Origin: Opitutus sp. ER46
GTDB taxonomy: Bacteria > Verrucomicrobiota > Verrucomicrobiia > Opitutales > Opitutaceae
Length of the DNA stretch: 64,000 nucleotides
Assembly (NCBI RefSeq): GCF_003054705.1
Contig: NZ_QAYX01000025.1
Span: forward strand, 434,001-498,000
Reading direction: 5' to 3'
The notes below the pieces were generated by a model that had not been told where the DNA came from, made no database searches, and was given only the letters and a program-made list of their open reading frames with translations. The position numbers and the translations under genes are program-made. Of this stretch, positions 1 through 64,000 are shown piece after piece (positions within the stretch are counted from its first letter, which is position 1; every line of letters begins with the position of its first letter).

Positions 1-189
1 GCGCCAACCGTTGGGGGCGGCGGTGATGCTGCCGCCGAGGTAGGCGACCCGGAGCACGCTCCCGGCGGGAGCCTGCCGCGCCGCGGCAATGTGCGGCAGT
101 CCCTCGCGCGGATGAAACCACGCGTCGGCGGCGCGCAGCGCGGCGGAGGGTGCCAGCAGGACGACCAGGGTGAGCAGACGGGCAAGCAT
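1..189 (-). CDS. SGNH/GDSL-type esterase, N-terminal part only
   Basis: The reading frame leaves the window, so only the first 63 residues are visible. They start with a signal peptide (MLARLLTLVVLLAPSAALRA), then a short segment ending in VAYLGGSITAAPNGW. The GGSIT stretch after a hydrophobic strand is the block I nucleophile signature of SGNH hydrolases, so an exported deacetylase or carbohydrate esterase is likely. Its ATG (187-189) shares one base with the TGA of the FAD oxidoreductase upstream (TGATG), so it is the last visible gene of a translationally coupled leftward operon with GH2 and SGNH genes. The family is well supported by the motif, but the substrate cannot be judged from this fragment. 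Confidence 0.75.
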   Translation of the reverse strand, partial: MLARLLTLVVLLAPSAALRAADAWFHPREGLPHIAAARQAPAGSVLRVAYLGGSITAAPNGWR

Positions 190-1991
190 CATGACGCGGT
201 GGAATAGACCCGGATCTCGAAGACCCGCGCGTGATCGATGCCGTGGGTGGCCGAGACGCGCAAGGTGAGTTCACGCGCGTGCTGCGCCTGCGGCAGACGT
301 TGGACGCGCTTGCGCAGCCGGTTGCCCGCCACCTGGGCGACCACGACACCGTCGAGAAGCAGTTCGAAGTCGCGCACCAGTTCCGGCTGCGGACCGCGGA
401 TGATCCGGCGGTTCGCCGCCTCGCTGGCGCTCAACGTCAGTTCGCGGGTGAAGCCGGAGTCGAACGTGAGGTGAATCTCCGCGATCTGCACCGGCTCCGT
501 CCATGTGAGCGTGAGCGTCGCCGGCAATGTTGCGGATTCCCAGCGATGCGTGTTGCCGTCGGCCCACGGTCCAAAATCGGAGCGCAGTTCGCGCGTCCAG
601 CCGTCGGTGACCTGCGCTGCGGGACCGAGCGCGGTTTCGGACGAGGCGGTGACGCGGGCGCCGCGGGCGAGATCGGCGGAATCCTCGTGGCGGATGCCGG
701 GCAGGAACGCGTCGTCGCGGAGGAGCCGCTGCTGGAGCTGCTGGAGGGCGGCGCCGGTGAAATGGGCGGCAATCGGGCCGTCGGTGGCGTTGCGCCCCAA
801 GGCGGCGGCGGTGCCGATGGCCTGGCCCATGACGGCGCACGTGGCCATCACGCGCGTGCTGGCGAACGCCACGTGCGTCGCGCTGATGTTGCGCCCAGCG
901 AAGAAGAGGTTGCCCACGTTGCGCGAGCACAGCGCGCGCAGGGGGATGCCGTACAAGTGGGGGAGCAGGATGTGCCGGCACGGCGGCTCATTGGGCGCAT
1001 CGATGCCCTCGGGCGGATGCAGGTCGAGCGGCCAGCCGCCGTACGCGACGGTGTCGGGGAACACCGTCCCCGCCTGGAGCTCCTGCTGCGTCAGGACGTG
1101 GGGGCCCAGGAATCGACGCGACTCGCGCTTGCCTGGCAGGGCGCCGATCCAGTCGAGCGCCCAAGGGGCGGACTCCGGGTAGCGGCCGGAGTTCTTCACG
1201 TAGCCCCAGACGCCGAGGGCGATCCGCAGCAACTCGTGGCGGATGGCGGGGTTGTCCTTGAGCGTGTCGTGCTGCCCACCCCATTCGAGCCACCAGTAGC
1301 CGTAGTCGTATCCCTCGATCGGGCGCAGCCGAAACGCCGTGGCATCGAATGGTCGCGCCCAGGCCGGGGTTTCGAACGGCTGCGGCGTGCCGTGGCGGCG
1401 CGCGGTGAACATGATCGAGCTGCCGAGCGTGTGCCGGTCGGCCACGTCGAGCGCGAGGTCCTCGCCAAAGTCGGCCTTTGCCTCCCGGCCCATCGTGAAT
1501 TCGGCGCCGGCCTCGACGCCGAGGCGGCCGTCGCCGGAGCAATCCGCAAACAGCGGCGCATGCAGCGTGAACGTGTCCTCCGTGGACTGCCGGACCGCCG
1601 TGACCGAACGGATGCAGCGCAGCCCGTCGACTGTCTCGATGGCGCAACCGGTGCAGTCGGTGTCGAGCAACAGGGTGACGTTCGGCTCCGCCATGACCTT
1701 CTCGTAAAGGAGCAGGTCCCACTGCGCGTACGAGCGCTGCGGGTTGCGGCAGGCGTCCTCGAGCCGGAACTCCTCGATCAAACCCGACTCGCGGGCGCCC
1801 GGGCGGCGGCCGTGGACGTCGGCGCCGACGACGTGCATCCGGATCTCGCTCGACGCGTTGCCGCCGAGGACGGAGCGGTCCTGTACGAGGATGACCCGGG
1901 CGCCATTGCGGGCGGCGGCGACCGCGGCACAGACGCCGGCCAGGCCGCCGCCTACCACGACGAAGTCGGAGTGGAGATCGTGATGCGTCAT
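189..1991 (-). CDS. FAD-dependent oxidoreductase with C-terminal F5/8-like domain
   Basis: A 600-residue protein. The N-terminal strand ends in a dinucleotide-binding GGGLAG (residues 14-19), followed by GGNASSEIR (43-51), the pattern of the FAD_oxidored family often found beside glycosidases. The last ~150 residues (ARVTASSE..., beta-rich) look like a coagulation factor 5/8 (discoidin) carbohydrate-binding module. I chose the ATG at 1991 because the Rossmann fold begins right after it and its ATGA overlaps the stop of the GH2 gene. The frame is open further upstream, but that stretch is arginine-rich shadow of the GH2 gene. No signal peptide is visible. The substrate is unknown; context suggests oxidation of a sugar or cyclitol released from a plant or algal glycan. 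Confidence 0.85.
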   Translation of the reverse strand: MTHHDLHSDFVVVGGGLAGVCAAVAAARNGARVILVQDRSVLGGNASSEIRMHVVGADVHGRRPGARESGLIEEFRLEDACRNPQRSYAQWDLLLYEKVMAEPNVTLLLDTDCTGCAIETVDGLRCIRSVTAVRQSTEDTFTLHAPLFADCSGDGRLGVEAGAEFTMGREAKADFGEDLALDVADRHTLGSSIMFTARRHGTPQPFETPAWARPFDATAFRLRPIEGYDYGYWWLEWGGQHDTLKDNPAIRHELLRIALGVWGYVKNSGRYPESAPWALDWIGALPGKRESRRFLGPHVLTQQELQAGTVFPDTVAYGGWPLDLHPPEGIDAPNEPPCRHILLPHLYGIPLRALCSRNVGNLFFAGRNISATHVAFASTRVMATCAVMGQAIGTAAALGRNATDGPIAAHFTGAALQQLQQRLLRDDAFLPGIRHEDSADLARGARVTASSETALGPAAQVTDGWTRELRSDFGPWADGNTHRWESATLPATLTLTWTEPVQIAEIHLTFDSGFTRELTLSASEAANRRIIRGPQPELVRDFELLLDGVVVAQVAGNRLRKRVQRLPQAQHARELTLRVSATHGIDHARVFEIRVYSTAS

Positions 1992-4585
1992 CGGGAAGAA
2001 GGGGCGGGAACGGGCACGGCCGGCCGCGGGGTCACGGCGCGCGGGCTTACGGTGAGCACGGCGGGCTCGCGCTCGGCGGCGCGGGCGGTGAGCGTGAACG
2101 GCTCCGCCGTGCGCGTGGTTTGCACGATCACCTGGGCGAGCCCGTTGAAGAGGCTGCGTCGCGTGCCCTTGTCGGACTCGTGGCACGACGGATCGCCATT
2201 GCCGACGCCGATGATCCGGCCGGCGCCGGTGATCTCAAAGTCCACGGCATCCATGGCCGTCGGCACGGGGCGACCCTCGGCGTCGACCGCCGAGACGGTG
2301 ATGACGGCGCAGTCCTCGCCATCGGCGGCAAGGTCGGCGCGATCGGGCGTCAGCCGCAGCGCCACGGCGGGACCGGTGGTTTCGACGCGGCGGGTCGCGA
2401 CGACTTTGCCGCCCCGGTAACCCTCGGCGCGGAGCGTGCCCGCCTGATACACGACGGGCCACTCGACGTAGCCGCCGCGCGGGACCGTCTTCCGGCCAAG
2501 GCTCCGGTCGTTGAGGAACAGCTCCACCTCGTCGACGTTGGTGTAGGCGCGCACCGGAATCGGCTCCTGGTCGCGGACGGCCCAGTTCCAATGCGGGAAG
2601 AGATGCAGCACCGTCGCGTCCGACCACCAGGCCTGACAGAAATAGAAGCTGTCCTTCGGAAACCCGCAGGTGTCCATCATGCCGAACTGGCAGTTGATCG
2701 CGGGCCAGTCGTACGGCCACTGCTCGCCGCGATAGTCGAAGCCCGCCCACATGAACACGGCGGCAATCCACGGCCGCTGCTGATAATACGGGAGCCACGT
2801 GTCGATCGCGGCGCCCCACTTGGGAAACGTGGTCGCGTAGGCGGGCACGTAGGCGCGCACGCGATCGGCCTGGTAGATGCCGCGCGTGGCGACGTTGGAG
2901 GATTCCTCGGTCGCGATGGCGGGCTGGTGCGGAAACGCGGCATGAAACGCGTCGGCGTCGCCGAGCTTGAGGTAGTTGAAACCCTGGACGTCCACGATCC
3001 GGGAGAACCCTTTGCCCCAGTCGGCGTTCATCGGCATCGTCGTCGGCCGCGTCGGGTCGAGTCGGCGGGCAAGCGCCTGGAGCGTGCGCGCGATGGGCGC
3101 GCCCCATTCTTCGTTCCCCTGCATGGCGTCCTTGAACTCCTCGTTGCCGAGGGACCAGAGGATGACGCTGGGGTGGTTGCGGTCGCGGCGGATCAGGCGC
3201 TCGAGCTGGCTGAGCGTTTCGGGCGTGGCGTCGAAGCGGCGGTTCTCGGGCACGGCGAGCAGGCCGAGCCGGTCGCAGGCCTCGAGCAACTCGGGCGTGG
3301 GCGGGTGGTGCGCGCTGCGGTAGGCATTGCAGCCCATCTCCTTCAGCCGGCGAAGGCGGTAGTACTGGACAACATCGGGCAGGGCGCTACCGACGCCGGC
3401 ATGGTCCTGGTGATTGCAGGTCCCGTGGATCGCGTAGCGGCGGCCATTGAGGATGAACCCCTCCTGCGGATCGAAGTGGAGGGTGCGGATGCCAAACGTC
3501 GTCTCAAAGCGATCCACCACCTCCTCGCCGACGAGGACCTCGGAGACGAGCCGATGAAGGGCGGGCGTTTCCGGCGACCAGAGCCGGGGCTGCGGGACCG
3601 GCAGGGTCGGTGACACCGTCACCGTCGCGCCGGCCGCGAGTGAGAACGCCGGCGCCTCGTTTGTCGCCACGACCTGTTCGTCCGGCGCGATGACGTGCGA
3701 GCGCAGGCGGACGCGGGCCGGGGCGGAGCCCTCGTTGCGCAGCGTGGTCTCGGCGGTGACGGTGGCGTCACCGTTGGCGGCGAGGATCGACGTGACGAAC
3801 GTGCCCCAGTGGGCGACGTGGACCGGCGCGGTCTTCACCAGCCAGGTGTGACGGTAGATGCCCGCGCCCTCGTAGAACCAGCCCTCGGTGCGGGTGGCGT
3901 CGACGCGCACGACGAGGGTGTTGCGGCCGCCGAAGTTCGCGAAGGGTGCGAGGTCGACCTTGAAGCTGCTGTAGCCGCTGACGTTGCGGGCGAGGCAGCG
4001 CCCGTTGAGCCAGACGAGGCAGTTGCGGTACACGCCGTCGAACTCGACCCAGAGCGACTTGCCGCGATCACCGGCCGGCAGGTCGAACGCCCGGCGGTAC
4101 CAGCCGATGGTGTTGCCGGTGACGCCGCCGAGGTCCTGCACCGACTGGCCGACCTCGAGCGCGGCCCAGGAGTTCTGGGCCGAGACGCCCGCGCCCATGT
4201 TCTTGTAGCCGTGGTTGCGCAACGCGCGCGGATTGAACGGCAGTTCGACGGCCCAGTCGTGCGGCAGGTCGAGCATCCGCCAGGCGCTGTCGTCGAAGTC
4301 CGATTGGGCAAACGCGATGGGCGCCCCGGCATTGAGGTCGGCCGGGCTGCGGCGCAGCGGGGCGAGGCGTGGCTCCTCGTCGAGGTGGGCGTGGGCGGTG
4401 CGCTCGAGTGCGTCGACCTCCGGGTAGGCGAACACCGCCGGATCCACGGCGGTGGGATCGCCCAGGTGAAAACGCCACCCGCGATCGAGCAGGAGACGCT
4501 CCCGCGGGCTGCCGTGTGCCGCGGGGACCGTCAGGAGCAGGGCCGCAAGCAGGAGTCCGGACAGCGGGGCGGGGCGGGGGAGCAT
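1988..4585 (-). CDS. Glycoside hydrolase family 2 (beta-galactosidase-like)
   Basis: An 865-residue exported enzyme (signal peptide 1-25, ending PAAHG). The order is sugar-binding jelly roll (about 30-250), immunoglobulin-like domain (255-365), TIM barrel (370-690) and C-terminal beta domains. GH2 signatures are NGRRYAIHGTCNHQDHAG (380-397), CNAYRSAHHPPTPELLEACD (419-438), the acid/base Glu482 in SLGNEEF and the probable nucleophile Glu560 in ATEESS. It hydrolyses a beta-glycoside, most likely beta-galactoside, in the periplasm. The stop overlaps the start of the FAD oxidoreductase by four bases. The class is certain; beta-galactosidase versus beta-glucuronidase or another GH2 activity cannot be settled by reading alone. 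Confidence 0.92.
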   Translation of the reverse strand: MLPRPAPLSGLLLAALLLTVPAAHGSPRERLLLDRGWRFHLGDPTAVDPAVFAYPEVDALERTAHAHLDEEPRLAPLRRSPADLNAGAPIAFAQSDFDDSAWRMLDLPHDWAVELPFNPRALRNHGYKNMGAGVSAQNSWAALEVGQSVQDLGGVTGNTIGWYRRAFDLPAGDRGKSLWVEFDGVYRNCLVWLNGRCLARNVSGYSSFKVDLAPFANFGGRNTLVVRVDATRTEGWFYEGAGIYRHTWLVKTAPVHVAHWGTFVTSILAANGDATVTAETTLRNEGSAPARVRLRSHVIAPDEQVVATNEAPAFSLAAGATVTVSPTLPVPQPRLWSPETPALHRLVSEVLVGEEVVDRFETTFGIRTLHFDPQEGFILNGRRYAIHGTCNHQDHAGVGSALPDVVQYYRLRRLKEMGCNAYRSAHHPPTPELLEACDRLGLLAVPENRRFDATPETLSQLERLIRRDRNHPSVILWSLGNEEFKDAMQGNEEWGAPIARTLQALARRLDPTRPTTMPMNADWGKGFSRIVDVQGFNYLKLGDADAFHAAFPHQPAIATEESSNVATRGIYQADRVRAYVPAYATTFPKWGAAIDTWLPYYQQRPWIAAVFMWAGFDYRGEQWPYDWPAINCQFGMMDTCGFPKDSFYFCQAWWSDATVLHLFPHWNWAVRDQEPIPVRAYTNVDEVELFLNDRSLGRKTVPRGGYVEWPVVYQAGTLRAEGYRGGKVVATRRVETTGPAVALRLTPDRADLAADGEDCAVITVSAVDAEGRPVPTAMDAVDFEITGAGRIIGVGNGDPSCHESDKGTRRSLFNGLAQVIVQTTRTAEPFTLTARAAEREPAVLTVSPRAVTPRPAVPVPAPSSR

Positions 4586-4650
4586 CGCCCAGAGTTATCC
4601 GCAGCCCGGGTCGGCGCGCCACCGGGCGGCCGCTGAAATCGCTCAGTAGC

Positions 4651-5361
4651 TCACCGGCGGGGCGGTCCCAGGACGGCCTGCAGCGCCTCGAACCAGCCCG
4701 CGGCCATCTTCTCCGCACCCTGGGCGTTGGGGTGCACGTGGTCGTCGACGGTGTCGGTGGGCCAGTTGAAACCGGCGGCGAGATCGACGCCGATGACGCG
4801 CTGGCCGGGGCGGTCGAGCTCGAGCGCCAGGCGGGCGAGCGCGCGGTTGAGTTCGGGAAGGTAGCGGTACTTCGGCAGCTTCCCGGCCGGGATCACGTGG
4901 GCGAGCAGGACGGTGACGCGGGGATTGGTCGCGCGGAAGGCGGCGATCAACTCGCGCGTGGCGGCGACGATGCCGGGGATTGGCTGCTCCTCGACGCTGT
5001 GGTTGTGGCCGCTGTGGAGGAGCACGATATCCGCCGGCTGGGCCTGAAAGTGGGCAGGAACGACGCGCGCGAGGTACTCGGTGTTGCGGCCGCTGTAGCC
5101 CTCGTGCGCGAGCGAGGGTGCGGAGCCGGGACCGGAGCGGGTGCCGACGAATGCGACGCGGTAGCCGGCGGCGGCGAGCCGGCGGGCGAGCGGAACGCGA
5201 TACGTCGCAAACGCGGCGCCGCCCTCGGTGATCGAGTCGCCCACGGCCATGATCCGGACGGGCGCGGCCGGAACGGTGGGCGCGTGGCGGCAACCGACCG
5301 GGAGCAGGAGCGCGGCGGCCAGGGTGAGGCAGCCAAAGACTCGGGACGGGGCGGGCGACAT
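4651..5361 (-). CDS. SGNH/GDSL hydrolase lipoprotein
   Basis: A 236-residue lipoprotein with lipobox LPVGC (Cys24). SGNH blocks are visible: GDSITEG (Ser43 nucleophile), GHNHS (118-122, the block III Asn120) and the C-terminal DDHVHP with Asp207/His210. It probably removes acetyl groups from polysaccharide outside the cytoplasm. I chose the ATG at 5361 because it directly precedes the lipoprotein signal; the longer open frame upstream has no signal. It heads the leftward operon and is divergent from the TonB receptor at 5588, so the 226-base spacer should hold promoters for both. No metal or Shine-Dalgarno signal is evident there. Confidence 0.88.
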   Translation of the reverse strand: MSPAPSRVFGCLTLAAALLLPVGCRHAPTVPAAPVRIMAVGDSITEGGAAFATYRVPLARRLAAAGYRVAFVGTRSGPGSAPSLAHEGYSGRNTEYLARVVPAHFQAQPADIVLLHSGHNHSVEEQPIPGIVAATRELIAAFRATNPRVTVLLAHVIPAGKLPKYRYLPELNRALARLALELDRPGQRVIGVDLAAGFNWPTDTVDDHVHPNAQGAEKMAAGWFEALQAVLGPPRR

Positions 5362-5587
5362 GGCGGCAACGTGGAGCTTTTGCCGGGTGGCGCCAGCGGG
5401 GACTTGTCGAACGCGTTCGGCGGCGGGGCTGAGCGATTTCAGTAACCCGGCGGTTTCCGGCGACGGGACCCTGACGCATTGGTGGGCGCACCCCTCATGG
5501 TTTCCCCGATTAATCGCGCCCCGGAGCGCGAGTGACCGTGTAACCCCTTGCGGGGGCCGCCCTGCTGCCAAACAAACCTCCTGCCCC

Positions 5588-8236
5588 ATGAATACCTGTC
5601 ACGTTCCTTTCCGAACGTTCGCCGCCTCCGCCCTCCTCGGGGCCCTGCCCGCCCTGGCCCAATCCGTCACGCCGCCGGCGTCGGCGCCGCGGGGCGAGGA
5701 CGAAGTCATCCAGCTTTCCGTGTTCGAAGTCGTGAGCGCCAAGGACTCGCCGTACGTCGCCGACAAATCGGTCGCGACCACCGGCTTCGCCGCCGACCTC
5801 TCGAAAATTCCGCTGGCGATCAACGTGGTGACCGACCAGTTCCTCCGCGACACCGCCGGCATCGGTTTCAACGGCATTGTCGCCTACCAGGCCGGCATCA
5901 CGACCGACCAGGGCGGCATGGACAATGGCGGGCGCAACACCGCCGGCGTGAATCCGACGCTCGGCGCGATCACCGGCGGCGAACCGCTGCGCACCCGCAT
6001 GCGCGGGCAGCCGATCAACCTGAGCCAGCGCAACGGCCTGCCGATGATGATCGGTTTCAGCACCGACAATGTGAACCGCGTCGAAGTCGCCCGCGGGCCG
6101 ATGGCGGTCTTCGTCGGCGGCTCGACGCTCGGCGGCGTGATCAACCTGATCACGGACAAGCCGTCCTTCCAGCGGAGCATGGAATTCCGCACGAGCTACG
6201 ACTCGAACGACAGCTTCGTGGCGAAGGCGAACCTCGCGGGGCCGCTGCTCAAGGGCAAACTGGCCTACCGGCTCATCGCGCTCTACAGCGACGACAACAC
6301 CTGGCGGGACTTCAGCGCGTCGCACACGCGGTTCTTCAACCCGCAGGTGACCTGGCGGCCGTTCCAGAAGGTGAGCACGCGGCTGGAGTACGCGCGGCGC
6401 GACCGCTGGGGCAACTCGGTCAGCCACGCGCAGCAGTCGACGCAGAACTACCAGAACGACTACGACACGCCGCCCCAGGCGCTCCTCGATCTCGGCAAGA
6501 CGCGGACGACGGGGGCCGGCGCGGGCCAGCCGTACACGGTGGCGGAATATCGCACGCGCATCGGCCGGGCGTTCGCGACCTGGCGGTCCGACCGCTACGC
6601 GGTGTACGGCAAGTGGGTGACGCTCGGCGAAGGCGAGGGATTTGTCGCGGGCGACTGGGCGAGCGGCGTCGACGCCAATCACTTTGGCGCCAACGACCCG
6701 TACAGCTCGACGTACGACATGGTGGAGAGCGAAACCAACATCTTCCTCGCGGACTGGCTGGAGGTGCGGCTGCTCGGCCGCTGGGCGAACCAGCACAGCG
6801 AGACGCTCGCCTTCGGCAACGCGCTGCGGCGCTACCCTGATGGCAGCACGCCGCTGGCGAACGGGTTCTCCACGAAACGCGACGAGATTCCCGTGAACGG
6901 CAAGGTCGAGGCGGTGCTGACGCGCGACCTCTTCCGGGTGAACCACAAGCTCCTCCTCGGCTACGAGGCGGCGTACAACCAGGCGTGGTCGGTGAATCCG
7001 GTCTGGAACTACACCAAACTGGCGCCGGTGGCCGCCTCGCCGAACGTCATCGGGTCGCCGGCGACGCTGACCGGTTCGAACATCTTCGCGTACTTCGATC
7101 CACGCGTGCACGCGATTCCTGACTACAAGCAGGTCGCGGCGTTCGCCGACGCCGTGTACGCCGATGGCGTCGCGGCCCAGTTCTACACCCGGTCGTTCCC
7201 GGAAGCAGGCTACGTCGCCTACAGCGCCGGGTTCTGGAAGGACCGGATCACGGTGTTCGGCGGCTACCGCAACAGCATCACCCAGGCGCACACCTGGAGC
7301 GAGGACCGCAACCGCACGCGGTTGCAGACCTCGGGGATTACCGACCGCCAGTCGACGCAGTCGCACACGTACGGCATCGTGATCGAGCCGTTCCCCGGAT
7401 TTAACCTGTACGCGAGCGAGAACGTCGGCGCCGACACGCAGACCGGCTCGCTGATCAACCCGTACACTTCGACGTACGCGGGACTGATCTCGCAGGAGGA
7501 ACGGGAGGCGAACCGGGTGCCCGACCTCGAAGGCTATGGCCGCGAGTTGGGCCTCAAACTCGAGCTCTTCGACCGCAAGCTCATCGGCCGGCTGGGCGTC
7601 TTCGATCTTTCGCGCCGCAACACGATCGTCGTGGATAACGAGCGGACGGCGAACGACCCGCGCAACGTCGGCACGCAGGTGGACCCGAATCCGGCGACGC
7701 AGAACACCGCGCAGACGGCACGCGTGCAGTGGAACCGCACGATCGATGGCAACCGCTCGAGCGGCCTGGAGATCGGCTTCACGTGGCAGCCGACGCGCCA
7801 GTACACGGCGGTGCTCGAGGCGAGCCATCTCTGGACGAACAAGCTGACCGTGAGCAAACCGGCGAGCACCAGCCCGACCGTGTTGATGGACTACATGATC
7901 CTCAACGGACGCCCGCTCGACAACACGCCCGACGACACCCTGAAGGTCTGGCAGAAGTACGCGTTCACCGACGGGCGGCTGAAGTCGGGCTGGATCGGCT
8001 TTGGCGTTCGCGCTCAGACCTCCGTGATGCCGGCGGCGAGCACGTCGTCCTGGGGCACCGTGCTGCGCGGCTGGGTGGTTTACGATCTCGCGCTCGGCTA
8101 CACGGTCGACGTGTTCCGCCGGCCGGTGCAGCTCCAGGTCAACGTCGAGAATCTGACGGACGAACTCTATTCCGCTGGCGGCCGGTCCTATTCGCCGCCG
8201 CGGCAGTGGACGCTGCAGGCGACCACGCGTTTCTAG
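5588..8236 (+). CDS. TonB-dependent outer-membrane receptor
   Basis: An 882-residue receptor with a signal peptide ending ALAQS (about 26). The mature start carries the LSVFEVVSAKDSPY motif typical of Opitutaceae receptors, a likely TonB box region. The plug follows at ~55-170 (IPLAINVVTDQFL, RVEVARGPMAVFVGG) and then a 22-strand barrel ending in the outer-membrane aromatic signature TTRF. The start is the ATG after a C/A-rich leader. The GH36 gene begins six bases after its stop, so they should be co-transcribed. Import of a galactose-containing oligosaccharide is inferred from the linked GH36, GH2 and esterase genes. A long open frame on the opposite strand is a GC-bias shadow. Confidence 0.95.
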   Translation: MNTCHVPFRTFAASALLGALPALAQSVTPPASAPRGEDEVIQLSVFEVVSAKDSPYVADKSVATTGFAADLSKIPLAINVVTDQFLRDTAGIGFNGIVAYQAGITTDQGGMDNGGRNTAGVNPTLGAITGGEPLRTRMRGQPINLSQRNGLPMMIGFSTDNVNRVEVARGPMAVFVGGSTLGGVINLITDKPSFQRSMEFRTSYDSNDSFVAKANLAGPLLKGKLAYRLIALYSDDNTWRDFSASHTRFFNPQVTWRPFQKVSTRLEYARRDRWGNSVSHAQQSTQNYQNDYDTPPQALLDLGKTRTTGAGAGQPYTVAEYRTRIGRAFATWRSDRYAVYGKWVTLGEGEGFVAGDWASGVDANHFGANDPYSSTYDMVESETNIFLADWLEVRLLGRWANQHSETLAFGNALRRYPDGSTPLANGFSTKRDEIPVNGKVEAVLTRDLFRVNHKLLLGYEAAYNQAWSVNPVWNYTKLAPVAASPNVIGSPATLTGSNIFAYFDPRVHAIPDYKQVAAFADAVYADGVAAQFYTRSFPEAGYVAYSAGFWKDRITVFGGYRNSITQAHTWSEDRNRTRLQTSGITDRQSTQSHTYGIVIEPFPGFNLYASENVGADTQTGSLINPYTSTYAGLISQEEREANRVPDLEGYGRELGLKLELFDRKLIGRLGVFDLSRRNTIVVDNERTANDPRNVGTQVDPNPATQNTAQTARVQWNRTIDGNRSSGLEIGFTWQPTRQYTAVLEASHLWTNKLTVSKPASTSPTVLMDYMILNGRPLDNTPDDTLKVWQKYAFTDGRLKSGWIGFGVRAQTSVMPAASTSSWGTVLRGWVVYDLALGYTVDVFRRPVQLQVNVENLTDELYSAGGRSYSPPRQWTLQATTRF

Positions 8237-8242
8237 CCGGCG

Positions 8243-10396
8243 ATGCCGCGACAGACGCAGGCCGAGTATGTCCTGGGCGACACGCTGGTGCGCTACCTCG
8301 CGCCAGCGGACGCGCCCGAGGCGTGGGGCCTGCAGTTGCTGCCGCTGACGTTGGCGGATGGGGCGGTCGAAGCCCGCGAATGGGCGGAGACCCGCGAAGT
8401 CGCCGCGCTGCCGGCGCCGTGGTGTCGACTGCGGGCATGGGACGTGGATCCGCTGGTACACGTGCAGGTCGCGGGGACACCCGGCGCCGGCGGGTTCGCG
8501 GCGGGCCGAACGTTGCGGGACGGCCCACTCACCCGGTCGCTGCGGGTGGTTGAGCACGCCCGCGAACGCGGACCGGATGGCGGCGTCATTCTGCGCACGG
8601 TCCTGGCGGCGGCTAACGGGCTGCGCTGTCACCATTGCCTGCGAGCCGTGCCGGGCGGCGCGCTGATCGTCGAGACGGCGGTGGAGAATCGGACCGCGGA
8701 ACCGGTGACCGTCGAGTACCTCAGCGCCTTTGCGCTCGGCGGCATCAGCCCCTTTGTGGCGGACGATGCTCCGGGCCGGTTGCGGCTGCATCGCTTTCGC
8801 AGCGGTTGGAGTGCCGAGGCGCGCCACGAGACGAGCAGCCTCGAGGCGCTACACCTGGAGCGGTCGTGGACCGGTCACGCGGTGCGCGTCGAACGTTTTG
8901 GCCAGGTGGGATCGATGCCGGCCAACGGCTGGTTTCCGGTCGCGGCGCTGGAGGATGGCGTGGCGGGAGTGACGTGGGCGGCGGCGCTCGCGGGGCCGGG
9001 GACGTGGCAGCTGGAGATTTACCGGCGGCACGACCAGGTGGCGTTGTCGGGCGGCGGAGCGGACCGGCTGGCGGGCGAATGGACGAAATGCCTCGAGCCG
9101 GGCGAGCGCTTTGCCGCGCCGGTGGCGGCGCTCGCGGTGGCGGCGGGGCCGGTGGACGTTGCCCTGCGCCGGTTCATTTCCTGGCAGCGGCACGCGCAGT
9201 TTCGGCCGGTGGCGAAGGAGCAGGAGCTCCCGGTTGTCTGCAACGAGTGGTGCTCCTCGTGGGGGCATCCCACGCACGCGTCGGTGGTGGCGCTGGCCGA
9301 CCGGCTGGCCGGGACGGGCGTCGAGTATCTCGTGATTGACGACGGGTGGGCCGAGCGGCCGGGCGACGGGTTTCAGCAGAACGGCGACTGGCGGGTGAAC
9401 CGCCGGGCGTTTCCGGAGGGGCTCCGCGCCACCGCGGACGCGATCCGCGCGCGGGGGCTGATTCCCGGACTCTGGTTCGAGTACGAGTGCGTGAACCCGG
9501 GTTCGGCCGCCTGGGAGGAGACGGCGCATCAGCTCCATCGCGACGGGGTACCGCTGCAGGTTGGCGCGCGGCGTTTTTGGGATTTCCGCGATCCCTGGGT
9601 GCACGCGTTTCTGCAGGAACGCGTGGTCGGCCTGCTGCGCGATGCGGGCATCGGTTATCTCAAGGTTGATTACAACGACTCGCTCGGCCCGGGGTGCGAC
9701 GGCCCGGAGTCACCGGGTGAAAATCTGCGCCGGCATCTCGAGGGCGTGCAGCGGTTCCTGCGCGGGCTCCGCGACGCGCTGCCGGACCTGGTGATCGAGA
9801 ACTGCTCGTCCGGCGGCCACCGGCTGGAGCCGAGCCTGCTCGCCCTCAGCGCGATGAGCTCGTGTTCGGATGCGCATGAGACGCCGGACATCCCGATCAT
9901 CGCCGCCAACCTCGCCGGTCTGGTGTGGGCCGCACAGAAACAAATCTGGGCGGTGCTCCGGCCCGACGACGCGCCGCAACGCCTGGCGTACTCGCTGGCG
10001 GCGACCTTCCTCGGTCGGATGTGCCTCTCGGGCCCGCTCATCGAGCTGGCGCCCGCGGCGTGGGCGTTCACGCGCGAGGCGGTGGCGCTGTACCGCGAGG
10101 TGGCGCCGGTGATCCGGGACGGCGACTTCGTCGTGCAGCGACAGGTGGGGGAGGCGTGGCAGCACCCGGTGGGCTGGCAGGTGGTGACGATCGTGCGTCG
10201 CGACGACGCGCTGGTCGTGTGGCACCGGTTTGCCGGCGAGGCCGGGGAGGTGACGCTGGCGTTGCCCGGGACGGGCTGGCGGCAGCGGCAGACCTGGGGG
10301 GCTCCGGCGCTGGCGTTTGTGGAGGAAAACGCACGGGTCGGATTGGCGGGGGCACCGGAATGGTCCGGGGGAATTATCGTGCTGGCGCGGCGTTAG
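8243..10396 (+). CDS. Alpha-galactosidase, GH36
   Basis: A 717-residue enzyme without a signal peptide. It has an N-terminal beta-supersandwich (1-320), then a TIM barrel with YLVIDDGWA (362-370), GLWFEYECVNP (409-419), the nucleophile Asp476 in KVDYND and acid/base Asp543 in SSCSDAHE. ENCSSGG (519-525) is also family-typical. It releases terminal alpha-galactose, probably inside the cell after uptake by the receptor encoded six bases upstream. GH36 melibiases contain the same residues; raffinosaccharide versus polysaccharide side chains cannot be distinguished here. The start follows the TonB receptor stop closely and has no Shine-Dalgarno sequence. Confidence 0.93.
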   Translation: MPRQTQAEYVLGDTLVRYLAPADAPEAWGLQLLPLTLADGAVEAREWAETREVAALPAPWCRLRAWDVDPLVHVQVAGTPGAGGFAAGRTLRDGPLTRSLRVVEHARERGPDGGVILRTVLAAANGLRCHHCLRAVPGGALIVETAVENRTAEPVTVEYLSAFALGGISPFVADDAPGRLRLHRFRSGWSAEARHETSSLEALHLERSWTGHAVRVERFGQVGSMPANGWFPVAALEDGVAGVTWAAALAGPGTWQLEIYRRHDQVALSGGGADRLAGEWTKCLEPGERFAAPVAALAVAAGPVDVALRRFISWQRHAQFRPVAKEQELPVVCNEWCSSWGHPTHASVVALADRLAGTGVEYLVIDDGWAERPGDGFQQNGDWRVNRRAFPEGLRATADAIRARGLIPGLWFEYECVNPGSAAWEETAHQLHRDGVPLQVGARRFWDFRDPWVHAFLQERVVGLLRDAGIGYLKVDYNDSLGPGCDGPESPGENLRRHLEGVQRFLRGLRDALPDLVIENCSSGGHRLEPSLLALSAMSSCSDAHETPDIPIIAANLAGLVWAAQKQIWAVLRPDDAPQRLAYSLAATFLGRMCLSGPLIELAPAAWAFTREAVALYREVAPVIRDGDFVVQRQVGEAWQHPVGWQVVTIVRRDDALVVWHRFAGEAGEVTLALPGTGWRQRQTWGAPALAFVEENARVGLAGAPEWSGGIIVLARR

Positions 10397-10417
10397 CGCA
10401 GGGGCCGGGCTCCGGGC

Positions 10418-11515
10418 TTGGCTCGCGATGGAATCCCTGACTGGCTGCGCCGCGTGAACCGTGCGTTGTCAGATCTCCGTCTTCCCGAACTCGAGCAGCA
10501 GCTGGCTGCCTGGGGCGTGAAGCCCGTGCACGCGGCGCGGGTGTTGCGGGCGTTCTACACGACGGGCGGACAACTGGTGCTGCCGGAGCGGCCGGCGGTG
10601 CCGGAAGGGTTGCTCGCGCGCATCCAGGCGGAGTGGCCGCTGACGAGCAGCACGCTCGCGGCGCGGCAGCAGGCGGAGGACGGCACGGTGAAATTGCTGC
10701 TGCGGTTGCACGACGGCCGCACGGTGGAGTCGGTGCTGATGCCGGGTTTCCAGGCCGATCGTGCGGCGGGTTGCCTGTCCTCGCAGGTGGGCTGCGCGAT
10801 GGGGTGCGATTTCTGCGCGACGACCAAGACCGGCTTCGAGCGCAACCTCACGGCGGGCGAGATGGTGGAGCAGTTTCTCGCGCTGCGCCGGGAGGCGCTG
10901 GCGGCGGGGCGGCGGCTGCAGACCATCGTCTTCATGGGCATGGGCGAGCCGATGCTGAACCTCCCGGCGGTGCTCGAGGCGGTGGACCGGATCGCGGACA
11001 ACCGGCTCGGCGGACTCGGCTGGCGCGCGATCACGGTGTCCACGGTCGGACTGGTTCCGGGCATCGATGCGCTGAACGCGGCCAACCTGAATCTCAACCT
11101 CGCGGTCTCGCTGCACGCGCCGGACGACGCGACGCGTGTCGCGCTGCTGCCGGCGGGCCGCGGCTACGCGATCGCGGAAATCATGGCGGCGGCGGACCGG
11201 TTCCAGGCCGCGCACAGCGGCCGGCCGGTGACGATCCAGTACTGCCTGCTGCACGGCGTGAATGACGCCGTCGAGCAGGCGCGCGCGCTGGCCGCGCTGC
11301 TCGACGGCCGCCGGATGCACGTGAATCTCCTGAACTACAATGCCACCGGGATCAGCCTGCGCGGGCGGGCGTATCAGCCGGCGACGGACGAGGCGGCGGC
11401 GGCGTTCGTGGCGGAGTTGCGGGCGGCCGGGGTGGTCGCGCATTTCCGTCGGTCGCGCGGTCCCGACATCGATGCGGCGTGCGGGCAGTTGCGGCGCCGG
11501 CTCGCGGGCGGCTGA
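10418..11515 (+). CDS. rlmN: 23S rRNA (adenine-C2)-methyltransferase RlmN
   Basis: A radical-SAM methyltransferase of 365 residues, acting on A2503 of 23S rRNA and A37 of some tRNAs. The CX3CX2C cluster is Cys126-Cys130-Cys133 (GCAMGCDFCATTKTGFERNL). The methyl-carrying C-terminal cysteine is Cys355 (DIDAACGQL), and MGMGEPMLN binds SAM. No ATG is available. The annotated TTG (10418) gives the longest form; GTG at 10454 (VNRALSDLRLPELEQ) is an equally good start and would remove 12 residues. It lies 21 bases after the GH36 gene on the same strand, but its function is unrelated to that locus. Confidence 0.95.
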   Translation: MARDGIPDWLRRVNRALSDLRLPELEQQLAAWGVKPVHAARVLRAFYTTGGQLVLPERPAVPEGLLARIQAEWPLTSSTLAARQQAEDGTVKLLLRLHDGRTVESVLMPGFQADRAAGCLSSQVGCAMGCDFCATTKTGFERNLTAGEMVEQFLALRREALAAGRRLQTIVFMGMGEPMLNLPAVLEAVDRIADNRLGGLGWRAITVSTVGLVPGIDALNAANLNLNLAVSLHAPDDATRVALLPAGRGYAIAEIMAAADRFQAAHSGRPVTIQYCLLHGVNDAVEQARALAALLDGRRMHVNLLNYNATGISLRGRAYQPATDEAAAAFVAELRAAGVVAHFRRSRGPDIDAACGQLRRRLAGG

Positions 11516-11644
11516 GCGGATGCGATTTGGGGCCGGAGGGCGGACGGGCCGGAGGGCCGGTGCGCGGCAGCGGCGTGAGTGGCGGCCGCGGGAGTGGGGT
11601 GGAGGGTCGAGCCCCTACCGGCGCGCCGGGCGTGGGGCGGCCGC

Positions 11645-13588
<1,944 letters not shown>

Positions 13589-13764
13589 TGAGTTGGCGCG
13601 AAGGAGAAGGTCACGGCTGCGGATCCGCTGGCGCGAGCGCGGCGGAAAGGCGCCGACAAGCGGCGGCGCGGCAGACTGGTTGTGAGCAGAGGTGCAATCG
13701 GGTGACGGAACGGTGCTTTTCGGAAACCCGTCTCCCGCGTGGCCGGCCGGTCTTGGATTCCGGC

Positions 13765-13794
13765 TTGCTTTTGCAGGAGACGAATCAGTTAGAT
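13765..13794 (+). promoter_or_regulatory. Possible sigma-70 promoter of yajC-secDF
   Basis: TTGCTT (13765-13770) is separated by 18 bases from TTAGAT (13789-13794), in the only AT-rich stretch before yajC. If used, transcription starts about 25 bases before the ATG at 13829, which also disfavours the alternative upstream yajC start at 13793. The match is imperfect and untested. Confidence 0.35.
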
Positions 13795-13828
13795 GCGTGT
13801 TTTCTTTTTTCAAATCACCCAACACGCA

Positions 13829-14200
13829 ATGCCGAAAATGTTCTCGCTGTTTTCCTCCCCTGTCCTCGCTGAAGCAGCTGCCCCGGCTGGCGCGCCCGCC
13901 GGAGCCCCACAGGCTGGTGGCATCGGGCCGATGATGATCTTCGGCTACCTGCTCCTGTTCGCCGCGATGTACTTCTTCATGATCGCGCCGCAGCGCAAGA
14001 AGCAGAAGGAACACGAGAAGATGCTGAAGTCGCTCGAGAGCGGCGACGAGGTGGTGACGTCCGGTGGTATCTACGGCGTCATTACGAACGTGAAGGATGA
14101 CCGCTTCGTGGTGCGCATCGCCGACAACACCAAGATCGAGATCGGCAAGGGCTTCGTCACCGGCGTGGTGAAGAAGGCCAACGCACCGGAAAAGAAGTAA
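13829..14200 (+). CDS. yajC: Preprotein translocase accessory subunit YajC
   Basis: A 123-residue inner-membrane protein with an alanine/proline-rich N-terminus, one membrane segment (MMIFGYLLLFAAMYFFMIAP) and the family signature RKKQKEHEKMLKSLESGDEVVTSGGIYG, followed by a small beta domain. It associates with SecDF and SecYEG. An in-frame ATG at 13793 would add 12 residues with no better signal; 13838 would remove three. It lies 108 bases upstream of secDF in the standard order. Confidence 0.93.
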   Translation: MPKMFSLFSSPVLAEAAAPAGAPAGAPQAGGIGPMMIFGYLLLFAAMYFFMIAPQRKKQKEHEKMLKSLESGDEVVTSGGIYGVITNVKDDRFVVRIADNTKIEIGKGFVTGVVKKANAPEKK

Positions 14201-14308
14201 CCCCCCGCGCTCGCGTCCGGCTTACCCCAGCACCCGGCTCCGCCTGAGCTCCCGGTCCCTCGACCGGCGAGCCGCGCGGAGCGGACACACCTTTAAACCC
14301 AAACGACC

Positions 14309-16861
14309 ATGTTGAAACGCAATCTGTGGAAGATCCTGCTTACGCTCGCGCTGATCGCGTGGGGCGCTTCGCAGCTCGTCCCGTACCAGGATGTCCCGTT
14401 CGTGGACTACGCGCGCACGCACGCGACGGCCAAACAGGCGGACTTCGCCAAGCTGCTGGATGAAGCCGCGGGCCGTCGGAAAAATCTCCAGGCCGCGAGC
14501 GAGTTCGTGGCGTTGAAGCAGATTGGCAAGGAGCGGCGCCTGGATCTGTCGCAGTACTTTCCCGACATCCGGCTCGAGAGCACGCTCACCAACATTGAGA
14601 AGCGGAACGACATCCTCCTGACCGAGCTGCTGCGCCGTTCCAAGGCGCGCCTCCAACTCGGTCTCGACCTGAACGGCGGCGTCGCCTTCACCCTCGAGGC
14701 CACCGAGCGGCCGGCCGACAAGGACGACAAGGACGCCCGCCAGCAGAAGCTCGCCAAGGCCATCGACATCATCAGCACCCGTATCAATGCGTTCGGCGTC
14801 GCCGAACCGGTCATCCGTCAGGTTGGTGACAATCGCATCGAGGTGCAGCTGCCGGGCGTCAACACCAAGGACAACCCCGACATCGTCAACCAGGTCAAGG
14901 CGCCCGCCCGCCTGGATTTCCGGATCGTGCATCCGACGCTCACCCCCGGAGCCGGCGTGGAGACGCCGGTTGGCTATGAAATTCTTACCCTCGATTATGA
15001 GGGCCGTCGTGGTGAGACCGGCGTGGAGGAAGTCTTCGTCAAGCGCATCCCCGAGATGACCGGTGAGTCCATGGCGAACGCGTTCGCGCGGCCCGATATG
15101 TACGGCAAGCCCGAGGTCGTCCTCGAGTTTACCAAGGAGGGCAAGGCCCGCTTCGCTCAGGTCACGCGGCAGATCGCCGAGGAAGGCCGCCAGAGCGGCC
15201 GGCTCGGCCGCCTCGCCATTGTGCTCGACGGCAAGCTCTACTCCGCCCCGACCGTCCGGGAGGAGATCGACAGCCCGTCGGCCCAGATCACCGGCGGCAA
15301 CATGACCGACCGCGAGGCGATCAACCTCGCCAACGTCCTCAATAACCCGCTCGACGTCGAACTGCAGATCAAGACGCAGTACGAAGTCGGCAAGACTCTC
15401 GGCGATGGTGCGATCGCCAGCGGCAAGCGCGCCACCTACATCGGCGTCGGCCTCGTGGCGGCGTTCATGATCGCCTACTACACCTTCGCCGGCTTCATCG
15501 CGGTCGCGAGCGTCACCCTCAACGTCTTCATCGTGCTGGCGGTGCTCGCCAGCCTCGGCGCGACGCTCTCGATGCCCGGCATCGCCGGCATCGTGCTCAC
15601 CGTCGGCATGGCCGTCGACGCGCACATCCTGATCTTCGAGCGCATGCGCGAGGAGTTGAAGCTCGGCAAGACGCTCGTGGCCGCGTTCCACGCCGGCCAC
15701 GACAAGGCGTTCACGACCATCGTCGACGCCAATCTCACGACCCTCATCACGTCCGGCCTGATGATCGCCTTCGGCACCGGTCCCGTCCGTGGCTTTGGTG
15801 TCACGATCACGATCGGTATCTTCTCGACGATGTTCACCGCCCTGATCGTCAGCCAGATGCTGCTGGATATGTCGATCTACTCGGGCCTGATGAAGCGGAT
15901 GCGGATGCTGAGCCTCTTCGGCTCGCCGGGCATCGACTTCGTCAAGTTCGGCCGCGCGGCGTTCATCGCTTCGTGGATTCTGGTTGCGGTCGGCGTGATC
16001 GGCATCGGCGTCCGCGGGCACAAGATCTACGGCGTCGACTTCGCCGGTGGCGACGTGACGAGCCTCACCTTCAAACAGAAGATCGACACCGAGAAGCTGC
16101 AGGCGGCGGCTGATGCCGCGAAACTCGGCGAGGTCATGACGACCTACCAGACCGAGATCGGCGGCGGCCAGGATATCCTCAACGTCCAGACCGAGTCCGG
16201 TCGTGGCGAAGAGGCGGTGGCCGCCCTGCAGAAGGCGTTTCCGAATGCCGGTCTCGACGTGGTCGGCAAGAACAACATCGGCCCCTCGATTGGTAAGGAA
16301 ATCCAATGGAACGCGCTGATGTCCATCGGCCTCTCCATCATCGGCATCATGGTGTACGTGGCCTTCCGGTTCGAGATCGGCTACGGCATCGGCGCCGTCG
16401 TCTCCACCATCCACGACGTGCTGATGACCGTCGGCATCTTCGTCCTGAGCGGACGTGAGTTCTCGGCCCCGATGGTCGGCGCGATCCTGCTGATCGTCGG
16501 TTACTCGATCAACGACACCATCGTCGTGTTCGACCGCATCCGTGAGGAGTTGAAGACCAACCCCAATGGCACGCTGAAGGACATCATCAACATCGCGACG
16601 TCGAAGGTCTTCGCCCGGTCGATCCTGACCAGCTTGACGACCTTCCTCGCCGCGTTGGCCCTCTTCGTCTTCGGCGGCGGCGTCATCAATGACCTGTCGT
16701 TCACGTTCCTCGTCGGCATCGTCACCGGCACGTTCTCGTCGATCTTCATCGCGAGCCCGATCTTCTACTGGTGGCACAAGGGCGACCGTAAGCACGTCGA
16801 GGCGCACCACGACATCGCGCCGAAGTACGAGTGGCAGGGTACCAGCAAGGCTTCGGAATAA
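14309..16861 (+). CDS. secDF: Fused SecD-SecF protein translocase subunit
   Basis: An 850-residue natural fusion. The SecD half (1-~520) has TM1, the LGLDLNGGVAFTLEA segment, a large periplasmic P1 region and a five-helix bundle (GVGLVAAFMIAYYTFAGF, FERMREELKLGKTL). The SecF half (~525-850) has a further TM, a periplasmic domain and YSINDTIVVFDRIREEL with five helices. It uses the proton gradient to pull exported proteins across the inner membrane. The fused form occurs in several phyla, including Verrucomicrobia and Bacillus. The leader before the ATG is A/C-rich without a Shine-Dalgarno sequence. Confidence 0.97.
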   Translation: MLKRNLWKILLTLALIAWGASQLVPYQDVPFVDYARTHATAKQADFAKLLDEAAGRRKNLQAASEFVALKQIGKERRLDLSQYFPDIRLESTLTNIEKRNDILLTELLRRSKARLQLGLDLNGGVAFTLEATERPADKDDKDARQQKLAKAIDIISTRINAFGVAEPVIRQVGDNRIEVQLPGVNTKDNPDIVNQVKAPARLDFRIVHPTLTPGAGVETPVGYEILTLDYEGRRGETGVEEVFVKRIPEMTGESMANAFARPDMYGKPEVVLEFTKEGKARFAQVTRQIAEEGRQSGRLGRLAIVLDGKLYSAPTVREEIDSPSAQITGGNMTDREAINLANVLNNPLDVELQIKTQYEVGKTLGDGAIASGKRATYIGVGLVAAFMIAYYTFAGFIAVASVTLNVFIVLAVLASLGATLSMPGIAGIVLTVGMAVDAHILIFERMREELKLGKTLVAAFHAGHDKAFTTIVDANLTTLITSGLMIAFGTGPVRGFGVTITIGIFSTMFTALIVSQMLLDMSIYSGLMKRMRMLSLFGSPGIDFVKFGRAAFIASWILVAVGVIGIGVRGHKIYGVDFAGGDVTSLTFKQKIDTEKLQAAADAAKLGEVMTTYQTEIGGGQDILNVQTESGRGEEAVAALQKAFPNAGLDVVGKNNIGPSIGKEIQWNALMSIGLSIIGIMVYVAFRFEIGYGIGAVVSTIHDVLMTVGIFVLSGREFSAPMVGAILLIVGYSINDTIVVFDRIREELKTNPNGTLKDIINIATSKVFARSILTSLTTFLAALALFVFGGGVINDLSFTFLVGIVTGTFSSIFIASPIFYWWHKGDRKHVEAHHDIAPKYEWQGTSKASE

Positions 16862-16992
16862 GCGGGTAGGGCGCGTGCTTCCCCACGCGCCGGTCCGGCC
16901 GAAGGCGGAGTCGTTCGCGGCTCCGGCCTTCGCGGGATGAACCCGCTCGTTCCGGACCGGTGGGGAGGTCGGGCGCCCGCCCCTCCCACGCC
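16862..16992. repeat. Densely folded intergenic element with nested inverted repeats
   Basis: The 131 bases between secDF and recJ hold at least five inverted repeats. These are 16870-16877 with 16884-16891 (GGCGCGTG); an outer 9-bp pair 16890-16898 with 16952-16960 (CCGGTCCGG/CCGGACCGG); inside it an 11-bp stem with one bulge (16900-16910 with 16921-16932) and a 5-bp hairpin (16932-16936 with 16942-16946); and a stem 16960-16968 with 16982-16989 that ends three bases before the recJ ATG. No long T-run follows, so it is not a standard terminator. It may be a REP/BIME-like repeat or a structured leader. Confidence 0.6.
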
Positions 16993-18729
16993 ATGCGCTG
17001 GACTCATACGCCGCTTCCGGCCGCTGAGGTCGAAGCGCTGAGCAAACGCGCCGGGGTGAGTCGCGTCCTGGCGGAGCTGCTGCTCCGCACCGGATTGCGC
17101 GACGCCGACGCCGCCGCAGGTTTCCTCCAGCCGGCCCTCGCCGGGCTGCAGGATCCCTTTCTCCTGCGCAATCTGGACGCCGCGGCGACGCGGCTCCGCC
17201 AGGCAATCGCGCAACGCGAGCAGATCGTCGTGCTCGGCGACTACGACGTCGACGGCGTGAGCAGCACCGCGCTGCTCGTCATGGTGCTGCGTCGGTTTGG
17301 CCTGAACCCGCGCTTCATCGTGCCCCGGCGCTCCGAGGACGGCTACGGCATGTCCCGCAGCGCGATTGACCGGGCGCTCGAGGCCGGCCGGCCCGAATTG
17401 TTCATCGCGCTCGACTGCGGCACCAACTCCCACGAGGAGGCCGCCTACCTGCGCGCCCAGGGGATCGACGTGATGGTCATCGACCACCACCGCTCGAAGG
17501 AGCGCACCCTCGAGGATGGCATCCTGATCAACCCACACGTCCACGAGGAGCTGAGCGAGGTCGATTCCGCGTGGCGCCATCTCTGCAGCGTCGGGCTGGT
17601 GTTCAAGCTGATGCACGGCCTGCTCAAGCAGCTGCGCGCGGAGAACCATCCCGTGGCGTTCCGCATCAAGCTGCGGGACCACCTCGACCTGGTCGCGCTC
17701 GGCACGATTGCCGATCTCGTCCCGCTGGTGGGCGAGAACCGCATCCTCTCCCGGCACGGCCTGCGCATTCTCGAGCAGACCCATCGTCCCGGCCTGCGCG
17801 CGCTCATGGAGGTTTCCGGCGTGAAGCCCAACCAGGGCATCACGCCGACCGACATCTCCTTCCGGCTTGGGCCGCGCATCAACGCCAGTGGTCGCCTCGC
17901 CGACGCCGCGCTGTCCGTGGAGCTTTTGCTCAGCGACGACACCGCGTTCTGCGTGGAGACGGCGCGGCAGCTCGACGTGTTCAACCGCGAGCGCCAGGAG
18001 ATCGAGCGTGCGATCACCGACGAGGCGGAGCGGATCGTGGAAACCCAGTTCGCCGCCGATGCCGGCATCGTGCTCTTCGGCGAGACCTGGCATCCCGGCG
18101 TCGTCGGCATCGTCGCGGGACGCGTGACGCGGAAGTACAACCGCCCGTGCGTCGTCCTCGGCAACGAGGGCGATCTCGCCAAGGGCTCCGGTCGCAGTGT
18201 CGATGGCATCAACCTCGTCGAGGTCCTTGGCACCTGCTGCGAGCACCTGACCAGCTGGGGCGGGCATCCGATGGCGGTCGGCGTTTCGCTGCCGAAGCTG
18301 CACCTCGAGTCGTTCCGCGCGCGGTTCGCCGAGGCGGTGCGCGCGCATGCCGGCGGTGACATCGCCGAGGCGCGGCTCGACTTGGCCGCCTGGCTCATGC
18401 CCGAGCAGATCGGCGAGCGGCTGATGGAGGAGTTGGATGCGCTGCACCCGTTTGGCCAGGGCAACCCGGAGCCGGTTTTCGGGGTGAGGGGAGTGGTCCT
18501 GCGCAACCCGCCCGAAGTCTTCAAGGAGCAGCATTTCCGGTTTCATTTTGAGGACGGCCGCGGCCGCCGGCTGCATGGCGTGGCTTGGAAGATGGCGCAG
18601 CGCCTGCCCCCGATCGGCACCCCGATCGACCTCGCCGTGGAGCTGAAATGGAACCACTTCAACGGCCGCAAACTGCTGCAGCTCGGGCTCATCGATTGGC
18701 GGTCTTCCCGGGTTGAGAACCTGCTCTGA
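16993..18729 (+). CDS. recJ: Single-stranded-DNA-specific exonuclease RecJ
   Basis: A 578-residue 5'-3' exonuclease of the DHH family, used in recombination and mismatch repair. Visible motifs are motif I LGDYDVDGVSS (Asp83, Asp85, Asp87), FIALDCGT (motif II), the DHH motif at 164-166 (VIDHHRSKE), the DHHA1 glycine motif GSGRSVDGINL and the C-terminal OB-like domain (FRFHFEDGRGRRLHGVAWKM). I chose the ATG at 16993 (MRWTHTPLP), because RecJ proteins begin with this tryptophan-containing stretch. The frame is open for 11 codons upstream, but those lie in the repeat element. Confidence 0.95.
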   Translation: MRWTHTPLPAAEVEALSKRAGVSRVLAELLLRTGLRDADAAAGFLQPALAGLQDPFLLRNLDAAATRLRQAIAQREQIVVLGDYDVDGVSSTALLVMVLRRFGLNPRFIVPRRSEDGYGMSRSAIDRALEAGRPELFIALDCGTNSHEEAAYLRAQGIDVMVIDHHRSKERTLEDGILINPHVHEELSEVDSAWRHLCSVGLVFKLMHGLLKQLRAENHPVAFRIKLRDHLDLVALGTIADLVPLVGENRILSRHGLRILEQTHRPGLRALMEVSGVKPNQGITPTDISFRLGPRINASGRLADAALSVELLLSDDTAFCVETARQLDVFNRERQEIERAITDEAERIVETQFAADAGIVLFGETWHPGVVGIVAGRVTRKYNRPCVVLGNEGDLAKGSGRSVDGINLVEVLGTCCEHLTSWGGHPMAVGVSLPKLHLESFRARFAEAVRAHAGGDIAEARLDLAAWLMPEQIGERLMEELDALHPFGQGNPEPVFGVRGVVLRNPPEVFKEQHFRFHFEDGRGRRLHGVAWKMAQRLPPIGTPIDLAVELKWNHFNGRKLLQLGLIDWRSSRVENLL

Positions 18730-18733
18730 AATT

Positions 18734-18789
18734 TTCGGGGCGGGCGTAAAACTTAGCGCTTGCGCTCGGCCCCGAATCCTTGCTTTTTC
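18734..18789 (+). terminator. Probable recJ terminator
   Basis: An 8-bp stem TTCGGGGC/GCCCCGAA (18734-18741 with 18769-18776) encloses a second stem AGCG/CGCT and is followed by a T-rich stretch (18782-18789). It starts five bases after the recJ stop and ends just before the tRNA gene. Confidence 0.5.
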
Positions 18790-18803
18790 TCCCGCTCTTT
18801 CAC

Positions 18804-18880
18804 GCACCCGTAGCTCAATTGGATAGAGCATCTGACTACGGATCAGAAGGTTTGGGGTTCGACTCCCTACGGGTGCGCCA
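18804..18880 (+). tRNA. tRNA-Arg (anticodon ACG), CCA encoded
   Basis: The acceptor stem GCACCCG (18804-18810) pairs with CGGGTGC (18870-18876). The D-arm is GCTC...GAGC, the anticodon stem TCTGA/TCAGA encloses the loop CTACGGA (anticodon ACG, read as ICG after deamination), and the T-arm contains TTCGACT. The discriminator G is followed by an encoded CCA (18878-18880). All stems are intact. It sits at the left edge of an accessory block, a common position for insertions, but I find no second copy of its 3' end in the window. Confidence 0.97.
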
Positions 18881-18888
18881 GTTTTGAA

Positions 18889-18931
18889 GCCGGCCAGTGT
18901 CGCCTCTCGGCAGCACTGGCCGGCTTTTTTT
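18889..18931 (+). terminator. Rho-independent terminator of tRNA-Arg
   Basis: A perfect 11-bp stem (18889-18899 GCCGGCCAGTG with 18914-18924) with a 14-base loop is followed directly by seven T (18925-18931). It starts nine bases after the tRNA CCA. Confidence 0.93.
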
Positions 18932-18935
18932 GCGG

Positions 18936-18958
18936 CGGTTTTCGCGCGGCGAAAACCG
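18936..18958. repeat. Palindromic repeat (CGGTTTTCGC/GCGAAAACCG), copy 1
   Basis: A perfect 10-bp inverted repeat with a 3-base loop, right after the tRNA terminator. The same core recurs at 28018-28047 and 40751-40774, so this is a small dispersed family of hairpins. Confidence 0.75.
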
Positions 18959-19094
18959 AAGGTGCGGTGGCAGAAGACCCGTCGCGTTGTGCACGCTCAG
19001 GGGCGCGGTGGGCCGTGGGCCGCTGCTCGGAATGGCTGACGGCGTCTCGTGGTCGCTAGCACGCCGGACAGCGAGATCGCACGACTCCGAGAGC

Positions 19095-19194
19095 ACGAGG
19101 GCTGCAATTATAAAAGGCCGGGCGCCAATGCCTAAGGGAGATAATGTCCAGATACGCGGAATAATGTCCGGATACTTTGGAATAATGTCCGGAT
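19095..19194 (+). repeat. Lead + triple 15-mer element, copy 1
   Basis: It starts with the 20-base lead at 19095-19114 (ACGAGGGCTGCAATTATAAA), then after ~26 bases has three direct repeats of ATAATGTCCGGATAC: 19141-19155 (one change), 19161-19175 and 19182-19194 (13 bases retained). The same arrangement recurs in the same orientation at 27817-27919. A TG-start terminus followed by several ~15-20-base internal repeats resembles an end of an IS21-family element, but no transposase and no inverted right end is in the window. The IS21 link is an inference. Confidence 0.7.
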
Positions 19195-19218
19195 TCCCGC
19201 CGAGCCTCATCCGGAGGC

Positions 19219-19848
19219 TCAGCGGCCGCGGGTCGCGGGTTGTGCACTACTCGCCCAGCGGGAGAAGAGCCACGCGGCGGCCGTGCCGAGGACGAGGCCG
19301 ACCAGGGTGTCGGCGCCGGTGTGCTGTCGCAGCGCGAGGATCGAGACTAGGATCGTGACCGCCCAGGCGGAAACCAGGATGGTGCAGCCGGGAGACGAGC
19401 CGCGCGCATGCCGGCCACAGATGCCGTAGGTCGCGAAGATGGTGAGCGCCGAATGGAGGCAGGGCAGGCAATTGTTGGGGCCGTCCACCCGCTCGTAAAA
19501 GAAGGCGAGATACTCGGGCACGCGGCTCGGATCGGGACGGGCGCAGGCCGTGGGAAAGAGCAGGAAGGTGATCCATCCCACCGCGGCCATGCCCAGCAGG
19601 ACGACGGCGAAGCGTCGCACGGAACCAAGCTCCCGCAACGTGAACCACGGTAACGCGAGCAGCGCGAAGAGCGACAGGTACGGCCAGAGCCACTCGGGAT
19701 TGAACGGCACCAGGTCCCAAGACCAGCAATGCTCGCGCGTCACGGCCCGGGCCGCCCCGAGCCCCTGGGTGCCGTGGTACATGACGGTGGCGATGAGCCC
19801 GACGGTGCCACCATAGACCAAGCGGATCGTGAGCTCGCGCGCCTTCAT
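19219..19848 (-). CDS. PAP2-family membrane phosphatase (Aur1-like type)
   Basis: A 209-residue protein with about five or six membrane helices. Phosphatase motifs are NNCLPCLHSA (His132) and RQHTGADTLVG (Arg174, His176, Asp180), corresponding to the second and third PAP2 motifs in the arrangement of inositolphosphotransferase-like enzymes. It probably removes or transfers a phosphate on a lipid at the inner membrane. Its ATG overlaps the stop of the metallo-hydrolase gene by four bases (ATGA), so it is the last gene of a four-gene coupled operon starting at 22587. The substrate is not deducible. Confidence 0.82.
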   Translation of the reverse strand: MKARELTIRLVYGGTVGLIATVMYHGTQGLGAARAVTREHCWSWDLVPFNPEWLWPYLSLFALLALPWFTLRELGSVRRFAVVLLGMAAVGWITFLLFPTACARPDPSRVPEYLAFFYERVDGPNNCLPCLHSALTIFATYGICGRHARGSSPGCTILVSAWAVTILVSILALRQHTGADTLVGLVLGTAAAWLFSRWASSAQPATRGR

Positions 19849-20666
19849 CGCATCGGGCTCAGCTGGTTGAGCCGCGCGGCAACGCCGACGTCGTGGCAGG
19901 CGTGCAGTTCGTATTCACCCCGGGCATGCAGGGCGCGCAACCGGCCGACGGTCTGTCGGTACGCCCGACGATCCCACTGCAGCGCCATCGCAACCGGGAG
20001 GGGCTCAACGCCGTCGGTGATCTGGCACGCGCGCCAGTACGCATCGGCGGCATAGAGCAGCCGGCGGCCGCCCAGCGCGAAGCTGATGCCGAGCTGGCCC
20101 GGCGCGTGGCCGGGCAGATGCACCAGCCCGACGCTGCCATCGCCGAAGAGGTCGAATGTGGCCGAGGCGGAGGCTCGGCCTTCGAAAGCGCGCGCCGGCA
20201 CCAACCGGGCACGCTCCGGCAGCCAGTCGGGGACCGGATCGGCGAGAAACGCCGCCCGGACCTGGCGCCACGCGGGCAGCGCCCGGAGCGGCCGCAGCGC
20301 CTCCTCGTGGTGGTGAATCGTGGCCTGCGGAAATTCTGCGAGTCCACCCACGTGGTCGGCGTGGAAGTGGGTCACGATAAGGTGGCGGACCTCCCCGGCG
20401 GGAATGCCCGCGGCGGTGAGCGCCGCCGCCGCGGAGCCCGCCTCCTGGACCGGCGTGGACCAGCGGTACAACCGCGCGGGAAAGCGGCGGGTGGCGGCGT
20501 GAAACCGACCGCCGTATCCGGTATCCACCAACACCCAGCCTTCCCGGGTATGATGCAGGGCGAAGAACACCGCGGGGAAGCGCTCCAGCCGCCACGTGCG
20601 GCGGTCGACCATGGCCAGCAGTTGCCGGCACGAGCCGCCTTCGAAGGCCCGGATGGCGTCGATCAT
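19845..20666 (-). CDS. MBL-fold metallo-hydrolase
   Basis: A 273-residue metallo-beta-lactamase-fold hydrolase. The metal motif THFHADH (His100, His102, Asp104, His105) is complete; later ligands are the His in LPGHAPGQ and Asp in YAADAYW. The overall pattern is close to lactonase or thioesterase-like MBL proteins. There is no signal peptide, so it is cytoplasmic. The start ATG at 20666 overlaps the ketoacyl synthase stop (ATGA), and its stop overlaps the PAP2 start. Context suggests it hydrolyses a thioester, lactone or ester of the product of that synthase; this is inference. Confidence 0.85.
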   Translation of the reverse strand: MIDAIRAFEGGSCRQLLAMVDRRTWRLERFPAVFFALHHTREGWVLVDTGYGGRFHAATRRFPARLYRWSTPVQEAGSAAAALTAAGIPAGEVRHLIVTHFHADHVGGLAEFPQATIHHHEEALRPLRALPAWRQVRAAFLADPVPDWLPERARLVPARAFEGRASASATFDLFGDGSVGLVHLPGHAPGQLGISFALGGRRLLYAADAYWRACQITDGVEPLPVAMALQWDRRAYRQTVGRLRALHARGEYELHACHDVGVAARLNQLSPMR

Positions 20667-21643
20667 AGGGTGATCAATGCCGCCGCCTGGGTGTAGCCCG
20701 CGGCGGTGCCGACGAGCAGCACCGGCGCTCCCGGGGCGAGCTGGCGGCGCACGCGGTTCAGGACGAAGGGAATGCCCGCGGCGACCACGTTGCCGTGTTC
20801 CGCGACCGACACGTGAAAGCGGGCCGGCGGCACGCCCAGCCGCCGGCGCATGAACTCCAACGCGGGCCCCGATGCCTGGTGGGGCACCACCTCGAGGCCA
20901 TCGAGGGTACGGCCGGCGCGGGCGAGCACGCGGGTGAGCATGGGCGGGAACAACTTGCTCGCGAGCCGGTGCACCGCCTTGCCATCCATGTGAAACTGAT
21001 ACGCCGCGTGCTCCGCCGGCGTGTAGCGGAACGGCGGAATCCGGTGGCCGCCGGCGCGGACTTCGCACAGGTGTGCGCCCTCGGCATAGGTCTCGAAGGC
21101 AAACTCGCAATCGACGGGCTCGTCGCGGGCCCCGAGCACAAAGGCCGCGGCGGCATCGCCCATCAGGCACGCGCTTTCGGGTTCATCCCAGTTTACGCCC
21201 TGCAGTGGGGTCTCGACGCAGACCACCAGGGCGGTGCGAGCCGCGCCGGTGGCAAACAGTCCGTTGACCACGTTCAGCGCCGCCACAAAGCCGAGGCAGC
21301 TGGCGTGCACGTCCAAACTCGGGATGCCCCGGGCCTCGGCCCCGAGGGTCTCCTGCACGAGGGCCGCGTTGCACGGGATCGGCTGTTGCACGCAGAGACT
21401 GGCATCGACGATCAGGTCGACGTCCGCCAGCGACTTGCCGGCATCGGCGAGCGCGCCGCGGCAGACCTTGACGGTGAGTTCGCGACTCTCGGCGGGGCCG
21501 GAGCACTGGTGCCGCCGCCAGACGCCGGTGTGGTCTGCGGTCCATCCCGGCTCCAGTCCCAGGCGCTCGTCCAGCTCCTGCGCGAGCACCTGCGTCTGCG
21601 GCAGGGCGCCGTGTGATCCAAGAATGCGGAAGTACTGCTTCAT
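20663..21643 (-). CDS. 3-oxoacyl-ACP synthase III family protein
   Basis: A 326-residue thiolase-fold condensing enzyme. The catalytic triad is readable: Cys116 in VHASCLGF, His255 in VPHQAS and Asn285 in EHGNVVAAG. It resembles FabH/OleA-type enzymes that condense two acyl groups or prime a chain. Primary-metabolism FabH normally sits with other fab genes; here the neighbours are a short-chain reductase, a metallo-hydrolase and a PAP2 protein, so a specialised lipid is likely. The start ATG overlaps the reductase stop (ATGA). Confidence 0.88.
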   Translation of the reverse strand: MKQYFRILGSHGALPQTQVLAQELDERLGLEPGWTADHTGVWRRHQCSGPAESRELTVKVCRGALADAGKSLADVDLIVDASLCVQQPIPCNAALVQETLGAEARGIPSLDVHASCLGFVAALNVVNGLFATGAARTALVVCVETPLQGVNWDEPESACLMGDAAAAFVLGARDEPVDCEFAFETYAEGAHLCEVRAGGHRIPPFRYTPAEHAAYQFHMDGKAVHRLASKLFPPMLTRVLARAGRTLDGLEVVPHQASGPALEFMRRRLGVPPARFHVSVAEHGNVVAAGIPFVLNRVRRQLAPGAPVLLVGTAAGYTQAAALITL

Positions 21644-22587
21644 CGGGAAGAGGTTTGCTGCCAGTGGCGCACGAATCGGTCGACGCCCTCGTCGAGCCCA
21701 ACGGCGGGCGGGCCGAGATCGTGGAGGGCCTTGCTGACGTCGAATGTTTTCGAATACGCAAACACGCTAACGCCGAACCGCGTGAGCGGCGGTTCGCCGA
21801 GGAAGGGGAGCGCGCCGTACACCGCCTCGATGGCGGTGGCGAAGGCCATGGCGCGCCCGACCGGCACCTTCCGGCGGGGGGCCGGCAGGTGCAGCCGGGC
21901 GAATACCGTCCCGAGAAACTCGAGGATGGGCACCGGCTGGTTGTTGGTCAGAACGTACAGACCCGAGGCCCGCGTTTCCACGATCCGCAGCAGGTACGCG
22001 ACGAGCGTCTCGATGTAGATCAGGTCGCCCCAGACCGGTTGGTCCGACTCGATCAGCGGCAGGCGGCCCGCCGCAGCGGCGCGCAGGATCCGGGGGAAGA
22101 CGACGGTGTCCCCCGGACCGAACACCGCCCGCGGGCGCACGATGCACCAGGAACCACGGTAGGCCTGCACGACGCGCTCGGCCTCCCGCTTGGTCTCGGC
22201 GTAGGTGTTGATCGGGTGCGGCGGCAACGGGCTGGCCTCCGTCAGCCCGAACTGGTGCGACTGGTCGTACATCACGGCCGTCGTCGAAAGGTGCACGAGA
22301 TGCGGCCGGCCGTGGCGCTCGCAGAAATCCACCACGTGGCGGGTCGCCTCGACATTCTGGCGCTCAAATTCCCGGCGCGTGCCCCAGGGCGAGGAGCGCG
22401 CGGCGGCGTGAAGGACGACGTCCGGCGCAAACTCAAAATCGCAGCCGGCGGTGAGGTCGCCCGGGACGTAGCCGGGGGCGGCGAGCGGGCGCCGGCCCGT
22501 GGCCAGGACTTCGTGCCCCTGGCGCGCGGCGGCCTGCCACACGGCGCCACCGATGAAACCAGACGCTCCGGTGACCAGAATTTTCAT
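21640..22587 (-). CDS. NAD(P)-dependent epimerase/dehydratase (3-beta-HSD/OleD-like)
   Basis: A 315-residue extended short-chain dehydrogenase. The cofactor motif is GASGFIG (residues 7-13) and the catalytic pair is Tyr129/Lys133 (NTYAETK), with STTAVMY supplying the Ser/Thr. Members of this group reduce beta-keto or sterol-like substrates (for example OleD). It is the first gene of the coupled operon reductase - ketoacyl synthase - MBL - PAP2, so it may reduce the synthase product. The ATG at 22587 directly precedes the Rossmann strand; the longer open frame upstream is non-coding in style. Confidence 0.87.
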   Translation of the reverse strand: MKILVTGASGFIGGAVWQAAARQGHEVLATGRRPLAAPGYVPGDLTAGCDFEFAPDVVLHAAARSSPWGTRREFERQNVEATRHVVDFCERHGRPHLVHLSTTAVMYDQSHQFGLTEASPLPPHPINTYAETKREAERVVQAYRGSWCIVRPRAVFGPGDTVVFPRILRAAAAGRLPLIESDQPVWGDLIYIETLVAYLLRIVETRASGLYVLTNNQPVPILEFLGTVFARLHLPAPRRKVPVGRAMAFATAIEAVYGALPFLGEPPLTRFGVSVFAYSKTFDVSKALHDLGPPAVGLDEGVDRFVRHWQQTSSR

Positions 22588-22757
22588 GGGTGGGGCAGGA
22601 CGTGAAGGGGAGGATTGGATACGGAGGCGGGACGGGGGCCGAGTTAGCGGAAACGCGGAAAAGCGGTCAAGGTGATGGGCCGTCGACAATTTCGATGCGT
22701 GCCATCGGCAGTTTCGATTAGCGCGCCGCGCCCCGGATCGTCTACGGTGGCGGCCGC

Positions 22758-23891
22758 ATGCACGTCCTGGTCCTCGGTTCCCGCGCGCCCATCGCCGCCG
22801 ATCTCGCCCGCGCCCTTGCGGCGGCCGGGCACCGGGTGTGGCTCGCCGACAGTGCGTGGGTGCCGGTTGCGGGAGGAGTTGGCGGCGTGGCGGGGCACGT
22901 GCGGCTGCCGGCCCCCCGGAGGCAGTTTGGGCTGTTTCGGCGGCGCCTCGCCGAACTGTGTGCCGCACGGGCAATCGACGTGGTGATCCCGGTGTCGGAG
23001 GAGGTCTTCTGGCTCACCGCGGCGGCGGATGCGTTGCCCGCGGGCACGCAGGCGCGGACGAGTTCGCTGGCCGTGCTGGCCGAGCTGCATGACAAGGCGC
23101 GGTTCGCGGGGCTGGCGGCACAACTGGGGTACGGCGCCGAAACGAATGTGGAACTGCGTTCCGCGGCTGACCTGGCGGCCGTGGCAAATCCGGAGTCGTT
23201 CGTCTTCAAGCCCGTGTTCTCGCGCTTCGCTTCCCGGGTGTTGATTCGACCTTCGCGCGCGCGCGTCGCGCGGCTGCGGCCAAGTGCCGCCGATCCGTGG
23301 CTGGCGCAGTCGTTCGTGGCCGGTCGGGAACTCTGCGCCTACAACGTGGCGGACCGCGGCCGGCTGCTGCTGCACGTGGCGTATGAGCCCGCCTTCCGTT
23401 TCGGGGTCGGCGCGAGCGTCTACTTCTCCCCCGTGACCAGCGCCCCCCTGCGCCTGCTCTGTGAACGGTTCATCGCGGCGACGGGGTTCACGGGGCAGAT
23501 CAGCTTCGACGTGATCGACGCGGGCGATCGATTGGTGGCGCTGGAGTGCAATCCCCGCGGAACCAGCGGGGTCCATTTGGCGGTTCAGGCGCCGGACGCG
23601 CTCGCGGCCGCGCTGTTGGGCGAGGCGGGGCCGGTGGGGCCAACGACGTTCATGCCCGAGCCGCGCATGCTGCTCCTGCCGCTGCTGTTGCAGTCACCGG
23701 GACTGGTCCTGAGGGCGCGCGGGCGCGATGCCCTGGCCGGGGCGCGGGACGCGCTGGCGGTCGCGGGCGTCTCGCCTGGGCGGCAGTTGGGCGCGTTGGC
23801 GGAGATGGCGGTGCGCGCGCTTGGCGCCGGGCTGGGCCTGACGCGGGCAACCACCGCCGACATCGAGTGGAACGGAGAGGAAATCGCGTGA
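22758..23891 (+). CDS. ATP-grasp domain protein
   Basis: A 377-residue protein with an N-terminal pre-ATP-grasp Rossmann part (MHVLVLGSRAPIAADLARAL) and an ATP-grasp fold. ATP- and metal-binding elements are visible as SFVFKPVFSRF, GRELCAYNV and ALECNPRGTSG (Glu and Asn for Mg). Such enzymes ligate a carboxylate to an amine or thiol. It is divergent from the reductase operon (170-base spacer) and its stop overlaps the GTG of the acyltransferase-like gene (GTGA), so these two are coupled. The substrates are unknown. Confidence 0.82.
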   Translation: MHVLVLGSRAPIAADLARALAAAGHRVWLADSAWVPVAGGVGGVAGHVRLPAPRRQFGLFRRRLAELCAARAIDVVIPVSEEVFWLTAAADALPAGTQARTSSLAVLAELHDKARFAGLAAQLGYGAETNVELRSAADLAAVANPESFVFKPVFSRFASRVLIRPSRARVARLRPSAADPWLAQSFVAGRELCAYNVADRGRLLLHVAYEPAFRFGVGASVYFSPVTSAPLRLLCERFIAATGFTGQISFDVIDAGDRLVALECNPRGTSGVHLAVQAPDALAAALLGEAGPVGPTTFMPEPRMLLLPLLLQSPGLVLRARGRDALAGARDALAVAGVSPGRQLGALAEMAVRALGAGLGLTRATTADIEWNGEEIA

Positions 23892-25006
23892 ACGCCGATC
23901 TCGGCACCGAGGCGTCGTGGCAGCGGTTCCTCACCGCCGGGTTGCTGGGCGGTGTTTCGCTGGTGAGCAACGCGGACGTGGAGGTGGCCGCGTGGTCCGT
24001 GGGGCAGGAGCCGGTGCCGCTCGTCATCAACCGCCGCGGCGACCGCGACTGCAGTTGGGTCGCCAGCTTGCGGAACGCCTACGGTCCCTATGCGCGGGCG
24101 GAGACGGACATCGTGAAGATGAGTCGGTGGGTGCGGCCGTGGTATCTCGCAGGCTCGCTCGCCGCGGAACGACTGCTCGCCGCGGGCGGGCTCGCGGGGG
24201 GCGCTTACCTCAACAACTGGATGCTCGCGACGAACCTGTATCGCACGGAGTTCTCCGCCGCTGCCGTGCTGGCCGGACTCGATGACCTCGTACGTGCGGT
24301 GGACGGACTGCCGATTGTGATCCGGTCGCTCACGCCGCCGCTGCATGCGACCTTGATCCAGGAACTCGCGGCGGCTGGCTTCCTGCTGCTGCCTTCGCGG
24401 CAGGTGTGGATCGTGGACGACCCGGCGTCGGGCGAATGGCGCACGCACCGGGATCCTCGCCGCGATCTCGAGCTGGCGCGGAGCACGGCGTCGCAATGGG
24501 CGTGGGTTCCGGAGGCGGACTTCACGCCGGAGGACTACGCGCAGGCGTGGCGGTTGTACCAGCGGCTGTACCGGGAACGTTATCCGCGTTTCAATCCAGA
24601 CTACACCGCCGAGCTTTTGCGGCTGGGGGCGGCCACGGGGTTCCTCGAGATCCACGGATTGCGCCGTGCGGAGGGCGGTCCCTTGGTGGGATTCGTGGGC
24701 ATGGCGCATCGCGGGGCGCAATCCTGCACGCCTTTGCTCGGATACGACATTGATGCGCCGGCGTCACTAGGGCTGTACCGCCGCTTGATGCTGCGGGCGT
24801 TTCTCACCTGCGAACGCCGGCAGTCCCGCTTTCACTGCAGCGCTGGCGCGGGAAGCTTTAAGTACAACCGGGGGGCGCGCGCCTCCGTGGAGTACGCGGC
24901 GGTCTGGGCCAATCACCTGCCGGCCTACCGGCGGGCTGGGTTGAGAACGCTCAGCCGCGTGGTCATGGCCAGCGTGGTGCCGTATCTCGAGACGCATCGC
25001 TGCTGA
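23888..25006 (+). CDS. GNAT-superfamily (BioF2/FemAB-like) acyltransferase
   Basis: A 372-residue protein starting at GTG 23888, overlapping the ATP-grasp stop. The C-terminal half (about 230-345) has the double-GNAT pattern with YQRLYRERYPRFNPDY, a hydrophobic strand LVGFVGMAHRG and FHCSAGAGSFKYNRGA, typical of the Acetyltransf_6 group. It may transfer an acyl or aminoacyl group to the product of its ATP-grasp partner. No signal peptide is present. The family is moderately clear, the function is unknown. Confidence 0.72.
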   Translation: MNADLGTEASWQRFLTAGLLGGVSLVSNADVEVAAWSVGQEPVPLVINRRGDRDCSWVASLRNAYGPYARAETDIVKMSRWVRPWYLAGSLAAERLLAAGGLAGGAYLNNWMLATNLYRTEFSAAAVLAGLDDLVRAVDGLPIVIRSLTPPLHATLIQELAAAGFLLLPSRQVWIVDDPASGEWRTHRDPRRDLELARSTASQWAWVPEADFTPEDYAQAWRLYQRLYRERYPRFNPDYTAELLRLGAATGFLEIHGLRRAEGGPLVGFVGMAHRGAQSCTPLLGYDIDAPASLGLYRRLMLRAFLTCERRQSRFHCSAGAGSFKYNRGARASVEYAAVWANHLPAYRRAGLRTLSRVVMASVVPYLETHRC

Positions 25007-25090
25007 TGTGTGGCTTGCCGGGAAGAGTGGCGGATGGCGTTCACGGGGGAGGGACTCCCCCTTGGTAACTTTACCGAGCGAGGGCGGTTG

Positions 25091-26407
25091 ATGATGGAGC
25101 ACATGATCACGCGCCTCTTCTCCTTCCTTGTTTTGATATCGGTGGCTTCGCTGGCGGCGGCGGCCGATGGTTCAACCTGGCTCGTGGCGGTCGACCTCTG
25201 GGGAAATCCGCGCTACCAGACGTTGAATCTGCAGCCGGCCACCCTGGACGGGCGTTTCGTGGGCGATCTCGATGGCGACCCGCTGCGCGGCGGCACCGCG
25301 GCGCAGGCGATCGAATTCACGGCCAGGAAAGGCGAAGCCACCTTCGTCTTCACCGGCACGGTCGACGGCGAACGCATCGCGGGCACCGCGCAGTTACCGG
25401 ATCCCAACGACGCCGGAAGACAGGTCCGCCATGCCTTCACCGCCCGGAAATTGCCGGCGCGGGCGGATTCCCTCCCCCAGCGCCACGAATATCTGCCGGA
25501 GGACTTCAGCAACGAATTCAGCCCGCATCGGGCGCCCGTGTTGACGGTGTGGCCGGGCGACACCGTTGCCACGAAGACGATCGATTCGGGAGGCCTCGAC
25601 GAGCATGGGCGCACCCGTTCCCTCTACGGCAATCCCCAGACGGGGCCCTTCTTCGTCATGACCGCGCAGCCGGGCGACACGCTGGCGGTGACGCTGGTCC
25701 GCGTCCGGTTGAACCGGGATTTTGCCGACAGCCTCGACGACCTTGTCGGACGCATCCGAACCCCTGCGCTGGCCTCCCGGGCCGCAGGGCTGGGCAAGCG
25801 CGTGCGGTGGAAACTCGATCGTGCGTCGGGGCTCGCGACGCCGGCCGCGGTAGATGCGCCGGGGTTGCAGGGCTTCGGCGTGCCGGTGCGCCCCATGCTC
25901 GGCGGCCTGGCGCTGGCACCGGGATTCGGCGCCGCACCGCTTTCGAGCGGCGACACCGGACGCACCGGCGGCAATATGGATTTCAACGGGGTTGTGGAGG
26001 GCAACACCGTCTACTTGCCGGTGCAGCAGCCGGGCGCCCTGCTCTACTTGGGGGATGCGCACGCCCTGCAGGGGGACGGCGAGACGACGCAATGGGCGCT
26101 GGAAACGTCCATGGACGTCGAATTCCGGGTCGAGGTGATCAAGGGGAAGTCGATTCAAACGCCGCGCGTGGAGTCGCCGACGGAGCTCATGGTGCTGGGG
26201 CAGGCGGGCTCACTCGACGACGCCCTGCGGCAGGCGACCGACGGCATCATCCAGTGGCTGCAAAAGGACTATGGCTTGTCGCTGTCGGAGAGCGCTCAGG
26301 TTCTGGGAACGTCGGTTCGTTACAGCGTGGCCAATCTGGCGGGCCGAAGTGTGGGAGTGGCCGCCAGGATCGCGAAGTCCGACCTGTCATCGCTCGAGCG
26401 ACGGTAG
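25091..26407 (+). CDS. Exported acetamidase/formamidase family protein
   Basis: A 438-residue protein with a signal peptide (MITRLFSFLVLISVASLAAAAD). A N-terminal ~110-residue beta-rich extension precedes the FmdA/AmdA fold, recognisable by VWPGDTVATKTIDSGG, TGPFFVMTAQPGDTLAV, GGNMDFNGVVEGNTVYLPV and PGALLYLGDAHALQGDGE. These enzymes hydrolyse short amides; the exported form with an extra N-terminal domain is less usual. Start codons at 25091, 25094 and 25103 all give the signal peptide. It follows the acyltransferase by 84 bases on the same strand. Confidence 0.85.
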   Translation: MMEHMITRLFSFLVLISVASLAAAADGSTWLVAVDLWGNPRYQTLNLQPATLDGRFVGDLDGDPLRGGTAAQAIEFTARKGEATFVFTGTVDGERIAGTAQLPDPNDAGRQVRHAFTARKLPARADSLPQRHEYLPEDFSNEFSPHRAPVLTVWPGDTVATKTIDSGGLDEHGRTRSLYGNPQTGPFFVMTAQPGDTLAVTLVRVRLNRDFADSLDDLVGRIRTPALASRAAGLGKRVRWKLDRASGLATPAAVDAPGLQGFGVPVRPMLGGLALAPGFGAAPLSSGDTGRTGGNMDFNGVVEGNTVYLPVQQPGALLYLGDAHALQGDGETTQWALETSMDVEFRVEVIKGKSIQTPRVESPTELMVLGQAGSLDDALRQATDGIIQWLQKDYGLSLSESAQVLGTSVRYSVANLAGRSVGVAARIAKSDLSSLERR

Positions 26408-26490
26408 CCACCTCTCATGCCCCGACGGTCTGCTCGGCCGCTGCGCGTCCCGTGACTCTTAGCTTGGGCTTCGCGCCGCCGACCGCCGCG

Positions 26491-26781
26491 CTAAGCCGCG
26501 CGGAGGAAATGGAGCATCTCGACGCTCGGGTCGCGCGCCCAAGGCGTGCGCTGGACCAAGCGAAAGCCGCCCGACGAATACATGCGTTGTGCCGGCGCGA
26601 AGAAGGGCAGGGCGAGCGTGGAAACGTGGATCTCCGCGACCTTTCTCTCCACGAGGCGGAGGAGAATTTCCTGTAGCTGGAGCCGGCCGTAGCCGAGTCC
26701 TTGATACGCGGGCCGGATGCAGTTGTGGCCGATGCGGGCAGATTGAGGGGCGGCGCGGGGGTCGAACGAGCCGAAGCCCAC
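26491..26781 (-). pseudogene. GNAT acetyltransferase remnant lacking its N-terminus
   Basis: Ninety-six residues from a GTG carry the C-terminal half of a GNAT domain: VGFGSFD, then RIGHNCIRPAYQGLGYGRLQ (acetyl-CoA loop pattern Q-x-x-G-x-G) and FFAPAQRMYSSGGFRLVQRT. A complete GNAT domain needs about 50-60 more residues before VGFGSFD. The frame upstream (toward 26880) reads AIHETL but then loses similarity and offers no start. The gene therefore looks 5'-truncated, perhaps by arrival of the neighbouring gene at 26898. Confidence 0.55.
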
Positions 26782-26897
26782 GAGCGTCTCGTGGATCGCG
26801 CTTCGGTGCTTCCGTGCAGGCGAGCCGACCGCGCGCCGCGGCCGAGACTGCCCTTTTCAGGCTCGTGCCGGCAGGGTTGGGGCGCGAGGCTCTCGCG

Positions 26898-27749
26898 ATG
26901 CGTTCGGTGCTGCTGCTGCTGCTCATGATTCCGGTGCCTGGTGCCGCCGCGACCGCTCCGGGGCTGGCGGATTCGGCGGCCGTCGGTCGCGGCCCGGTGG
27001 CGCCGAGCCCGCGGGCCGAGATCAAGCTGTCGGACGACCTCGTGCTCCGCGAAATCGGCGACGGCGCGTTCGTCGTCGCGCACCGATTCCCCGGGCTCTG
27101 CAACTCCGCGCTCGTCGAGATGGCGGATGGCACGCTGGTGCTCGCCGGGACCCCGTGCACCGCGGACGCGACGCGTGAGCTGCTGCGCTGGGCACGGGCG
27201 CGCTGGGGAGAGCGCCGCGTCGTCGCGATCAACAACGGCTATCATTACGACAATCTCGGCGGCAACGAGGCGCTCCTGGCCGCCGGCGTCGCGGTGTACG
27301 GCTCCGACCTGACGGTGCGGCTGCTCGCGGAACGCGGCGAGGCGACGCGTGCGCTCACGTTGCGGCTCATCGGCGGCGAGACCTCGCGGTGCTACCGGGC
27401 GCTCGCGGAACAGCGGTACCATGCGCCCGATCATGTGTTCCGCGCGGCCGACGGGCTGACGCTGATGTTCGGCGGCGAGCAGGTCCGGGTGATCTACCCC
27501 GGTCCCACGCAGGCGCCCGACAAGGTGCTCATCTATTTTCCCGCCCGGAAGCTCCTGTATGGCGGCTGCGCGCTGATCGGTGGCCCGCGGCTGGGCAACA
27601 TGGCGGAGGCCAACGTGAGCTCATGGCTGGCTGCGGTGCGCGATCTGCGCGCGCTCGCGGTCGAAGTCGCGATCCCGGCGCACAGCCCGAACCTCGCGCC
27701 CACCGTTCTCGCCAACACTGAAGCCCTCCTCGCGGCCGCCAGCCGGTGA
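26898..27749 (+). CDS. Exported MBL-fold protein with altered metal site
   Basis: A 283-residue protein with a signal peptide (MRSVLLLLLMIPVPGAAATA). The fold matches class B beta-lactamases: NNGYHYDNLGGNEAL (112-126) replaces HxHxDH, and IYPGPTQAPDKVLIYFP (199-215) replaces PGPGHTPDN. LLYGGCALIG holds Cys224, and IPAHSP holds His262. The Zn2-type ligands Asp118, Cys224 and His262 are kept, while two of three Zn1-type ligands are Gly114 and Gln205; His116 remains. This resembles the mono-zinc arrangement of subclass B2 without its asparagine. Beta-lactam hydrolysis cannot be claimed. Confidence 0.75.
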   Translation: MRSVLLLLLMIPVPGAAATAPGLADSAAVGRGPVAPSPRAEIKLSDDLVLREIGDGAFVVAHRFPGLCNSALVEMADGTLVLAGTPCTADATRELLRWARARWGERRVVAINNGYHYDNLGGNEALLAAGVAVYGSDLTVRLLAERGEATRALTLRLIGGETSRCYRALAEQRYHAPDHVFRAADGLTLMFGGEQVRVIYPGPTQAPDKVLIYFPARKLLYGGCALIGGPRLGNMAEANVSSWLAAVRDLRALAVEVAIPAHSPNLAPTVLANTEALLAAASR

Positions 27750-27816
27750 GCCGGCGCGGCGCCATCGCGTCCGCTCCAATCAAGTCCCAATCGCCCCACC
27801 GAAGGACCCGGGGGTA

Positions 27817-27919
27817 ACGAGGGCTGCAATTATAAAGCGCCGAGACGCAACGGCTAGCGGGATAATGTCCGGATACTCAGAATAATGTCCGGATACTCGC
27901 CCGGATAATGTCCGGATAC
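27817..27919 (+). repeat. Lead + triple 15-mer element, copy 2
   Basis: The identical 20-base lead (27817-27836) is followed by three perfect copies of ATAATGTCCGGATAC at 27862-27876, 27882-27896 and 27905-27919 (20- and 23-base periods). It has the same orientation as copy 1, 8.7 kb away, so the two copies bracket the accessory block. The spacers between repeats are only 5-8 bases. It lies between the 3' ends of the metallo-hydrolase gene and ptsH. Confidence 0.72.
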
Positions 27920-28017
27920 TCCGGGGAGCCCGGCGCCGCCAGATGCGCGGCGGACCGTGCGCGGAGGCATTGTCACACCTTCGTGCCCGCGCGCTAAGCC
28001 GTACCTGGCCCCGACCC

Positions 28018-28047
28018 ATGCCGTTTTCGCACGGGCGAAAACGGCAT
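28018..28047. repeat. Palindromic repeat, copy 2, at the ptsH stop
   Basis: A perfect 13-bp inverted repeat ATGCCGTTTTCGC/GCGAAAACGGCAT with loop ACGG. Its outer base overlaps the ptsH TGA, so it could end the leftward mannitol PTS transcript, although no T-run follows. It shares its core and the loop ACGG with copy 3 at 40751-40774. Confidence 0.8.
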
Positions 28048-28310
28048 CATTCAGCGTGCTGTTGCTGGAGGAGCCGTCCCAGGCTGGCCACCGCCTCCGC
28101 CGCATCGGGCCCCTCGGCCTCAATGGTGACGGTATCGAGGTGCCTCGCGCCGAGCGTGAGGAGTCCCAGTACGCTTTTCCCGTTCACCGCCTTGCTGCCC
28201 TTCCGCACCCGAATCGTGCTCGTAAAAAGGGCCGCGGTTTCCGCGAAGCGGCGTGCTGGCCGGGCATGAAGCCCGGTCAGATTGTGGACGGTCTGCACTT
28301 GGGTCGGCAT
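28047..28310 (-). CDS. ptsH: Phosphocarrier protein HPr
   Basis: Eighty-seven residues, the standard HPr length. The EI-phosphorylated His15 lies in NLTGLHARPA and a Ser46 in GKSVLGLL matches the HPr-kinase site of Gram-positive HPr, so regulatory phosphorylation is possible. It accepts phosphate from EI and passes it to EIIA. It starts five bases after the EI stop and is the last gene of the mannitol PTS operon. Confidence 0.95.
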   Translation of the reverse strand: MPTQVQTVHNLTGLHARPARRFAETAALFTSTIRVRKGSKAVNGKSVLGLLTLGARHLDTVTIEAEGPDAAEAVASLGRLLQQQHAE

Positions 28311-28315
28311 GGCGT

Positions 28316-30043
28316 TCAGGCGGAGGTGGCGGCGACGGCGGCGGCGACCTGCTCGGCGCTTCCGAGCCCAACGCACTCCCGCGCGAGACGCACGTTGGCC
28401 GCGTGGTCGAGCCGCGCCAGTCGCGCCCGCGCCTCGGGAATCAGGTCCGGTGGCATGCTGATCTCGTCGACGCCGAGGCCGTCGAGCACGGGCAGGCCCA
28501 GGGCGTGCGAGCCCATCTCGCCGCAGACGCTGACGCGCTTGCCGTGGCGATGCGCCGCCTCGACCGCGCGCTGGATCAGCTGGAGCACGGCGGGATGGTG
28601 CGCGGCCTGGAGGTGCGCCAGCTGCCCGTTGAGGCGATCGGCCGCCATCGTGTACTGGGTGAGATCGTTGGTCCCGATGCTGAAGAAATCGACTTCGCGC
28701 GCGAGCGCATCGGCGGTCAGGGCGGCGGCGGGGGTTTCTATCATGATGCCAAGCGGCAGATCGCGAGCAACGGGCTCGCCGCGGGAGACCAGTCCGGCCC
28801 GCTCCTCGGCGAGCCACTTGCGCACGGTGCGGACTTCAGCGACGACGGTGACCATCGGTAGCATGATCTTCAGCCGGCCGCGGACGCTCGCGCGCCACAG
28901 GGCGCGCAGCTGCGCGCGAAAGACGACCTCCTGCTGCAGGCACAGGCGTACTCCGCGCACACCGAGGAAAGGATTGGCTTCGTGGACCGGGGTGAGTGCT
29001 TCGACCTGCTTGTCGCCGCCGAGATCGAGCGTCCGAATTGTCACTGCATGGGGCGCGGCCCGCGCCAGCATCGCGCCGTACAACGTGCTGAGCTCCTCCT
29101 CGCCGGGTGGACAGTTGCGCCCGAGATATGACAGCTCGCTCCGGAATAGCCCGATGTGCTCCGCGCCCCGTGCCATGGCTCCGGTAATGTCCTCCAATCG
29201 GCCGACGTTCGCGCCCAGCGGCAATGGTCGGCCGTCGGCGGTTTGGCTCGGGCGGTGCGGATGGCGGGCGCAGCCGATACGCGCCTTGCTTTGGTGCGCT
29301 AGTTGCTTCCGGCACGCGCTGATCTGCTCCAGCGAGGGCGAGAGCAGGATTTCGCCCGTGGTGCCGTCGAGGCAAAGCGTGGTGTCGCGGGGAATGATCG
29401 TCGTTGCCTGCGGCACCCGCATGACCGCTGGCAACCCGAGGCCACGGGCCAGAATCGCGGCGTGCGAATGGGCGCTGCCCAATTCGGTGATGAACCCGCG
29501 CACGTGCGCCAGGTCGAGCTGCGCGGTCTGCGACGGGGTGAGCTCTGGCGCGACGATAATGACGTCGCCGTCGAACTCCTCGGGGGCAGGGGTCGCGTCG
29601 CAGGCCAGCGCGGTCTCGAGGCGCTCGGCCAGGTCGCGGAGATCGGCGGCGCGGGCCGCGAACCGCTCGTCCTCCGTGGCGCTGAGCTCCTCCGTGAACG
29701 CTTGCGTGACCTCGCGCAGTGCCGCGCTCGCCGCGATCGCGCGGGTGCGGATCAGCTCGTGCACGCGGTCGAGAAACTCGGGATCGGCGAGCAAGGCGAG
29801 CTGGACGTCGAAGATCTCCGCCTTCGCCTCGCCGAGCCGCGCGCGCGTCTGCTCCCTGAGCTCGCGCACGACCGCAGCCGTCGCGGCAGCGGCCGTCTTG
29901 AGCCGGGCTGACTCGTCCACGGCGCGCACCGGGACGGGGGGGGGCGGAGGCGCGGGCGGAGTCGGCCACAGGTGGACGGCGCGGCCGATCGCGACCCCGC
30001 CCGAGGTCGGCTGGCCGGTCAGGCGCGTCGTCGTTTGTGGCAC
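28316..30043 (-). CDS. ptsI: PTS enzyme I (phosphoenolpyruvate-protein phosphotransferase)
   Basis: Counting from the GTG at 30043, 575 residues, the usual length. The phospho-histidine is His194 (GSAHSHAAILARGLGLPAV). The PEP-binding barrel has GANVG, LFRSE, IRTLDLGGDK, GIMIETPAAA and SIGTNDLTQYT, and the catalytic Cys lies in VSVCGEMGSHALGLPVLDGLG. An upstream ATG at 30142 would add 33 arginine-rich residues not seen in the family. It transfers phosphate from PEP to HPr. Proline runs at 29-37 in the N-terminal domain are unusual. Confidence 0.95.
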   Translation of the reverse strand: MPQTTTRLTGQPTSGGVAIGRAVHLWPTPPAPPPPPVPVRAVDESARLKTAAAATAAVVRELREQTRARLGEAKAEIFDVQLALLADPEFLDRVHELIRTRAIAASAALREVTQAFTEELSATEDERFAARAADLRDLAERLETALACDATPAPEEFDGDVIIVAPELTPSQTAQLDLAHVRGFITELGSAHSHAAILARGLGLPAVMRVPQATTIIPRDTTLCLDGTTGEILLSPSLEQISACRKQLAHQSKARIGCARHPHRPSQTADGRPLPLGANVGRLEDITGAMARGAEHIGLFRSELSYLGRNCPPGEEELSTLYGAMLARAAPHAVTIRTLDLGGDKQVEALTPVHEANPFLGVRGVRLCLQQEVVFRAQLRALWRASVRGRLKIMLPMVTVVAEVRTVRKWLAEERAGLVSRGEPVARDLPLGIMIETPAAALTADALAREVDFFSIGTNDLTQYTMAADRLNGQLAHLQAAHHPAVLQLIQRAVEAAHRHGKRVSVCGEMGSHALGLPVLDGLGVDEISMPPDLIPEARARLARLDHAANVRLARECVGLGSAEQVAAAVAATSA

Positions 30044-30152
30044 CCTGTTGTGATGCTCGCTTAGCACGGGCGGCCTTCTGGTATGCGGGCAATGGGCAGA
30101 ACGCGTTGGGGCGCTGGTCCCGCGCCGCGTGCGCAGGGCCATGACATGGGTT

Positions 30153-30602
30153 TCATGCGGGCAGACTCGACTCGAGCTGAGCCAGGATCTCGGCGGATTG
30201 GCGCGCGGACAGCAGCCGCTGCAGCTGGGTGTCGTCGCTGCAGACCTCGGCGATCGCCGTTAGCAGGTCGAGGTGGCTGTCATCCCGAGCCGCCAGACCG
30301 ATGACCAGGCGGGCGGTATGCCCGCCGCCGAAATCGACGCCGCCCGGGACCTGGAGGATGGCCAGCCCGGGAGCGTGCACGAACGCGAGCGCCTCGCGGG
30401 TGCCATGGGGAATGGCGACGCCGTTGCCCAGGTAGGTCGTCGCCAGCTGTTCGCGCGCAAGCATGGCCGATACATAGGCGCTGCTGACGTGGCCCGCCGA
30501 CACGAGCAGGTTGCCGACGGCCTGGATCGCGGCTTCTCGGCTGGCGGGGCGGGCACCGACGACGATCTTGTCGGCGGAGAGAATCGGTAAAGGAGGGGGC
30601 AT
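30153..30602 (-). CDS. mtlF: PTS EIIA, mannitol/fructose type
   Basis: A 149-residue EIIA of the fructose-mannitol superfamily; the phosphorylated His66 is in NGVAIPHGT. It carries phosphate from HPr to the IIB domain of the MtlA-like transporter encoded in the same operon. It starts 11 bases after the regulator stop; a 109-base gap then separates it from ptsI. A nitrogen-PTS PtsN is an alternative family, but the gene order favours mannitol. Confidence 0.85.
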   Translation of the reverse strand: MPPPLPILSADKIVVGARPASREAAIQAVGNLLVSAGHVSSAYVSAMLAREQLATTYLGNGVAIPHGTREALAFVHAPGLAILQVPGGVDFGGGHTARLVIGLAARDDSHLDLLTAIAEVCSDDTQLQRLLSARQSAEILAQLESSLPA

Positions 30603-30613
30603 GGCGCGGAGGA

Positions 30614-32632
30614 CTAGTTTTGCGGGGACTGATCGAGCGTGCGCGCGAAGTAGTCCCGCGCAGCCGCTTCATCACCGCTGGCGAGAATGGCGACCGTGGC
30701 CGGCTCGACGAAAAGTGAGCTGAGCTGGCTGAGAATGGCGGTCTGGGCGGGTTCAAGATCCTGAGGCGCGAGCATCAGCAGGCATTGCCGGATGGTCGTG
30801 CCGTCGGCCGTGGCGATCGGCCGTTCAGGGACGTGGAGGGTAAGCGAAGGCCGCGTGATCCCGTGGTCGCGAACGTGTAGAAACACCAGCTGGCTGCCGG
30901 GGAGCACGAGCGGAGTCTGGCCGAGGCGGTGCGCGAGCTGGTCCAAGTGCGTCTCGCCCTTGGCGAGCGTGCCATCCGCGAGCAGGGGGGCCATCAAGTC
31001 GGCGAGCGCGTCGGTCAGGGAAGCCGAGCCGGGCGTGAACCGGCAGACGCGCCAACGATGCAGCAGGTCCAGGGTGAAGCTCGCGCGGCGATGACTGTCG
31101 CTCAGCCGCGCGAGCGCTTCCCCGCCGGCGCAGGCGACGGTCTGCGGTGGCGATCCGAGTTCCGCGAGGGTGGCGCGGATCTTCCGGACATCATTTTCCG
31201 GCAGGATCGGGCTGACGACGACGTGCCGTCGATGCGGAAGGTCGAGGACGACGGTGGAGAGAATCAGGTCGCAACCGGCCGGATCGATGGCCGCCGCCTC
31301 GTGGGCGGGGCGGACCGCGATGACGTCGATCTCGGGCAGCTCGATGCGGAGGCGCGAGGAGAGGAGTCGGGAAGTGCCGATGCCGGACGGGCAGACCACC
31401 GCCGCCCGCCAGCGGCGCTGCCGGCGTCGCTGCAAGGCGGAGCCGAGGTGCATGACCAGATAGCCGATTTCCGGGTCTGGCAGAACTGGGGCGACAAAAG
31501 TTGCGTCCGCGGCGGCGCGGGCGACGGCGAAGACGTCCGGATAGTTCTGGCGCACCTGGTCCAGCAGTGGATTTCGAATCTCAAGGTGGTGGCGGAGCCG
31601 ATGTTGGGTGCGATGAAGATGCGAGAGTAGACCGTCGAGCAAGGCGGGATCCGCGCCCACGGGCACGCAGAGCCGGCTCTCGCATTCGAGGAGAAACTGT
31701 TGCGCCAGCAAAGGCAGCTTCTCGTCGACCGGCGGGGCGCCGAGGCCCTGGAGGAACCGGGCCAGCCGTTCCAGTTCGGCCTCAGGCGGGGCGAACGAGA
31801 CGAGCCCCATGACATGCGGGCGCAACACCTCGACAAGGGTCGCGGTCTGGGCATCGGCGCCCGGGAGGCGTTCGCAATAGCGGCGGGCTCCGGTGCGTTC
31901 GAGAAAGACCGCGAGATGGAGCGCAAACTCCAGCCGGGCGGCGGGCTCGAGCGCGAAGTGGCCCGCGGCTTCGCAGGTGTCAATCAGCCGGGCGGCGGTG
32001 GGCAAGTGGCCAGGCGTAAGCAACTGCCAGGCCGGGTGCAGCAGGGCATCACCGGCCGGCGGCACGGGTCGCGCGGCGTCGCGGCAAAGCGACAGGAGTG
32101 CGGCCTCGTCGAACTGCACAAAGAACACCTCGACGATCGCGTGGCGCCGGTCGTTTTCCGTGCCCTGGAGGCTGACCCCGTGGCCGCGTTTGCGCTGCAG
32201 GGTGAGGCGTCGCGTGCGAAACCAGGGATCAAGGACGTCGAGGTCTGCGGTGATCGTGGTGATGGTCACGTCCAGGTCGATGGCCAGGGCGTGCAGCTTC
32301 AGCGGGCCAGAGCTGGCGAGCAGCTGGCAGGTGAGCCAGGCCTGGCGATCGACCGGGCGAACCTGCCCCACCCGGGAGGTGGGAAGCTCCTGCCGCAGCT
32401 GGGCCTGATGCTCGGGTGCGCCTCCGAGGCACAGCCCGGTGCCCGCCTTGCGATGGAGTGGAATCTGGTAGGCGCGGAGGAGCTGCTCGATCTGTGGCAG
32501 GTCCCGGCGGATCGTGCGCACGCTGGTCCCCACCGCGCGCGCGATCTCGCGCGCCGTGAGGCGCCCGGGCGCGGCCAGGAGCTGGTCGAGAATGAGGCGC
32601 TGACGCAGGGGGATGCTGCTGGCGAAAGGCAC
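30614..32632 (-). CDS. mtlR: PRD-containing transcriptional regulator, MtlR type
   Basis: A 672-residue regulator. It has an N-terminal DeoR/HTH_11 domain (about 8-60, LTAREIARAVGTSVRTIRRDL) and a second Mga-like helix-turn-helix (95-160). Two PTS regulation domains follow (PRD1 ~185-295 with His239; PRD2 ~305-405 with His338 and His395). An EIIB-like domain has Cys414 in VCPSGIGTSRLL, and an EIIA-like domain carries a His in LVFLHVRDHG. Phosphorylation by HPr and EII proteins would set its activity on the mtl promoter. It sits between mtlA (6-base gap) and the EIIA gene, all leftward. Confidence 0.9.
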   Translation of the reverse strand: MPFASSIPLRQRLILDQLLAAPGRLTAREIARAVGTSVRTIRRDLPQIEQLLRAYQIPLHRKAGTGLCLGGAPEHQAQLRQELPTSRVGQVRPVDRQAWLTCQLLASSGPLKLHALAIDLDVTITTITADLDVLDPWFRTRRLTLQRKRGHGVSLQGTENDRRHAIVEVFFVQFDEAALLSLCRDAARPVPPAGDALLHPAWQLLTPGHLPTAARLIDTCEAAGHFALEPAARLEFALHLAVFLERTGARRYCERLPGADAQTATLVEVLRPHVMGLVSFAPPEAELERLARFLQGLGAPPVDEKLPLLAQQFLLECESRLCVPVGADPALLDGLLSHLHRTQHRLRHHLEIRNPLLDQVRQNYPDVFAVARAAADATFVAPVLPDPEIGYLVMHLGSALQRRRQRRWRAAVVCPSGIGTSRLLSSRLRIELPEIDVIAVRPAHEAAAIDPAGCDLILSTVVLDLPHRRHVVVSPILPENDVRKIRATLAELGSPPQTVACAGGEALARLSDSHRRASFTLDLLHRWRVCRFTPGSASLTDALADLMAPLLADGTLAKGETHLDQLAHRLGQTPLVLPGSQLVFLHVRDHGITRPSLTLHVPERPIATADGTTIRQCLLMLAPQDLEPAQTAILSQLSSLFVEPATVAILASGDEAAARDYFARTLDQSPQN

Positions 32633-32638
32633 GGCGCG

Positions 32639-34057
32639 TTAGGACTTCGGGGCGAAGCGTCGCACGAGTTCGTCGTACACCGCCGTCTTCAGGAAATCGT
32701 CAAGGGACACATGCTCCGCATCAGGCAGTTTCTGCCGGGCGCGGGGGGTGAGGCTTTGCTGGGTAACCACGAGCCGGGCGTCTGCTGGCAACTCGCTGAT
32801 GGCGCAGTTGGTGACGGGCAGGGTGATGCCGGCGGCGCGGAAGCGTTTGCGGAGGAGGGAGGCGCCCATGGCGCTTGAGCCGAGTCCGGCATCGCACGCG
32901 AACACGACTCCCGTGGGGACCACGGCGGGGGAGACTGCCGGCCGGGGGGCGCGGGCCGGGGGCGTCTTGAGTGCGCGGGCGTGGACCTGCGCCGCGGCCA
33001 ACGCCCCGGCGTCGGATTGCCGGCCGGTGAACCGCAGCAGGATGGCGGCGATGCTGAAGGATACCGCGGTGGAGACGGCGACGCCGGCCAGCACCGCGCC
33101 GAGGCCGTGTTTCGGCGCCATGGCAAGATAGGCGAAAATGCTGCCGGGCGAGGGGGCTGCGACCAGCCCGGCGCCGAGTGCGACGAAGGTGAGCGTGCCG
33201 GCCATGCCGCCGCCGATGGTGGCGATCAGCAGCCGCGGTGCGATCAGCAGGTGCGGAAAGTAGATCTCGTGGATACCCCCGAGGAAGTGGATGACCGCCG
33301 CGGCGTGCGCCGATTGGCGCACGGTGCCGCGGCCAAGCCAGCAATAGGCGAGGAGCATGCCCAGACCAGGCCCGGGGTTCGACTCGAGCATGAACAACAC
33401 CGAGGTGCCGTGGACGCCCGCTTCCGTCATGGCCACCGGCCCGAGAATTCCGTGATTGATCGCGTTGTTCAGGAAAAGGACCTTGGCGGGTTCGATGACA
33501 ACGTGCGTCAGCGGCAGCAGATGGTGCTCGACGACCACGGCGACGCCGTGGGCGAGAAGGGTGCTGATGTTGTCGACCAGTGGACCGGCGGCACTCCAGG
33601 CCAGCAGCGCGGATCCGCCACCGATCAGCCCGACGGAGAAGTTGTTCACCAGCATTTCGAATCCCGGACTGACGCGCGCGGTCGTCCAGCGATCGGTGCA
33701 TCGGAGGAGCCAGGCCGCGGCCGGGCCGCAGATCATCGCGCCGAGCAGCATCGGCGTGTCAGCGCCGACGATCGCGCCAAAGGTGGCAATCGCGCCAATG
33801 ACTCCGCCGCGCGTCCCGTGTACCATCTGCCCACCGGTGTAGCCGACGAGCAGCGGCAGCAGAAACATGATCATCGGCCGCACCAATTGGGCGAGATGCT
33901 CGTTGGGCAGCCAACCGGACGGGACGAAACACGCGGTGATCAGGCCCCATGCCATGAACGCGCCGATGTTGGGCATCACCATGCCGCTGAGGAAACGTCC
34001 GGTGCTCTGCAGGTGCGCGCGGAACCGGGAGGCGGCGGGGCGGGGAGAAAAGGCCAT
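32639..34057 (-). CDS. mtlA: PTS mannitol permease, IICB
   Basis: A 472-residue membrane permease. The IIC part (1-345) starts RFRAHLQSTGRFLSGMVMPNIGAFMAWGL and contains the substrate-site motif GGIHEIYFP (260-268) and NNAINHGILGP. A linker leads to a IIB domain with the phospho-cysteine Cys388 (VVFACDAGLGSSAMGASLL). The EIIA domain that is fused in E. coli MtlA is absent and encoded separately at 30153. It imports mannitol as mannitol-1-phosphate. I chose the ATG at 34057; the open frame continues upstream without family similarity. It is the first gene of the operon. Confidence 0.92.
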   Translation of the reverse strand: MAFSPRPAASRFRAHLQSTGRFLSGMVMPNIGAFMAWGLITACFVPSGWLPNEHLAQLVRPMIMFLLPLLVGYTGGQMVHGTRGGVIGAIATFGAIVGADTPMLLGAMICGPAAAWLLRCTDRWTTARVSPGFEMLVNNFSVGLIGGGSALLAWSAAGPLVDNISTLLAHGVAVVVEHHLLPLTHVVIEPAKVLFLNNAINHGILGPVAMTEAGVHGTSVLFMLESNPGPGLGMLLAYCWLGRGTVRQSAHAAAVIHFLGGIHEIYFPHLLIAPRLLIATIGGGMAGTLTFVALGAGLVAAPSPGSIFAYLAMAPKHGLGAVLAGVAVSTAVSFSIAAILLRFTGRQSDAGALAAAQVHARALKTPPARAPRPAVSPAVVPTGVVFACDAGLGSSAMGASLLRKRFRAAGITLPVTNCAISELPADARLVVTQQSLTPRARQKLPDAEHVSLDDFLKTAVYDELVRRFAPKS

Positions 34058-34409
34058 GGGGTGCGGACGGGGAGGGGTTAGGCAGGGATTCGGGGCAGGC
34101 ATCGACGAGACCGGCGTGCCGTGGTCAGCCCCTGCTCGGTGGGGTCGGACGCCGCGCGGGCGCCAGACGGGCCGGGACTCATCCAACGGATGGCGGGTGG
34201 TAACGTCCCCGGCGGGCGGCAGCGTGCGCAATGGGAAAAAGTGGCAGCATCGGCCGGGTGCGTTGGTGACAATATTGGAGTTCTCTGCCCGAAGCAGGTG
34301 ACGCGTAAGCAAATTGCAGGATCGCCGTGCAGATGGCTGGCATCACGGCTCGGCCGAGCTGCCGTCCGGCAGCCGGACGGCAGACGAGGGCCGAATGGAA
34401 ATACGGCAT
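34058..34409. other. Intergenic leader of the mannitol PTS operon
   Basis: The 352 bases between mtlA and the phosphodiesterase gene must carry the mtl promoter, since both genes point left. Apart from the 25-base palindrome at 34359-34383, I see no convincing -35/-10 pair, operator or small gene. Confidence 0.6.
34359..34383. repeat. 25-base palindrome between phosphodiesterase gene and mtlA
   Basis: A perfect 12-bp inverted repeat CTGCCGTCCGGC/GCCGGACGGCAG around a single central A. It lies 27 bases past the phosphodiesterase stop on the leftward transcript and about 300 bases before mtlA. It could be a terminator stem (no T-run follows) or an operator. Confidence 0.6.
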
Positions 34410-35312
34410 TCAGCGCCGTCCGAAACGGGGGAGGATCGCGAGCAGCATGTCCGGAAAATCCGTCCCAACGTTGCGAATCCCCATCGCGAAGAGCTGTTCG
34501 TAGATCGCAGGGTCTTCGATGTTCCAGGGCTGGATCTGGAGCACGATGCCGAGGGCATCTAGTTCCCGCTGCGTGGAGAGCATGAAGTCGCGGCTCATGT
34601 TATAGCGCCCGGCCTTCTCCGTCGGTCGCAGGTGAAGATGCACGATGTAGATGCCGGCATAGTCCGCGGCCCGCAGCCGGTCCAATTGGGCGGCGATTTC
34701 CGACTGGGTGCCGCCCATCCAGATCATGGTCTGCGACTCCGGGACGCGCTGGCGCCAGGCCTTGATCAGGTCGTGCCGGTTGGTGGTGAAGATCACCTGC
34801 CGGTCGACGCCGTGTTCGCGCACCATCGCGGCGAGGCGGTCGAGGTCGATATCTTTGTAGTCGAGGTAAAGGAACTTCCGCGGGTCGCGGGCCATCACGG
34901 CGAAGACTTCGTTGAGCGTTGGGATGCGCTGGCCGGGCCGGCCGCGAAAGGCTCCGACGTCGACGGTCTTCAGTTCGGCCAGCGTTAGGTCGCTGATCCG
35001 CTTCCGTCGAATGTCATCCGGCGCGCCTGGCGCGGTGCGGGCGACCGTGTCGTCGTGGATGACCACAATCACGTCGTCCTTGGTGGTGCGGACGTCGCAC
35101 TCGGGCACCATCTGGCGGGCCCACGTGTACTCAAACGATTCGATGGTGTTCTCCGGCTGGTGCATGCCGCCGCCGCGGTGGATCGGAATCGAGCGGATAC
35201 CGTGCTCGGCGTACAGGCCGGTGAGCCGGGCCCGCAGCTGTTGTTCCGAGGCATTGCCGTAGGCGGTGGTGCCGAGCAGGGCGATGAGCGCGCTGGCGAT
35301 AAGAGTTTTCAT
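34410..35312 (-). CDS. glpQ: Exported glycerophosphodiester phosphodiesterase
   Basis: A 300-residue protein with a signal peptide (MKTLIASALIALLGTTAYG). Family residues are present: His45 in HRGGGMHQPENTIESF, Glu71 and Asp73 in ECDVRTTKDD and His86 in VIHDD. It hydrolyses deacylated phospholipids such as glycerophosphocholine to glycerol-3-phosphate and alcohol. It lies downstream of a TonB receptor, separated by a strong hairpin, and near an organophosphate transporter, which fits uptake of phosphoesters. Confidence 0.92.
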   Translation of the reverse strand: MKTLIASALIALLGTTAYGNASEQQLRARLTGLYAEHGIRSIPIHRGGGMHQPENTIESFEYTWARQMVPECDVRTTKDDVIVVIHDDTVARTAPGAPDDIRRKRISDLTLAELKTVDVGAFRGRPGQRIPTLNEVFAVMARDPRKFLYLDYKDIDLDRLAAMVREHGVDRQVIFTTNRHDLIKAWRQRVPESQTMIWMGGTQSEIAAQLDRLRAADYAGIYIVHLHLRPTEKAGRYNMSRDFMLSTQRELDALGIVLQIQPWNIEDPAIYEQLFAMGIRNVGTDFPDMLLAILPRFGRR

Positions 35313-35322
35313 GAAGGAAGAG

Positions 35323-35355
35323 AGACGACGGGCCGGGCAGGCCGGCCCGTCGTCT
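35323..35355 (-). terminator. Strong hairpin between TonB receptor and phosphodiesterase genes
   Basis: A 14-bp stem (35323-35336 with 35342-35355, AGACGACGGGCCGG) and a 5-base loop fill most of the 50-base gap. It starts seven bases after the receptor stop and ends ten bases before the phosphodiesterase ATG on the leftward strand. No U-tract follows, so it may be an attenuator, an mRNA-stability element or a Rho-independent-like terminator. Confidence 0.6.
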
Positions 35356-35362
35356 GGTGTTG

Positions 35363-37753
35363 CTAGAATCGAACGCCCATGACGACCTGCCAGTCCAGAC
35401 CGGGATCGATCGTGTAGCGGTGGCGTTCGGCGACATAGTAGATTTCGCGGTTGTCGAACAGGTTGCTGACCTTGAATGAGGCATCGTAGCTATACTTGCT
35501 GCGCTTCGGCTTCCACTTGTAGCCCACGGTCGCGTCCACGCGCCACCACTCTGGCACCGGGCTCCAGTCCGGTTCGTTGCGGGAGTTCGCGGGATTCACA
35601 GGACGTTCGCCGGTGTAGATGGTGCCGAGGCTGACGTTGAGCCCCTTGAGCCAGCCGCGTTCGAAGTTGTAGCGGTTGAACATCGTGAAGCGGTACTGCG
35701 GCTGCAGGTCCTTCGCCTCGCCCGTGATGTCGTTGCGGGCGTCCGTGTCGGCGACGCCGCCGAAGACGAGCCACTGGTCCGTGATGCGGGCGTTCCAGCT
35801 GAGTTCAAAGCCCGTGCTCCGCTGCCCGCTCACCTGGATGTAATACCCGGTGCGATCGGGGTCGGGATCGGCCTTGGTGACATTGTCCTGCAGGATGTCA
35901 AAATAGGTGAACAAGCCCGTCAGGCGGCCATCGAGGAAACTGAAGCGCAGGCCGATTTCCTTCTGTTTGCCCTCTTCGGGATCGAGGCGGGAGCCGTCGG
36001 GCTGGGAGCGGAACTCGGGGTTGAACGAGGTGTTGAGGTTGGCGTAGAGCGAGAGGGTGTGGCTGCGGTTGAGATGCCACACGGCGCCGGTGCTGTTGGT
36101 GGTGGCGCTGGTGTTCTGGGAGACGGTCGGCGCGCTCGAACGCAGGACCTTGTTCGGATAGCTGCCGCTCGCGAACGCGATGGTGCGGCGCTCGACCTCC
36201 GAATGGCGCAGACCGGCCATGATCCACAGTCGATCCTTGGCGAACGAGAAGACGTCGTTGAAGTAGTAGTCTTGGTTGGCCGTCACCGTTTTCGTGCAGG
36301 CGTCGAGGTAGTTGTAGGGGCGGTGCGGTCCGACCCAGGTCGGGCCTTCCGCTGCGCGATCAAAAAGGTTGATCGGCATGTAATTGTTGATGTTGAAGCC
36401 CGCGAGGGTCGGATCCGCGAGAAACTGCTGGTACGTGAGATTGGGAAAATAGTTGTAGGGATTGCCGGCGTTGGCGGTGCTGAGGCGACCGTCGCCATAC
36501 AGGCGGGAAGGGTTGGTGATGCCGCCGTGGGCGCGCACCGCCAGGTACGAGGTGTTGTAGTCGTATACCTCGACGGTACCGAAGCCGAAGAGCATGCGGT
36601 GATGCAGCGGGCCGGTCGATTTCTGCCACACGAGTTCGTGGCGGGAGTTGTAGCCGTAGGTGCGGCGCGGCTGGTCGCGGAACAGGCGGGGCATGAGGGC
36701 GGTGTCCTTGAGGATCGTGAGGCCGGACGAGGCCGCCTGGTGCTCATAGAGCTTCTGCTCCTTGCCCTCGAACTGGAACTGGGAGCGGAACTGGAGATCG
36801 CGGCTGAACGCGTGCTGGAAGTTGTAGGAGCCGACGTTGCGGTATTGGCGGCGGTAGTCCTCGGGCTCCACCCAGTTGATCTTGCGCGGCAGAATGTGGT
36901 ACGTGCCGTCGCCGGTGGTGATGCCTTTGAGATCGCCGTTATGGATCGGCGTCTCCCAGGAACCCTGGGTTTCGCGCCAGTTGTAGAGATACTCGAGCAC
37001 GAGCTTGGTCTGGGGCGCGATCTGCCAGGTGAAGGACGGAGCGAAGGAGTCCTCCTTCTTGCTCTGGCCAAACCAGGTGTAGCCGCGCTCGTGCACGCCG
37101 TTCAGTCGGAAGAGGAACCGTTTCTTGCCGAACGGCAGGTAACCGAAGTTCGCGTCGCCTTCGATGCGGATGGAACTCTTGTCGCGGAGAATGGTGCGGG
37201 CGCGATAGAACGGTTTGGGCTGGGGCTGCTTGGTGATGCGGTTGATGGTGCCGCCGTAACCGCCGGCACCGTACAGGACCGCCGCCGGGCCGCGGATCAC
37301 CTCGACGCGGTCGATGTTGGCGAGCGGCTGCGAGCCGTTGCCGGTGGCCTGGGCGAAGCCATTGAGGAAGTTCGCGCCGACACTGGCGGAACCGCGCGCC
37401 AGGAAGCCGTCGTTCTCGGTCGTGCGCTGGGCGGACGCCTCGAAGGCGAGGAGGTCCGAGGTGTCCGTCGCGAGAATGTCCTCCATGAACTGACTGTTGA
37501 AGATCGTCAGGTTCATCGGGATGTTCTCGATCGGCGTGTTCATGCGCGTGACCTCCGCCGCATTGGCCGACTGGTAGCCCAGGTCCTTGTTGGTCGAGAC
37601 TTCAAACACCGAGAGGGTGATGACCTCGTTGGGATCAGTCTTGGCGGCGGCCGGGCCGGAGGGCGCCGGGGCGACTTGGGCGGAGGCGGAACCAAGCGCG
37701 AGCGCCAGACAGGACGCGCTCAGGAAGCCGGCTCGAAGGAGGGAGCGTTGCAT
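35363..37753 (-). CDS. TonB-dependent receptor
   Basis: A 796-residue receptor with a signal peptide (ends GSASAQ, ~26), the ITLSVFEVSTNKDLGY motif, a plug (about 65-175; IENIPMNLTIFNSQFMED, RVEVIRGPAAVLYGAGGYGGTIN) and a barrel ending in VVMGVRF. The plug resembles siderophore-type receptors (FhuE/FecA group), common in this family for non-iron ligands too. The leader is C/A-rich with no Shine-Dalgarno sequence. It is the gene before glpQ on the same strand and divergent from the organophosphate transporter, so a phosphorylated ligand is possible but unproven. Confidence 0.93.
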   Translation of the reverse strand: MQRSLLRAGFLSASCLALALGSASAQVAPAPSGPAAAKTDPNEVITLSVFEVSTNKDLGYQSANAAEVTRMNTPIENIPMNLTIFNSQFMEDILATDTSDLLAFEASAQRTTENDGFLARGSASVGANFLNGFAQATGNGSQPLANIDRVEVIRGPAAVLYGAGGYGGTINRITKQPQPKPFYRARTILRDKSSIRIEGDANFGYLPFGKKRFLFRLNGVHERGYTWFGQSKKEDSFAPSFTWQIAPQTKLVLEYLYNWRETQGSWETPIHNGDLKGITTGDGTYHILPRKINWVEPEDYRRQYRNVGSYNFQHAFSRDLQFRSQFQFEGKEQKLYEHQAASSGLTILKDTALMPRLFRDQPRRTYGYNSRHELVWQKSTGPLHHRMLFGFGTVEVYDYNTSYLAVRAHGGITNPSRLYGDGRLSTANAGNPYNYFPNLTYQQFLADPTLAGFNINNYMPINLFDRAAEGPTWVGPHRPYNYLDACTKTVTANQDYYFNDVFSFAKDRLWIMAGLRHSEVERRTIAFASGSYPNKVLRSSAPTVSQNTSATTNSTGAVWHLNRSHTLSLYANLNTSFNPEFRSQPDGSRLDPEEGKQKEIGLRFSFLDGRLTGLFTYFDILQDNVTKADPDPDRTGYYIQVSGQRSTGFELSWNARITDQWLVFGGVADTDARNDITGEAKDLQPQYRFTMFNRYNFERGWLKGLNVSLGTIYTGERPVNPANSRNEPDWSPVPEWWRVDATVGYKWKPKRSKYSYDASFKVSNLFDNREIYYVAERHRYTIDPGLDWQVVMGVRF

Positions 37754-38060
37754 ACGGAGTGGAGTTGGGGTTGCGCGGACGCGATGGCGCCTCGCGTGTC
37801 ACGGGTATCGAACGCCGCGCGGCGGCCGGGCAACGGAAAGAACCACCAGTTTCGGCCGGTGGCGCTGCGGCCAAAATGAGACAGCCCCGTGGAGGTCGCG
37901 GTGACGCCGCCGCCCCGGGGAATGCTGGCGCGGCCGGGGCGTCACGCCGATCTGTCGGGGAAAGTTTTGGCACCAGTCCGGCGGGGCTGGGCTGGGTTTT
38001 CTTTCGATTGCTGGAGGTGCCGCCCGGTCCCGACAAGTGGGCGGGCGATCTGCCCTCTGT
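37754..38060. other. Divergent intergenic region, TonB receptor / OPA transporter
   Basis: This is a 307-base spacer that should contain promoters for both directions. The visible structure is an 8-bp inverted repeat GTGACGCC/GGCGTCAC (37901-37908 with 37938-37945). No clear promoter, riboswitch or small gene could be recognised. Confidence 0.5.
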
Positions 38061-39500
38061 ATGTCGGACCCCAATACACCATCCCCTGCCGGCGGTTCGG
38101 CGCTGCCGCCTCGTTCCGGCGCGCGGTGGCGCCTGCTGCAGATCTTCGCCCCCGCTCCCGTGGTCGCACCGGTCTCCACTGATCCACGGGAGATCGGCGC
38201 CCAGTATCGGTATTGGCAGCGGCGGATTCTCATCACCTCGCTGATCGGCTACGCGAGCTTCTACCTGGTGCGAAAGAACCTGAGCGCCGCCATGCCCGCG
38301 ATGGCGGGTGATCTCGGGATTGGAAAGGCGGACCTCGGCTTGTTCCTCACGCTGCACGGGCTGCTCTACGGGGTGTCGAAATTTGCCAACGGGTTCCTCG
38401 GCGACCGCGCGAACGCGCGCACGTTCATGGCGGCCGGCCTGTTGCTCTCGGCCGGTGTCAACCTGTGGTTCGGTTTTAGCTCGGCCGTGCTGACGCTGGG
38501 GCTGCTTTGGATGCTCAACGGCTGGGTGCAGGGCATGGGGTTCCCGCCGTGCGCCCGGCTGATGGGGCACTGGTTCCCGCCGCGGCAGCTCGCCACCGCC
38601 TTCTCCGTGTGGAACACGTCCCACTCGATTGGCGCGGGCATCGTCGTTGTCCTGTGCGGCTACCTTGCGAGCTACCATTGGCGGCTCTGCTTCGTCATTC
38701 CGGCCGCGCTGGCAATTCTCTGCGCCCTCTTCCTGCTCTGGCGTCTGCGCGACACGCCGCCGTCCCTCGGTTTGCCCGAGCTGGCGGGTACCGAGGAGGG
38801 CCCCCGCGCCCAAGAGGGATTCAGCGCGACGGATCTGCGGCGGGTGTTCGGGAATCGGCACATCTGGTTTCTCGGGCTCGCGAGTTTCTGCGTCTACACC
38901 ATCCGGTACGCCATCCTGGATTGGGGCCCGACCTTCCTGACCGAGATGAAGGGAATCCGGCTGGCCGATGCCGGTTGGATTGTCGCGGCCTTCGAGATTT
39001 CCGGCGTGGTGGGCATGCTGGCCAGCGGTTGGCTGACCGATCGTTGCTTCGGCGGCCGGGGCGCCCGGTTGTCCGTGATCTCGCTGGCCCTCGCGGGCGT
39101 GTCGGTGCTGCTCTTCTGGCGGCTGCCGCTTTCCTCGATCGGCGTCAGCGTGGCGCTGATCTGCCTCACCGGCTTCTTCCTGTACGGACCGCAGGCGCTC
39201 GTCGGCGCCATTGTCGTGAACCTGGCGACGAAGCGCCTCGCGGGCACCGCCATCGGCTTCACGAGTATCTTCTCGTATGCGAGCACGATCCTTTCCGGGT
39301 GGGGCCTCGGCCGATTGGTGCAGGCCCGCGGTTGGGATGCCGCCTTCGGCGGCCTGATGATCATCGTGACGCTCGGCACCGCCTTGTTCGCGCTGAGCTG
39401 GCGGGCGAAGGCGCACGGCTACAGGGGGGCGGCGGACGAGCCTTCCCCGGCGGCCCCGGTCGCGGCACCCGTACTTGCGCCCGGCAAACCGAATTCGTGA
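38061..39500 (+). CDS. Organophosphate:phosphate antiporter family (MFS, GlpT/UhpC-like)
   Basis: About 479 residues and twelve membrane helices. Family signatures are YWQRRILITSLIGYASFYLVRKNLSAAMPAM, GVSKFANGFLGDRANARTFM, GWVQGMGFPPCARLMGHWF and FLYGPQALVGAIVVNLATKR. The conserved arginine/lysine pattern (YLVRKN, RYAILDWGP) supports a phosphorylated substrate. An in-frame start at 38037 would add eight residues. Its TGA shares a base with the mtlD ATG (TGATG), so it is coupled to mannitol-1-phosphate dehydrogenase; hexitol phosphate is therefore a plausible substrate besides glycerol-3-phosphate. Confidence 0.85.
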   Translation: MSDPNTPSPAGGSALPPRSGARWRLLQIFAPAPVVAPVSTDPREIGAQYRYWQRRILITSLIGYASFYLVRKNLSAAMPAMAGDLGIGKADLGLFLTLHGLLYGVSKFANGFLGDRANARTFMAAGLLLSAGVNLWFGFSSAVLTLGLLWMLNGWVQGMGFPPCARLMGHWFPPRQLATAFSVWNTSHSIGAGIVVVLCGYLASYHWRLCFVIPAALAILCALFLLWRLRDTPPSLGLPELAGTEEGPRAQEGFSATDLRRVFGNRHIWFLGLASFCVYTIRYAILDWGPTFLTEMKGIRLADAGWIVAAFEISGVVGMLASGWLTDRCFGGRGARLSVISLALAGVSVLLFWRLPLSSIGVSVALICLTGFFLYGPQALVGAIVVNLATKRLAGTAIGFTSIFSYASTILSGWGLGRLVQARGWDAAFGGLMIIVTLGTALFALSWRAKAHGYRGAADEPSPAAPVAAPVLAPGKPNS

Positions 39501-40688
39501 TGAATAAGGCAATCCAGTTTGGCGCCGGCAACATCGGCCGGGGCTTCATCGGCCTGGTGCTGGAGCACGCGGGATATCGCGTGATCTTCGCCGACATCAA
39601 CCAGGAGATGGTCGATCGGCTTAACCGCGACCGGTGCTACACCGTGCATGTGCTCGAGCCCCAGGTGGCATCCGAAAAGAAGGCAGAACATGGACGAGAA
39701 GGTCTGTAACATCGGCGCGGTGAACACCGCCGCGGAGGCCCTCCTCGACGAGATGGTCACCGCGCAACTCGTGACGACGGCGGTTGGCTTGGCCGTGCTG
39801 CCGCGCATTGCTCCCGTCATCGCGCGCGGCATCGCTCGCCGGCGCGCGCAAGGGGTCAAGGAGCCGCTGAACGTGATTGCCTGTGAAAACGGCGTGCGCG
39901 CGAGCACGTTCTTGAAACAGGAGGTGCTGAAGCACCTGTCACCCGAGGATGCAGCCTACGCCGAAATCTACGTCGGGTTCCCCGACTGCTCGGTCGACCG
40001 GATCGTGCCGCCGGTGAAGAGCGCGAACCCGACCGATGTCGTGGTGGAGGACTTTTTCGAGTGGAATGTGGAGGCGGGTTCGTTCCGGGGCGACGCACCG
40101 CAGATCACCGGCATGAACCTGGCGGACAACCTCATCGTCTTCGTTGAGCGCAAGCTGTTCACGCTGAATACGGGTCATGCGGTCGCGGCTTACCTCGGCT
40201 GGCTCCGGCATCATCGCACGGTGGACCAGAGCATCGCCGACGCGCCCATTCGCGCCATCGTGCGGGCGGCCATGGTGGAATCCGGCCGCGGTTTGATCGC
40301 GGAGCACGGCCTCGATCCCGCCGCGCATGAACGGTACATCGACAAGATTCTCGCGCGGCTGGCCAACCCCGCACTGGAGGACGAACTCCCGCGCGTTTGC
40401 CGCGATCCGCTCCGCAAACTGGGTGCCATGGACCGGTTGGTGCGCCCGCTGGTTGTGTGCCATGCCCACGGGTTCAAGGTGGAGAACCTGCTGTGGGGTA
40501 TCGGTGCCGCGCTTCGGTATGCGAATGCCGGCGACCCGCAGAGTGTTCGCCTGCAGGACCTCATTCAAACCAAGGGGCTCCGGGCCGCTGCGGCGGAAAT
40601 CACCGGCATCACCGCGCCCGAATTGCTCGCTGGCATCGCGACCGCCTACGCCAACGTCGAGGCCCGGCTGAACGAGCCGGGAATCTAG
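39500..40688 (+). pseudogene. mtlD: Mannitol-1-phosphate 5-dehydrogenase, split by a +1 frameshift
   Basis: The first frame (ATG 39500) encodes the NAD-binding part, FGAGNIGRGFIGLVLEHAGY to HVLEPQVASEKK, then runs into a TAA at 39707. The remaining ~330 residues continue one base over, from about 39683 to the stop at 40688 (NMDEKVCNIGAVNTAA, LVTTAVG, IACENGVR, GFPDCSVDRIVPP, NLIVFVERKLFTLNTGHA, PLRKLGAMDRLVRPL). Removing one G in the GAAGGCAG context at ~39678-39684 restores a single frame of normal MtlD length (~395 residues). This may be a true lesion or a sequencing error; an internal start at 39690 would lack the cofactor fold. The enzyme oxidises mannitol-1-phosphate to fructose-6-phosphate. 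Confidence 0.88.
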
Positions 40689-40750
40689 TCCAGTTCACCT
40701 CGCGCCAACCCCTGAGGGACCGTGCCGGCTTACTCGGCGCTGGCCCCTTG

Positions 40751-40774
40751 CCGTTTTCACACGGGCGAAAACGG
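40751..40774. repeat. Palindromic repeat, copy 3, at the zinc-ribbon gene stop
   Basis: CCGTTTTCAC, loop ACGG, then GCGAAAACGG (one mismatch in a 10-bp stem). On the leftward strand it encodes the last residues VPFSPV and the stop of the zinc-ribbon gene. The neighbouring bases CTGGCCCC also match the flank of copy 2, so the repeated unit is slightly longer than the hairpin. Confidence 0.75.
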
Positions 40775-40984
40775 GACGAAGCGGTTCTCGCGGCCACACC
40801 AAGGGCAAAACCAGCGCGGGCGGTCCGGGGCGTCGCCGATGGACCACCACTTGTGGCAGGCGCCACACTGGAAATGGCGGAGCGTCTCGGTGGATTGCAT
40901 GCCGGCAACCGGCGCCGCTGGGGCAGGCGGGCGAGGGGAGCGACGCGTCGGGGCGCGTTGAGGTTTTGCCGGCTGAGACGGCAT
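40757..40984 (-). CDS. Small zinc-ribbon protein
   Basis: Seventy-five residues. A basic, proline-rich N-terminus (about 1-28) precedes a zinc ribbon with Cys40-x2-Cys43 (FQCGACHKWW) and Cys60-x2-Cys63 (WFCPWCGREN). It starts two bases after the stop of the hybrid kinase gene and should be translated from the same message. The function is unknown; a partner or regulatory role for the kinase is only suggested by position. Its 3' end coincides with palindrome copy 3. Confidence 0.65.
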   Translation of the reverse strand: MPSQPAKPQRAPTRRSPRPPAPAAPVAGMQSTETLRHFQCGACHKWWSIGDAPDRPRWFCPWCGRENRFVPFSPV

Positions 40985-40986
40985 CG

Positions 40987-43383
40987 TCAGGCCGGCGGCA
41001 TCGCCGCCGCCAGCGCCTCGCGGAGCTTTTCCACGGTGAACGGCTTGGTCAGGGAGGCCCTGAATCCGTACTGCGTATACTGGCGCAGCGCCTCGTTGTC
41101 GGCGTAGCCGCTCATCACGATGGCGCAGACGTCGGGATCGAGCCGGCGCAGGCCCTCCAGCGCCTCGAGCCCGCCCATCGCGCCGCGGACGGTGAGGTCG
41201 AGGATGACGACGGTGAACGGCTGTTTCGCTTCGAGCGCGTGCCGATAGTGTTCGACCGCCTCGGCGCCATCGGAGGCGAGGGCGACTTCGTAGCCAAACT
41301 GGCGGATTACGCCGCCGAGCGCGGCCTTCACGCCTTCCTCGTCATCCATGACGAGCACGCGGGGCACGGCCGGGCGGGCCCGTGTCGTCGTGGCCGGCGG
41401 GGTTGGCATGACGTCGCACGCAGGCAGGTAGATCGAAAAGGTCGTCGCCTCCTGCGGCGACGAGTGCACCAGGATGGTGCCGCCATGCTGCTTCACGATC
41501 GAAAGGGAGATCGTCAGGCCGAGGCCCATGCCCTTCTGCGGCCCGCGCTGCTTGGTGGAGAAATAGGGATCGAAGACTGTGGCGAGCAACTCCCGGGGGA
41601 TGCCAATCCCCGTATCGTGGATGTTGATGCGCACGTAGCGCCCGCTCTCGAGTCCCGGCACGCCGTCCTTGCGCAGGGCGAGATTCTCGGCGCTGACCGT
41701 GACCGTGCCGCCATGCGGCATGGCCTCGCGCGCGTTCAGGACCAGGTTGCGGATGACCTGCCCGATCTGCGCGGCATCGACGTCCGCCATCCAGAGGTCC
41801 GGCGTGAGTTGCAGTTCAAAGCGGCAGGAAGAGCCGCGGAGCGCGAGCTCGGCCGCGTTGCGCAGTGTCGCCTCCAGCGCGGTGGGTCGGCGCACCGACA
41901 CGCCGCCCGTGGCGAAGGTGATGAATTGCTGCGTCAGGTCGTGGGCCGACATTGCCGCCTTCCGGATTTCGGCGAGATGACGGTTGATGTCCTCGCGCGT
42001 CGCCTTGGGCCAGGAGGCCAGGTCGGTGTTGAGGACGATTGCGGCGAGGAGGTTGTTGAAATCATGGGCGATGCCGCCGGCGAGGAGGCCGGTGGATTCG
42101 AGCTTGGCGCGCACAATCCGGTCCTCCTCGGCGTGGCGTTGGAGCGTGAGATCGGTATGTGTGCCGACCATGCGCAGCGGGTGGCCGTGGGCATCGCGTC
42201 GGACGACGACGCCCCGGTTGAGAATCCATTTCCAGGATCCGTCCTTGCAGCGCATCCGGTATTCGGCGGTGAAGGGCGCGCTCTGGTTCCGCAAGTGGGC
42301 CCGGAGTGCCTGTTTCAGCCGCGAGCGGTCCTCCGGGTGGATCAATCGCGTGGCCGCGGTGATCGTGGGCTCAAACTCATCGTCGGCATAGCCGAGGAGC
42401 GCCTTCCAGTCGTGCGAGTAGAGCACGTTCCGCTCGGCCATGTTCCAGTCCCACACCGCGGCGCCGGAGCTCTCCAGGGCGAACTTCCAGCGCTGTTCGC
42501 TCAGCCGCAGGGCCTCGGCCTGGCGCGCGAGCCGGGCCAGCATGTGCCGCTGCCAGCCGATGAAGATGGCCACCGCACACAGGCCGAATCCGATGGGCAG
42601 GAGAAAGGGTTGGACGTCCGCAAACCGCAGCCGGCGCGGCTCGATCGGGCCAATCCATTTCGCGTACAGCTCATCGAAGGTGCCGTTGCGCATCACGGTC
42701 GCGAGCGCCTCGTTGAGGAGGTTGAGCGTCGCCTGGTCGCCCTTGTGCACGCCGAAGTGGAACCGGTACGTCACGTCGGTGATGATGTGGCGCGCCAGCC
42801 CGTGCTCGTTGATGAGCGAGTGCATCAGGCGCGTGGACATGAACGCCGCGTCGCATTCGCCGCGGTGCGTCGCGTCGAGCGCCTGCTGCCAGGTCTCGTA
42901 GGTCAGGAGCTTGGCGCCCCAGGCGCGATTGCGCAGCATTTCCGAGTACGCCGCGCTGCTGCGCATTGTCGCGACCGTCCGGCCGGCAAAATCGGCGCGG
43001 CGGCGAATGGGGGGGCGGTCGCGCCGCTGGAACACCATGCCATGCAGCTCGGCGTGGGCGATGGAGAGCGCCATCTCAGCCTCGTTTGTCGGCGTGGACA
43101 GGACGTTGCCGTAGGCATGGAGCCGCCCCGCGTTGAATTCCGGGATATGCTCCTTCCAGAAGCCTGGGATGATCTCGATTTCGACGCCGCTCACCCGGGA
43201 CATCTCGCGGAGCAGCTCAACGGTAAAGCCTGTCGGCTGCCCCTTGTCGTCCACGTAGGCGAGCGGCGGGGCGGCGCGATCCACGCCAACCCGCAGCCGC
43301 GGCGCCGCGGTCAGCGCGGTGACGGAGCCGAGTACCGCGATGAGCCAGCGGAGGCGAAGGAGCATGGGGTGGGAGGACGCCAT
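40987..43383 (-). CDS. Hybrid sensor histidine kinase with solute-binding sensor
   Basis: About 798 residues. Signal/anchor (1-27); a periplasmic SBP_bac_3-type binding domain (~30-255; LRVGVDRAAPPLAYVDDKGQ, ATMRSSAAYSEML); one TM helix (PFLLPIGFGLCAVAIFIGW); a PAS/PAC domain (ESSGAAVWDWNM, EYRMRCKDGSWKWI). A HisKA domain has the phospho-His in GGIAHDFNNLL; the HATPase has NLVLNAREAM, DTGIGIP and GMGLGLTIS. A C-terminal receiver has acidic DDEE and phospho-Asp in VVILDLTV. It senses a small periplasmic solute, possibly an amino acid. Starts at 43440, 43383 and 43365 are possible. Confidence 0.9.
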   Translation of the reverse strand: MASSHPMLLRLRWLIAVLGSVTALTAAPRLRVGVDRAAPPLAYVDDKGQPTGFTVELLREMSRVSGVEIEIIPGFWKEHIPEFNAGRLHAYGNVLSTPTNEAEMALSIAHAELHGMVFQRRDRPPIRRRADFAGRTVATMRSSAAYSEMLRNRAWGAKLLTYETWQQALDATHRGECDAAFMSTRLMHSLINEHGLARHIITDVTYRFHFGVHKGDQATLNLLNEALATVMRNGTFDELYAKWIGPIEPRRLRFADVQPFLLPIGFGLCAVAIFIGWQRHMLARLARQAEALRLSEQRWKFALESSGAAVWDWNMAERNVLYSHDWKALLGYADDEFEPTITAATRLIHPEDRSRLKQALRAHLRNQSAPFTAEYRMRCKDGSWKWILNRGVVVRRDAHGHPLRMVGTHTDLTLQRHAEEDRIVRAKLESTGLLAGGIAHDFNNLLAAIVLNTDLASWPKATREDINRHLAEIRKAAMSAHDLTQQFITFATGGVSVRRPTALEATLRNAAELALRGSSCRFELQLTPDLWMADVDAAQIGQVIRNLVLNAREAMPHGGTVTVSAENLALRKDGVPGLESGRYVRINIHDTGIGIPRELLATVFDPYFSTKQRGPQKGMGLGLTISLSIVKQHGGTILVHSSPQEATTFSIYLPACDVMPTPPATTTRARPAVPRVLVMDDEEGVKAALGGVIRQFGYEVALASDGAEAVEHYRHALEAKQPFTVVILDLTVRGAMGGLEALEGLRRLDPDVCAIVMSGYADNEALRQYTQYGFRASLTKPFTVEKLREALAAAMPPA

Positions 43384-43706
43384 GGCGGTGGGGGAGGTTG
43401 CTATGACCAAGGAGGCGATGCGGCGCGACCCTGAATTCACCGCAATTCATGGTCTTTGCCTCGTGCAACGCATTGGCGGCAGCCCCGGGGAACGGGGGCG
43501 AGTGAGGGTGAAGGGCAAAGTGACCGGCGACGTGCCGTCGCTGGAGTGAGAGTGAAGGTGACCGGTGGCCGCGCCGCGGGAGTGAAGATGGCAGGCGGGG
43601 TGCGCCTCCGCCGGAGTGAGGAGCCGAGATGGGCGCGATGGTGAGCGGAACGCGGGGTGGGGCGGGGACGGAAAACGGCTTCGTCTTTGGCGCGCGGGCG
43701 GCTACC
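43384..43706. other. Divergent intergenic region with degenerate tandem repeats
   Basis: These 323 bases separate the kinase gene from dacB. The right half carries four GAGTGA-led units (see separate entry). No convincing promoter or short gene is seen; GTG and ATG codons upstream of dacB in this region lie in the repeats. Confidence 0.55.
43500..43640 (+). repeat. Degenerate tandem repeat, GAGTGA-led units
   Basis: Units start at 43500, 43544, 43580 and 43614 (periods 44, 36 and 34). The first three have the form GAGTGAgrGTGAAGgtgaCCGG followed by a GC-rich segment that is itself partly self-complementary, such as CGACGTGCCGTCG. The fourth is short. The array lies just upstream of dacB. Confidence 0.55.
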
Positions 43707-45254
43707 ATGCGGAACATGATCCCCCGTCATTGGCGGTGTGTTTTCGGATGGATACTGCTCCTGGCGCTGGCGCTTTGGCGGCCGGCACGCGCCGAGGAAG
43801 CCGTGGCGGTGACGGGGGCTGAGACGCTCGCCGACCTGCGCGCCGAGGTGGGCCTCCGGCTCGATGCGCCGCGGTTTCGCGGCTCGGCCTGGGGGGTGAA
43901 GGTGGTCTCAGTGGACACCGGCGCGGTGCTGGTGGAGCGCGATGCGGCGCAGCGGCTGAGCCCGGCCTCCAACGCCAAGCTCTACGTCGCCGCCCTGGCG
44001 CTGGACCGGCTGGGGGGCGACTGGCGGATCAAGACGCCCGTGCTGGCTCGCGGGGTTGTCGACGGCGAAGGCGCGTTGCAGGGCGACCTCGTGGTCGCGG
44101 GGCGGGGCGATCCAAGCTGGAACCCCCGGCGAGCGGGCAAGGATTTCTGGACGGCGTTTGAGCCCTTCGTGGCGCTGGTCCGCGAGGCGGGGATCCGCCG
44201 CATCCGCGGCGACGTGATCGCGGATGGGACGTGGCTGCGCACGACGCCCCAGGGAGCGGGGTGGACGGCGGACGACCTGAACGACTACTACGGCGCCGAG
44301 ATCTCGGGGGTGGCCCTGGAGGAAAACTACCTCGATCTGCGCGTGGGGCCGGGGGCCGTGCCCGGCGCCCCCGGCGTGATCGAGCTGGTCCAGCCGCTGA
44401 CCGGGCTGCAAATCGACAACCGGCTGACGACGGTGACGGAGTCGGGGGCGCGTCAGGTGCGCGTGCTCCGGCTGCCGGGCGAGCGCTGGGTGACGGTGTT
44501 CGGCACGGTGCCGGCGGGTGGCGGAGAGGCGCTCGAGGCCACCACGGTGCCTCGGCCGGCGGAGTGGTTTGCCACCGGCATGAAGGAGGCGCTGCGCCGG
44601 GCGGGCATCGAGGTGACCGGCCGTGCGCGCGGCGTGCGCTGGCCCGAGCTGACCCCGGATGTGCGGGGCGCGCGGCAACTCGGGGAGATCGTCTCGCCGA
44701 CCTTGCGCGAGATGGTGTCGGTGCTCCTCAAGGTTTCGCAGAACCTGCGCACCGATCTCCTGTTCGCCACGCTGGGCGAGCTGGAGCGTCAGCCGGAGAC
44801 GTCGGCGTGGCGCACCGCGGACGAACTGGCGCTGACGGCGCTGGGGCGGTTCCTCCGCGAGCACGACCTGCGGCCGGGCGACGTGCAGTTCGACGAAGGC
44901 TCCGGACTTTCGCGCAACAACCTGGTGACGGCGGACGCGATGGTGCGCCTGCTGCGGTTCATGGCGCAGCACCGCGAGGCGGCGGCGTTTGCCGACGCGC
45001 TGCCCGTGGCAGGCCGGGACGGCACGCTGCGGGGGCGGATGAAGGGCACGCCGGCGGAAGGCCAGGTGCAGGCCAAGACCGGCACGTTGCGCTGGGCCAA
45101 TTCGCTTTCGGGCTACGTGACGACGGCCGCCGGCGAGCGGCTCGCATTCTGTTTCATGCTGAACCGGCACGTGGCGCCCGCGGACCACCGGACGCGCGAC
45201 GAGCTCGACGAACTGGCCGTGATGCTGGCGCGGTATCGCGGCGACTCACGTTGA
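43707..45254 (+). CDS. dacB: D-alanyl-D-alanine carboxypeptidase/endopeptidase, PBP4 type
   Basis: A 515-residue class C low-molecular-weight penicillin-binding protein with a signal peptide (ends RPARA, ~29). Active-site motifs are Ser88-x-x-Lys91 (SPASNAKLYV), Ser-x-Asn in SGLSRNNLV and Lys-Thr-Gly in AKTGTLRWA. A long insert between the first two motifs (about 110-380) is typical of PBP4. It trims or cleaves peptide cross-links in the periplasm. An open frame upstream could extend the protein to 43629, but those residues precede the signal peptide. It opens the cell-wall block that runs to nagZ. Confidence 0.93.
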   Translation: MRNMIPRHWRCVFGWILLLALALWRPARAEEAVAVTGAETLADLRAEVGLRLDAPRFRGSAWGVKVVSVDTGAVLVERDAAQRLSPASNAKLYVAALALDRLGGDWRIKTPVLARGVVDGEGALQGDLVVAGRGDPSWNPRRAGKDFWTAFEPFVALVREAGIRRIRGDVIADGTWLRTTPQGAGWTADDLNDYYGAEISGVALEENYLDLRVGPGAVPGAPGVIELVQPLTGLQIDNRLTTVTESGARQVRVLRLPGERWVTVFGTVPAGGGEALEATTVPRPAEWFATGMKEALRRAGIEVTGRARGVRWPELTPDVRGARQLGEIVSPTLREMVSVLLKVSQNLRTDLLFATLGELERQPETSAWRTADELALTALGRFLREHDLRPGDVQFDEGSGLSRNNLVTADAMVRLLRFMAQHREAAAFADALPVAGRDGTLRGRMKGTPAEGQVQAKTGTLRWANSLSGYVTTAAGERLAFCFMLNRHVAPADHRTRDELDELAVMLARYRGDSR

Positions 45255-45348
45255 GCGGGCGGACAGCGCGCCGCCGGGCGTGGCGACGCCGGTGGGGTGG
45301 CGACGCGGAGTTGCGTGGCGCGCCCGGACCTGCCATCGAACGCGGCCG

Positions 45349-46491
45349 ATGAACCCCACCGGTCGGCTCGTTTCCCTCGATGCGTTCCGTGGCGCCACGG
45401 TCGCCGCGATGTTGCTCGTGAACAATCCCGGCACCTGGCACGACGTGTATCCGCCCTTGCGGCACGCCAGCTGGCATGGGTGGACGCCGACCGACATGGT
45501 GTTCCCGTTCTTTCTGTGGATTGTCGGCGTGGCGATGACGCTGTCGTTCGGCCGGCGGCTGGAGCAGGGGGCGAGCCCGGCGGAATTGTACCGGCACGTG
45601 ATCGTGCGGGCGGCGATCATCTTCGCGCTCGGGCTGCTGCTGGCGACGTTCCCCTTTGGGTTGTATCCCGGCCATACCGTCGTGCTCGGCAAGCTCCGGA
45701 TCATGGGTGTGCTGCAGCGCATCGCGTTGTGCTATGCCGCGGCGGGGGCAATCGTGCTCACCACGCGGGTGCGCGGGCAGGTCGCATGGGTCGCGGGCCT
45801 GTTGCTGGCCTACGCGGCGGCGCTGCAGTTCATCCCGGTGCCGGGCTACGGCGCGGGTGTGCTCGAGCCGCAGGGCAATCTCGCGTGGTGGGTGGATTCG
45901 CACCTGCTCGCCGGCCACACCTGGTCGGGCGCCCCGGTGCGCGGTTTCGATCCGGAGGGCCTGCTTTCGACGATTCCCGCGATCGCGACGACGCTGCTCG
46001 GCGCGCTGGCTGGCACCTGGCTGCGGAGCGCGCGCCCGCTGAACGCGAGACTCGGCGGGCTGCTGGCGGGTGGGGGAGGCCTGGTGGTCGCGGGGCTGCT
46101 GTGGCACCTCTGGCTGCCGATCAACAAGAACCTCTGGACCAGCTCTTTTGTGCTGTTCATGGCGGGCAGCGCGGCGGTCGGGCTCACGCTGTGCGCCTGG
46201 CTGATCGACGTGCGGGGCTGGCGCCGCTGGGCCGCGCCGGCGGTGATCTTCGGCATGAACGCGATCGCGATGTACGTGCTCGCGGGCCTGGTGGCGCGGA
46301 TGCTGACGCTGATCCGCTGGACCGATGTGGCGGGCACGCGGGTGGTTTTGAAGACGTGGCTGTATAACCACGTTTTCGTGCCGGTGGCCCCGCCGGAGCT
46401 GGCGTCGCTCCTGTTCGCCCTGGCGTTTGTGGGCGTCCACTTCCTCGTCGCCTGGGCGATGTGGCGGCGGCAGTGGTTCATCAAGATCTGA
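45349..46491 (+). CDS. HGSNAT-like transmembrane acyltransferase (DUF5009)
   Basis: A 380-residue membrane protein with about ten helices. It starts with RLVSLDAFRGATVAAMLLVNNPGTWHDVYPPLRHASWHG, the signature of the heparan-alpha-glucosaminide N-acetyltransferase/DUF5009 group, and continues TPTDMVFPFFLWIVGVAMTLSF. Family members pass acetyl groups from cytoplasmic acetyl-CoA to amino sugars on the far side of the membrane. In this neighbourhood an amino sugar of peptidoglycan is a possible acceptor. It follows dacB by 94 bases on the same strand. Confidence 0.82.
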   Translation: MNPTGRLVSLDAFRGATVAAMLLVNNPGTWHDVYPPLRHASWHGWTPTDMVFPFFLWIVGVAMTLSFGRRLEQGASPAELYRHVIVRAAIIFALGLLLATFPFGLYPGHTVVLGKLRIMGVLQRIALCYAAAGAIVLTTRVRGQVAWVAGLLLAYAAALQFIPVPGYGAGVLEPQGNLAWWVDSHLLAGHTWSGAPVRGFDPEGLLSTIPAIATTLLGALAGTWLRSARPLNARLGGLLAGGGGLVVAGLLWHLWLPINKNLWTSSFVLFMAGSAAVGLTLCAWLIDVRGWRRWAAPAVIFGMNAIAMYVLAGLVARMLTLIRWTDVAGTRVVLKTWLYNHVFVPVAPPELASLLFALAFVGVHFLVAWAMWRRQWFIKI

Positions 46492-46606
46492 GGCCCGCAG
46501 GCGGAGCGGGCGGACTACTGTACCCAAAGATCGGTTACGGAGCGGAACGGAGCGCCTCCGGGGCCGCCGCGCGCCCGAAATTGGCCCCCGGGGGACGTTT
46601 CCGACC

Positions 46607-46620
46607 ATCACCGCGGTGAT
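46607..46620. promoter_or_regulatory. 14-base perfect palindrome, possible operator
   Basis: ATCACCGCGGTGAT is fully self-complementary and directly abuts an AT-rich segment (GAATTATTTAACCG) that stands out in this GC-rich DNA. It lies about 155 bases before the TonB receptor ATG. An even palindrome with a central CG is the usual form of LacI-type operators, but no regulator gene is adjacent. Confidence 0.45.
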
Positions 46621-46774
46621 GAATTATTTAACCGAACTGCCAATCCGGGCCGGTTTGCGGGCCCATGGACCGGAAATCGCTTTACCTCCATCCGCGGCGC
46701 CGTAGGCAAGGCGGCAGCTTACACACCCTGTGTGTGGCGCTACCCCCATTGGTGCCGCACACGACCTACCACCC

Positions 46775-49700
46775 ATGAACTACACCGTTCCGCACGGCCG
46801 ACTTGGCCGTATTCCGTCTCGGCTGTTGCAGGTCGCAACGAGCCTGTTCCTTACCCTGGTCCTCGGGGCAGTCGCGGCCCACGCCGCGGACGCCGCCGGT
46901 ACCGGCACCATCAGCGGCACCGTGACCAGCTCGGTGACCCAAAACGCCATGCAAGGCGCGGCAGTCACGCTCCCGGGCATGAACCGCACGACCCTTACCG
47001 ACGATGCCGGCTATTTCGTATTCCTGAATGTACCCGCGGGCATCGTCGACCTGACCGTGAGCTACACCGGGTTCACGCCGACCACCGAGCGCGTCAACGT
47101 CTCGGCCGGCGCGACCGCCCGGCTCGATGTGTCACTCAAGTCTGCCGACGTCGTGACCATGGAGAAGTACACGGTGCAATCCGTGCGTGAAGGCCAGGCG
47201 CTCTCCATCACCGAGCAGCGCAATGCGACGAACCCGAAGAACGTCATGGCCCTCGACGAGTGGGGCGTCCTGCCGACGCAGAACGTCGGCGAACTGCTGT
47301 CCCGCATGCCCGGCGTTTCGTTCCAAACCGACGAAGACGACCTGATCAACAGCGTCGATATCCGCGGCATGGTTTCCTCCAACGGCCAGAGCTTTACCCG
47401 CCTCGTGGTCGACGGCATGTCCTCGACCGGCGTCGGCGGCAACGGCCGCACCGCCACGCTGCATTCGTTCTCGGCCGCGATGTATGAGCAGATCGAACTC
47501 ATCGCCGGCCAGACGCCGGACAAGCGCGCCGATTCGATCGGCGGCCAGATCAACCTAAAATCCCGTTCCCCCCTTGCGATGAAGGAGCGCCAGCGCTTCG
47601 CGTATAACTTGGGTGGCCGCTACACGCCGGGTACCAGCGCACGTAACAGCGATCTGGGCAAACATCCCCTAGGGTATACTGCAACGATGGATTACACTGG
47701 GGTCTTCGACATTGCTGGCGGTACGCGAAATCTCGGCATCAGCGCAAGCATCGCGCAGCAGCAAATAACTACCCAGTTCGATTACGATGTGCTGCAATAC
47801 GCTGCTACGACGGATGCCTCAACCGCGTACTTCCGTGACTATGATAAGCGAAGTGGCGCCAATCACCGGTTCATTACTGGTCTCGGCCTACGCGCCGATT
47901 ACCGCTTGTCGCCTACAACGACGGTGTCCGCACGATTCACCTATAATGCAGGCCGCGAACCATTTTTCCATTATACCTTCATTAATCCCTTCGCCTCCAC
48001 CGGCATCGTTGCCGGGTCCAATTCCACCCGCGCCGAGATCAGCACTAGCGGCAATGGGCAGATGCTCCTCACGCCTCGGACCTATTCTTTCACGAGCAAT
48101 AATCCCACCGGTACGCTCTTCTTTGAACACAACTTTGGTCGATTGAAAATCGACCATGCGTGGCGCATGAGCCGGACCCATTGGGATTCGAATGCAGGTA
48201 ACAACCGAGAGGGTGGGCAGCTAACGCTTCGGACGAAGGGTTCGATCGGATTCATTCTCGATAACTCGGACCTGACCGGCCGCGTTTTCACGCAGACTGC
48301 AGGACCGAATGTGTACGATCCCGCGTCGTATACTTCGTACGTCGTGACCAGATCCACCACCGCGAACCGGAGCACCGTTCCGGTGGACCAAACCTCCGTT
48401 CGTCTCGATAAGCGTGGCACGATCACAAATACCGACGAGTGGAGCGGCACAATCAATGCAACGTACCCGCTGCCGTTCACTTTTCCTGTCACACTCAAGG
48501 CCGGCGCCGACACCGTGAATCGGCGGGTGAATAATTTCCAGTCGAACCCGTTGCGCTGGTACTTGAAGGAGAATAACTACATCTCCGACACGGCCTTGAT
48601 GCCAATCACGACGTTTGAAGAAAATCACGGCGGCCAACGCTTGCCGATCTTTAACCCCGTCGCGGTGAGCGAGACCCTCAATAATGGCAAGTGGGCCCAA
48701 GATGAATATTATACGGCTTCACAGAACTTCACGAGCTCACGCCACTTCAAAGAGATGGTCGATGCCGGATACCTGCAGAGCCACGTGACGCTCGGACAAC
48801 TTAAGTTGGTCGGGGGCGCGCGCATCGAGAAGGTGAAGACATACGTCTGGACCTATTATCGCGATACAGCGGTGAGAGTCCCCGCTGCCGCCGGCGAGCC
48901 TGATCCCTACAAACGGGCTGCGATGGAATATACGAAAGGCGGCGCGAATGGCGAGTACACCAAGCTTTTCCCGAGCATCCACGGCAGCTATAACGTCACA
49001 CCTAACCTCGTGGCGAGAGCAAGCTGGTCAACCAGCTATGCGCGGCCGGATATGCTCCAGCTGATTCCTGGGATATCGGTTACGACCTATGACCATGCTG
49101 ATGATAATGGATATGAAGGCAAGGTCACGTACGGTAATCCCAATATGAAGCCGCAGTTGGCCAAGAATATTGACCTGAAGTTGGAGTATTATCCCACCGT
49201 CAACGGCGTGTACTCGGTCGGTGCATTCCGAAAGAACATCACTGACTATCTGCCTGCCTCTGGCATTAATTACGGGACGGTCGAGACGGTAGGAGAAGGG
49301 CCGAACAATGGCTTTGGCGGCGAGTACGCCGGGTACCAGATCTTTCGTCCGCAAAACATCGGCACGCTGAGGGTTCAAGGTGTCGAGCTCGATTTCCGCC
49401 AACGGTTGACCTTCCTACCCGGTGCGCTGAAGGGCTTAACCGTGCGCGGCAACTACACGGTGATCACGGGTAAGGGGCAGTTTGTGTACAGCGCTGCCCA
49501 AGTCGGCTTCGTCGAACGCAGGACGGCCGATATCCCAGGGCTCGTGCCGCGGACCGCCAACCTTGGGCTACAGTACACGTATGGAAAATTCGATGTGTCC
49601 GCGGACCTGAGCTACTCCAGCGACTATGCGGTCACGAACAGCGGCACGGTGGGCACGATCGGCACAGCGTCCTGGGTCCAGCTAATGGTCCATCGTAAGT

Positions 49701-49879
49701 CACTCACCCGCCTGAACGTCGGGTTCTACTACCGCGTGCGGCCCAACGCGACAGCCTACCTTAATGTGAACAATATTACTGAGGCGGGGCCGGACCGCTA
49801 TACTTGGGTGCCGGAGCGCAAGCGCAGTCTTTGGATCACGCCGATGTCGATCAACTTTGGCGTGAAGGGCACGTTCTAG
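46775..49879 (+). CDS. TonB-dependent receptor with N-terminal carboxypeptidase-like domain
   Basis: A 1034-residue receptor. Signal peptide (to ~37, AAHAAD), a carboxypeptidase regulatory-like beta domain (44-120, GTISGTVTSSVTQNAMQGA), a probable TonB box (MEKYTVQS), a plug (~150-268; LPTQNVGELLSRMPGV, VDIRGM, RADSIGGQINL) and a large barrel ending in NFGVKGTF. The barrel coding sequence from about 47,600 to 49,650 is clearly poorer in G+C and uses AT-ending codons (two 60-base lines counted by hand give 45%), unlike the plug and all neighbours. This suggests that the barrel was acquired by recombination. The ligand is unknown; cell-wall genes lie on both sides. Confidence 0.94.
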   Translation: MNYTVPHGRLGRIPSRLLQVATSLFLTLVLGAVAAHAADAAGTGTISGTVTSSVTQNAMQGAAVTLPGMNRTTLTDDAGYFVFLNVPAGIVDLTVSYTGFTPTTERVNVSAGATARLDVSLKSADVVTMEKYTVQSVREGQALSITEQRNATNPKNVMALDEWGVLPTQNVGELLSRMPGVSFQTDEDDLINSVDIRGMVSSNGQSFTRLVVDGMSSTGVGGNGRTATLHSFSAAMYEQIELIAGQTPDKRADSIGGQINLKSRSPLAMKERQRFAYNLGGRYTPGTSARNSDLGKHPLGYTATMDYTGVFDIAGGTRNLGISASIAQQQITTQFDYDVLQYAATTDASTAYFRDYDKRSGANHRFITGLGLRADYRLSPTTTVSARFTYNAGREPFFHYTFINPFASTGIVAGSNSTRAEISTSGNGQMLLTPRTYSFTSNNPTGTLFFEHNFGRLKIDHAWRMSRTHWDSNAGNNREGGQLTLRTKGSIGFILDNSDLTGRVFTQTAGPNVYDPASYTSYVVTRSTTANRSTVPVDQTSVRLDKRGTITNTDEWSGTINATYPLPFTFPVTLKAGADTVNRRVNNFQSNPLRWYLKENNYISDTALMPITTFEENHGGQRLPIFNPVAVSETLNNGKWAQDEYYTASQNFTSSRHFKEMVDAGYLQSHVTLGQLKLVGGARIEKVKTYVWTYYRDTAVRVPAAAGEPDPYKRAAMEYTKGGANGEYTKLFPSIHGSYNVTPNLVARASWSTSYARPDMLQLIPGISVTTYDHADDNGYEGKVTYGNPNMKPQLAKNIDLKLEYYPTVNGVYSVGAFRKNITDYLPASGINYGTVETVGEGPNNGFGGEYAGYQIFRPQNIGTLRVQGVELDFRQRLTFLPGALKGLTVRGNYTVITGKGQFVYSAAQVGFVERRTADIPGLVPRTANLGLQYTYGKFDVSADLSYSSDYAVTNSGTVGTIGTASWVQLMVHRKSLTRLNVGFYYRVRPNATAYLNVNNITEAGPDRYTWVPERKRSLWITPMSINFGVKGTF

Positions 49880-49902
49880 GCCTGAGTTGCCATTTCTCCT
49901 GC

Positions 49903-49934
49903 GGGGCGGTCCGTATGCGGACCGCCCCCTTTTT
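49903..49934 (+). terminator. Rho-independent terminator of the TonB receptor gene
   Basis: An 11-bp perfect stem GGGGCGGTCCG/CGGACCGCCCC (49903-49913 with 49918-49928) with loop TATG, followed by C and five T (49930-49934). It ends nine bases before the start codon of the next gene. Confidence 0.92.
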
Positions 49935-49943
49935 CTATCTACC

Positions 49944-50999
49944 GTGAATTCCCGTACCCTTCTCCTTTCCTCCACACTGCTCGCGTTGGGCGCCAGCGCG
50001 CTGGCGGCAACCGCGCCTGCGCCCGCTGCCCCCGCAACGGCTGCGACGGCTGCAACACCCAAGGCCGGCACGACTCCTGCCGCCACGCCGGTCGATCCCA
50101 TCCCGCCGTTGTTGGCGAAACCGCTCTATCAGTTCACCGAGCGCGAGGTGGGGCAGTACCTCGGTTACCTGCAGGCCACCATGCCGGACCTCCGCCAGCG
50201 GATCGTCCACCTGGCCCGCAAGAACATCGGCCAGCCGTACGAGCTGTACCTGCTCGGCGAGATGCCGTTCGAGGCCTACGACCCGCAGCCCATCTACTGT
50301 CTCACCAAGAGCGACTGCCTCGTGTTCACCGAGCACACCTACGCGATGGCGCTGACCCGCGATTGGTCCGGGTTCATCCGGATGCTCCAACGCATCCGCT
50401 ACCGCGACGGCAAGCTCGGCGTCGCCACGCGCAACCACTACACCGAGGCGGATTGGAACGTTTCCAATCGCTGGCTGGTGCGCGACCTCACCGACGAACT
50501 CGCAGGCGCCAAGGCGCTGCCGTTCGATGCCCGCATCGACCGCAGCAAGTTCCTCCACAACCGCTACGGACTCGATGTCTCGATCCCCGTCGAGGAGCAC
50601 CACGACCGCTTTATCCCGCTCTCCGAAATCGAGCGCATCGCGTCGCAACTCAAGGACGGTGACTTCGTGAACGTCGTTCGCGGCTCCATCAACGCCGGCC
50701 ACGCCAACGCCGAGATCTACGGCGGCAAGGCCTGGGTCGGCCACACCGGGCTCATTGCCCACTCGCCGGACGGCACCGTCACCATCATCCACTCCGCCGA
50801 ACCCAAGGTCCGCGAGGAGCCGCTCGCCGCCTTCATCGCCCGCGGCGTGGAGTCGGCCAAGTCGCCCCAGGCCCGCCAGCGCCTTCTCGGCTTCAAGTTC
50901 CTCCGGCTCCAGGACGACCCGCTCGCCAACCTGCGGCAGATCGATGGCGATGACACGCCGCGGGTCACGCTGCCGGGTGGGGCACGCGCTGGACTTTGA
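49944..50999 (+). CDS. DUF1460 (N-acetylmuramoyl-L-alanine amidase-like) protein
   Basis: A 351-residue exported protein from GTG 49944 (signal VNSRTLLLSSTLLALGASALAA), then an Ala/Pro/Thr linker (25-50). The NlpC/P60-like DUF1460 fold has the catalytic Cys125 in LTKSDCLVFTEH, a His in WVGHTGLIAH, and RWLVRDLTDEL. Relatives in Bacteroides cleave muropeptides at the muramyl-L-Ala bond. There is no ATG; the frame begins upstream at TTG 49887, but that would place the terminator inside the gene. The very short distance to the terminator leaves little room for a promoter. Confidence 0.85.
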   Translation: MNSRTLLLSSTLLALGASALAATAPAPAAPATAATAATPKAGTTPAATPVDPIPPLLAKPLYQFTEREVGQYLGYLQATMPDLRQRIVHLARKNIGQPYELYLLGEMPFEAYDPQPIYCLTKSDCLVFTEHTYAMALTRDWSGFIRMLQRIRYRDGKLGVATRNHYTEADWNVSNRWLVRDLTDELAGAKALPFDARIDRSKFLHNRYGLDVSIPVEEHHDRFIPLSEIERIASQLKDGDFVNVVRGSINAGHANAEIYGGKAWVGHTGLIAHSPDGTVTIIHSAEPKVREEPLAAFIARGVESAKSPQARQRLLGFKFLRLQDDPLANLRQIDGDDTPRVTLPGGARAGL

Positions 51000-51030
51000 C
51001 CGCGCCGCGGTGGCATTCTCTCCCGCTTCC

Positions 51031-52251
51031 ATGTCCGTTCCTTCCTCGATTCTCGCCCTGCCGCAGCGCACGCCCGAACTCGGCGCGCTGCTGGAGCGTT
51101 GGGCCAACATCAACTCGGGCTCGGATCACGCCGCCGGGCTGGCCCGGATGCGTGAGACGCTGCGGACGGAGTTCGCCCGCTGCTTTCCCGCCGCCACGAT
51201 CGAGGAGGTCGCCGCCGACGCTCCCGGTTTCAACCCGCCGGGCGTCCGCTCGCTGAGCATCCGGATGCGGCCCGCGGCCCCGAAGCACGTGCTGCTCTGC
51301 GGCCACTACGACACCGTGTACGAGGCGACCAGCCCGTTCCAGACGTGCCGCTGGGTGGATGCGAAGACGATGTCGGGGCCCGGCACGGGCGACATGAAGG
51401 GCGGCATCGTGACGCTCCTCGCCGCGCTCCAGGCGTTCGAGCAGACCGCCAACGCCGCGCAGCTCGGCTGGGAGGTCCTGCTCACGCCGGATGAGGAAAT
51501 CGGCTCCCACGGCAGCCTCGAGCTGTTCCGCGCCGCGGCGCGCCGGAACCAGTTTGCCTTCGTCTTCGAGCCGGCGCGTCCCTCGGGTGACATCGTGCAC
51601 TCGCGCAAGGGCACCGGCGTGTTCACCGCCATCTGCCACGGCCGCGCCTCGCACGCGGCGAAGGTGCCGAACGACGGTCGCAACGCCGTCCTCGCGCTGG
51701 CGGAGTTTCTCCTTGGCGTCGCCAAGCTCCCCGACGAGTTGCCCGGCGTGCTCGTGAGCGTCGCCAACATCAACGGCGGCTCGCCCGTGACCAACGTGGT
51801 GCCGCACTACGCGCGCGCCGACATCGACGTCCGCGTCACGCGGATGTCCGACCGCGATGCGCTGCTCACGCGGATCCACGCGCTCGCCGCCGCGATCAAC
51901 GCCCGCGAGGGTTTCCGGCTCGAACTGCAGGGCGGGTTCAACCGTCCGCCGAAGGAATGCACCCCGGCCGAGGAGGCCGCCTACGCCGCGTGGCAAAAGG
52001 CGGCTGCTGATGTCGGCGTGCCGCCGTTCAAATGGGTGCACACCGGCGGCGCTTCCGACGGCAATTTCCTCGGCGAGGTCGGCCTGCCGACGCTCGATGG
52101 CCTCGGCCCGATCGCCGACGGGCTACACAGCGAACGCGAGGTCTGCCGCGTCGACACGATCGCCCCGCGGGCGCAGATCGCGGCGCTGTTCCTCCACCGC
52201 GTCGCCTCCGGTGAGGTGGCGCTGCCGCCGGTGCCGGCGGCGCGGTCGTAA
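51031..52251 (+). CDS. M20-family metallopeptidase (CPG2-like)
   Basis: A 406-residue dinuclear zinc peptidase. Zinc ligand and catalytic motifs are LLCGHYDTVYE, GPGTGDMKGG, LTPDEEIGSHG and FEPARPSGDIVHSRKG, with the lid domain between (GRASHAAKVPNDGRNA) and a final His in GLGPIADGLHSE. No signal peptide is seen, so it is probably cytoplasmic. It lies 31 bases after the DUF1460 gene. In this context it may cleave peptides or dipeptides from recycled cell wall; glutamyl-type carboxypeptidase activity is the nearest known relative. Confidence 0.9.
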   Translation: MSVPSSILALPQRTPELGALLERWANINSGSDHAAGLARMRETLRTEFARCFPAATIEEVAADAPGFNPPGVRSLSIRMRPAAPKHVLLCGHYDTVYEATSPFQTCRWVDAKTMSGPGTGDMKGGIVTLLAALQAFEQTANAAQLGWEVLLTPDEEIGSHGSLELFRAAARRNQFAFVFEPARPSGDIVHSRKGTGVFTAICHGRASHAAKVPNDGRNAVLALAEFLLGVAKLPDELPGVLVSVANINGGSPVTNVVPHYARADIDVRVTRMSDRDALLTRIHALAAAINAREGFRLELQGGFNRPPKECTPAEEAAYAAWQKAAADVGVPPFKWVHTGGASDGNFLGEVGLPTLDGLGPIADGLHSEREVCRVDTIAPRAQIAALFLHRVASGEVALPPVPAARS

Positions 52252-52401
52252 ACCGCAACCTCCGGCGCCGCTTGCCGGGCCCGCCGCGCGCGTTCCTCTG
52301 CCGAAATGGTGTCCTTCTCGCGCCGCCTTCTCCTTGCCACCGGGGCCTCGTGTCCCGGAGGGGCGGATGCGGCCGCGAGGTCGGCTCGCCGTGGGCCGGC
52401 C

Positions 52402-53514
52402 TTAATTCGGCAGATACAGTCCGCCCAAGACGGCGGGACGCCTGGCGCCAGTGACGCCGGGACAATTGCCCGGCAGCGTTTCCAGGCGCTGGTAAGCGAG
52501 CCACGCGAAGGCCATCGCCTCCACCCAGCCGACGGGCACGCCGAGCGCGTCGGTGCGCTGCACGCGTCCCTCGCCGAGCACACGTTGCAGGGCCGCCATC
52601 AAGACGGGGTTGTGGGCGCCGCCGCCGCAGATGAACAGATCGGGCGCGCGGGAACGCACGAGCGGCCGGATCGCGGCCACGATCGTTTCCGCCGTCAACG
52701 CGACCAGCGTGGCTTGGACGTCCGCTTCCCCGACGACTCCGTGCGCCTGCAAGTGTTGGTCGAGCCATTCGGGCGAGAAGTACTCGGGCCCGGTGCTCTT
52801 CGGCGCGGCTTTGGCGAAGAAGGGATCCGCGAGGAAACGGCCGAGCAGCGCGGCGTCCACGCGGCCGCGCGCGGCGAGCGCGCCATCGACGTCGAGCGGT
52901 TGTCCGAGGACGCGACGCGCCCAGCTGTCGAGCAGCGTGTTGCCCGGACCGGTGTCGAAGCCGAGAATCGGCGCGCCGGGCGTCGCGGGCAGAACCGTCA
53001 CGTTGCCGATGCCGCCGATGTTCACGATCACGCGGTCCGTCTCCGCGCTGCCGAAGATCGCGGCGTGGAAGGCCGGCACGAGCGGCGCGCCCTGGCCTCC
53101 CAGCGCCATGTCCTTGCGCCGGAAATCGGCCACGACCGCGATGCCGGTTTCGGCGGCGATCACGTTGGGGTCACCAATCTGCAGGGTGAAGGCCGGCTTG
53201 AAGTCGGGTCGATGGCGGATCGTCTGCCCGTGGCTGCCGATCGCGCGCACGTCCTTCGGTGCGACCCCGGCTTTGGCCAGGAGCTCGCGCACGACCGCGG
53301 CGAAGCAGCGGCCGAGCGCCACGTCGGCGCGCCCCATCCGGTCAATCTCGTCGGGACCGGGGCGGCTCAGCGCGAGCAGCTCCGCACGGAGCGCGGCGGG
53401 GAAGGCGAGCGTGTGCGAGGCGACGAGTTCGGCCTGCGGGGTGAAGCGCACAAGCGCGGCGTCGATGCCGTCCATGCTCGTGCCGGACATCAAGCCGATG
53501 AAGAGGTCGGACAT
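52402..53514 (-). CDS. anmK: Anhydro-N-acetylmuramic acid kinase
   Basis: A 370-residue sugar kinase of the ASKHA fold. Signatures are LFIGLMSGTSMDGIDAALV at the start, GSHGQTIRHRP, LQIGDPNVIAAETGI, ADFRRKDMALGGQGAPLVPAFH, NIGGIGNVT, GFDTGPGN and FICGGGAHNP. It converts 1,6-anhydroMurNAc to MurNAc-6-phosphate with ATP, feeding MurQ. It is divergent from murQ with a 57-base spacer, a common pairing. A longer upstream frame is antisense to murQ and not coding. Confidence 0.97.
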   Translation of the reverse strand: MSDLFIGLMSGTSMDGIDAALVRFTPQAELVASHTLAFPAALRAELLALSRPGPDEIDRMGRADVALGRCFAAVVRELLAKAGVAPKDVRAIGSHGQTIRHRPDFKPAFTLQIGDPNVIAAETGIAVVADFRRKDMALGGQGAPLVPAFHAAIFGSAETDRVIVNIGGIGNVTVLPATPGAPILGFDTGPGNTLLDSWARRVLGQPLDVDGALAARGRVDAALLGRFLADPFFAKAAPKSTGPEYFSPEWLDQHLQAHGVVGEADVQATLVALTAETIVAAIRPLVRSRAPDLFICGGGAHNPVLMAALQRVLGEGRVQRTDALGVPVGWVEAMAFAWLAYQRLETLPGNCPGVTGARRPAVLGGLYLPN

Positions 53515-53571
53515 GCCTCGGAAATGCGCGGTTGAGCGGACCGCGGCAACGCAGGACTTTACTTCACTACG

Positions 53572-54462
53572 ATGCTCAACACCGAAACCCCCAGCACCCG
53601 GCATGAGAACCTCGATCGTTACGCGACGATCGACCTGGTCCGCGCGTTCACGGAAGACCACGTGCATGCGGCCAACGTCGTCCATGCGGCGGCCGCCGAT
53701 CTTGCTCGCGCGGTGGACGCCGCCGCGCCGCGCATCGCCGCGGGCGGCCGGTTGCTGTACGTCGGCGCCGGCACTTCGGGACGGCTTGGTCTGCTGGACA
53801 GCGTCGAACTGTTCCCCACCTTTTCCTGGCCCAAGGACCGCGCGCTCGGACTGCTCGCCGGCGGCCGCAGCGCCGTCTACGAGGCGGTGGAAGGCGCCGA
53901 GGACAACCGCGAGCAAGGCGCAGCCGACCTGCGGGCGGTCAACCCGACGCGCAACGACGTCGTCATTCTGATCGCGGCCTCCGGCGGCACCCCGTACGTG
54001 CTCGGCGCGCTCGAGGCGGCGAAGGCCGCCGGTGCCCTCACGATTGGCATGGCGAATAATCCCGGCGCGCCGGTCACGGCGCAGGCGGAGATCGGGCTGA
54101 CGCTGGACACGGGCAGCGAGGTGGTTTCGGGTAGCACGCGGCTCAAGGCCGGCACGTCCCAAAAGATCGTTCTGAACACCCTTTCGAGCGCCATCATGGT
54201 GCGGCTGCACAAGGTGTACGGAAACCTCATGGTCGACGTGCAGCCGACCAACGCGAAGCTCGTGCGCCGCGCCGCGGCGCTGACGATGCGCGCGACCGGT
54301 GCGGACGAGGCGACGGCCCGGCGCACGCTCGAGGCCTGCGACTACCGCGTGAAAGTCGCGATCGTCGCGATCAAGCGCGGCCTTGACGCGGCGGCGGCAC
54401 GCGCGGCCCTGGAGAAGGTGGATGGTGATGTCCGCGCGGCGATTGCCGGCGAACGCGCGTGA
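53572..54462 (+). CDS. murQ: N-acetylmuramic acid 6-phosphate etherase
   Basis: A 296-residue SIS-domain lyase. The signature YVGAGTSGRLGLLDSVELFPTF corresponds to the substrate site; the second is ILIAASGGTPYVLGAL, followed by NNPGAPVTAQAEIGLTLDTGSEVVSGSTRLKAGTSQKIVLNTLS. It removes D-lactate from MurNAc-6-phosphate to give GlcNAc-6-phosphate. It works after AnmK in the recycling route. In most relatives the active-site proline-rich stretch reads similarly, so function is secure. Confidence 0.96.
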   Translation: MLNTETPSTRHENLDRYATIDLVRAFTEDHVHAANVVHAAAADLARAVDAAAPRIAAGGRLLYVGAGTSGRLGLLDSVELFPTFSWPKDRALGLLAGGRSAVYEAVEGAEDNREQGAADLRAVNPTRNDVVILIAASGGTPYVLGALEAAKAAGALTIGMANNPGAPVTAQAEIGLTLDTGSEVVSGSTRLKAGTSQKIVLNTLSSAIMVRLHKVYGNLMVDVQPTNAKLVRRAAALTMRATGADEATARRTLEACDYRVKVAIVAIKRGLDAAAARAALEKVDGDVRAAIAGERA

Positions 54463-54491
54463 TCAACACCTAGGTAACGCGACTTTCCGCC

Positions 54492-56099
54492 ATGGCCACG
54501 ATGCAATCACGGGTACGAGGGAGTGGACTCCGCGCGGCAGGCGCCGCGCTGCTGGCCGCGGTGGCGTTGACGCTCGGTGGCTGTGCGACGGGCCAGGCCC
54601 CGGCACCAGCCGAGGAGGCGTTGGCCGCGGTGGCCCCGGCCGCGCCGCGTGAGTTTCGCGCCATGTGGGTGGCGTCTGTTGCGAACATCGACTGGCCCAG
54701 CCGGCCGGGGCTGTCGGTGGAACAGCAGCGGGCCGAGATGATCGCTCTGCTCGAGCGCGCGCGGGAGTTGAACCTCAACGCCGTCATCCTCCAGGTGCGG
54801 CCCGCGGCGGACGCGCTCTATCCCTCGCGGCTGGAGCCCTGGTCTGAGTTTCTCACGGGCGAGCAGGGCAGGGCGCCGGAACCCTATTACGACCCGCTGC
54901 GCGCCTGGATCGACGAGGCGCATCGGCGCGGACTCGAGCTGCACGCCTGGCTGAATCCGTACCGCGCGCGGAGTCCGGCGGCGAAGGGGCCGCTCGCGCG
55001 ACTCCATCTGGCGCGCGCGCACCCGTCCGCGGTGAAGGCGTACGGCGACCTCCTCTGGATGGACCCGGGCGACAAATATGCGGCCGCGCAGACCCTCGGC
55101 GTGGTTCGCGACCTGGTGCGCCGGTACGACCTGGATGGCATCCACATCGACGACTACTTCTACCCGTATCCGAAACCCGAGGTGGGCGACTTTCCCGATG
55201 ACGCCTCGTGGCAGCGGTATGTGAAGCGCGGCGGGCGGCTGGCCCGCGACGACTGGCGCCGGCAGAATGTCGACCGGTTGATCGAGGCAATGTACCGGTC
55301 GATCCATGACGCGAAGCCGTGGGTGAGGTTCGGCGTGAGCCCGTTCGGCATCGGCCGGCCGGACCGGCGTCCGTCGGGCATCACGGGGTTCAGCCAGTAC
55401 GACAAGCTGTACGCCGACGTGGAAAAGTGGCTGGCGGAAGGCTGGCTCGATTACCTTGCGCCGCAGCTCTACTGGCGGATCGACCAGAAGGCGCAGTCGT
55501 TCCCGGTGCTCCTGGATTACTGGCGGCAGCACAACCCGGCGCAGCGCCATATCTGGCCGGGACTGAACGCGAGTTCGGTGGATCGGGCGGACAAGGGCTG
55601 GAGCCCGGAGGAACTCGGGCGCCAAATCGCGCTGATGCGGGCCGCACCGCCGACCCCGCCAGACAGCCTAGGTCAGATTCATTTCAGCGCGAAGGCGCTC
55701 CTCCAGGATCGCGCGGGGCTCGCGACCTACCTGCGCCGCGGCCCGTACGCGCAACCGGCGTTGGTGCCCGTCTCGCCGTGGATGAAGGCGGAGCCGATGC
55801 GGGCGCCGACGCTGGTGCGTGAGACCGCCCCGGCGGAGGTCGTCGTCGTGCGGGCCAGCCGATTTGGCCCGCGCCCCACGCACTTTGCGGTCTGGCGGCG
55901 TTACGCGGGCGGCACATGGCGGTTTGCCGTGGTGCCGGCGGCGGAACGCGTGATCGCGCTCGGCGCCGATGCTGAACTTGGCGCCCCCGATGCCATCGTG
56001 GTGAGTGCCGTCGACCGGCTCGGCAACGAGAGTCCGCGCGTGGCGTGCGCCATCACGCCCGTGCTGCACCTGGCGTCCAACGTACCCTCATTTCCATGA
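54492..56099 (+). CDS. GHL10-family lipoprotein (DigH/YngK-like glycoside hydrolase)
   Basis: A 535-residue lipoprotein (lipobox TLGGC, Cys31). The GHL10 (DUF187) TIM barrel runs from REFRAMWVASVANIDWPS (~53) through ILQVRPAADALYPS, ELHAWLNPYRA, DGIHIDDYFYPYP, FGVSPFGI and DYLAPQLYW, and a C-terminal beta domain (450-530) follows. DigH of E. coli cleaves peptide-free glycan strands, so this protein may attack denuded peptidoglycan. It follows murQ by 29 bases and its stop overlaps the AmpG-like start. Confidence 0.87.
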   Translation: MATMQSRVRGSGLRAAGAALLAAVALTLGGCATGQAPAPAEEALAAVAPAAPREFRAMWVASVANIDWPSRPGLSVEQQRAEMIALLERARELNLNAVILQVRPAADALYPSRLEPWSEFLTGEQGRAPEPYYDPLRAWIDEAHRRGLELHAWLNPYRARSPAAKGPLARLHLARAHPSAVKAYGDLLWMDPGDKYAAAQTLGVVRDLVRRYDLDGIHIDDYFYPYPKPEVGDFPDDASWQRYVKRGGRLARDDWRRQNVDRLIEAMYRSIHDAKPWVRFGVSPFGIGRPDRRPSGITGFSQYDKLYADVEKWLAEGWLDYLAPQLYWRIDQKAQSFPVLLDYWRQHNPAQRHIWPGLNASSVDRADKGWSPEELGRQIALMRAAPPTPPDSLGQIHFSAKALLQDRAGLATYLRRGPYAQPALVPVSPWMKAEPMRAPTLVRETAPAEVVVVRASRFGPRPTHFAVWRRYAGGTWRFAVVPAAERVIALGADAELGAPDAIVVSAVDRLGNESPRVACAITPVLHLASNVPSFP

Positions 56100-57373
56100 C
56101 AACTCCGGCTCCTGTCCGCGCTTCCGCCGCCTGGCGTTGGATCCCAACGCTCTACTTCGCCGAGGGCATCCCGTACGTCATCGTGATGACGGTGTCGGTC
56201 GTGATGTACAAAAACCTGCACATCTCGAACACCGACATCGCGCTCTACACGAGCTGGCTGTACCTGCCGTGGGTCATCAAGCCGCTGTGGTCACCGCTGG
56301 TCGACCTGCTGGGGACGAAACGGCGCTGGACGTACCTGTTGCAGTTGGTGATTGGCGCGGCGCTCGCCTGTGTGGCGCTGACCGTCCCGACGACGCACTT
56401 CTTCCAGATGACCCTGGCGGTGTTCTGGCTGATGGCGTTCAGCTCGGCGACGCATGACATCGCGGCCGACGGTTTCTACATGCTGGCCATGCCGCCGCAC
56501 CAGCAGGCGGCGTTTGTCGGCGTCCGCAGCACGTTCTACCGGATGGCGACGCTGACGGGGCAGGGCGGGCTCGTGTACCTCGCGGGCGCGCTGCAGGAGC
56601 GCTACGGCAGCGTGACCAAGGCGTGGTCGATCGTCTTTTGGATCATCGCGGGGGTGTTTGTTGTGGCGGGGCTTTACCACTCGTGGGCGTTGCCGCGGCC
56701 GGAGACCGACCGCCCGGACACCACGAACCGATCGTTCCTCAGCGGGTTCGCGGCGGTCTTTGTCGAGTTCTTCCGCCGCAAGGAAATCGGCCGGATCCTG
56801 GCCTTTCTCCTTCTTTATCGGTTCGCCGAGGCGCAGCTGCTGAAGCTCGTCACCCCGTTCCTGCTCGATGCGCGCGACGTGGGTGGGCTTGGGCTCACGA
56901 CCAAGCAGGTAGGGATCGTGTACGGCACGGCCGGCGTGATTGCCCTGACGGTCGGCGGTATCGTTGGCGGCATCATCATCTCCCGCTACGGGCTGAAGCG
57001 GATGCTGTGGCCGATGATCATCATCATGCACGTGCCGAACCTGGTGTTCGTGCTGCTGGCGTTCACGCAGCCGCAAAACCTGTGGCTGATCGGCGCCGCG
57101 CTCTCCGTCGAACAGTTCGGCTACGGCTTCGGGTTCACCGCGTACATGATGTACATGATCCTGGCGGCCGAGGGGCATCACAAGACGGCCCACTACGCGA
57201 TCTGTACCGGGTTCATGGCGCTCGGCATGATGCTGCCGGGCATGGCCGCCGGCTGGATCGAGGACCATCTCGGCTACCAGAAATTCTTCCTCTACGTCTG
57301 CGCCGCGACGATCCCGTCCTTCATTGCCGCGTCGCTGGTGAGGATCGATCCCGCCTTCGGCCGCAAGGCCTGA
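56096..57373 (+). CDS. ampG: AmpG-like muropeptide permease (MFS)
   Basis: A 425-residue transporter with twelve helices. AmpG-type features are the start WIPTLYFAEGIPYVIVMTVSVVMYKNLHISNTDIALYTSWLYLPW, WSPLVDLLGTKRRW, and SATHDIAADGFYMLAM in helix 4. It would import GlcNAc-anhydroMurNAc peptides into the cytoplasm. Its ATG overlaps the stop of the GHL10 gene (ATGA). Specific substrate within the family is inferred from the recycling genes on both sides. Confidence 0.9.
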   Translation: MTTPAPVRASAAWRWIPTLYFAEGIPYVIVMTVSVVMYKNLHISNTDIALYTSWLYLPWVIKPLWSPLVDLLGTKRRWTYLLQLVIGAALACVALTVPTTHFFQMTLAVFWLMAFSSATHDIAADGFYMLAMPPHQQAAFVGVRSTFYRMATLTGQGGLVYLAGALQERYGSVTKAWSIVFWIIAGVFVVAGLYHSWALPRPETDRPDTTNRSFLSGFAAVFVEFFRRKEIGRILAFLLLYRFAEAQLLKLVTPFLLDARDVGGLGLTTKQVGIVYGTAGVIALTVGGIVGGIIISRYGLKRMLWPMIIIMHVPNLVFVLLAFTQPQNLWLIGAALSVEQFGYGFGFTAYMMYMILAAEGHHKTAHYAICTGFMALGMMLPGMAAGWIEDHLGYQKFFLYVCAATIPSFIAASLVRIDPAFGRKA

Positions 57374-57418
57374 GGCGGGGGCGGGCGTCCGCCAAAACGG
57401 CGCCGGCGTTTCGGCTAA

Positions 57419-57447
57419 CAGGTTGCCGGGTGACTCCCGGCGACCTG
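57419..57447. terminator. Hairpin between convergent ampG and amidase genes
   Basis: A 12-bp stem CAGGTTGCCGGG/CCCGGCGACCTG (one G-T pair; 57419-57430 with 57436-57447) ends directly at the amidase stop codon. It can serve as a bidirectional terminator, although T-runs are missing. Confidence 0.6.
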
Positions 57448-58452
57448 CTATCGGTTCAGCAGTCGCTGCGCGCCGCCGATGACTTTGTCCCAGTCGAACG
57501 CCGGACCGGGGTCGGTCTTGTTCGTCTGGATGTGAAAGTGGCCCATGACGCCCTGGTAGGCCTTGAGCTGATCGTCGGGCAGCTTGCTCGTGATCATCCG
57601 GCCGTCGGCGTCGCGCGGCACGTCGCACTTGATCTTGGGGAAGATGCGCGAGAGCGCGGCGGTGAGGCGAATGAGCGCGGCGTACTGCTGCGGCGTGAAG
57701 TCATACTGGACGAGCTCCTGCCCCTGCACGACGCCCTTGACGGGGGCGGGGCGCGCGGGATGGCCGACGAAGCCTTTGGTTCGGATCATCGGGTCGCCGA
57801 TGCGCTCCGGCACGGTGAGCGTGATGCGGCCGTCCTTGTCGGTATGATACCAATCCGCGAACACCTTGCCCTCGGTGCCCGGCGCGTACGCGCCGATGTT
57901 GGCGATCTCGATGCCGATCGAGCGATCGTTGGAGATGGTGGCGTGCCGGCCGCGCTCCTTGAGGTCGAGCGTCTGGTAGAGGGTGCCATCGACATCGAGC
58001 ATGAAGTGGACGCTCAGGCCGCGGTGGTCGTGGAGCACGCGGAAGCACGTCTTGCTGAAGCCACAGACGTCGTAGTGGATCACGAACTGGTCGACGACCC
58101 GCTGCAGCGTGGGGAGGTCCCAGCCACCGCCGCGCACGCGCTCGATTTCCTCGGGCGTGAGCGACTCGGAACGGAGACCGTAGCGGTTTGGCGTGCCGAG
58201 GCCCTTCACGGCGAGCGATGACTTTTCCCAACTGCTCTCCTCGATTGGGCTAAAGCGCCGCTCGACGCGGTAGGCGTCGTAACCACCTGGGTCCATCCAG
58301 GTCACGACCGGTGTCCCGATGTGATAGAGCTGGCCGGCGACGACGATCTCGTCGCCCTTGCGTTTGACGCGTTTGCCGGGCGTCTGGCAGCCAGACACCA
58401 CGAGAGCGGCGAGCACCGCGAATACGACCAGGAAGCGGCTGGGGGAGCGCAT
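57448..58452 (-). CDS. N-acetylmuramoyl-L-alanine amidase lipoprotein (Amidase_2)
   Basis: A 334-residue lipoprotein (lipobox VVSGC, Cys22). The Amidase_2/AmpD zinc fold is shown by QFVIHYDVCG (first His), GLSVHFMLDVDGTLYQTLDL, HATISNDRSIGIEIANIG and GHFHIQTNKTDPGPAFDW (second His and Asp). It releases peptides from MurNAc, likely in the periplasm rather than the cytoplasm because of the lipobox. It starts 12 bases after the NamZ stop; both run left as an operon. Confidence 0.9.
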   Translation of the reverse strand: MRSPSRFLVVFAVLAALVVSGCQTPGKRVKRKGDEIVVAGQLYHIGTPVVTWMDPGGYDAYRVERRFSPIEESSWEKSSLAVKGLGTPNRYGLRSESLTPEEIERVRGGGWDLPTLQRVVDQFVIHYDVCGFSKTCFRVLHDHRGLSVHFMLDVDGTLYQTLDLKERGRHATISNDRSIGIEIANIGAYAPGTEGKVFADWYHTDKDGRITLTVPERIGDPMIRTKGFVGHPARPAPVKGVVQGQELVQYDFTPQQYAALIRLTAALSRIFPKIKCDVPRDADGRMITSKLPDDQLKAYQGVMGHFHIQTNKTDPGPAFDWDKVIGGAQRLLNR

Positions 58453-58464
58453 GGAGAAGAGGTA

Positions 58465-59772
58465 TTAGTACAGGAGGTACTTGGCCCGGGCCTGACGAAA
58501 CTCGTCCTCGGCGGCCTTCCACGAGGCGACGATGTCGGCGGCGTGGGCTCCTGCCTCCATGCGGCGGCGCGGGGCATCGCTGCCGTTGACCTTGTCCCAC
58601 ATCTGCAGGCGCTGGGCGTTTGTCTTCGCGGTCTCGGCAAAGAGGTCGAAGCCCGCGGTCTCCTTCAGCGCCTCGATGGCATAGTAGTTGATCGCCGTGA
58701 GGGGTGCGTGGGCCGCGTCGGTGAAATACAGCTGCGCGCCGCCGAGGATCGTGCCCTTGGCGGTCCCATAGAACGGCTGGAACGTGAGCGGCTGGAAGTG
58801 CACGCCGGGCAGCCCGAACGCATTCATCCGGGCGGCGAACGCATGCGCGTCCAGCTTGGGGAGGCCGATGCACTGGAACGGCAGTGTGTAGCCCACGCCG
58901 ATGTTCACCACGGGGGTCTCGCCGAGCATGCCGGTGGCGACGAGGAACAGGGGGGAGAAGGCATGCGGCACGTGCGGCGACGTCGGCACCCAGGGCAGGC
59001 CGGTGTCGGTCCAGGTCATATCGCGCCGCCAGCCCTCGAGCGGCACGACCGTCAGCTTGCAGGGATGCTTGATCCAGCCGCGGTCGTTGATCATCCGGGC
59101 GAGCTCGCCGCAGGTCAGGCCGTACACGTAGGGGATGTCCCAGCGGCTGACGCCGGAGCGGAACTTCTCCTCGACGCCGCTGCCCTCGATGCGCTCGCCG
59201 CCGAGCGGGTTGGGGCGGTCTAGCACCACGAATTCCACCCCGGCCTCCCCACAGGCGTCCATCGCGTCGCCCATCGTGCTGATGAAGGTGTAGGAGCGGC
59301 AGCCGGTGTCCTGAAGGTCGTACACGACGGCGTCGAGCCCGGCCAGCATCTCGCGGGTGGGGCGATGCGTGGCGCCGTAGAGCGAATGCACCGTGATGCC
59401 CGTGCGTGGATCGACGCCGCCCTTCACCTGCTCACCGGCCGGCACGTCGCCATAAACGCCGTGCTCGGGGCCGAACAACGCGACCAGCTTCACGCCGGGC
59501 GCGCGCCGCAAAACCTCGATCGTGGTCTCGAGGTTCCGGTTCACCCCGGAGGGGTTGGTGATCAGCCCGACGCGCTTGCCGGCGAGTTCGCGGAAGCCGT
59601 GCAACGCGAGCACCTCGTTGCCCAGCCGCACCTGGGCGGTGGCGGCGGGGCCGGCGGCGGCAGCGGGAGGCTCCGCGCGGGACGTGCCGGCCGGCTTCGG
59701 GGTGGTGCAGCCGGCGAGCACGACGACAAGGCTCAGCGCGACCAGGGGCGAAAACGTGCGGGGCGTAAGCAT
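58465..59772 (-). CDS. namZ: Exo-beta-N-acetylmuramidase NamZ (DUF1343, GH171)
   Basis: A 435-residue lipoprotein (lipobox VLAGC, Cys22). Family landmarks are GKRVGLITNPSGVNRNLETT, ALFGPEHGVYGDV, HSLYGATHRPTREML, VVYDLQDTGCRSYTFISTM and FVVLDRPNPLGGERIEG. NamZ removes MurNAc from non-reducing ends of glycan strands and works with NagZ-type hexosaminidases, one of which is encoded 1.2 kb away. It is the first gene of the leftward pair with the amidase, divergent from the dipeptide epimerase. Confidence 0.93.
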   Translation of the reverse strand: MLTPRTFSPLVALSLVVVLAGCTTPKPAGTSRAEPPAAAAGPAATAQVRLGNEVLALHGFRELAGKRVGLITNPSGVNRNLETTIEVLRRAPGVKLVALFGPEHGVYGDVPAGEQVKGGVDPRTGITVHSLYGATHRPTREMLAGLDAVVYDLQDTGCRSYTFISTMGDAMDACGEAGVEFVVLDRPNPLGGERIEGSGVEEKFRSGVSRWDIPYVYGLTCGELARMINDRGWIKHPCKLTVVPLEGWRRDMTWTDTGLPWVPTSPHVPHAFSPLFLVATGMLGETPVVNIGVGYTLPFQCIGLPKLDAHAFAARMNAFGLPGVHFQPLTFQPFYGTAKGTILGGAQLYFTDAAHAPLTAINYYAIEALKETAGFDLFAETAKTNAQRLQMWDKVNGSDAPRRRMEAGAHAADIVASWKAAEDEFRQARAKYLLY

Positions 59773-59899
59773 CGCGACAGCATGCCGGGCGCCCGGCCGG
59801 TGTCACGTTATTGCGTGACAATTGGCGGCGGGGCGGCGGGCGCGGATTCAGCCTCGATTCCTGCCGGGCGTTCCGCTGACATGGTCGCGCCGCGTCCCC

Positions 59900-60922
59900 A
59901 TGAAGCTCACGAGCCACCCTTACACCCTCGAGCTGAAGCACACGTTCACCATTGCGACGAACTCCCGGACCACCACGCCGGACGTCCTGGTTGAATTCGA
60001 GCACGACGGGATCGTCGGGTACGGGGAGGCCTCGATGCCGCCGTACCTCGGCGAAACGCAGGAGTCGGTCCTGGCGTTTCACCGGAAGATCGACTGGTCG
60101 CGCTTCTCCGATCCGTTCTGCCTGCAGGAGATCCTGCCGGCGATCGACGCGATTGCCCCGGGCAACACTGCGGCGAAGGCGGCGGTCGACATCGCGTTGC
60201 ACGACTGGATGGGCCGCAAGCTCGGCGCCCCCTGGTACCGCATCTGGGGACTCAATCCCGCGAAGACTCCCGTCACCTCCTTCACCATCGGGCTCGACAC
60301 GCCCGAGGTCGTCCGCGCCAAGACCCGCGAGGCCGAGCCGTACCGCATCCTCAAGGTGAAGCTCGGGCGCGGCCAGGAAACCGACCGGATGATGATCAAC
60401 ACCATCCGCGAGGTGACCGACAAACCCATCACCGTCGATGCCAACCAGGGTTGGACCAACCTGGAGGAGGCGCTGCGGATGATCGAGTGGCTGGCGGAGC
60501 GCGGCATCGTGTTCATCGAGCAGCCCCTGCCGAAGACGCGGCTCGACGAGACCGCCTGGCTGCGCGAACGCAGCCCCTTGCCCCTCATCGCCGACGAAAG
60601 TCTCCAACGCATCGGTGACGTCGCCGGCCTGCGCGGCGCGTTCGATGGCATCAACATCAAGCTCATGAAGTGCACGGGCCTCCGCGAGGCCCACGCCATG
60701 ATTCAGGTCGCCCGCGCGCTCGGCATGAAGGTGATGCTCGGGTGCATGACCGAAACCTCGTGCGCGATCTCGGCGGCGGTCCAGTTGTCGCCGCTTGTGG
60801 ACTGGGCCGACCTCGACGGCGCGGTGCTCATCCGCAACGACTGCTTCCGCGGGGCCACGATCGTCGACGGCAAACTCACGCTGCCCGACCGCCCCGGTAT
60901 CGGCGTCGAGAAGATCAAGTAA
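59900..60922 (+). CDS. Dipeptide (L-Ala-D/L-Glu) epimerase
   Basis: A 340-residue enolase-superfamily enzyme. Catalytic and metal residues are Lys152/Lys154 (LKVKLGRG), Asp180 (TVDANQGW), Glu207 (FIEQPLP), Asp232 (ADESLQ) and Lys257 (NIKLMKCTG). It epimerises L-Ala-D-Glu from murein peptides to L-Ala-L-Glu, which ordinary peptidases can cut. The ATG at 59900 begins MKLTSHPYTLELKHTF; an open extension upstream has no similarity. The next gene, nagZ, starts 21 bases downstream. Confidence 0.94.
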   Translation: MKLTSHPYTLELKHTFTIATNSRTTTPDVLVEFEHDGIVGYGEASMPPYLGETQESVLAFHRKIDWSRFSDPFCLQEILPAIDAIAPGNTAAKAAVDIALHDWMGRKLGAPWYRIWGLNPAKTPVTSFTIGLDTPEVVRAKTREAEPYRILKVKLGRGQETDRMMINTIREVTDKPITVDANQGWTNLEEALRMIEWLAERGIVFIEQPLPKTRLDETAWLRERSPLPLIADESLQRIGDVAGLRGAFDGINIKLMKCTGLREAHAMIQVARALGMKVMLGCMTETSCAISAAVQLSPLVDWADLDGAVLIRNDCFRGATIVDGKLTLPDRPGIGVEKIK

Positions 60923-60943
60923 CCCCGCGTGCCGCCTCCCGCC

Positions 60944-61996
60944 ATGTCCGTCCCGCTCACCCTTCGCCAGAAGATCGCCCAGCTCCTCAACGTCGGCTTC
61001 CGCGGCGCCACGCCCGCGGAATGCGAGATCGCGCTCCGCGACGTGCGTCAGCACGGCGTCGGCGGCATCATCCTGTTTGACCAGGAGATGACCGAGGCCA
61101 CCCGCGGCCGCCGCAACATCGTGTCGCCGGCGCAGGTGAAGGAACTCGTGGCCCATCTCCAGGCTCACGCCGTCGTGCCGCTGCTCGTGTCGATCGACCA
61201 GGAGGGCGGGCGCGTGAACCGGCTGAAGCCGGCCTATGGTTTTCCGGAGACGGTGTCGCACGAGGAACTCGGCCGGGCGGGCGAGGACGCGGCGTACCGG
61301 CAGGGCGAGGCGATTGCGACGACGCTGGCGAGTGTTGGCATCAACCTGAACCTCGCGCCGGTCGTCGACCTCGACGCCAATCCCGACAACCCGATCATCA
61401 AGGGGAAGGGCCGCAGCTTCGCCGCCGACCCCGAGGCGGTCGGCCGGCTGGCGTCAGCGTATGTGCGCGGGCATCACGCGCGCGGCGTGCTCACGTGCGC
61501 GAAGCATTTCCCCGGCCACGGCAGCGCGGCGGGCGACACGCACCTCGGGCTGGTGGATGTCACGCAGACTTGGCGCGAGCAGGAGCTGATTCCCTTCCAG
61601 CGGTTGATCCAGGCGGGCCTGTGCGACTCGATCATGAGCGCGCACGTGTTCAACGCGAAGCTCGACCCGGAGCGCCCGGCGACGCTCTCGCGGGCGGTGA
61701 TCACCGGCATCCTGCGCGAGAAGCTCGGCTTTCAAGGCGTCGTGACGAGCGACGACATGGAGATGAAGGCGATCTCGAGCCATTACGGCCTCGAGAAGGC
61801 GGTGCCGGCGGCGATCGAGGCGGGCATCGATGTGCTCTGCTTCGGCAACAACATGAGCTACGACTCGGACATTGCGCCCCGGGCGATCGAAATCCTGGCG
61901 CGCGCGGTCGAGTCCGGCCGCATCCCGGAAAGCCGGATCGACCAATCCGTGGCGCGCGTCCTGGCGCTGAAGGCCCGGCTCCCGGGGCGGCCGTGA
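60944..61996 (+). CDS. nagZ: Beta-N-acetylhexosaminidase NagZ, GH3
   Basis: A 350-residue single-domain GH3 enzyme. The substrate loop is KHFPGHGSAAGDTHLGL (Lys187 to Leu203, with the Asp198-His200 dyad), and the nucleophile is the Asp in VTSDDMEM (about 270). SIDQEGGRVNRLKP and NLAPVVDLD are also typical. It removes GlcNAc from muropeptides or from the non-reducing end of glycan chains. A GTG at 60929 would add five residues. No signal peptide is visible, so it acts in the cytoplasm downstream of AmpG. Confidence 0.94.
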   Translation: MSVPLTLRQKIAQLLNVGFRGATPAECEIALRDVRQHGVGGIILFDQEMTEATRGRRNIVSPAQVKELVAHLQAHAVVPLLVSIDQEGGRVNRLKPAYGFPETVSHEELGRAGEDAAYRQGEAIATTLASVGINLNLAPVVDLDANPDNPIIKGKGRSFAADPEAVGRLASAYVRGHHARGVLTCAKHFPGHGSAAGDTHLGLVDVTQTWREQELIPFQRLIQAGLCDSIMSAHVFNAKLDPERPATLSRAVITGILREKLGFQGVVTSDDMEMKAISSHYGLEKAVPAAIEAGIDVLCFGNNMSYDSDIAPRAIEILARAVESGRIPESRIDQSVARVLALKARLPGRP

Positions 61997-62176
61997 CGGC
62001 CGGGACGGCCGCCGAGTTAACAGGTGGCAGGTGGAAAGGTTGCAGGTTGCGAACCGGAAGGCGCGAAGCGGGTGGGACGGCGGAGTTGGGTGGGCGCCTT
62101 GCTTAAGGATGACACCAACAACAACGTGGCGGGCTCGGGTGAGCGCGGCAGGCTGTCGCGTCCCGGCGCTTCCCTC

Positions 62177-64000
62177 TTGCGTACCCTGTTTCACCCACGT
62201 CCTTCGCCCCGTCCGCGGCTTTCCTGGCGGGCCAGGGTTGGCGCGGCCAGCTGGCTGATGGTGGTCCTGGCGCTGCCGCTTGGGGCGGCAGGTTGGGCGG
62301 ACGAGGACTCCGGACGCTACTTGTTCGAGAATTACGCCGGTACGGCGGGGCTGCCAGGCAGCGTGGTGACGGCGGTGGCGCAGGGACGGGACGGATACAT
62401 CTGGGTGGGCACAACCTCAGGCTTGGCGCGGTTTGATGGCGTGCGATTCGTGAGCTTTCGCGCGGCCGACACGCCGGGGTTGGGGGGCGACTTGATCCAC
62501 GCCTTGCTGGTGGACGCGGACGGCGCGCTCTGGATTGGCTCGGATGCGGGTCTGACCCGAGTGCGGGGCGGAAAATTCGAGCCGGTGAACCCGACTCCCG
62601 TGGCGGTGCGCGCGGTGGCCCGGGGAGCGGCGGGCGAGGTGTGGGCGGGGACGGTGGGACGCGGGTTGTGGGTGGTTCGCGGCGGCGAGTGGAGCCGGCC
62701 TGAGATTGCGGGTTTGCCGGCGGAGGCAAAAATCCGCGCGCTGCACGCCGACGCCGACGGCCGCCTCTGGGTCGCGCTGGAGCGCGAACGCGGTGTGTGG
62801 CGGGTCGAACGCGGCGTCGCCCGGCCCTACGACGGGGACAATCCGTTCTTCGGGGAAATTCTGACGATCGCCGAACAGCCGCGCGGCACGCTGTGGTTTG
62901 GTACGCAGCGCGCCGGGCTGTTTCGGCTGCGCGACGGAGCGCTGAACAGGATCGTTACCGAGGCGGGCGGGGGAACGTTGCCGGTCCGGCAAGTGATGGC
63001 GGGGCGGGACGGAAAGGTCTGGCTCGCGGCGGGCGCGCTCCTGCGCATGGCCGACCCGGCGCAACCGCGGCCTGTGGTCGTCACCGGCGTGCCCAATCGC
63101 AATGTGCGCGTGCTGGCGGAGGACGCCGAAGGCGGACTGTGGCTGGGGGCGGGGGCGGAGGGCCTGGCGCGGATGCACCCGATGCCGTATCGCCTGCTCG
63201 CACGGCCGGAAGGCCTGCCGCAGGAAAACGTGAAGAACGTCGCGCAGGATGCGGCGGGCGACCTCTGGGTCAGTGTGCGCGGCCACGGCATCCTGCGGTT
63301 GAGTCCCGACGGCACGGTGCGCGACGCGGTGGAGGAGGGACTGCCCCAATCGGACCCGGCGGTGGTCTGGCCGGCGCGGGATGGCTCGGTCTGGGCGGGA
63401 ATCAGTTCACACCTCTGGGTGCGGCGGGAGGGGCTCTGGCGGCAGCACACCGACCTGCGTTTCGTGCGCGGGCTCTTCGAGGACGCGGCGGGTGCGATGT
63501 GGATCGGCACCGATGAGATGGGGCTCTTCCGCTGGCGGTACGAGAAGCTGGATGAAGTGCGGACCGCGGACGGCGCGCACATTGCCGCGGCCACGGCTTT
63601 TGCCACGGCGCCGGATCAAACCCTTTATGTCGGCACCTGGCGCGGCGGTCTGTATCGAGTTCGAGGTGACAACGCGGAGCCGGTGCGCATCGGCGGCGGA
63701 GCGCGGGGCGCCGAAGTCCGGGCGGTGCATGTGGACGCGGAAGGTCGCCTCTGGGTGGGCCTGAACGGCCGGGGGCTCGCGGTGGGCGAGGGCGGCCGCT
63801 GGACCAATCCCGCGGCGTTGACGGCGGCGCTGGGCGGGCAGGTTTCGGCCATCATCGAGGATGGCCGGGGCCGGATCTGGTTCGGCACCTTGGCCGGTAT
63901 CCTGTGGGCCTGGAAGGCGGAGTTGCTGCCGTGGCTGCGGGACGGGGGAGGCGCACCGCCGCTGCATGCGATCGCGGCGGGCGACGAGGTACGCTCGCTG
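62177..64000 (+). CDS. Beta-propeller sensor protein, N-terminal part only
   Basis: The frame is open to the window edge. After a signal peptide (SWLMVVLALPLGAAGWA) come repeated ~45-50-residue propeller blades with the two-component-regulator-propeller signature: AQGRDGYIWVGTTSGLARFD, VDADGALWIGSDAGLTRV, DADGRLWVALERE, EDAEGGLWLGAGAEGLARM, EDGRGRIWFGTLAGILW. About 12 blades are visible. The usual continuation is a Y_Y_Y domain, a membrane helix and a histidine kinase or LuxR/AraC output, outside the window. The start is unclear: TTG 62177 gives a basic n-region, ATG 62258 (MVVLALPLG) is the only ATG, and GTG 62126 is also open. Confidence 0.85.
   Translation, partial: MRTLFHPRPSPRPRLSWRARVGAASWLMVVLALPLGAAGWADEDSGRYLFENYAGTAGLPGSVVTAVAQGRDGYIWVGTTSGLARFDGVRFVSFRAADTPGLGGDLIHALLVDADGALWIGSDAGLTRVRGGKFEPVNPTPVAVRAVARGAAGEVWAGTVGRGLWVVRGGEWSRPEIAGLPAEAKIRALHADADGRLWVALERERGVWRVERGVARPYDGDNPFFGEILTIAEQPRGTLWFGTQRAGLFRLRDGALNRIVTEAGGGTLPVRQVMAGRDGKVWLAAGALLRMADPAQPRPVVVTGVPNRNVRVLAEDAEGGLWLGAGAEGLARMHPMPYRLLARPEGLPQENVKNVAQDAAGDLWVSVRGHGILRLSPDGTVRDAVEEGLPQSDPAVVWPARDGSVWAGISSHLWVRREGLWRQHTDLRFVRGLFEDAAGAMWIGTDEMGLFRWRYEKLDEVRTADGAHIAAATAFATAPDQTLYVGTWRGGLYRVRGDNAEPVRIGGGARGAEVRAVHVDAEGRLWVGLNGRGLAVGEGGRWTNPAALTAALGGQVSAIIEDGRGRIWFGTLAGILWAWKAELLPWLRDGGGAPPLHAIAAGDEVRSL

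What the first reader, a model, noticed from the sequence alone, without database searches (positions are those of the whole stretch)
19219..25006. Uncharacterised coupled cluster: reductase, ketoacyl synthase III, MBL hydrolase, PAP2, divergent ATP-grasp and GNAT
Four leftward genes are joined by ATGA overlaps at every junction, and two divergent genes by a GTGA overlap, so stoichiometric co-expression is implied. The condensing enzyme has its full Cys-His-Asn triad and the reductase its Tyr-x3-Lys. The set resembles OleA/OleD chemistry, but OleB (alpha/beta hydrolase) and OleC (AMP ligase) are missing. A metallo-hydrolase, a lipid phosphatase and an ATP-grasp/acyltransferase pair take their place. 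This could make an undescribed acyl-amino or hydroxy lipid.
Basis: partly seen in the sequence, partly recalled or inferred. Interest (0 to 1): 0.7.

Follow-up and report, generated by a model that had tools for sequence, protein, structure and literature searches.

The report
Widespread uncharacterised acyl-amino lipid gene cassette
Five of these six neighbouring genes travel together in bacteria of eight phyla, probably making a still unidentified fatty molecule joined to amino acids, while the sixth gene (PAP2) is a local passenger.

Summary
The six genes and their four-base overlaps are real. Five of them (ketosynthase KAS, reductase SDR, metallo-hydrolase MBL, ATP-grasp, GNAT-fold transferase) form a conserved cassette: all five are together in 69 of 80 ATP-grasp-anchored loci from eight phyla, while none of the partners is near 18 control ketosynthase genes. 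PAP2 is not part of it (near the cassette in 1 of 8 genomes). Most relatives add a TIGR02304 adenylate-forming ligase (63 of 80) and a Rieske oxygenase (62 of 80); the window lacks both. The ketosynthase is neither housekeeping FabH nor OleA; it groups with MxnB/CorB, which join two acyl chains, and lacks OleA's catalytic Glu. The 'GNAT' has the fold of aminoacyl-tRNA-dependent FemX/MprF/Sbb17 transferases. Best reading: KAS-SDR-MBL build and release a beta-hydroxy acyl scaffold; ATP-grasp and the Fem-like enzyme attach amino acid(s). The functional unit is well supported, the product is inferred. Rows listed by ten literature searches showed no description.

The parts
21640..22587 (-). SDR: extended short-chain reductase, OleD-like (predicted beta-keto to beta-hydroxy reduction)
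   Evidence: PF01370 1.6e-30; best NCBIfam OleD 155.8 bits, cut-off 580; Y129 and K133 invariant in 60
20663..21643 (-). KAS: thiolase-fold ketosynthase of the MxnB/CorB clade
   Evidence: CHN triad invariant in 73; tree; diagnostic columns; profile best MxnB 358 bits; fold top MxnB TM 0.92
19845..20666 (-). MBL: metallo-beta-lactamase-fold hydrolase (predicted thioesterase or lactonase)
   Evidence: PF00753 2.5e-20; H100-x-H102-x-D104-H105, H187 and D176/D208 invariant in 71
19219..19848 (-). PAP2 protein, overlapping MBL here but not conserved with the cassette
   Evidence: PF01569 3.7e-9; near the cassette in 1 of 8 genomes; window PAP2 finds 1 of 80 named loci, weakly (L059, 42 bits) and 0 of 7 unnamed ones
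22758..23891 (+). ATP-grasp ligase, PRK06849-like (predicted carboxylate-amine ligase)
   Evidence: 249.7 bits to PRK06849; K151, E263, N265 invariant in 84; profile reaches only AMdnB 7m4s in the PDB, E 1.3e-3
23888..25006 (+). tandem-GNAT transferase of the FemX/MprF/Sbb17 fold
22588..22757 (.). 170-bp divergent intergenic region, presumed to hold the promoters
   Evidence: gap; the sigma-70 consensus scan found no site there

Best explanation
It is a compact specialised-metabolite cassette made of two sub-modules. Sub-module 1 (KAS, SDR, MBL) builds an acyl scaffold: the MxnB/CorB-class ketosynthase joins two acyl (or beta-ketoacyl) thioesters taken from primary fatty-acid synthesis, the OleD-like reductase turns the beta-keto group into a beta-hydroxyl, and the metallo-hydrolase releases the thioester (or a lactone) as free acid. 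Sub-module 2 (ATP-grasp, Fem-like GNAT) attaches the head group: the ATP-grasp enzyme activates a carboxylate and forms an amide with an amino acid or amine, and the Fem/MprF-fold transferase adds a further aminoacyl group, probably from aminoacyl-tRNA. In most relatives an adenylate-forming ligase re-activates the acid and a Rieske oxygenase hydroxylates the product; this locus has neither. Shown here: the conserved unit, the enzyme classes, intact catalytic residues, and that the two sub-modules occur apart. Inferred: order of steps, substrates, product, and tRNA dependence.
For: Co-occurrence: 69 of 80 ATP-grasp-anchored named loci hold all five genes (68 of 80 with the window's proteins alone as queries), 50 of 80 all seven; 0 of 18 control KAS loci hold SDR, MBL, ligase, ATP-grasp, GNAT or Rieske hits. 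In the window's family 5 of 200 genomes, the own one included, have the ATP-grasp at E 1e-20 or better, and 5 of 5 have KAS, SDR, MBL and GNAT beside it. The five genes stand in 12 different arrangements among the 75 complete loci, so one inherited gene order does not explain the linkage. KAS clade with MxnB/CorB 96/95, apart from FabH 99/96 and OleA 100/100; position 258 is Ser in 29/29 and 2/2, Asn in 27/27 FabH, Gly in 12/12 OleA. Fem/MprF fold. Sub-modules apart: KAS-SDR-MBL with a GT21 glycosyltransferase and no ATP-grasp/GNAT in L040 and L045; ATP-grasp-GNAT-Rieske without KAS-SDR-MBL in L120 and, near a contig end, L075. MMPL-family gene overlapping the operon in L039.
Confidence: 0.45

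Rival explanations
1. FabH-like priming: KAS does an ordinary decarboxylative condensation of a special acyl-CoA with malonyl-ACP; the SDR reduces it; the GNAT-fold protein N-acylates an ATP-grasp-made amide or dipeptide with that chain (an N-acyl dipeptide, no tRNA).
For: CHN triad shared with FabH and no Glu base; window KAS alone scores FabH 4ryb highest; tandem-GNAT hits include acyl-CoA enzymes.
Against: KAS lies outside the FabH clade and with MxnB/CorB; FabH's Ser after the Cys (27/27) and Asn258 (27/27) are replaced in 29 of 29 cassette rows each; top fold hits of the transferase are tRNA-dependent.
Confidence: 0.27
2. An alpha-pyrone or related lactone: KAS fuses two beta-ketoacyl chains and the product cyclises as in myxopyronin; the MBL is a lactonase that opens or edits it; the ATP-grasp/GNAT pair decorates it.
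For: MxnB/CorB nest inside the cassette KAS diversity, next to the Chloroflexota members, 100/98; the five MBL proteins scanned score best against AttM AHL-lactonase, 62-78 bits, below its cut-off of 390.
Against: A pyrone needs no beta-keto reductase, yet SDR is present in 71 of the 72 named loci that have KAS.
Confidence: 0.13
3. An Ole-type olefin or beta-lactone pathway with replaced OleB and OleC.
For: SDR best matches OleD; an adenylate-forming ligase is present in most relatives.
Against: KAS lacks the OleA Glu (I/L/M/V in 29 of 29 against Glu in 12 of 12 OleA) and is a separate clade; genuine OleA is elsewhere in the genome, as is a closer OleD (380 bits at C18:184332). OleB and OleC were not searched for by name.
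Confidence: 0.06
4. Unrelated neighbours that happen to overlap.
For: Four-base overlaps are common in bacteria; PAP2 looks like such a passenger.
Against: 69 of 80 against 0 of 18 and 12 arrangements of the five genes.
Confidence: 0.02

Closest known systems
MxnB / CorB stand-alone ketosynthases (myxopyronin, corallopyronin)
   Same: Same clade, CHN triad, hydrophobic residue where OleA/PpyS have Glu, His-Gln-x-Ser and Cys-Leu-Ser/Gly-Phe motifs; MxnB joins two acyl chains (PMC5724707, passages seen; PMC4578411, part 1 of 3 read)
   Different: MxnB works with carrier-protein-bound chains of type I polyketide synthases; here no carrier protein is near and the partners are SDR, MBL, ATP-grasp and a Fem-like enzyme
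OleABCD hydrocarbon pathway (recalled)
   Same: Condense-then-reduce logic; SDR closest to OleD
   Different: No OleA base; ligase of another family (TIGR02304), absent in the window; OleB/OleC not searched for
MprF / FemX / Sbb17 aminoacyl-tRNA-dependent transferases
   Different: 9-13% identity in those rows; single soluble-looking protein of 372 aa; tRNA use untested
PqsABCDE alkylquinolone pathway (recalled)
   Same: KASIII-type enzyme plus an MBL-fold thioesterase and an acyl ligase
   Different: KAS profile scores PqsD 184 bits against MxnB 358; anthranilate enzymes not looked for
ATP-grasp amidoligase plus GNAT peptide-ligase pairs predicted by comparative genomics (recalled; the paper was not held)
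   Same: ATP-grasp beside a GNAT-fold peptide ligase
   Different: Linkage to a ketosynthase/reductase/MBL module was not seen in what I read here

Membership tests
Housekeeping FabH | Groups with FabH in a tree | tested here: not met
   Cassette plus Mxn clade 96/95, FabH clade 99/96; own FabH at C25:733706 scores 422 bits to TIGR00747 against 139 for the window KAS
Housekeeping FabH | His-Gln-Ala-Asn motif and Ser after the catalytic Cys | tested here: not met
   HQAS and Cys-Leu in the window; Asn 27/27 and Ser 27/27 in FabH
OleA | Glu that reaches into the partner's active site (E117 in Xanthomonas OleA) | tested here: not met
   Ile89 in the window, Glu in 12/12 OleA; role of Glu from PMC4578411, part 1
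OleA | NCBIfam PRK09258 over cut-off | tested here: not met
   70.4 of 285 bits
MxnB/CorB ketosynthases | Phylogenetic grouping | tested here: met
   96/95; within it MxnB/CorB are nearest to the Chloroflexota cassette KAS, 100/98
MxnB/CorB ketosynthases | Two acyl-binding tunnels meeting at the Cys | not tested
   Model made (pLDDT 94.7; TM 0.92 to MxnB) but pockets not measured
MxnB/CorB ketosynthases | Condenses two beta-ketoacyl thioesters | not testable with these tools
   needs an assay
OleD (NF042422) | Score over curated cut-off | tested here: not met
   155.8 of 580 bits
OleD (NF042422) | Tyr-x3-Lys reductase site | tested here: met
   Y129, K133 invariant in 60
AHL lactonase (AttM) | Score over curated cut-off | tested here: not met
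   62 of 390 bits
FemX/MprF-type transferase | Tandem-GNAT fold | tested here: met
FemX/MprF-type transferase | Uses aminoacyl-tRNA | not testable with these tools
   needs an assay
Seven-gene form of the cassette | TIGR02304 ligase gene in the cluster | tested here: not met
   no hit in the window; own genome best 52.5 of 251.9 bits on another contig; found in 63 of 80 named loci, one of them a remnant
Seven-gene form of the cassette | Rieske oxygenase gene in the cluster | tested here: not met
   no hit in the window or, with the L106 query, in the own genome; found in 62 of 80

The most novel reading that the evidence does not exclude
An undescribed, phylum-crossing lipid family in which an MxnB-type ketosynthase, without a dedicated carrier protein, fuses two primary-metabolism acyl chains into a branched beta-hydroxy acid that a tRNA-dependent, Fem/MprF-like enzyme and an ATP-grasp ligase then cap with amino acids; the head-group module can be swapped for a glycosyltransferase (L040, L045).
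Probability: 0.3. Interest if true: 0.8.

Novelty: new variant of a known kind. Interest (0 to 1): 0.6.

Why it matters
A small gene set kept together in 12 arrangements across eight phyla must make something that many unrelated bacteria find useful, yet no paper seen in the listings of ten searches describes it. If right, head-to-head acyl condensation, known from a few antibiotics and hydrocarbons, feeds a widespread class of amino lipids. It is testable in ordinary laboratory strains: Pseudomonas protegens FD6 (L089) and Paenibacillus castaneae (L106) carry all seven genes.

Tried and rejected
Six-gene unit: rejected, PAP2 is not conserved. OleA and FabH membership: rejected. The two genes missing from the window were sought in its genome: the ligase gives only a weak hit on another contig, the Rieske query none (an empty answer alone shows little). 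There, row L008, labelled FabH, is the same protein as L045_cassette (G200), so true FabH rows are 27; L004 gave no usable frame and was left out; 29 cassette rows are those under 70% identical to each other out of 73 aligned. Recurrent flank families were mostly shared within Pseudomonas or within Mesorhizobium; one transporter-like family occurs in 12 of 87 loci of mixed genera; none was followed. The PDB sequence search with the transferase profile gave nothing meaningful, so fold search was used; VIA-align is a second look at Foldseek's own matches. No phmmer hit in the PDB at 1e-8 for the MBL. Literature: searches were aimed at the gene set, 42 at amidoligases, 55 at MxnB. I saw listings only (for instance 15 of 351 papers), plus passages of PMC2649909 (nothing on this set) and the two ketosynthase papers cited.
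Full report
OBSERVATION. The six genes exist as described. From left to right: PAP2, MBL, KAS and SDR on the minus strand, joined by three ATGA overlaps, then 170 bp, then ATP-grasp and GNAT on the plus strand, joined by GTGA. Pfam cut-offs are passed by PAP2, MBL, KAS, SDR and GNAT; the ATP-grasp protein passes no Pfam cut-off. No NCBIfam cut-off is passed: KAS 253 of 402 bits (PRK07204), SDR 155.8 of 580 (OleD), ATP-grasp 249.7 of 406 (PRK06849), MBL 62 of 390 (AttM lactonase); PAP2 and GNAT match nothing there.

IS IT A UNIT? Three tests. (a) KAS-anchored, class-wide: 286 genomes, the own one included. Besides the own gene, five hits proved to be of this kind: G075 and G183 (56% identity), G167 (41%), G200 (34%, separated from FabH by the tree) and G136 (38% over part of its length; recognised by its motifs, not placed in the tree). 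SDR and MBL lie beside KAS in 4 of these 5, ATP-grasp and GNAT in 2 of 5; G136's KAS stands alone in a 20-kb stretch. More divergent members could hide among the roughly 30%-identical FabH hits, and the hit list was cut. (b) ATP-grasp-anchored, own family: 5 of 200 genomes, own included, at E 1e-20 or better, and 5 of 5 carry KAS, SDR, MBL and GNAT beside it. So the cassette is rare and patchy in the family, as an accessory pathway would be. (c) ATP-grasp-anchored, named genomes: 499 relatives, best 80 kept. All five genes are in the locus in 69 of 80, or 68 of 80 when only the window's own proteins are the queries; 6 of the 14 further queries' source loci are not among the 80. The 11 others are L061, L075, L101, L103, L105, L108, L110, L111, L112, L113 and L120; in L075, L101 and L108 the contig ends close to the match, while L105, L110-L112 and L120 (Legionella) truly lack KAS, SDR and MBL in about 10 kb on either side. 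Control: 20-kb stretches round 15 FabH genes of other genomes of the class and the own genome's three other KAS-like genes, searched with the same queries: 0 of 18 have SDR, MBL, ligase, ATP-grasp, GNAT or Rieske hits; one has an MMPL hit. The controls are all from the window's class. By record title the 69 loci come from Pseudomonadota, Verrucomicrobiota, Bacillota, Chloroflexota, Planctomycetota, Gemmatimonadota, Acidobacteriota (Holophagae) and Candidatus Melainabacteria (Obscuribacterales). Several are metagenome bins and could be mis-binned. The five genes stand in 12 arrangements (order and strand) in the 75 complete loci (69 named, 5 unnamed, the window); the two commonest hold 36 and 20. 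Keeping company while order changes is stronger evidence of joint function than one inherited operon.

THE FULL CASSETTE IS LARGER. Two more genes recur. One is an adenylate-forming enzyme over the TIGR02304 cut-off (513, 386 and 268 bits against 251.9 in the three members scanned), found in 63 of 80, one of these a remnant (L061). The other is a Rieske-domain oxygenase (PF00355), found in 62 of 80; 50 of 80 have all seven. The window has neither. A congener, G288 (L042), and a named Opitutaceae bin (L073) have the Rieske gene but no ligase. In the window's genome TIGR02304 reaches only 52.5 bits, on another contig, and the Rieske query finds nothing. So 'AMP ligase missing' is a local trait.

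PAP2. A Pfam PAP2 gene is near the cassette only in the window (1 of 8 genomes holding the cassette or its KAS part). With the window PAP2 as query, 1 of 80 named loci gives a weak hit (L059, 42 bits) and 0 of 7 unnamed ones.

KETOSYNTHASE. C116, H255 and N285 are invariant in 73 cassette sequences. A profile of 26 of them scores MxnB 358 and CorB 345 bits, FabH (4ryb) 289, PqsD 184 and OleA-type chains about 130-137 (which chains are OleA is recalled). The window protein alone scores FabH 4ryb slightly above MxnB (135.6 against 128.1), so the profile and the tree are what separate them. In a 71-row tree the 29 cassette rows and MxnB/CorB form one clade (96/95), 27 FabH rows another (99/96), 12 OleA rows a third (100/100); one row labelled FabH is the G200 cassette protein, and several cassette rows have long branches, so inner order is unsure. 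Residues agree: position 89 is I/L/M/V in 29 of 29 cassette rows and Val in MxnB/CorB, Glu in 12 of 12 OleA; position 258 is Ser in 29 of 29 and 2 of 2, Asn in 27 of 27 FabH, Gly in 12 of 12 OleA. At position 89 FabH rows also carry hydrophobic residues, so that column separates from OleA only. PMC4578411 (part 1 of 3 read) says that this Glu is the base in OleA and PpyS and that MxnB/CorB have Val there, their substrate having a more acidic alpha-carbon. PMC5724707 (passages seen) reports that MxnB joins two acyl chains and has two tunnels. The KAS model (pLDDT 94.7) matches MxnB best (TM 0.92), FabH close behind (0.91). No carrier-protein domain (PF00550) lies near the cassette in 8 of 8 genomes.

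OTHER SITES. In the aligned relatives these are invariant: MBL H100, H102, D104, H105, H187, D208 (71 sequences); SDR Y129, K133 (60); ATP-grasp K151, E263, N265 (84); Rieske C49, H51, C68, H71, H167, H172, D290 in L106 numbering (62). Their roles are recalled. Truncated or badly framed sequences were left out of these alignments by length.

TWO SUB-MODULES. KAS-SDR-MBL occurs without ATP-grasp/GNAT but with a GT21-type glycosyltransferase in L040 and L045 (L045 also has the ligase). ATP-grasp-GNAT-Rieske occurs without the others in L120 and, near a contig end, L075. In the window the two sub-modules are the two divergent gene groups, PAP2 aside. In L039 an MMPL-family gene overlaps the start of the operon, which may mean export of a lipid. 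Together these support a scaffold-building module plus an exchangeable head-group module.

MECHANISM. Proposed: acyl joining (KAS), beta-keto reduction (SDR), release (MBL), amide formation (ATP-grasp), aminoacyl addition (Fem-like), with ligase and Rieske steps in most relatives. Enzyme classes and linkage are shown; order, substrates and product are inference.

LITERATURE. Ten searches of the open-access library (eight aimed at this gene set) listed no paper that describes it; I saw listings, not all papers, and most subscription journals are not held. 'Not described' is provisional.

Noticed in passing
window 19138-19194 and 27859-27917; genome-wide: Short repeat GGAATAATGTCCGGAT in small tandem groups: 6 in the window at up to 3 mismatches against 0.23 expected, 88 places in the genome at up to 1 mismatch and 0 for the reversed control. 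Perhaps ends of a mobile element or an intergenic repeat family.
   Followed up: partly
L040:6271-12006 and L045:5117-10355: KAS-SDR-MBL beside a GT21-type glycosyltransferase (and a GT28-type one in L040) instead of ATP-grasp/GNAT; looks like a glycolipid version.
   Followed up: partly
L039:5520-8390: MMPL-family transporter gene overlapping the SDR start by 4 bases; candidate exporter of the product.
   Followed up: no
L160:9752-10945 (G136): Lone ketosynthase with the cassette-type motifs (Cys-Leu-Ser-Phe, His-Gln-Ala-Ser) and none of the partner genes within the 20-kb stretch.
   Followed up: partly
L105, L110, L111, L112; L068, L077, L113: A large ORF of one family lies in Legionella loci that hold only the ATP-grasp gene, and in two Pseudomonas loci and L113 beside the cassette; by its first residues it looks like a non-ribosomal peptide synthetase (recalled motif).
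   Followed up: no
L061: Pseudomonas locus with ATP-grasp, GNAT and Rieske genes and only a ligase remnant; KAS, SDR and MBL are absent, perhaps a decayed cassette.
   Followed up: no
window 19219-19848: The PAP2 protein keeps the last His-x3-Asp but seems to lack the usual Arg after Ser in that motif (motif recalled, read by eye), so it may be a divergent phosphatase or a phosphotransferase.
   Followed up: no
own genome G000:C22:233532-234554 and 30 other family genomes: A genuine OleA (over the PRK09258 cut-off) is in 31 of 31 family genomes searched, own included, so OleA seems general in this family and separate from the cassette.
   Followed up: partly
window 25010-27749: Downstream genes: an acetamidase/formamidase-family protein and another MBL-fold protein; no sign that they belong to the cassette.
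   Followed up: no
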